Source: a virus. From it: a stretch of DNA of 21,301 nt. The notes beneath the pieces were generated by a model, which made no database searches, was not told the origin of the DNA, and saw only the letters and a list, made by a program, of their open reading frames with translations. Below are positions 1-21,301 of the stretch, one piece after another. The stretch spans positions 1 to 21,301 of IMG/VR virus record IMGVR_UViG_3300030118_004504, one strand, 5' to 3'. The stretch's first letter is position 1. Each line of letters begins with the position of its first letter. Both the position numbers and the translations under genes were made by a program.

Positions 1-196
1 TAAAATACAATGGATTGCTTATTGTTAAGGCTTTATGTAATGCTTCGTTTGATGTACAAGATATGTCTTCTGTAGTTGTAAATCTTTCTCTTCCAGGCCA
101 TAACACTTCTCCCTCACTAGGCAGGACATCTTGTAAAGTAAAATTAATTTCAGGTAAAGAGTAACTTTCGACCATTTGGTCCAAATATCCTTTCAT
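1..196 (-). CDS. Hypothetical late-operon protein, 3' end cut by window edge
   Basis: An ATG at 196 opens a frame that stays open for 65 codons to base 1, so only the N-terminus (begins MKGYLDQMVESYSLPEINF) is visible. I do not recognise it. The visible part is hydrophilic, with no signal peptide or membrane segment. It follows the fibre-like gene by 20 bases and shares its strand, so it is probably the next gene of the tail operon. It is one of only two genes here with a clear Shine-Dalgarno sequence: AGGAG sits six bases before the ATG, which strongly supports this start. Function cannot be inferred; a tail or lysis protein is possible by position only. Confidence 0.7.
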   Translation of the reverse strand, partial: MKGYLDQMVESYSLPEINFTLQDVLPSEGEVLWPGRERFTTTEDISCTSNEALHKALTISNPLYF

Positions 197-202
197 AATA
201 TA

Positions 203-207
203 CTCCT
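203..207 (-). promoter_or_regulatory. Shine-Dalgarno AGGAG for the gene starting at 196
   Basis: On the minus strand AGGAG lies six bases upstream of the ATG at 196, an ideal spacing. Most genes in this window lack such a site and have A/T-rich leaders typical of Bacteroidota, so this site stands out and fixes the start. Confidence 0.65.
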
Positions 208-216
208 ATAATTATA

Positions 217-849
217 TCAAATTCTCAACCAACCTAATCCGTGAGCACTATTAACCACAGTAACAGTAATAGAATTACTTGTAATGGCTGTAACAGGGCC
301 TGATATTATTGGTGTGTCAGTATTGCTGCCTGTTATAGTTGCAATATATATTATATCTCCTATACTTATAACACTACCTATGGGTTTTGTAAATGTAACA
401 ACTGTAGCGTTTGCAGGGCCTGATGCTGTCTCTGCAACACCTAATCCACTAGCTGATCTTAATTTCCAATCTACTGCACCCGCATTGTTTCTAATATATG
501 AAAACCACTCTCCTTCTTTTTGTTCGAAATAAGTATCTAACATTGAACCACTGTTTAAATCGGTTTCAAGATTTGTAACAGCCCAACTAGCATTACTTTC
601 AAATGATATAGTTTTAAAAAGCTTTATATCTTTTGTAGGTAAAGGATTAAACACACTAGTTATACTCGATATACCTTGGACACCATAATAGTTATTACGC
701 AAAGAATTGGTGTTATGCCTATATAAATTACCGTTTTTAAAAGAATAAAAATATCCATTCATACCTATCATCTTTTCTGGGAAAAAAGTATAGAAAGACG
801 GCCACCCTGGTGTTTTTCCTTCGGGGTTATATGAAATAGTTATAGCCAT
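217..849 (-). CDS. Phage tail/fibre-associated structural protein (210 aa)
   Basis: The N-terminal half contains a pattern common in marine and crAss-like phage structural proteins: GWPSFYTFFPEKMIGMN followed by GYFYSFKNGNLYRHN (about residues 14-45), rich in aromatic residues and expected to be beta-structured. The C-terminal third (about 140-205) is a small Thr/Ile/Val-rich beta module. An upstream TTG at 858 keeps the frame open, but I chose the ATG at 849: it lies two bases after the previous stop and follows the same TTAATTAT-type leader as the gene before it. The protein has no signal peptide or membrane segment. Its place after the muzzle and fibre genes suggests a distal tail or host-contact part; the exact role is unknown. 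Confidence 0.75.
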   Translation of the reverse strand: MAITISYNPEGKTPGWPSFYTFFPEKMIGMNGYFYSFKNGNLYRHNTNSLRNNYYGVQGISSITSVFNPLPTKDIKLFKTISFESNASWAVTNLETDLNSGSMLDTYFEQKEGEWFSYIRNNAGAVDWKLRSASGLGVAETASGPANATVVTFTKPIGSVISIGDIIYIATITGSNTDTPIISGPVTAITSNSITVTVVNSAHGLGWLRI

Positions 850-851
850 AA

Positions 852-2084
852 TTAACAAGTTTGTGGGAACGAGGCAGCTACCTGACCTAATAACCCGGTT
901 ATTTGTAAATAAGTTCTGTTGCCTGCACCTGTACTAGATGGTTGTAATTGATAATAACCTGCTGGTAAAGGTGAAGTTCCTCCTGCATCTGAGTAACAAT
1001 GATCTCCTGCTGTTGGATTACTACCTGAGCCATCATGATGGAAGGTTTGATTTATTGGGAATACACTACCATCTACAGCACAAACATTATTAAATACTCC
1101 AGCTGATGATGATGAATAAGATGTTAATGAAGCACCACAACTAGTAATAGCTGTAACCACTCCTGTTGCTATTTGAGCCACAGACCCAGCTGTAATCTTT
1201 ACAAAACCATCTGATAAAGGTGTTGCCCCTGTATTGTTTGAAAAAACAAAATTACCTACTTGAGGTATAGTGTTAGTGTCAACTGCTGGTGTGGAATTAC
1301 CTGTAGTAGATGAGTTTTTAGCAAAGAAAAAAGTTTGATTTTGTGTTGCGCTACAAGCAGCTCCTGATGTAGATTCCACAGTGCTACTCGAAAATGATGA
1401 TAACGCCGTAGGACATATTGCTTTAAACCTAAATTCAGTTCCTGAGCATACGCCTGCTATTTTTAATTGCACATTTGCTGGTGAAGCATTAGGTTTAGGA
1501 ACAACAAGAGTATAATATATATTACCTGTTGCGTTTAAATTTACGGTTCCTGATGGAGGTATAATTATATTTGTATTATTTCCAGTGTCAACAAAGGCAG
1601 TTCCGCTATATATAAATTGATCTACAGAAGTAGTAGAGCCTTGTAAATCAGTTGTGTCACAATTCGTTTCACCTGTTTTTCCAACAAAATTTAATTGACC
1701 TGAAGTAGCTATTTCTACTCCATGAGCATTTGTTGTCAGTGTGTTAAATGTAGCTGAATCATACGTTGCCATTATACCGTCTGGTATATTGAATGGTTGA
1801 AAATATACAACTATAGCTCCTACATCTGTTCCTGTGTCTATGTCGATTGTATACTCACCCACGCTTCCACTAGCCGACACATCTGTGTTACACGCTACAG
1901 CACATTGACAATTTGCTGATGCACCTAAAGTTCCACCTGTTTGTTGTCGATATATATTTGAGTTTTCAGTAGGGTCTTGATACCAGCCATCAGGCGCTTT
2001 GGCCGTTAAAGCAGCATCAGTCCAAACAGCAGTGGCTGTTGAAAACAAAGCTGTGTCTATGTAATATGTATTGTCTTGTGCCAT
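852..2084 (-). CDS. Tail fibre-like modular protein with Cys-ended repeats (410 aa)
   Basis: This Ser/Thr/Gly/Asn-rich, beta-predicted protein is built of modules. Residues 1-60 (YYIDTALFSTATAVWTDAAL) repeat a segment near the C-terminus of the preceding 1607-aa protein. Residues about 70-222 form a separate beta region of unknown fold. Residues 227-316 and 317-410 are two copies of a third module, beginning with SxFSSS/TSYSSS, passing an internal AC/VC and an NFVFSN/DHCYSD strand, and ending in SC or TC. The same module closes the 1607-aa protein. It starts four bases after that gene's stop, so the two are almost surely co-transcribed. It is likely a tail fibre or decoration protein contacting the host surface. 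Paired cysteines are notable for a protein assembled in the cytoplasm. Receptor-binding function is inference. Confidence 0.8.
   Translation of the reverse strand: MAQDNTYYIDTALFSTATAVWTDAALTAKAPDGWYQDPTENSNIYRQQTGGTLGASANCQCAVACNTDVSASGSVGEYTIDIDTGTDVGAIVVYFQPFNIPDGIMATYDSATFNTLTTNAHGVEIATSGQLNFVGKTGETNCDTTDLQGSTTSVDQFIYSGTAFVDTGNNTNIIIPPSGTVNLNATGNIYYTLVVPKPNASPANVQLKIAGVCSGTEFRFKAICPTALSSFSSSTVESTSGAACSATQNQTFFFAKNSSTTGNSTPAVDTNTIPQVGNFVFSNNTGATPLSDGFVKITAGSVAQIATGVVTAITSCGASLTSYSSSSAGVFNNVCAVDGSVFPINQTFHHDGSGSNPTAGDHCYSDAGGTSPLPAGYYQLQPSSTGAGNRTYLQITGLLGQVAASFPQTC
855..1136 (-). repeat. Protein module B, copy 3 (C-terminus of 410-aa protein)
   Basis: Residues 317-410. It has LTSYSSSS, an internal VC, then QTFHHDGSGSNP, GDHCYSD, LPAGYYQL and a terminal GQVAASFPQTC. 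It aligns along its length with copy 1, the last 79 residues of the 1607-aa protein, and with copy 2. Confidence 0.75.
1137..1406 (-). repeat. Protein module B, copy 2 (410-aa protein)
   Basis: Residues 227-316. It opens with LSSFSSSTVESTSGAACSA, carries a longer Ser/Thr-rich insertion before VGNFVFSNNTGATPL, and closes with TGVVTAITSC. The TSxGAAC stretch is closest to STRGEAC in copy 1. Confidence 0.7.
1905..2084 (-). repeat. Protein module A, copy 2 (N-terminus of 410-aa protein)
   Basis: Residues 1-60 contain YYIDTALFSTATAVWTDAAL, then AKAPDGWYQ, then a YRQQTGGTL stretch and a Cys pair. This mirrors FYIDTSSFATATAVYTDATL, TKAANQFYQ, VREQASGAL and QTC in the C-terminal region of the 1607-aa protein. 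Confidence 0.8.
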
Positions 2085-2088
2085 ATAA

Positions 2089-5000
2089 TTAACAAGTTAG
2101 TAAATTTTCTACCATTCCATTTGAATTTACATATATAACTGATGTTGCGCTTAATGAATAATATCCAACACCTAGTTTAGTTGTGGCGTTGCTATTTGAG
2201 TACACAAAATTATTAACCACTGGTGTAGCACCTGATCCATTATGATAATAGGTATTTGTTTGACCTACCCCACAAGCTTCACCTCTAGTAGATTTAACCA
2301 CTGAAGAACTATAGCTCGTATAAGTACATCCAGAGCAACACAAATCATCTGCGCTAGTACTACTATAACATAATCCTGCTGGTGTTCCGCAAGCCCCACA
2401 CGTTTGACTTGGTAACAACGCTCCGCTTGCCTGCTCTCTTACACTATTTCCTGTCTGATAAAATTGATTAGCTGCTTTTGTTTGTAATGTAGCGTCTGTA
2501 TACACAGCTGTTGCTGTTGCAAAAGACGAAGTGTCTATGTAAAACGTAGCTGTACTTCCGCTACAACAAGCTATATTACTTGTAGCTCCAAATCTTAAAC
2601 TAATAGATGTAGGTGTTCTGTAATCCCAAATCAAATATAAATAAGTATTAGCGCTTGGGTTATTATAAGTAAATGCAGCTTGAAATAATCCGCTTGAAGG
2701 GTTAGTTATAGGTGTAGCAGTAGTAGCTGCAGCATCTATAGTAGCCCACTGAGCCGCACTATATTGTGTATTTGAAACAAGATACTTAAATTTATTTATA
2801 GATGAATCAAAATTAAAATCATCAAAATCTTTTTTATTAGATTGCAAAGTCAATGATGATCCAGTAACAGGAAATAATCCTATTGATGACTGGCCATCAG
2901 TACTTATAAAACTAGTTACCGGACTTGATGCAGATGTGTTAAATGTAATCAATTCACTTGATGTCGGACTTGTTTCAGTATTTTTTTCCCACAAATATTG
3001 ATTATGTATAAATTTATTATTATCCGCTGGACTACCTAAAGCCATCTGAACCACCCTTAATAAATTGGTAGCAGGGCAAGATGGTGTTATATTATAAGAA
3101 GCTGTTCCGTTAGGTGTTATTGTAACAGTTGCTGTTTGTGGATTAGCTAAATTTTTATCAAAATTTAATGTTCCATTGCCTGTAATAGACTGACTAATTA
3201 CATTACTACCGTTCCAATTTACTACCAAAGTAACACTACCTGAGCTTACATTATAGGTAAATGTTACAATGCCTTGCGCTACAGTAAAATCTACATTAAA
3301 GCTTGCTGCAGCGGTGACTGATTGTTTTGCTATATTTACTCCACAATTTGTGTCAGGTATAACTATTGGCATAGATGTATTGCTAGAGCTTAACACATAC
3401 TCGTCCATATATGGGTCATAGCCGCCAAGTTTGAATTTATTAAAATCACTAATAAATAAATCTCTAAAGTATGACCGCATGCCTATATCTGAAACCACAT
3501 TTAATTGTTCTTGTTGACTTACACCATTTAACATTATAACTGCAGCTCTTTTAGCGTCAGTAAAAAATTTATAAGCTCCATAGGTTGCAAAACTTTCTGG
3601 GTTTGCACTTATACCGTACTCCTCTACTCTTGCCACTTGTGTTCCTAAAACTAAATTACTTGCTGTCACTGCACTATCTCCACTAGTCGTACTAAGTAAA
3701 TCTTTATTAGCTAGTACATAACTAATTTTATCTTCTTGTAAAACAAGTATGTCTGTTTGTCTAGGATGTAATATTTGTATAGGCCCATACGAAACTTCTA
3801 AATCTTTAAAGTTTGCTAAACCTAAATTAAATTCATTTAATCTGTTTATGTTTGTTTCTTCTACATATATACCACTATATGTTAAACTAGCAAACCTGTC
3901 TGCTTTTTTATAATCTTGCTGTGATACTGAAGTTACACGCTGACCTAAATTAAATGATTGACCTACTAATGAATCTTCTACTTTAAAACTTTCTACCCCA
4001 TTACCAAAAGCGAAACAATCGAAAAACCCTAAGTTAACTAAAGCTGGTACCGAAGCGGTTTGATTTTGGTCTCCTGTTTCTGTTCCAGACATATGAAAAT
4101 TATTTGTAATATCATAATTTGTATCATCCTCATAATATATGTCATTATCAACATCAATAGGTGTCGTTTCAAAAACCATCAAGGAATCAGCTATTTGTAC
4201 AATAATTCTTCCTTCAACAACAGAATATTTTCCTCTTAAACTTCCACACCCTGGTGTACCTGAGCTTATACCAAGAAATAATTCATTACTATTTGATGGT
4301 GCTGCAGAGTCACTTGTGGTAAATTGATATCTATTTTCGTTAATTACTTTTGTCGGTACAGTACTATTCGACGGGTTTAATGTACTTATGTAAACATTTG
4401 TATTTGCTCCTGAATCGTCCTGACTAGTATCTACACCACCTTTAAAATCTATATTTTCTCCATTAACAAAATCAAACAAGTTACTATAATCTGTACTTGC
4501 TTGAAATGTTCTATTGTAATCATATATTTTAGAACCACATCCACCTGAACCTGTGCCCACTCTAGTAAATCGTAAATCAAATGTTACCAAACTAGAAGCA
4601 GGTATTTCTAAATTTGTTTTTACACCCGTTGGTGAAGTTTCGAAACATGGTATAAGTATAGCTGGTTGATTGTTTCTTTTTACTGTTCTAGCTATTTCTG
4701 TTTGTGAGTCAAAAAAAGAACTACTATCAGAAGTATCAACAGTAAAACTTGTAGGTTTTATCTGCATATATAAACCAGCTAGCTCTGATATAAATGGAGG
4801 TTGTCCTCCGGTCTCTATACTTGCAGAAGGTGTTAAAAAGTTTTGTGGCTTTGCTTCTACTTCTAAAACTTCACATTCAGCTAATACCGATCTTGCGCCT
4901 TGACTATCTGCTTTTACCCTGAGTATGTCTCCAACTTTTACCTTTGTTTGATTTTGACCCTCTAACTTAAAAAAAACAGAGTTATCTGTAGTGTTTGAGT

Positions 5001-6912
5001 AATAAAAATTACTATATATTGTGTCATACGGCCCCTCTGCACGTTTAACCACAAACTTATATTTAGTAGCCCAGCTTGGGGGTTTTTGTGTTGTAGGTAT
5101 AGTTACTTTTATTTTATTTTGTATAATAGAATTACTAGCTGGAACAAACACGGTATTATCTGGAGACACCAACGCTGTAGTGCTTCTTGCGTATTCGTCC
5201 ATATAGACTATACCTACTTCGTAATTTCTATTACTATGCAAGCTTTTTATACTGTTATTTCTTAAAAATTGTACGTCTGCTCTTGTAAAATTAAAATACT
5301 CGAATAACGCTGCAGCTGTGCCTCCACCAGCTTCTATGTCTACAAATTTCATTGCAGGTATTTGTATAGTAATATTATCGCTTCCTGGACTAGTGGTTAT
5401 TAAAAACCCTTGATCTAATCCTGTAATACCGCTTGCGTTTTTTTGCCATGTGACATTATTATCAGAGTCAGCAGGATTTGTTATACTACAATTAAATGTA
5501 TCTGTATAAGATGTTCCGCTTGCACAGTTTGCTACAGTTTGAAAATACTGTATTTGAGTTCCTATTGCTGCTTGAAAAGCATCGCTTGATGCCATTTCAT
5601 AAACAGTGTTAAAATCTTGTGGCAGTGTAAATACATTTGTTATTTCTGTAGAACCTTGCTGACCTGTTACGGTTCCACTGTTTCCAGTGTATTTATTATG
5701 ACTAAATTGTAAATCTAATGATAGAAAAGCACCAGCTTTTAATTTTGTTTTTACAGTCGATAAATCCATAACTATTGCTGATTGAGCTATGGTTTCAGTT
5801 GTGTCAATAGTATAGTTTACACCATTTGCAAAACTTGTAGATATTTCAGTTAAATCTATGTTTTGTGTGGTTAATTCACTTTCAAAATTTATTTGACAAG
5901 TTGAACCATTTGAATCTATCAAATCATTACCGTCTTCATAATTTCCATATATCAATCTGTTACCCATTATAGTTTGCCCTTTTGCAACTAATGGCACATT
6001 GTCATATAATCTCAAAAGCTCCGAATCAGGCAATGTAGTATATACTTTGCTGTTGGTAAATGTTTGTGTCTGTATAGAATTATCAGGCCATCCAAAATCA
6101 TCCTTGTCAAACTTTTCTATTACATTAATTAGGTTCGAGTCAGCAAACTTAAAACACAAGTCTATGCCTTTTACTAAACTAGAGCCTGTGTTAAAACTAA
6201 CCTCTACTGCATTGAATATGTTTTTCATACCTGCATTTAGATTGGTCGAAGCGTCCAAAGAAAATACACCAGGGACAAATGCAATATCTGTAAATTGTGA
6301 TAAAGCGCTATATTCGTCATCTTCGTATTTATATCTATACGCAAATGTTACCATTCTTGATTCCAAAAAGTTTGCTTCTGTAGCTTGGCTTAACATAGTT
6401 ATGCCAGGTGCCTCCGCAGGCGGTTTTACTATAACTTTTAATTCTTCAGCTGTAACGTTAGTATAATCTTTAGTTACATTTATTTTTCTAGGCGGATTCA
6501 AGTCATCAGTAAAAAACAATAAATCACCAATTTTATTTATACCTGTAATTAAATATTGTGAATTAAAATTTAAAACACTAGACGAAACAACATGGTATCT
6601 TAGTAGTTCAGAATTTGTATTAAAAGAGACAATCATATCAGCAGTCGGAGAAGCTATAAACCAATAAATAGTTTCTTTTTCTCCATCCTGAAACGCCCCT
6701 ATACAAACACCATCTGTTAAAGGTGTATTGTTGTGCTTTAATGTTGTGAGTTGTGTGTTGCCTTTTGAGTTTTCTACTGCACCTATTTCTGTCGTTTCTG
6801 TAGAACCCAGTCTAACATTTATAGCATCGACGTATTCTCCCGGTGGAAGAATCCTTTCATCCACGCTTTTATTCATTCTACCCGCTACAAAGTTTGTTGT
6901 TCTTATAGGCAT
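2089..6912 (-). CDS. Muzzle/tail-stabilisation protein (P22 gp10/crAss muzzle-like), 1607 aa
   Basis: The N-terminus carries the hallmark of crAss-like tail stabilisation (muzzle) proteins: NFVAGRMNKSVDERILPPGEY, then VDAINVRLG and IGAVENSKGNTQLT (residues 7-56), followed by a propeller-like beta region (IYWFIAS, LLFFTDDLNPPRKIN). In related phages this protein forms the distal nozzle of the short tail, and it is very large there too. The central 900 residues are Thr/Ser/Asn-rich beta strands. Residues about 1050-1200 hold a conserved-looking core (LEVSYGPIQILHPRQTDILV, KFFTDAKRAAVIML). Residues 1449-1607 are an extra Cys-rich tail made of modules A and B, shared with the next gene. The ATG at 6912 lies one base from the preceding stop, so translation is probably coupled. 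Assignment rests on pattern recognition; its exact tail role is inference from family. Confidence 0.8.
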   Translation of the reverse strand: MPIRTTNFVAGRMNKSVDERILPPGEYVDAINVRLGSTETTEIGAVENSKGNTQLTTLKHNNTPLTDGVCIGAFQDGEKETIYWFIASPTADMIVSFNTNSELLRYHVVSSSVLNFNSQYLITGINKIGDLLFFTDDLNPPRKINVTKDYTNVTAEELKVIVKPPAEAPGITMLSQATEANFLESRMVTFAYRYKYEDDEYSALSQFTDIAFVPGVFSLDASTNLNAGMKNIFNAVEVSFNTGSSLVKGIDLCFKFADSNLINVIEKFDKDDFGWPDNSIQTQTFTNSKVYTTLPDSELLRLYDNVPLVAKGQTIMGNRLIYGNYEDGNDLIDSNGSTCQINFESELTTQNIDLTEISTSFANGVNYTIDTTETIAQSAIVMDLSTVKTKLKAGAFLSLDLQFSHNKYTGNSGTVTGQQGSTEITNVFTLPQDFNTVYEMASSDAFQAAIGTQIQYFQTVANCASGTSYTDTFNCSITNPADSDNNVTWQKNASGITGLDQGFLITTSPGSDNITIQIPAMKFVDIEAGGGTAAALFEYFNFTRADVQFLRNNSIKSLHSNRNYEVGIVYMDEYARSTTALVSPDNTVFVPASNSIIQNKIKVTIPTTQKPPSWATKYKFVVKRAEGPYDTIYSNFYYSNTTDNSVFFKLEGQNQTKVKVGDILRVKADSQGARSVLAECEVLEVEAKPQNFLTPSASIETGGQPPFISELAGLYMQIKPTSFTVDTSDSSSFFDSQTEIARTVKRNNQPAILIPCFETSPTGVKTNLEIPASSLVTFDLRFTRVGTGSGGCGSKIYDYNRTFQASTDYSNLFDFVNGENIDFKGGVDTSQDDSGANTNVYISTLNPSNSTVPTKVINENRYQFTTSDSAAPSNSNELFLGISSGTPGCGSLRGKYSVVEGRIIVQIADSLMVFETTPIDVDNDIYYEDDTNYDITNNFHMSGTETGDQNQTASVPALVNLGFFDCFAFGNGVESFKVEDSLVGQSFNLGQRVTSVSQQDYKKADRFASLTYSGIYVEETNINRLNEFNLGLANFKDLEVSYGPIQILHPRQTDILVLQEDKISYVLANKDLLSTTSGDSAVTASNLVLGTQVARVEEYGISANPESFATYGAYKFFTDAKRAAVIMLNGVSQQEQLNVVSDIGMRSYFRDLFISDFNKFKLGGYDPYMDEYVLSSSNTSMPIVIPDTNCGVNIAKQSVTAAASFNVDFTVAQGIVTFTYNVSSGSVTLVVNWNGSNVISQSITGNGTLNFDKNLANPQTATVTITPNGTASYNITPSCPATNLLRVVQMALGSPADNNKFIHNQYLWEKNTETSPTSSELITFNTSASSPVTSFISTDGQSSIGLFPVTGSSLTLQSNKKDFDDFNFDSSINKFKYLVSNTQYSAAQWATIDAAATTATPITNPSSGLFQAAFTYNNPSANTYLYLIWDYRTPTSISLRFGATSNIACCSGSTATFYIDTSSFATATAVYTDATLQTKAANQFYQTGNSVREQASGALLPSQTCGACGTPAGLCYSSTSADDLCCSGCTYTSYSSSVVKSTRGEACGVGQTNTYYHNGSGATPVVNNFVYSNSNATTKLGVGYYSLSATSVIYVNSNGMVENLLTC
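2092..2328 (-). repeat. Protein module B, copy 1 (C-terminus of 1607-aa protein)
   Basis: Residues 1529-1607 contain TYTSYSSSVVKSTRGEAC, TNTYYHNGSGATP, NFVYSN, VGYYSL and a terminal GMVENLLTC. The pattern is shared with the two copies in the 410-aa protein downstream. All three end in Thr/Ser-Cys. Confidence 0.75.
2329..2568 (-). repeat. Protein module A, copy 1 (1607-aa protein)
   Basis: Residues 1449-1528 begin CCSGSTATFYIDTSSFATAT and end LCYSSTSADDLCCSG. The first 60 residues align with the N-terminus of the 410-aa protein; the last 20 look like a shortened cysteine-rich repeat. Confidence 0.75.
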
Positions 6913-6913
6913 A

Positions 6914-7834
6914 CTACTTTATCCATTTAGCCTGGCCTCTTAAATTCATTAAGAGTCGACCAGGGTGTATATTACTTAATCTAATTTTTGCATTACGAAG
7001 CAAAGATGATTTATCTTTTCTTGCTCTATTGACTATATATTCTTGTACTCCTAATCTACCATTCAAAATAGCATATTTAATATACGCATAAATGTATTCT
7101 TCAAAAAGTTTGTTTATACTGATGCTTGAGTCTGTTCCATTTTCCATCCCATCTGAAACATATTCTAAAACTATAGATGCGTTATTAGCTATGGAACTAA
7201 AATTAATTACACCTCTCTGTTTATCTATAGAAAAAGTTGGATTCATGTTAGCTGTTTCTGTGTTCAGTCCAAACCTAGACCCTACAGCTCTATCAAAATA
7301 CCAACACCCATCTATACATACACCTTCACATCCATTAAAAGGACTTTGTTCGTTTAAATATATAGATTTAGTTCCTGCATGAAATGATATATCTAATTCT
7401 GAATCCTGTGGTTTAAGTACATTGCCGTTTTGGTCAAATAATATTTTTGAATCATTATCTTGTAGATATGATGTAGCCCATCCTGTTTGTATATTTTCGG
7501 TTAAAGGTAATAAAGCTCCGTCTTTGTAATATGATATCCTAACCCAATTAACATAATCCGATGGAAGTATAAATCTTAAATCTTCATTTAAGTCAAGTTG
7601 CAAAACTTTTATTTCTTTCATAGCATCATAATTCAACTCTTGTATACCACGTTTTGCGTGAAAAAGTATTTGGTACCTTTCTATGTTATTTACAAGAGAA
7701 TTGTTGCCCTGATACATTAACATAAAATTATTTACAATTTCATCTAATGAAACAAACTGATACGAGCCCCAATACTTATCGGCTGGCGCTTGTTGTGAAT
7801 TAGTGTAATATTCGTATTCGTTTATATATGCCAT
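6914..7834 (-). CDS. Ring/head-tail adaptor protein (P22 gp4/crAss ring-like), 306 aa
   Basis: An N-terminal helical region (residues 28-70, with VSLDEIVNNFMLMY and RYQILFHAKRGIQELNYDAM) leads into a beta section (VLQLDLNEDLRFILPSDYVNWVRI cut across 77-100). A C-terminal helical hairpin follows (about 242-280, FEEYIYAYIKYAILNGRLGV), with a basic end (LLMNLRGQAKWIK). This helix-strand-helix plan and the LPSDYVNW motif are those of adaptor/ring proteins that dock beneath the portal in P22- and crAss-like phages. The start at 7834 is well supported: AAGGA lies six bases upstream, across the stop of the previous gene. The gene sits between a second adaptor-like protein and the muzzle gene, as expected. 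Cys168, 172 and 176 form an unusual cluster. Family call is by pattern, not by search. Confidence 0.72.
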   Translation of the reverse strand: MAYINEYEYYTNSQQAPADKYWGSYQFVSLDEIVNNFMLMYQGNNSLVNNIERYQILFHAKRGIQELNYDAMKEIKVLQLDLNEDLRFILPSDYVNWVRISYYKDGALLPLTENIQTGWATSYLQDNDSKILFDQNGNVLKPQDSELDISFHAGTKSIYLNEQSPFNGCEGVCIDGCWYFDRAVGSRFGLNTETANMNPTFSIDKQRGVINFSSIANNASIVLEYVSDGMENGTDSSISINKLFEEYIYAYIKYAILNGRLGVQEYIVNRARKDKSSLLRNAKIRLSNIHPGRLLMNLRGQAKWIK

Positions 7835-7837
7835 ATA

Positions 7838-8848
7838 TTATCCTTGTGTTTGATTATCTAACATTTCTTCTTGTTTACCAAATTGATAAACATCTGCTTC
7901 TCTGATCTCAATACCTATGTATTGACATATTTTAGAAACTATATTCGGTTCATCCGACAAAGGTAATTCGAAGTCTTGATAATCGGATTGACTGCTATCA
8001 AACTCTGGACTACCTGTTGTACCACCTACATTTAAATATGTCCATTTAGGTGGTAATGGATATCGTATATATTCTGCACTAACTGAACCGTTTTGTGTAA
8101 TGGTTTCAGGATAAACAGTAATCGTATTACCTAGTTGTCCTGTATCACCATCTCCTGTAATTTTCGTCGTAGCCCCACCTAATACGTAAGCTGGATACCC
8201 TAATGAGGGTGCTGTTAGTGGGGAATTATTTAAATAAAATATTTTGTTTTGATTAACTCTCTCTACCTCAACTATACCAGCTGTTGTGAATATTGCATAA
8301 GAATTTCCTACAGTTGCTGCCGCACCAAATGGATTTGCTGATAAGGTTAACTGGGTATTGCTATCTACACTCACAACGTATGCGCTTGTACCGCCATAAC
8401 TACCTGTAGATGTATTTACTACATATTGACCCGCTTTAACGATGCCAGTTGTTACAAAAGTTGCGTTTGCGTCTATAAGTTTATTTGTTGCTGATCCAGT
8501 TGTGACTGCACCAGAAATATAATTAGGATAATAATTTACTTTATTTATAAAGTAATAATCATCAGGTAGATTATAAAAGTTACTTGCTTGTTGTTTTAAA
8601 GATTTAGTTACTGAAAAACTATCAATAACCTCAACTAAACTTTTAACTATATCTGCATATCCTGTACCTGAAACACGTTGATTTTCTTTTGTAATCCAAT
8701 TATTGTATTGATAAAAATAGTTTTCAAACAAGTCCATTTGGGCTTGCTGTGCGTACAAGTTAAAATCTTGTGGGGAAACATACCCGTAATTGTTTTTATT
8801 AGCTATTGCTAATACTGTGTTTCGGACACTGTTTATCATTACACCCAT
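7838..8848 (-). CDS. Second tail adaptor/ring-type protein with inserted beta module (336 aa)
   Basis: The N-terminal 90 residues are helical (NSVRNTVLAIANKNN, SPQDFNLYAQQAQMDLFE, FYQYNNW), a signature I associate with tail-connector proteins of marine Bacteroidota phages. A beta region follows (LPDDYYFINKVNY; later YIRYPLPPKW), and a helical C-terminus (PNIVSKICQYIGIEIREADVYQF). Between about residues 113 and 189 a Gly/Thr/Ala-rich beta module is inserted in the second domain. A TTG at 8869 would add seven residues, but that codon falls inside the proposed promoter box, so I chose the ATG at 8848; the ATG at 8839 (MINSV) is also possible. It opens a transcription unit behind a terminator and overlaps nothing. 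Function as a ring/adaptor is inferred from fold plan and neighbours. Confidence 0.68.
   Translation of the reverse strand: MGVMINSVRNTVLAIANKNNYGYVSPQDFNLYAQQAQMDLFENYFYQYNNWITKENQRVSGTGYADIVKSLVEVIDSFSVTKSLKQQASNFYNLPDDYYFINKVNYYPNYISGAVTTGSATNKLIDANATFVTTGIVKAGQYVVNTSTGSYGGTSAYVVSVDSNTQLTLSANPFGAAATVGNSYAIFTTAGIVEVERVNQNKIFYLNNSPLTAPSLGYPAYVLGGATTKITGDGDTGQLGNTITVYPETITQNGSVSAEYIRYPLPPKWTYLNVGGTTGSPEFDSSQSDYQDFELPLSDEPNIVSKICQYIGIEIREADVYQFGKQEEMLDNQTQG
7841..7845 (-). promoter_or_regulatory. Shine-Dalgarno AAGGA for the gene starting at 7834
   Basis: The order on the minus strand is AAGGA, six bases that include the upstream TAA stop, then ATG. This is the second of only two good Shine-Dalgarno sites I see in the window. 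Re-initiation by the ribosome finishing the upstream gene is likely. Confidence 0.55.
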
Positions 8849-8866
8849 AACTAAAATTTGTTTATA

Positions 8867-8874
8867 CAAATATA
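8867..8874 (-). promoter_or_regulatory. Putative Bacteroidota-type -7 promoter box TATATTTG
   Basis: The box is an exact TAnnTTTG match just after the terminator T-run and 18 bases before the ATG at 8848. I see no TTG -33 box at the usual distance. Its place between a terminator and a gene start makes it the best-placed promoter in the window. Confidence 0.55.
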
Positions 8875-8877
8875 AGT

Positions 8878-8908
8878 AAAAAAAAAGGAGCCTAATTGTT
8901 TAAGCCCC
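8878..8908 (-). terminator. Strong intrinsic terminator after the 108-aa gene
   Basis: Reading the minus strand, GGGGCTTAA, loop ACAA and TTAGGCTCC form a 9-bp stem with two G-U pairs, followed at once by nine T. It lies about 24 bases after the stop at 8932 and just before the TAnnTTTG box of the next gene, so it separates the head unit from the tail unit. Confidence 0.85.
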
Positions 8909-8931
8909 TTCTAACTCTCCGTTAAGTGATG

Positions 8932-9258
8932 TTACGCCCAAGCTTCTTGTAATTGAGCTACTCCAGTAATTACATACTTTGGCTCAAGCACATAGAAAGG
9001 CTTCGTCCAGCTTGTAGCTAAAGCTTCTTCAATAGCATCTACGACACTATTTACTTGTTCTTTAGTTTTTGCTGCGTCAGAAGCTGTAGTGGCTGTTAAT
9101 CTAACTCCTAGTACTTCAGCTGCACCTGTTGCTGTATGGCCCGCTATGTTGAAAAGAATATCAACTTGTGTGTTTGAACCAGCTTCAACAGTTATGATGT
9201 TGTTAATAGGAATTAAATAATGCGCATCACTAAATGTGATTTTTAGATATTTTACCAT
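8932..9258 (-). CDS. Small conserved phage protein of unknown role (108 aa)
   Basis: The protein begins MVKYLKITFSDAHYLIP and has a beta-rich first half, then a helix (about 65-85, KTKEQVNSVVDAIEEALATS), then a short beta end (EPKYVITGVAQLQEAWA). I recognise this type as a small protein often found behind the capsid gene of marine phages, but know no function. A TTG at 9285 keeps the frame open; I prefer the ATG at 9258, because the nine extra residues are low in quality and the TTG is only a few bases from the promoter-like box at 9291-9298. It sits between a promoter-like box and a strong terminator, so it could be made separately and in large amounts, as for a decoration or minor virion protein. 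That role is inference. Confidence 0.7.
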   Translation of the reverse strand: MVKYLKITFSDAHYLIPINNIITVEAGSNTQVDILFNIAGHTATGAAEVLGVRLTATTASDAAKTKEQVNSVVDAIEEALATSWTKPFYVLEPKYVITGVAQLQEAWA

Positions 9259-9290
9259 AGTTAAAAAATTTAATGGGTTAAACAATACAG

Positions 9291-9298
9291 CAAAGATA
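9291..9298 (-). promoter_or_regulatory. Putative -7 promoter box TATCTTTG
   Basis: The box matches TAnnTTTG exactly, lies just past the stop of the 251-aa gene and is 32 bases before the ATG at 9258. The same TATCTTTG occurs at 20208-20215. No clear -33 TTG is visible. Confidence 0.5.
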
Positions 9299-9304
9299 CG
9301 CTTT

Positions 9305-10060
9305 CTATTTATCTTTTTTTAGACGTTTTTGCAAGTGTTTATATATCTCCAAACCTGCGTCACTTTGCATATAACTTGCAACCGCATAATCTGCATCGTC
9401 TCCAAAAGGTACAGTCAATAACTTCTTTTTATTGTTAGGTAAATTAAAGTATACATCTTTGTTGTTATTTTTATATACTAAGTAACCATTCATAAAAAAT
9501 TGTTTAACCTCATCCTGTAATTGTAACATTGGGTCATTTATTGTATCAATAAAATCAATAGGGTTTTGTTTAGCATAAATTAATATGTCTCTTTTAAGTT
9601 GAGGTATTGTTAATTTTTCTACCTGAGCACCCATTAAGACTCTGCAAACCGATAGCAGTTGATCTACTTCCATAGACTTTGCTATAACTAAAGCGTCGAC
9701 TTCAAGCTCTACCATTTCTAGTTCTTCTTGTGCGTCTTTGCTTTCATCGATTTCTTCGAATATCATACCGTTAGATGGGTGATAATGTAAAAACTGTTGT
9801 AATACTTGATTTTCTCTTGGCACAAACAACATGCCGTCTTCAAACACTACAGGCTCTAAAATAGCATTACCATCTTGCTCATCTTCAAATGGGCTTTTTT
9901 GATTTCTAGCATATCTTAATGGTCTATTAATACCTTTATCTTCATCAAAATATAATAAGGGTGAACGTGCAGAGTGACGTGAGCTTAACATGTAAGCTAG
10001 TGGGGATTTGCCTCCTTTTAATCTATAGGCTTTGGCTTTATGTACTTTATTTTTTTTCAT
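9305..10060 (-). CDS. Conserved phage protein of unknown function next to the capsid gene (251 aa)
   Basis: The N-terminus is basic (MKKNKVHKAKAYRLKGGKSP, residues 1-20). A central stretch reads ARNQKSPFEDEQDGNAILEP, then VVFEDGMLFVPRENQVLQQF and LHYHPSNGMIF (residues 51-101). It is followed by an acidic helix (about 102-125) and a segment at 130-170 (KLTIPQLKRDILIYAKQNP) that resembles a small helix-extended-helix nucleic-acid-binding fold. The C-terminus has KKDVYFNLP-like and GDDADYAVASYMQS stretches. I recognise the overall pattern from uncultured marine phage genomes, always in the head region, but know no role. It has no signal peptide. It starts behind the TTCG-loop hairpin that follows the capsid gene, so its level is probably lower than that of the capsid. 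A head-completion or connector role is possible, by position only. Confidence 0.75.
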   Translation of the reverse strand: MKKNKVHKAKAYRLKGGKSPLAYMLSSRHSARSPLLYFDEDKGINRPLRYARNQKSPFEDEQDGNAILEPVVFEDGMLFVPRENQVLQQFLHYHPSNGMIFEEIDESKDAQEELEMVELEVDALVIAKSMEVDQLLSVCRVLMGAQVEKLTIPQLKRDILIYAKQNPIDFIDTINDPMLQLQDEVKQFFMNGYLVYKNNNKDVYFNLPNNKKKLLTVPFGDDADYAVASYMQSDAGLEIYKHLQKRLKKDK

Positions 10061-10080
10061 TTTATTAAATTTAATTTGCG

Positions 10081-10116
10081 TTAAAAATAAATTCTACCCC
10101 CACCGAAGCAGGGGTA
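10081..10116 (-). terminator. Hairpin with TTCG loop after the capsid gene (partial terminator?)
   Basis: Reading the minus strand, TACCCCTGC, loop TTCG and GTGGGGGTA form a 9-bp stem (two G-U pairs) closed by the very stable C(UUCG)G loop. The run after it, GAATTTATTTTTAA, is T-rich but broken. It starts about 16 bases after the capsid stop and may end most transcripts or protect the capsid mRNA 3' end. Confidence 0.65.
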
Positions 10117-10131
10117 AAACTTATGTAAATA

Positions 10132-11592
10132 TTAATCCTTAAATAAGAAGAAGTTGTTAGCACCTAATGTACAAACAGCTCTTTCAGATAAGAAATTAAC
10201 TTCCATCGCGTCAAGGTCAGAAGTTCTTGCACCACCAGCTGAACCAGTAATCCAAGTTTTATATCTTCTATCCTCAGTTTCAGAAGCTCTATATCTCACA
10301 TGTAAGAATGGTCTCTTAGCGTTTTTACCAAGTATTTGGTCATAAACTGTAGTAGAACCAGCAGGTACTAATAACCCGTTGATAACTCCACCACCTAAGT
10401 CACCTCTCATTGTAGGATCGTTTAGATATTTCCAGTCAGACTTGTAAAAATCATAACCTCTTCTAAATCCTGTAAATCCAAGATTTAAAGCCATGTCTTT
10501 ATCATTGTCAAATAAACCATATGAAGAACCGCCAGCTCCGTAAGAGTTTTGAGTTGCTAACATATCGTCAATGTCGAATGAAAACTGTCTGTCTACGAAA
10601 ATTACGTTTTCTTCAATAGAACCTTGCTTATCTAGTCTTTGGATAATGCTATCAAATTGAGCTAAGTTTTGTGGGTTTCCACCTCCAAATACATTACCTC
10701 TGTCTTCAACAACATAGAATACACCATCAGAACCGTTAAGGTTTGCTGCTGATAAACCAGCACCAACTCCTTGCAAGAAGTCACCTGCACCTGAACCTGC
10801 ACCTGCTGGCACTGCTTCGAGCATAGCTGTTTCTAAGTAATCTTCAAATTTTAATCTTGTGTCATGCTCAGATTTTAAATACCATAAATATCCGTTTACT
10901 CCGTCTTCTCCGGAAATTTCAATCCAACCAATTTGTGCCATATCAGAACCTGATACAGAATACTTATCTTTGATAATAATTGGTTTGTTGTCGAATATTA
11001 AATCATCTGATTCATTTGAGCCTACCATTCCGTTTGTTCCTTTATTGAACTCAGAACCATAAATCCAAATATCACACGCTACACCTGCGCCCATTGCTTG
11101 TCCTGTTGCTTCATAATAAGCAATAGTTACTACATTAGGGTTACCAGCTGTTGGAGCTACTGTAACAATACCTTTATTGTGTAAGTTTGAACCTGGTGTT
11201 TTATCAGAAATCATTACCGTTTGTCCTACTCTTAATACTGCTTTTGCACCACCTGCTAGAGCTGGGTTAAAGTTTGCTGTAGTGTTAGGGATAGTCCAAA
11301 CCGCACTTCTTGTACCAGCACCTGCTGCTGAACCTGATGTACAATCTTGGTATTTTACATGTAATCTACCTTGCTCTGCCCATTTGATAAGGTCAGAGTT
11401 TGAAGGCATTTCAGCGCCTACCATTCTTAAGAATGATGCTACTGTTCTGTTACCATATCTTTCAAATTCTTTTTCATATGTATCTGGTAGATACTGATTC
11501 AAGAAATCAAAATTGGTAATATAATTTGTACTTAGTGGCACCTGCTGTGCAGATGGTTGTAAGTCAAATCCTGGGACTGCATTTACTGCCAT
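10132..11592 (-). CDS. Major capsid protein, HK97 fold (486 aa)
   Basis: The protein has the size and order of a crAss-like/marine-phage major capsid protein. The N-terminal part has FLNQYLPDTYEKEFERYGNR and TVASFLRMVGAEMP (residues 30-63), a pattern I associate with capsid proteins of this group. A small beta domain follows (about 75-185, with TVMISDKTPGS and IVTVAPTAGNPNVVTIAY), then helices and beta strands through the C-terminus (VNFLSERAVCTLGANNFFLF). The start ATG at 11592 begins MAVNAVPGFDLQP. It has no strong Shine-Dalgarno, only an A/T-rich leader. It lies 21 bases after the scaffold-like gene and is followed by a stable hairpin, fitting high expression. HK97 fold assembly as pentamers and hexamers of the head is known of the family; cleavage of the N-terminus cannot be judged here. 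Confidence 0.85.
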   Translation of the reverse strand: MAVNAVPGFDLQPSAQQVPLSTNYITNFDFLNQYLPDTYEKEFERYGNRTVASFLRMVGAEMPSNSDLIKWAEQGRLHVKYQDCTSGSAAGAGTRSAVWTIPNTTANFNPALAGGAKAVLRVGQTVMISDKTPGSNLHNKGIVTVAPTAGNPNVVTIAYYEATGQAMGAGVACDIWIYGSEFNKGTNGMVGSNESDDLIFDNKPIIIKDKYSVSGSDMAQIGWIEISGEDGVNGYLWYLKSEHDTRLKFEDYLETAMLEAVPAGAGSGAGDFLQGVGAGLSAANLNGSDGVFYVVEDRGNVFGGGNPQNLAQFDSIIQRLDKQGSIEENVIFVDRQFSFDIDDMLATQNSYGAGGSSYGLFDNDKDMALNLGFTGFRRGYDFYKSDWKYLNDPTMRGDLGGGVINGLLVPAGSTTVYDQILGKNAKRPFLHVRYRASETEDRRYKTWITGSAGGARTSDLDAMEVNFLSERAVCTLGANNFFLFKD

Positions 11593-11613
11593 AATTTTAA
11601 TTATTTTAAATGT

Positions 11614-12750
11614 TTAACTTTTTTTAATACTTCTAATTTTGAGTCCTCTTCCACTACTTTGGTTACCAATGCTTCTGATTTTACGCCCATCTTTTATTGT
11701 AACTTGTGGTGATTGTCTCATTTCCATATTAATGTTTTTTGATTTTTTGGTAACATTATCTACGGCTGAGGAAACACCTTGGTCAAAAAAGTATTGCGCA
11801 AACTTTTCAGGGTTCATCGCTACAGCTAAAGCTTTATGATATCCAGCTGCATCTTTCATTAAGCCTTGTTCATCAGTATACTTTTTGACAAAATTATTTA
11901 TGTCGGACTGAGTATTTGATAGCTCTTCGAAAGTACCAGGCTTATAGGTATATTTATTTTCTCCTAAAGTAAAATCAAAACCTTTGAAATCACTATTAAA
12001 AACTTCTTTAGTTTTCGTTAGAAAATAATCATAGCGCTTTTCTGCTGCTTCCTTAATAGTTTTAGATTCGTCGATATATTTCTTGTAAGCATCTAAATTT
12101 TCTTGTTGATCTGCAGATAATCCATCCCCACTTGACTCAAGAGGAACTTTATACTTATCTTTTTGTTCGTTCAAAAATTTTCTTGCTTTTGCAAGCTCAC
12201 GTTTCTTTGATAGTTTTTTTCTCTTGATATCTTTGGGTTCATCTAGTTCTTCATCAAAACCAAATTTATCATCCATAATATCTTGAATATCTATTGCATC
12301 TAACCCTTCTTCGTTATATGCTATATATTCAGCTATCAAAGAATCATCATCCATGGTGTCAAAATCTCTTTGTGTTTTATAGAAATCTTCAATACCACGG
12401 CCCGTTTCTTGTTTGTATTTTAAATACATTGAAACGTCTTCAGGTAATTCGGGAGCTGATTCTTTTTCAGCTAACAAATCATCTACTGAAGTTATCTCCT
12501 TGTCATACCTATTTTTAATATATGTAAGAACGTCTTCGTCATTTAACTCTGACGAGGGAGCTTTTTCTTCATTCACTTCTTCGGCTACAGGTTCCTCTTT
12601 CTTTTCTTCTTTCACTTCTGTCGCCTCAACCTTTTCAGGTTCTGCTTGAGAGTCTTCAAACTTCTCTTCATGTTTTTCAAGAAGTTCTTGTTCAATTTCA
12701 GCTTTAGACTTTTCTTCAGACAAGCCTACGTCTTTTACTTTTATTTCCAT
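11614..12750 (-). CDS. Probable capsid scaffold protein (378 aa)
   Basis: Residues 1-70 are highly acidic and low in complexity (runs such as EVKEEKKEEPVAEEVNEEK). The middle (70-200) is Asp/Glu-rich helix, with a basic patch at 174-200 (KDIKRKKLSKKRELAKARK). The last 35 residues are basic (KDGRKIRSIGNQSSGRGLKI). An acidic, coiled N-terminus with a basic, capsid-binding C-terminus, encoded directly before the capsid gene, is the usual plan for scaffolding proteins that shape the procapsid and leave before DNA packaging. No protease signature is seen, so it is probably a scaffold only. It is preceded by a TAnnTTTG box in the 44-base gap and spaced 21 bases from the capsid gene. Scaffold sequences are poorly conserved, so the call is by composition and position. 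Confidence 0.72.
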   Translation of the reverse strand: MEIKVKDVGLSEEKSKAEIEQELLEKHEEKFEDSQAEPEKVEATEVKEEKKEEPVAEEVNEEKAPSSELNDEDVLTYIKNRYDKEITSVDDLLAEKESAPELPEDVSMYLKYKQETGRGIEDFYKTQRDFDTMDDDSLIAEYIAYNEEGLDAIDIQDIMDDKFGFDEELDEPKDIKRKKLSKKRELAKARKFLNEQKDKYKVPLESSGDGLSADQQENLDAYKKYIDESKTIKEAAEKRYDYFLTKTKEVFNSDFKGFDFTLGENKYTYKPGTFEELSNTQSDINNFVKKYTDEQGLMKDAAGYHKALAVAMNPEKFAQYFFDQGVSSAVDNVTKKSKNINMEMRQSPQVTIKDGRKIRSIGNQSSGRGLKIRSIKKS

Positions 12751-12766
12751 TAGATTTAATTTTTTA

Positions 12767-12774
12767 CAAAGTTA
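12767..12774 (-). promoter_or_regulatory. Putative -7 promoter box TAACTTTG
   Basis: The box is an exact TAnnTTTG match in the gap between the PAP2 gene and the scaffold gene, 16 bases before the ATG at 12750. It would drive the scaffold-capsid pair, which must be made in large amounts. No -33 TTG is found at the usual distance. Confidence 0.5.
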
Positions 12775-12794
12775 TACAATTATTTATATTTATT

Positions 12795-13331
12795 TTAGAT
12801 GGTTTTGTAGTGGTTATACAAATCCATCCCTAGCTTTTCACCAGTGCTTTTATCTGATTCGTAATGAACATTTGCCATTATTCTACTTTTAGATATATTT
12901 TTAGCAGCCTTTTCAAACTCTGGTGTCATTTCTGGAAACATATCACTCAAGACTTCTTTTAATAAAAAAGCTTGTGCTGAATGTCCTGAAGGAAAAGCAG
13001 GTGTTTGGGCTGATGCCATTTTAACAAATGGTAAATTGATTGAAAATTTTTTAGCAACTACATTTGGTCTTTTTCTATTATGATAATTTTTTATTTTCAT
13101 GATCGGCTTTCTACTTTCAACAATTATTTTTTGCACTAATTTATTAGGAAACTTTCTTGTTCTATTTGAAAATAAATTCTTAAAAACTTTAAATATATCA
13201 TCAAACTTGTTAGCAAAACTTTTGTCCATGGGTTTTGACAAAAGAGATTTAATTTCTCCAAGTGTTTTTAAAGAATTATCGGGTGGGTATTTTACAGTTT
13301 TGTATTTATGCCAGTTAAAATTATCAAACAT
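12795..13331 (-). CDS. PAP2-superfamily phosphatase (178 aa), soluble, in head module
   Basis: All three signature motifs of the PAP2/class A acid phosphatase-vanadium haloperoxidase superfamily are present and intact: K81-x6-R88-P89 (motif 1), P114-S115-G116-H117 (motif 2) and S149-R150-x5-H156-x3-D160 (motif 3). In this family His117 is expected to help protonate the leaving group and His156 to be the phosphoryl-accepting nucleophile. The substrate could be a phosphomonoester, a nucleotide or a lipid phosphate. The protein has no signal peptide and no obvious membrane segments, unlike most lipid phosphatases of the family, and it lacks a large N-terminal domain. It begins in a TAATG junction with the portal gene, so it is translated with the packaging genes and is followed by the scaffold gene. 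A virion or lysis role is possible; no function in phage assembly is established here. Confidence 0.85.
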   Translation of the reverse strand: MFDNFNWHKYKTVKYPPDNSLKTLGEIKSLLSKPMDKSFANKFDDIFKVFKNLFSNRTRKFPNKLVQKIIVESRKPIMKIKNYHNRKRPNVVAKKFSINLPFVKMASAQTPAFPSGHSAQAFLLKEVLSDMFPEMTPEFEKAAKNISKSRIMANVHYESDKSTGEKLGMDLYNHYKTI

Positions 13332-15766
13332 TACCTAGGTTCAAATTCAGCCAAATCAAAACCATCTAAACTGTCTTCATTTGACTCGAAGTTTATTGAT
13401 GGTAGATTATTCTTTCTTTGTTCTATCAATTTTGATTGTTGTGTAGATTGTTGACTTATTCTATCGTCCTTAGCTTTTTCTTTATTTTTATCTCTTTGAT
13501 TCAGCCCAGCTTGCTCTACACCTTTAATCTGCATTTGAAACTGAAATTCAGTTGCCATTAAATTTCTTTTTAATTCAGCTTCTGCTTTAAGTTTTTCTAT
13601 TTCGAAAGCTACATCTGCCTGTCTGTATTGTATCTTGGCTTGAGACTCCATTTGTATTTTTTGAGCTTCTCCCTGTGCTTTTGCTTGTTCTGCTTGCATT
13701 TGCATTTGTGCAGCCATTTGTTGTTCTTGCATTTTAGCTTGCTGCTCTCTTTCCTGTTTTTGTTTACGTTTAAGTTTTAACAACTGATTAGCCATTTTTA
13801 AGTTGTTCATCTCTCTTATATCTATTGCATCTTCCAAGCTTATATCTTGTTTAGATAAAGCCATTTGTATATTTTGTTCAAGTAAAGCTTTTTCCTCTTC
13901 ATCCGGTGAAAGCTCAATAAATATTCCAAAATCGTATATATATAATTCTTTTATATCTTCTAATATTTTTAAATTATATTTACCAATCTGCATAGCAAAT
14001 TCATCTTTGAAATCTGCAAACTCTAATATATCAGCAGTTCTAATTGATAGACATTCTGCTAATGTACGAGTAATATACAAGCTACCTTCTAGTATGTGTC
14101 TCGTGGCTGTGTTACTATTTAGTGCTGCTAATTTTTGTACACCAACTAAAGAGTTTGGATCTGGTGTAGAACCATCACGAGCTTCATTTAATCCTGTAAC
14201 TGCTCTTATCATATCTAAATAATGATTATAGTTTTGAATTAACATTTGCATTTTTCCTGCTCCACTATTAGCTGTAAGCTGTTGAATAGGCACTCTTGCA
14301 TTATTAAACTCGCCATCTTGGGTATAGCTTCTTCCTACAACACTACCTGTTTGGAAATATAATCTCAGTGCGTCTTCAGGATTGTAAGCATTACCAGTGC
14401 CTAAATCTACCTCGTTTAATCCATCAGCATCTATAAATACACCATCTGGTACAACTCGTGCTACAACTTGTTGAATTTTTAAATGTGTCATTTGTATTAA
14501 GTCCGCAAAAGGAATCATTCTTTTTACTAAACTTTCAAAAACACCTTTATACATTCTGGGTGCACATGCTATGTAGTTAGGCATAGCAAACTGATTTGCC
14601 GACTTTGGTCTAACCATATTTTCTGAAAGTTCCCACTTCAACATTATATTTGTTCCCATAACCATAATACCATCATACCATACATCAATTTTTTTCTCAA
14701 CCCTTTCAAAGTTTCCTTCTTCCATCATTTCGGCAGGTGGATTAAATTGATCGTCTTTTTCTACTGTCTTGTATGAACCATCAGCTAATTTTTTTCTTTT
14801 ATAAACAAAAGAATGTGTGGTTTTATAATTAAAATATAATATTGTAGCTGTGTCTCTATAAAACATACTGTTCTCAAAAAACTGCTGATTGTTGTAATAA
14901 TTATACCATGATTGACTGTATTTGGATATTTTGTCCAAATCTTCATTTGTAAGTGTGGGGTCAATTTTAATAAGCTCAGTCATAGGGACTGTTTTAATTT
15001 CACCCCAATAAAAACAATCTTTGAAATACGGGTCTTCTGTATAACTGTACACTACATTTGCAGGATCTACATAATCTATAACTACACCTTGTCCAGCTAA
15101 AAACTGATGTTTTGTTATTCCGATACCTAATGTGGTTATATCATAATCCACTCTGCTTCTAATGTCGTTATAGTGATTTTCATCAAACAGAGTATTTATA
15201 GCTTCTTCTTCAGCTATTTCTATAGCTGGTTTGTATTTCATTTGCATATACAACTCCATTTCTTCATCTGTTTCTGGTAAATCCTCTTCAGGCATCGTAA
15301 AAACATTTAAACCAAAATCAGATTCAATTTGATTGAATAAAGGTTTTGCTATCATATCACCCTCTACAGCTTTTTGAAATTCACTTCGTTTTTCTGCTGA
15401 CATAGCGTCTTGAGCGTAGGCATTTACCTTGAATAATCTGTCAGACATACCATTAACTACTATGTCAACAAACTTAGGTATAATAGGCACTGGGTTCCAA
15501 TCTAAATTTAAATAAGATAAATCTCCATCGATGGCTAATTCATTTTTATATTTTGCTATAGATTGCTCTCCACGTGCGTACAGGCGCAGGCGCATGAACT
15601 CGGCTGATTGATTGTAAAACCTACAAGAGCCGTTGTCTCTACGAAACCATTCGTATTGTATAGCTTGTCCTATTTGTAATCCGTATTCTACAGTATCTTT
15701 TACGGCGTCGGAAGCAAACTGATCAGGGAAGGCAGCAGCTTGAATGTTTATTTCTACTTCTTTCAT
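13331..15766 (-). CDS. Portal protein (811 aa)
   Basis: The protein lies directly after terL and is of portal size for crAss-like phages. Recognisable portal-type stretches are PVPIIPKFVDIVVNGMSDRL (residues 93-112), the beta region around DYVDPANVVYSYTEDPYFKD (231-250), the likely clip/stem region with IPFADLIQMTHLKIQQVV (418-435), and TGLNEARDGSTPDPNSLVGV (524-543) before the wing/crown helices. Residues about 655-765 are a long Gln/Lys/Glu/Met-rich coiled coil (TQQ, QEREQQAKMQEQQMAAQMQM), forming an extended C-terminal barrel-like part. The last 45 residues are hydrophilic. It overlaps terL by ATGA and the PAP2 gene by TAATG. As a dodecamer at one head vertex it would be the DNA gate and terminase dock; dodecamer assembly is family knowledge. 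The call rests on context and motif resemblance. Confidence 0.85.
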   Translation of the reverse strand: MKEVEINIQAAAFPDQFASDAVKDTVEYGLQIGQAIQYEWFRRDNGSCRFYNQSAEFMRLRLYARGEQSIAKYKNELAIDGDLSYLNLDWNPVPIIPKFVDIVVNGMSDRLFKVNAYAQDAMSAEKRSEFQKAVEGDMIAKPLFNQIESDFGLNVFTMPEEDLPETDEEMELYMQMKYKPAIEIAEEEAINTLFDENHYNDIRSRVDYDITTLGIGITKHQFLAGQGVVIDYVDPANVVYSYTEDPYFKDCFYWGEIKTVPMTELIKIDPTLTNEDLDKISKYSQSWYNYYNNQQFFENSMFYRDTATILYFNYKTTHSFVYKRKKLADGSYKTVEKDDQFNPPAEMMEEGNFERVEKKIDVWYDGIMVMGTNIMLKWELSENMVRPKSANQFAMPNYIACAPRMYKGVFESLVKRMIPFADLIQMTHLKIQQVVARVVPDGVFIDADGLNEVDLGTGNAYNPEDALRLYFQTGSVVGRSYTQDGEFNNARVPIQQLTANSGAGKMQMLIQNYNHYLDMIRAVTGLNEARDGSTPDPNSLVGVQKLAALNSNTATRHILEGSLYITRTLAECLSIRTADILEFADFKDEFAMQIGKYNLKILEDIKELYIYDFGIFIELSPDEEEKALLEQNIQMALSKQDISLEDAIDIREMNNLKMANQLLKLKRKQKQEREQQAKMQEQQMAAQMQMQAEQAKAQGEAQKIQMESQAKIQYRQADVAFEIEKLKAEAELKRNLMATEFQFQMQIKGVEQAGLNQRDKNKEKAKDDRISQQSTQQSKLIEQRKNNLPSINFESNEDSLDGFDLAEFEPR

Positions 15767-18012
15767 CTATTAACTAATTGACTCACTGAGCTAGTATTGT
15801 TATATCTTGCAAAGTTAATGCTTATTTTTGATTGTTTTTGAATTGGAGTATACAAGTGTTTTTGATTTGCCATAATTGCTAAACCAGAGCTTATTGAAGC
15901 GTCAAACTTAGTTCGGTTGGATATATCAAACTTTGCCCAATCTTCAAGTGTTTTCTGAAAATACATTCTACCTATTTCATCTTTACTTCGGTGTGTGCCC
16001 TCAAAGTCAAAGCCTACATGCTTTTCTATATAAGACTCAATCGCCGAAGCGTGAGATTGTTTTACATCTTCTGAGGTGTTAGGTATACCACCCAACTCCC
16101 TTTCTGTTTTTGATAGTTTGTTATATGTCTTATCTGGCCTGTTCAAACAAAAACCTCTGTACCCTCTGTTTTTAAAATGGTACAACAATCTTGGTTTGTT
16201 GTTCTCGCACAAAATTGGCATGCCGTAAAACACACAAGCCATCAACACTTCTTCAAAAAATATTTCTGCAGTTTGAGGTCTAGCAATGTATTCTAAAAAA
16301 AATTCATTACTCGGTGCTTCATCCATATTAAATTTGGTTAATCCATGAAGCGCACCATTTGATCCTCTACCTACTACAACCCCAGATATATCATAAGAGT
16401 CACAACCAAATGAACCTATATGCTCGTTACCGGGATATTTTTTACCGTTCTTCAAAATTACATTATTTTGTAGAGTCGGTTTAGGAATGTAAGATACAAA
16501 AAATCTTCCTCTTTTATTTGGGCTCCATATAACCTTAGAATCTTTTATTCCATCTTTCCAATGAAAGCCTCCTTGAGTTACATGGTGGGCAATATTTATT
16601 GAATCATTGTAATCTATTTGTTGGTATATTTTTGTTAGATTAAATATAGATTGTTTGCTTTCATCTCTGAAGGCGTGTGACTCACTTCTTGGAAATTGTC
16701 TATAAAATTCGTTCAGAGCATCAGGATCAGATGCTAGTGACTCTACTTCGTTTTCCCAATAATCAATAGCTCCTTGATAAATATCTTCTCCATCAATACC
16801 TTCTACAGATTTGTTAGGCGTTTTAAAAACTGGCATACCATACTTATCTATAAATCCTTCCATGTTCCATTCCATAGGTATAAATAAATTATATAAACCA
16901 CTTTTTGTTTGTCCATTTGAATTTCTATTTATACACCAAGATGATTCATATAAATCTTTAAAGTTTTTACCACCTTTATCCAAAGCGTTAGATGTAGAGC
17001 CCATCAAACATTTACCTATAACTTTACTACCCAAACGTAAACAGGTTTTTGTAACACGCCAGTTGTTTAAAATATTTTCTGGTCGCTCCCATTTCCCACT
17101 TTCATCATGAATAAGTAGCTGTAGTTTTTCCCCATCATAACTATTGTCAGATGTGTTCTTCCAATCTATTGTTGTGTCTAAGCCTTCAAGCTCACTCTCG
17201 GCCACTACATACATGTTCTTTTTTGTAATCTTAGATGCTGGAACTCTATAAGCTAATTCTGTTTTTGGCTTATCCATACCATCTTGTATGGGTTTAAAAA
17301 AGAATGGATAGTTATTGCTTATCGGCACTATTTTATCAGTAAACATTTTTTTTGCATCCGCACCTGTTTTTGAAAGTATACCGACCCTTGCATCTTTAGT
17401 TATAGTTGCAGTATTCACTCCCTCGCAAGAACTCATAAAAGAAAATCCTGAACGTCTTATTTTTAAGTAACACATTCCAAAAGATCTTTTGTCTGCTTTG
17501 CACGCTTCCCAGTAAATATAAAATATTCTGTTAGCTTCTCTATAATCAGGGTGTCCTACATCTATTTTTGTCCATTGTAAATACATGTAATGAGTCCCTG
17601 TAATGTAAGTAGGTAAACCATTATTCATAAACCAGAAACCATCTTCTCTTCTATCAAACTCTTGCTCTATGTAATCGACCCATTTATTTTTAAAAACTGC
17701 AGGTGTTTCATGCCATTGAAATATAGATTGTATACGCTTTAATTCTTTTGGTAAAACTTTTGGTTCCCAATACTGATTTACAGATTGGTCACACCTTTTG
17801 TACACATCTTTAGGTGGTTTAGGTAGAGCTATTCTTAATCCATTTATATTAATAATATCGTTTATTTGACCTGATTTTGTAATAACAACTATATCATACT
17901 TTTCATTATATCCATATTGCCATGTTTTTGATTTGTTTTTACTTGATAAAACATTTTTAGGCACTACATCGTGAAGTGTAGTAAATAGTTTATTTTGATC
18001 TTGATTCTGCAA
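15763..18012 (-). CDS. terL: Large terminase subunit, ATPase-nuclease motor (749 aa)
   Basis: The ATPase half has an adenine-side region with YLQWTKID (144-151). It has a deviant Walker A K184-I-R-R-S-G-F-S191, then SKTGADAKKMFTDKI (214-228). The Walker B is LLIHDE (299-304, catalytic Glu304) and the coupling motif is MGSTSN (337-342). The nuclease half, an RNase H-like fold, supplies acidic residues Asp538 in GCDSYD, Glu603 in LCENN and Asp649 in TSEDVKQSHA. It packages DNA into the head through the portal and cuts the concatemer. Only TTG is available near the 5' end: the frame has a stop upstream and no ATG before Met129. A GTG at codon 17 (17964) is the alternative. It overlaps the preceding small gene by 23 bases and the portal by ATGA. 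The TTG start is moderately uncertain; the function call is strong. Confidence 0.92.
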   Translation of the reverse strand: MQNQDQNKLFTTLHDVVPKNVLSSKNKSKTWQYGYNEKYDIVVITKSGQINDIININGLRIALPKPPKDVYKRCDQSVNQYWEPKVLPKELKRIQSIFQWHETPAVFKNKWVDYIEQEFDRREDGFWFMNNGLPTYITGTHYMYLQWTKIDVGHPDYREANRIFYIYWEACKADKRSFGMCYLKIRRSGFSFMSSCEGVNTATITKDARVGILSKTGADAKKMFTDKIVPISNNYPFFFKPIQDGMDKPKTELAYRVPASKITKKNMYVVAESELEGLDTTIDWKNTSDNSYDGEKLQLLIHDESGKWERPENILNNWRVTKTCLRLGSKVIGKCLMGSTSNALDKGGKNFKDLYESSWCINRNSNGQTKSGLYNLFIPMEWNMEGFIDKYGMPVFKTPNKSVEGIDGEDIYQGAIDYWENEVESLASDPDALNEFYRQFPRSESHAFRDESKQSIFNLTKIYQQIDYNDSINIAHHVTQGGFHWKDGIKDSKVIWSPNKRGRFFVSYIPKPTLQNNVILKNGKKYPGNEHIGSFGCDSYDISGVVVGRGSNGALHGLTKFNMDEAPSNEFFLEYIARPQTAEIFFEEVLMACVFYGMPILCENNKPRLLYHFKNRGYRGFCLNRPDKTYNKLSKTERELGGIPNTSEDVKQSHASAIESYIEKHVGFDFEGTHRSKDEIGRMYFQKTLEDWAKFDISNRTKFDASISSGLAIMANQKHLYTPIQKQSKISINFARYNNTSSVSQLVNR

Positions 18013-18265
18013 ACCCTTTTGGTATATTTTTTGTTTTTAATTCGTTTCCTTCTAATAAATCCTTTTCATCTTCAATTCTTTTTAAGATTTCAAAAGCATC
18101 AAATATTGCAAGTTTTTTTGTTGCAGCTGCATTTTTTAATCTGTCTGCTGCTAACTCATCATCTTTATCATACTTAATAATATCTTCCTTTGCAACCTTA
18201 ATAAGCTGTATTACCGCTTGCTCTCCAGCCTTTATAATTTTTTCTTTTATTTCTTTACTAGTCAT
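17990..18265 (-). CDS. Small helical protein, candidate small terminase subunit (91 aa)
   Basis: The protein is short, helical and charged: KEIKEKIIKAGEQAVIQLIK (residues 4-23), then a second helix with DELAADRLKNAAATKKLAIF (36-55) and FEILKRIEDEKD (59-70), ending in a Lys/Arg tail. It overlaps the start of terL by 23 bases in another frame and starts inside the previous gene by eight bases, so all three are translationally linked. Its place immediately before terL is the classical place of the small terminase subunit, which recognises phage DNA. The helical, KNAAATKKLAIFDAFE-type sequence is common before terL in related phages. There is no clear helix-turn-helix, so the role is a candidate only. 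Confidence 0.65.
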   Translation of the reverse strand: MTSKEIKEKIIKAGEQAVIQLIKVAKEDIIKYDKDDELAADRLKNAAATKKLAIFDAFEILKRIEDEKDLLEGNELKTKNIPKGFAESRSK

Positions 18266-18827
18266 TTAAAACCATTGTTATATTATTTGTAAACATCCTG
18301 TATAACTTTTCCCCTTCTACATAAAATTCATATTCACTTTCGGGCGTAAAAGATATTTGGTCACCAACTTTTACACCCATGTTTTCAAGTTCTTTGTTTA
18401 TATATTTTATAGTGCCTATTAATGGTTCTTCCTTTCCTGTTTTACTAAGATAAGATTTTTTTGCCTGTACAGGCTTCACAAAACAATATTTAGAGTGACA
18501 TCTCCACTCTTTGTGATTGTGATATAAAAAGAATTGGTCAAAATCTATAAAAAATAAATCATCACGAAAAAAACTTCTTCCGCTTTTTTCTACACCTTTC
18601 ATATCGTAATAAAACTTAAAAACGTTGTGATGAACCAGTAAAATATCTTTAGGTTGTATTTCACCTATATAATCTATAGGTGTAGAGATTACTTCTGCAA
18701 ATCTATTGGATGATTTATGGTCTTCTAATGAGACGCTTGTTATAAAGTCTAAGCCTGAAATTTTTTTTATATTACTGTATCTCCTACCAGAAACAGGACG
18801 TACAATAAAACTAAAAGGCGAACGCAT
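18258..18827 (-). CDS. Two-lobed GroES-like (Cpn10) co-chaperonin (189 aa)
   Basis: Two Cpn10-like halves can be read. Lobe 1 (residues 5-102) opens SFIVRPVSGRRY, continues RFAEVISTP and EIQPKDILLVHHNVFKFYYD, and closes LFFIDFDQFFLY. Lobe 2 (about 114-188) opens YCFVKPVQAKKS, then PLIGTIKYI, then VKVGDQISFTPESEYEF and closes LYRMFTNNITMVL. GroES has the same order: IVKR near the start, RGEVLAVG, VKVGDIVIF, and a final EVLIMSESDILAIV. The insert around 65-110 with HHNVF and RSFFRDD is extra. It would cap host GroEL, perhaps to help fold the capsid protein, as phage T4 gp31 does. The gene is joined to its neighbours by one- and eight-base overlaps. Related marine phages carry this protein type, annotated as Hsp10-like. 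No experiment is implied by the sequence alone. Confidence 0.65.
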   Translation of the reverse strand: MRSPFSFIVRPVSGRRYSNIKKISGLDFITSVSLEDHKSSNRFAEVISTPIDYIGEIQPKDILLVHHNVFKFYYDMKGVEKSGRSFFRDDLFFIDFDQFFLYHNHKEWRCHSKYCFVKPVQAKKSYLSKTGKEEPLIGTIKYINKELENMGVKVGDQISFTPESEYEFYVEGEKLYRMFTNNITMVLND

Positions 18828-19051
18828 TAAAAATTGATATTATATTCAAGTGATATGGGTAAGGTCATTTTAAACTCTTTCCACAGTAAAAGCTCCTCGC
18901 TTTTTTCTATCCAGATTTTGTAAGATTGTTGATCCTCATCTTGTTGTATAAGATGTATAACATATGTTCCTCCTAAAACTTCTTGACCTACTATATAGTG
19001 CATAGCACCAGATTTATAGTCTGATCCTATGGAAATTTTTCTTATGTCCAT
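18827..19051 (-). CDS. Small conserved phage protein of unknown function (74 aa)
   Basis: The protein starts MDIRKISIGSDYKSGAMHYI and contains VGQEVLGGTYVIHLIQ, an acidic stretch DEDQQSYKIWIEKSEE and a helix LLLWKEF before the C-terminal SLEYNINF. It is probably a single small alpha/beta domain. I recognise the opening pattern from small proteins before terL in marine phages, but know no function. It ends in a TAATG junction with the co-chaperonin gene, suggesting coupled translation and perhaps a shared task, which is inference. Confidence 0.7.
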   Translation of the reverse strand: MDIRKISIGSDYKSGAMHYIVGQEVLGGTYVIHLIQQDEDQQSYKIWIEKSEELLLWKEFKMTLPISLEYNINF

Positions 19052-19054
19052 ATG

Positions 19055-19573
19055 TTAAAAAGATGTGTTGGCTGTAAGAACCCTATATAAAATATTAATT
19101 CTAAGCTGTCCGTTACCTTGAGTGGCGTTACCTATGTTAGTCAATAACAAAGGAACATTTTGCCCTAAAACTCCAGCTGTAACACTTTGCTTTACAATTA
19201 AATCTGTCGTTGAATTTGTTGTAGTAGAAGCAATGGTTGTAATATCGACGTTGTTTAGTTTTACTACAGAAGCGTTTATAAAATTGAAAGCCACATCACC
19301 AACATCCATAAAAACATCAAAAGAAATAATATCTAAAACCTTTCCTGCTCCGGGTGCATTTATTAAAGTTACATCAGTAGTTCCTAATGTTAATAAATCA
19401 GCATCCTGCACTTCTACTTTAGCGACAACAGTGTCAATACCAAATAATGTTTTTACATCAGAAAGCTTTGCTGTTTTAGTAAGTAAACTATCGTTTTCAT
19501 CACTTAAAACAAAATAATCGCTTAATGAAGGAGATACATTTGGGTATGCTACTGTGTTGCTAATTTTAGCCAT
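19055..19573 (-). CDS. Beta-rich putative structural protein (172 aa)
   Basis: The N-terminal segment contains SPSLSDYFVLSDENDSLLTK and TAKLSDVKTLFG (residues 14-44), the kind of anchoring segment found at the start of phage tail and fibre proteins. The rest is Thr/Val/Ile/Asn-rich beta strand with few charges (TLGTTDVTLINAPGAGKVLD, LNNVDITTIASTTTNSTTDL, QGNGQLRINILYRV). There are no cysteines and no signal peptide. Its composition differs from its acidic and basic neighbours and suggests a virion surface component or small fibre. It starts one base after the 80-aa gene and ends three bases before the 74-aa gene. Exact function is unknown. Confidence 0.68.
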   Translation of the reverse strand: MAKISNTVAYPNVSPSLSDYFVLSDENDSLLTKTAKLSDVKTLFGIDTVVAKVEVQDADLLTLGTTDVTLINAPGAGKVLDIISFDVFMDVGDVAFNFINASVVKLNNVDITTIASTTTNSTTDLIVKQSVTAGVLGQNVPLLLTNIGNATQGNGQLRINILYRVLTANTSF

Positions 19574-19574
19574 A

Positions 19575-19817
19575 TTACTTTTCTTCTTCTTTTTTGGTGA
19601 CCACGCCTGTAGCTATATCTATCTGTGCGTTTTCTCCATATTTTTTTGCTAAATCTTTTTCGTCTACTGCAAAAGCTTTTCTTAAATCATCTAAGTTGCC
19701 AGCTAACTTTAACATAACTAGAAAGCTGTCTGCAATTTCAATTTTTGATTTTGTAAACTCTGTGTTTAGACTTTGTATTCTTTTTAATTCTTCTTCTGTT
19801 AATTTAATTTCACTCAT
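19575..19817 (-). CDS. Small helical protein of unknown function (80 aa)
   Basis: Residues 1-55 form a long charged helix or coiled coil (LTEEELKRIQSLNTEFTKSK, ADSFLVMLKLAGNLDDLRKA). A short beta stretch QIDIATGVVTK and a Lys/Glu end (KKEEEK) follow. No domain is recognised, and no catalytic motif. It starts 22 bases after a TAnnTTTG box and runs straight into the next gene, whose ATG follows the stop by one base. A small accessory or assembly helper is possible. Confidence 0.68.
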   Translation of the reverse strand: MSEIKLTEEELKRIQSLNTEFTKSKIEIADSFLVMLKLAGNLDDLRKAFAVDEKDLAKKYGENAQIDIATGVVTKKEEEK

Positions 19818-19839
19818 TTTATTTAATTTAGATTAATTT

Positions 19840-19847
19840 CAAATATA
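19840..19847 (-). promoter_or_regulatory. Putative -7 promoter box TATATTTG
   Basis: The box is an exact TAnnTTTG match in the 36-base gap before the 80-aa gene, 22 bases from its ATG. It would start the transcript for the tightly packed run of genes down to the PAP2 gene. A TTG is 11 bases upstream, too near for a normal -33 element. Confidence 0.5.
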
Positions 19848-19853
19848 CTAATT

Positions 19854-20195
19854 TTATTCAACTGGTGGTGGATTATCAAACGTAAAAAACAATTTTTCAT
19901 CTACAGGGTGTTCCTCCAAATCTATTTCATTTTGTATGTTTTTTTGCATTTGCTGTACATCTAATCCAGCCTCTAACCAACCTATGACTACGTTTTCAAA
20001 ATCTTGATCATCTGCCCATGGTATAAAAGGGGTATTAGGGTCATATTCAATACCCAAAGTTCCAATAATACTATTACTGTATTTTCCATCTATTCCTGTG
20101 TAAGTGTAATGAATAGTGTAAATTACATTATCATGTCCTTCTGAATGTATTTTTGCGTCTAATTGATTTATTGTCCATTTATATGCTAGTGCCAT
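19854..20195 (-). CDS. Small conserved phage protein, DUF7936-like (113 aa)
   Basis: The protein opens MALAYKWTINQLDAKI, contains a beta section (NVIYTIHYTYTGIDGKYSNS, IIGTLGIEYDP), then FIPWADDQDFENVVIGWLEA, a helix KNIQNEIDLEEHP and a short Pro-rich end. The AYKWTINQLDAKI start, beta strands and a WxxA/GWLEA helix match a widespread small protein family of marine phages that I recall as DUF7936, function unknown. It starts 12 bases after a TAnnTTTG box, so its leader may be only a few bases long. No signal or membrane segment. It is likely soluble; whether it is in the virion cannot be told. Confidence 0.7.
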   Translation of the reverse strand: MALAYKWTINQLDAKIHSEGHDNVIYTIHYTYTGIDGKYSNSIIGTLGIEYDPNTPFIPWADDQDFENVVIGWLEAGLDVQQMQKNIQNEIDLEEHPVDEKLFFTFDNPPPVE

Positions 20196-20207
20196 AACTT
20201 TTTTTTA

Positions 20208-20215
20208 CAAAGATA
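20208..20215 (-). promoter_or_regulatory. Putative -7 promoter box TATCTTTG
   Basis: The box matches TAnnTTTG exactly in the 31-base gap after the fibre gene, 12 bases before the ATG at 20195. Start of transcription about six bases after the box would leave a nearly leaderless mRNA. No -33 TTG is visible. Confidence 0.5.
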
Positions 20216-20226
20216 ATTATTTTTTA

Positions 20227-21301
20227 TTAAGGTATGTTTGAAATAGTTTCGATTGTAACTCTATCTCCTCTAGGCGCACCATCACCACCACTTTGTGTAT
20301 AAACAAAGCTACAATTTATATGTGTTCCTGGATTATTAAACGCAAAAGTAATTATATTGTTTTGGTTTCCTGATCCACCATGTGTAACTGCTACGCTTGT
20401 TTGGTGATTATCTATATTTTCTACATTATTTTGGCCACCACTGTTATTCCAATAACCACCAATAGTTCCTTGTGTTAAACCACTGGTGCTTGTAAATGTA
20501 TAATCTAAAGACCATGCTTTCCAACTTGTAGCTGCATAAGTAAAAATAATCTCATCTCCAGAAACGCCACTTCTAGAAAAACCTTGCATAACTCTTATTG
20601 TACCACCCGACTGAACACCCCAACCTCCGGTGTTTGTTAAAGTAACTTCAGGATCGTTATCAGCAGATTGAGATATTATAGCACCATAAGAATTTAAACG
20701 GGCTGTAGGTACTGTAGTTCCTATACCTACATTACCCCCAGAAAACATAGCTACTTTTGGCGCACCTGTAATGTCATTAATTGCAATAAAATTACTATCA
20801 CCACTAGCAACACCATTATATTCTATTGACATACCCGCACTTATTGACTGTGCTGTACTTTCAGAAAATTGTATAATTGGCCGTTGAGATGTACTGGCTA
20901 TTATTGCAACTATATCTTGTGTTCCAATATTAGTAACACCGCCCATTACAGAAAGTTTTGCAACAGAGGGGTCATTTCTGTTTATACCTACACTTCCACT
21001 AGAGCTAATACGTATTCTTTCTGCACCATTAACTCTAAAATTCATAAAGTCACTTGTATGATTATAAGTGATTCCACCTGCATTATCATCGTCACCATCC
21101 GCAAAATAAATATTTGAACCTTGGTCATTGTCAGAAGCTAAAGTAATTCCTGTAAAATCGTTGGCTTCGTAAATAACTAAATTATCAGCATTTGAATTAT
21201 AGCTAGTTGGAGTATTTGTTCCAAGCCCTACATTTCCTGAAGTATCAACTACTAATCTTGTAGCAGTTGCTGTATTATCATATAAAGTAAAAGAATCGTT
21301 A
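20227..21301 (-). CDS. Tail fibre/appendage protein, 5' end cut by window edge (357 aa visible)
   Basis: An internal ATG at 21045 could be taken as a start, but the frame is open upstream to base 21301 and the added 85 residues are of the same kind, so the gene clearly begins beyond the window. Three short glycine motifs recur in the visible part: SGNVGLGTNTP (about 21-31), GSVGINRNDP (102-111) and GNVGIGTTVP (189-198). Such VGIGT-P repeats are common in beta-solenoid fibres of bacteria and phages of marine Bacteroidota. The last 120 residues (TIRVMQGFSRSG to TIETISNIP) form a separate C-terminal domain. It has no S74 peptidase-type ending that I can see. It lies before the packaging genes, away from the other tail genes. 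It probably binds the host surface, by inference. Confidence 0.78.
   Translation of the reverse strand, partial: NDSFTLYDNTATATRLVVDTSGNVGLGTNTPTSYNSNADNLVIYEANDFTGITLASDNDQGSNIYFADGDDDNAGGITYNHTSDFMNFRVNGAERIRISSSGSVGINRNDPSVAKLSVMGGVTNIGTQDIVAIIASTSQRPIIQFSESTAQSISAGMSIEYNGVASGDSNFIAINDITGAPKVAMFSGGNVGIGTTVPTARLNSYGAIISQSADNDPEVTLTNTGGWGVQSGGTIRVMQGFSRSGVSGDEIIFTYAATSWKAWSLDYTFTSTSGLTQGTIGGYWNNSGGQNNVENIDNHQTSVAVTHGGSGNQNNIITFAFNNPGTHINCSFVYTQSGGDGAPRGDRVTIETISNIP

Follow-up and report, generated by a model that had tools for sequence, protein, structure and literature searches.

Genes at the locus

The window, as we call the whole stretch of viral DNA analysed here, spans 21,301 nucleotides (positions 1 to 21,301 of IMG/VR record IMGVR_UViG_3300030118_004504). 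Its genes, encoding TerL, portal, capsid, ring-type proteins and muzzle, are those of a crAss-like podovirus. The 1607-residue muzzle (tail-tip) protein is encoded on the minus strand at 2092..6912, in a gene standing after the portal, capsid and ring-protein genes. Its core, residues 1 to about 1434, is homologous to crassvirus-type muzzle cores (residues 7-1434 match PHROG family phrog_14478 with E 1e-240), and is followed by two modules, A (residues 1454-1508; 2389..2553, minus strand) and B1 (residues 1529-1607, ending in LLTC; 2092..2328, minus strand). Nearly abutting the muzzle gene, and on the same strand, is a gene for a protein of 410 residues (852..2084). Module alignments and HMM profiles resolve this protein into an A-U-B-B series, an architecture that is also found in relatives L001-L004 and L014. 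Module A (residues 4-61; 1902..2075, minus strand) aligns to A of the muzzle; the all-beta domain U (residues 62-225; 1410..1901, minus strand) is recognized by the U profile, and modules B2 (residues 226-317, ending in TSC; 1134..1409, minus strand) and B3 (residues 318-410, ending in QTC; 855..1133, minus strand) by alignment and B profile.

The next gene, MUZC (217..849, minus strand), encodes the muzzle C-terminal domain (Pfam PF25729, crAss_MUZ_C, E 1.6e-14), which is missing from the window's muzzle polypeptide. Both Cellulophaga phage phi38:1 and the elemo phages of Flavobacterium have it joined immediately to the end of the muzzle core. Its separation here indicates that the muzzle of the window lineage is split, with the 410-residue protein gene lying in the split. 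What has been taken for an integral domain of the muzzle protein can thus separate, an accessory cassette filling the gap.

The MUZC reading frame of the window (213 residues as against 259) is about 50 C-terminal residues shorter than that of L002-L004, the difference falling at 217-370. It ends in SITVTVVNSAHGLGWLRI, where the relatives have SITVDASGAGAT...MKSYP. The site is near the contig end; the shortening may reflect truncation, recombination or an assembly fault.

The muzzle of PhiCrAss001, gp44, shares with that of the window a homologous C-terminal domain (PF25729), the position after the ring-protein genes and a length made variable by insertions (PMC10172136); it differs from the window lineage in that the latter has a separate MUZC gene and A, U and B modules at the junction. 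In sequence, the window's muzzle core resembles those of gut crassviruses marginally (E 0.1, over the N-terminus). The match to phi13:2, used as outgroup in the crassvirus structure paper (PMC10172136), has E 2e-97, and the cores of the Pachyviridae muzzles (Cellulophaga phages phi18:3 and phi13:2) are 31% identical to the window's. In these two phages U forms the muzzle C-terminus, preceded by a Big_9/cadherin-like domain, and a separate MUZC gene comes next; they have neither A nor B nor a stand-alone A-U-B gene. Both gp114 (muzzle-U) and gp115 (MUZC) of phi18:3 have a virion-protein annotation based on MS/MS. The crassvirus muzzle is located at the tail tip and has been proposed to touch the cell (PMC10172136).

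Homology and conserved features of the modules

Smith-Waterman scores were determined for each module pair and compared with those of 2000 shuffles of the same composition. The two A modules score 119 (shuffle mean 28, maximum 54, z 17.3), B1 and B2 also 119 (mean 31.7, maximum 62, z 14.8), B1 and B3 98 (mean 29.5, maximum 58, z 13.0). The B2/B3 pair is weak by itself (score 44, z 2.4); the B profile detects both members, with E 2e-24 and 1e-16 in the L014 orthologue. These data confirm the preliminary description of modules common to the muzzle C-terminus and the 410-residue protein, with the coordinates given there. Convergence of low-complexity sequence without common descent has in its favor the Ser, Thr, Gly and Asn richness of the modules; since no shuffle equalled the A/A, B1/B2 or B1/B3 score, and since Cys, Tyr, Gly and Arg positions are fixed in 162 A and 193 B copies, it can be dismissed with near certainty, and shared Ser/Thr/Gly composition does not account for the similarity. 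In the window the two genes share a run of 13 identical bases at their 3′ ends (ACTTGTTAATTAT); this was considered as a duplication trace and rejected, as it is not conserved in relatives.

The A and B modules are themselves related. A near-identity of A and B profiles from an initial round of iteration was discarded, each profile having recruited members of the other; the two sets were then separated before profile-profile comparison. The comparison aligned A to positions 25-81 of B with a probability of 95% and a score of 39.9, the maximum in 300 column shuffles being 17.6 (an earlier set of 100 had contained one unexplained outlier, 134). By this measure A and B are homologous and make up a single repeat family, A corresponding to a B-like repeat minus its first 25 residues or so.

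Cysteines are conserved in all three module types. B has a Cys near position 20 in 96% of copies and one at its end in 88% of 193. The TC or SC ending originally described for all B copies holds within the window; family-wide the residue before the Cys varies (TC in 61, NC in 26, SC in 23). A carries a C-terminal C..C (conserved in 99% and 91%) and U three Cys positions (81-91%). Such conservation suggests disulfides made outside the cell. The tail of PhiCrAss001 contains disulfides (PMC10172136).

An AF2 model of the 410-residue protein is all-beta and confident (pLDDT 86.9); that of the muzzle end is fair (82.0). Foldseek found no significant match in the PDB (best E 0.02, none at E ≤ 0.001), and hence no recognized binding fold. 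One of the weak matches links U to the collagen-binding domain 1nqj (probability 0.98, E 0.04; collagen-binding/PPC-like). Sequence searches of Pfam, PHROGs and the PDB assigned the 410-residue protein to no family (Pfam, none at E ≤ 1). BFVD contains clear homologues that are nameless in the tables used, and the A, B and U profiles would annotate many phage genes now without a name. Species genomes searched for A and B yielded no bacterial or prophage copies, a weak negative given the narrow patterns used.

Cassette architectures among relatives

Searches with the A and B profiles identified some 160 loci. To these were added the best 80 matches of a module-independent search with a muzzle profile, a limit that biases the added loci toward near relatives. 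HMMs built by iteration for each of A, B, U, MUZ and MUZC served to read the architectures in 128 representative muzzles, a few of which lie close to a contig end and were possibly read too short. The cassette was found between MUZ and MUZC in the A-, B- and muzzle-based samples. The commonest complete layout, MUZ / A-U-B / MUZC, occurs in 36 representatives; further cassettes read A, A-B, A-U-B-B, A-U-B-B-B-B, A-A-U-B-B or A-U-B-U-B, and there is a three-gene form, A-B / A-A-A-B / A-B-B-B. A nearly always comes first (120 of 123 cassette genes) and B mostly last (92 of 123). Genes adjoining the muzzle have from 1 to 5 B copies, forming a tandem array of variable copy number. The domain separating A from the B copies had been described as unique; it is so inside the window and is common in relatives, where the U profile matches most A-U-B genes.

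Of the 128 representatives, 71 have no module in the tail of the muzzle itself. The remainder end in B (22), A-B (20), B-B (5), A (4) or, more rarely, A-U-B, U or a fused MUZC (2 each). U lies at the muzzle C-terminus in phi18:3, phi13:2, L082 and L212, and a whole A-U-B series is fused onto the muzzle in L082, L091 and L212.

Three loci have another gene in the muzzle/MUZC slot (L183:7065-7499, L185:6818-7261 and L214:10191-10685; MNYTEVL.LINTNLASASNITAAEHREVE..., phrog_5194). Checked for divergent A, B or U, these genes proved unrelated, and the slot thus takes other accessory tail proteins as well. With about half of the muzzles module-free and an unrelated slot gene in a few phages, the modules are dispensable or replaceable. 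In L126 (3-6225), a muzzle with fused MUZC is followed by an 878-residue protein with cadherin/Big_9, U and B; U and B are present there outside the muzzle/MUZC split.

Exchange between close relatives

Comparison of the window with L001 revealed an abrupt change in DNA identity. The two sequences are 93-100% identical over most of muzzle residues 1-1000, 71-78% identical at residues 1150-1607 or thereabouts, and 96-97% identical in the B modules of the 410-residue protein gene. Between L001 and L002 the pattern is reversed. Informative sites switch at window position 3692 (chi-square 587, against a permuted maximum of 21.5) and again near 1905 (about 1911-1899), at the A/U boundary, the change at 1914/1911 being uniform. 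Between window and L001, the core has a dS of 0.18, the muzzle end one of 1.26-1.28, module A of the gene one of 1.50 and B2/B3 one of 0.04-0.09. Identity, breakpoints and dS together indicate that the muzzle end (residues 1074 or so to 1607) and the A module of the next protein moved as one block (1905..3692, minus strand). Adjacency alone could explain this joint inheritance, which would also fit a docking role of A. Values of dN/dS are low almost throughout (dN about 0.01-0.25, dS mostly near 1) and give no sign of positive selection.

Origin of the muzzle modules

The preliminary description proposed that the 410-residue protein gene arose when the muzzle 3′ end was duplicated, U being inserted later, as a new domain, between A and B. 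The modules do occur in the same order at both ends, and the fused A-U-B of L082, L091 and L212 implies that sequence can cross between the muzzle and the next gene. The distribution of the modules points the other way. In a tree of muzzle cores (FastTree, approximate, with some long branches), the muzzle A-B tail is restricted to one nested clade, to which the window belongs. Next to this clade stand L082, whose muzzle carries a fused A-U-B, and L178, whose muzzle has just an A. Most of the remaining lineages, those closest to the Pachyviridae among them, possess the stand-alone A-U-B gene, which thus occurs in most lineages with an A-B-free muzzle; 71 of the 128 representatives are without any muzzle module. 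Moreover, U is the standard center of this gene across relatives, not an insertion. Nor are the modules of one phage particularly close: muzzle A is 48.6% identical to gene A within the same clade and 41-51% to those of other clades, muzzle B 37% identical to B of its own gene, as against 36.6% when compared with the muzzle B modules in other clades. Because modules of the same phage are about as diverged as those of distant clades, a recent duplication is not visible; the module trees, with 53 and 79 columns, are too short to give its direction or date. We consider birth of the gene from the muzzle end unlikely. To judge from the sequence distribution, the stand-alone A-U-B gene appears older than the muzzle A-B, which the ancestor of the window's clade would have gained when cassette modules were duplicated or became fused to the muzzle.

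Modules in the tail-fibre locus

In the close relative L003, a gene for a 158-residue B-module protein lies between two tail fibres ending in an S74 chaperone (Peptidase_S74). Genes of U-B-B or B composition come after tail-fibre genes in L132, L163 and L130, and a crAss-type TerL is found slightly further downstream of the module genes in L132, L163 and L158. Phage phi18:1 has a B module in gp62, directly after a tail protein detected by MS. One and the same phage can carry modules at both places, the muzzle slot and the tail-fibre locus. The recurrence of B in the tail-fibre cluster provides our best evidence that the modules are part of the host-contact apparatus.

As is characteristic of receptor-binding proteins, the modules are located in tail or tail-fibre clusters and recombine between relatives. 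In phages with domain-shuffled receptor-binding proteins, domains of host-contact proteins recombine as in the cassette, and fragments are common to otherwise unrelated proteins, as are the window's modules (PMC10684548); what sets the present case apart is the presence of one repeat family in the muzzle tail, the slot genes and the tail-fibre cluster. The original picture of a swappable, repeat-built set is borne out by the strong variation in module number and order, the recombination between relatives and the recurrence of B in the fibre locus.

In L171 (1980-2663), B is followed by a phrog_6121-like region; phrog_6121 also covers the S74 end of the L132 tail fibre, and the layout suggests a B module inside a self-chaperoned fibre-type protein. 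The window itself contains the C-terminal part of a tail fibre (20227-21300, minus strand; phrog_18345, 4e-8), cut off by the contig end. The matching place in relative L255 is occupied by three fibre genes and a B-module gene.

Possible function of the cassette

Sequence comparison is sufficient to establish the homology of the modules, their position, their variable number and order, the exchange between relatives, one of whose breakpoints lies at a module boundary, and the reuse of B in the fibre locus. Host contact by the modules is plausible. The interpretation that we favor, and hold to be probably correct, is that of a modular tail-tip cassette between the muzzle core and the split-off MUZC, with the stand-alone A-U-B gene as the older form and outward-facing U and B modules binding the host. 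The slot holds at least one accessory protein made of short Cys-containing beta repeats (B and A) and the beta-sandwich-like U. These proteins would be virion components located at the tail tip, the N-terminal A docking each of them to the muzzle or to a neighboring protein, while U and the B repeats would point outward and attach to the host surface, the probable targets being glycans or surface proteins of marine Flavobacteriia. Array length and type would vary by unequal exchange, and altered repeat number or type would alter binding. No A-U-B gene turned up in any isolated phage; that the 410-residue protein is part of the virion is our inference.

A second interpretation, which we regard as the less probable one though deserving of consideration, is that the modules are structural glue (spacers, assembly or stability domains) with no part in host recognition, their copy number drifting neutrally. 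The strong purifying selection and the lack of any enzymatic or lectin match would agree with this, and a nearly obligatory N-terminal A is what one would expect of an assembly domain. Moreover, BACON domains, a comparable repeat, are linkers in bacteria (PMC6949934). Yet B reappears in small proteins encoded among the tail fibres and in phages that are not related, the region recombines against the flanking core and array length varies between related phages. In crAssphage, BACON tandem repeats have been proposed to aid host binding and to arise via domain duplication and horizontal transfer (PMC6949934). Like the cassette, they are small tandem beta domains of variable copy number in tail-region proteins; unlike them, the cassette modules have conserved Cys pairs, the 410-residue protein has no BACON match in Pfam and the window's array sits in the gap separating the muzzle core from MUZC. 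The muzzle core/MUZC split is a new place for such repeats.

A bolder variant of the cassette interpretation takes donor-strand complementation of pili as its model. Lacking the first 25 or so residues of a B repeat, A would be completed by a C-terminal strand of the muzzle or of the preceding protein, and separate proteins would so form a chain at the tail tip, making the muzzle/MUZC slot a dedicated combinatorial adhesin site. Such a mechanism, which we rate as a long shot, predicts co-inheritance of the muzzle end and the next A, as the block at 1905-3692 suggests.

The cassette offers a defined genome site, a small module set and natural variants with which changes at the tail tip could be matched to host range, and is of relevance to host recognition by uncultured marine relatives of crAssphage.

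Other genes in the window

Between the portal gene and the gene preceding that for the capsid protein is a gene for a 178-residue protein (12795-13331, minus strand) with the motif PSGHSAQA. Its match to PAP2 phosphatases (E 4e-6, 27.0 bits) falls just under the 27.2-bit cutoff, and a PAP2-like gene would be odd in a head-gene operon. The gene adjoining TerL (18258-18827, minus strand) has a weak match to Cpn10, a GroES-like co-chaperonin (E 0.0012). The core proteins of the Pervagoviridae include Cpn10 (PMC8776804).
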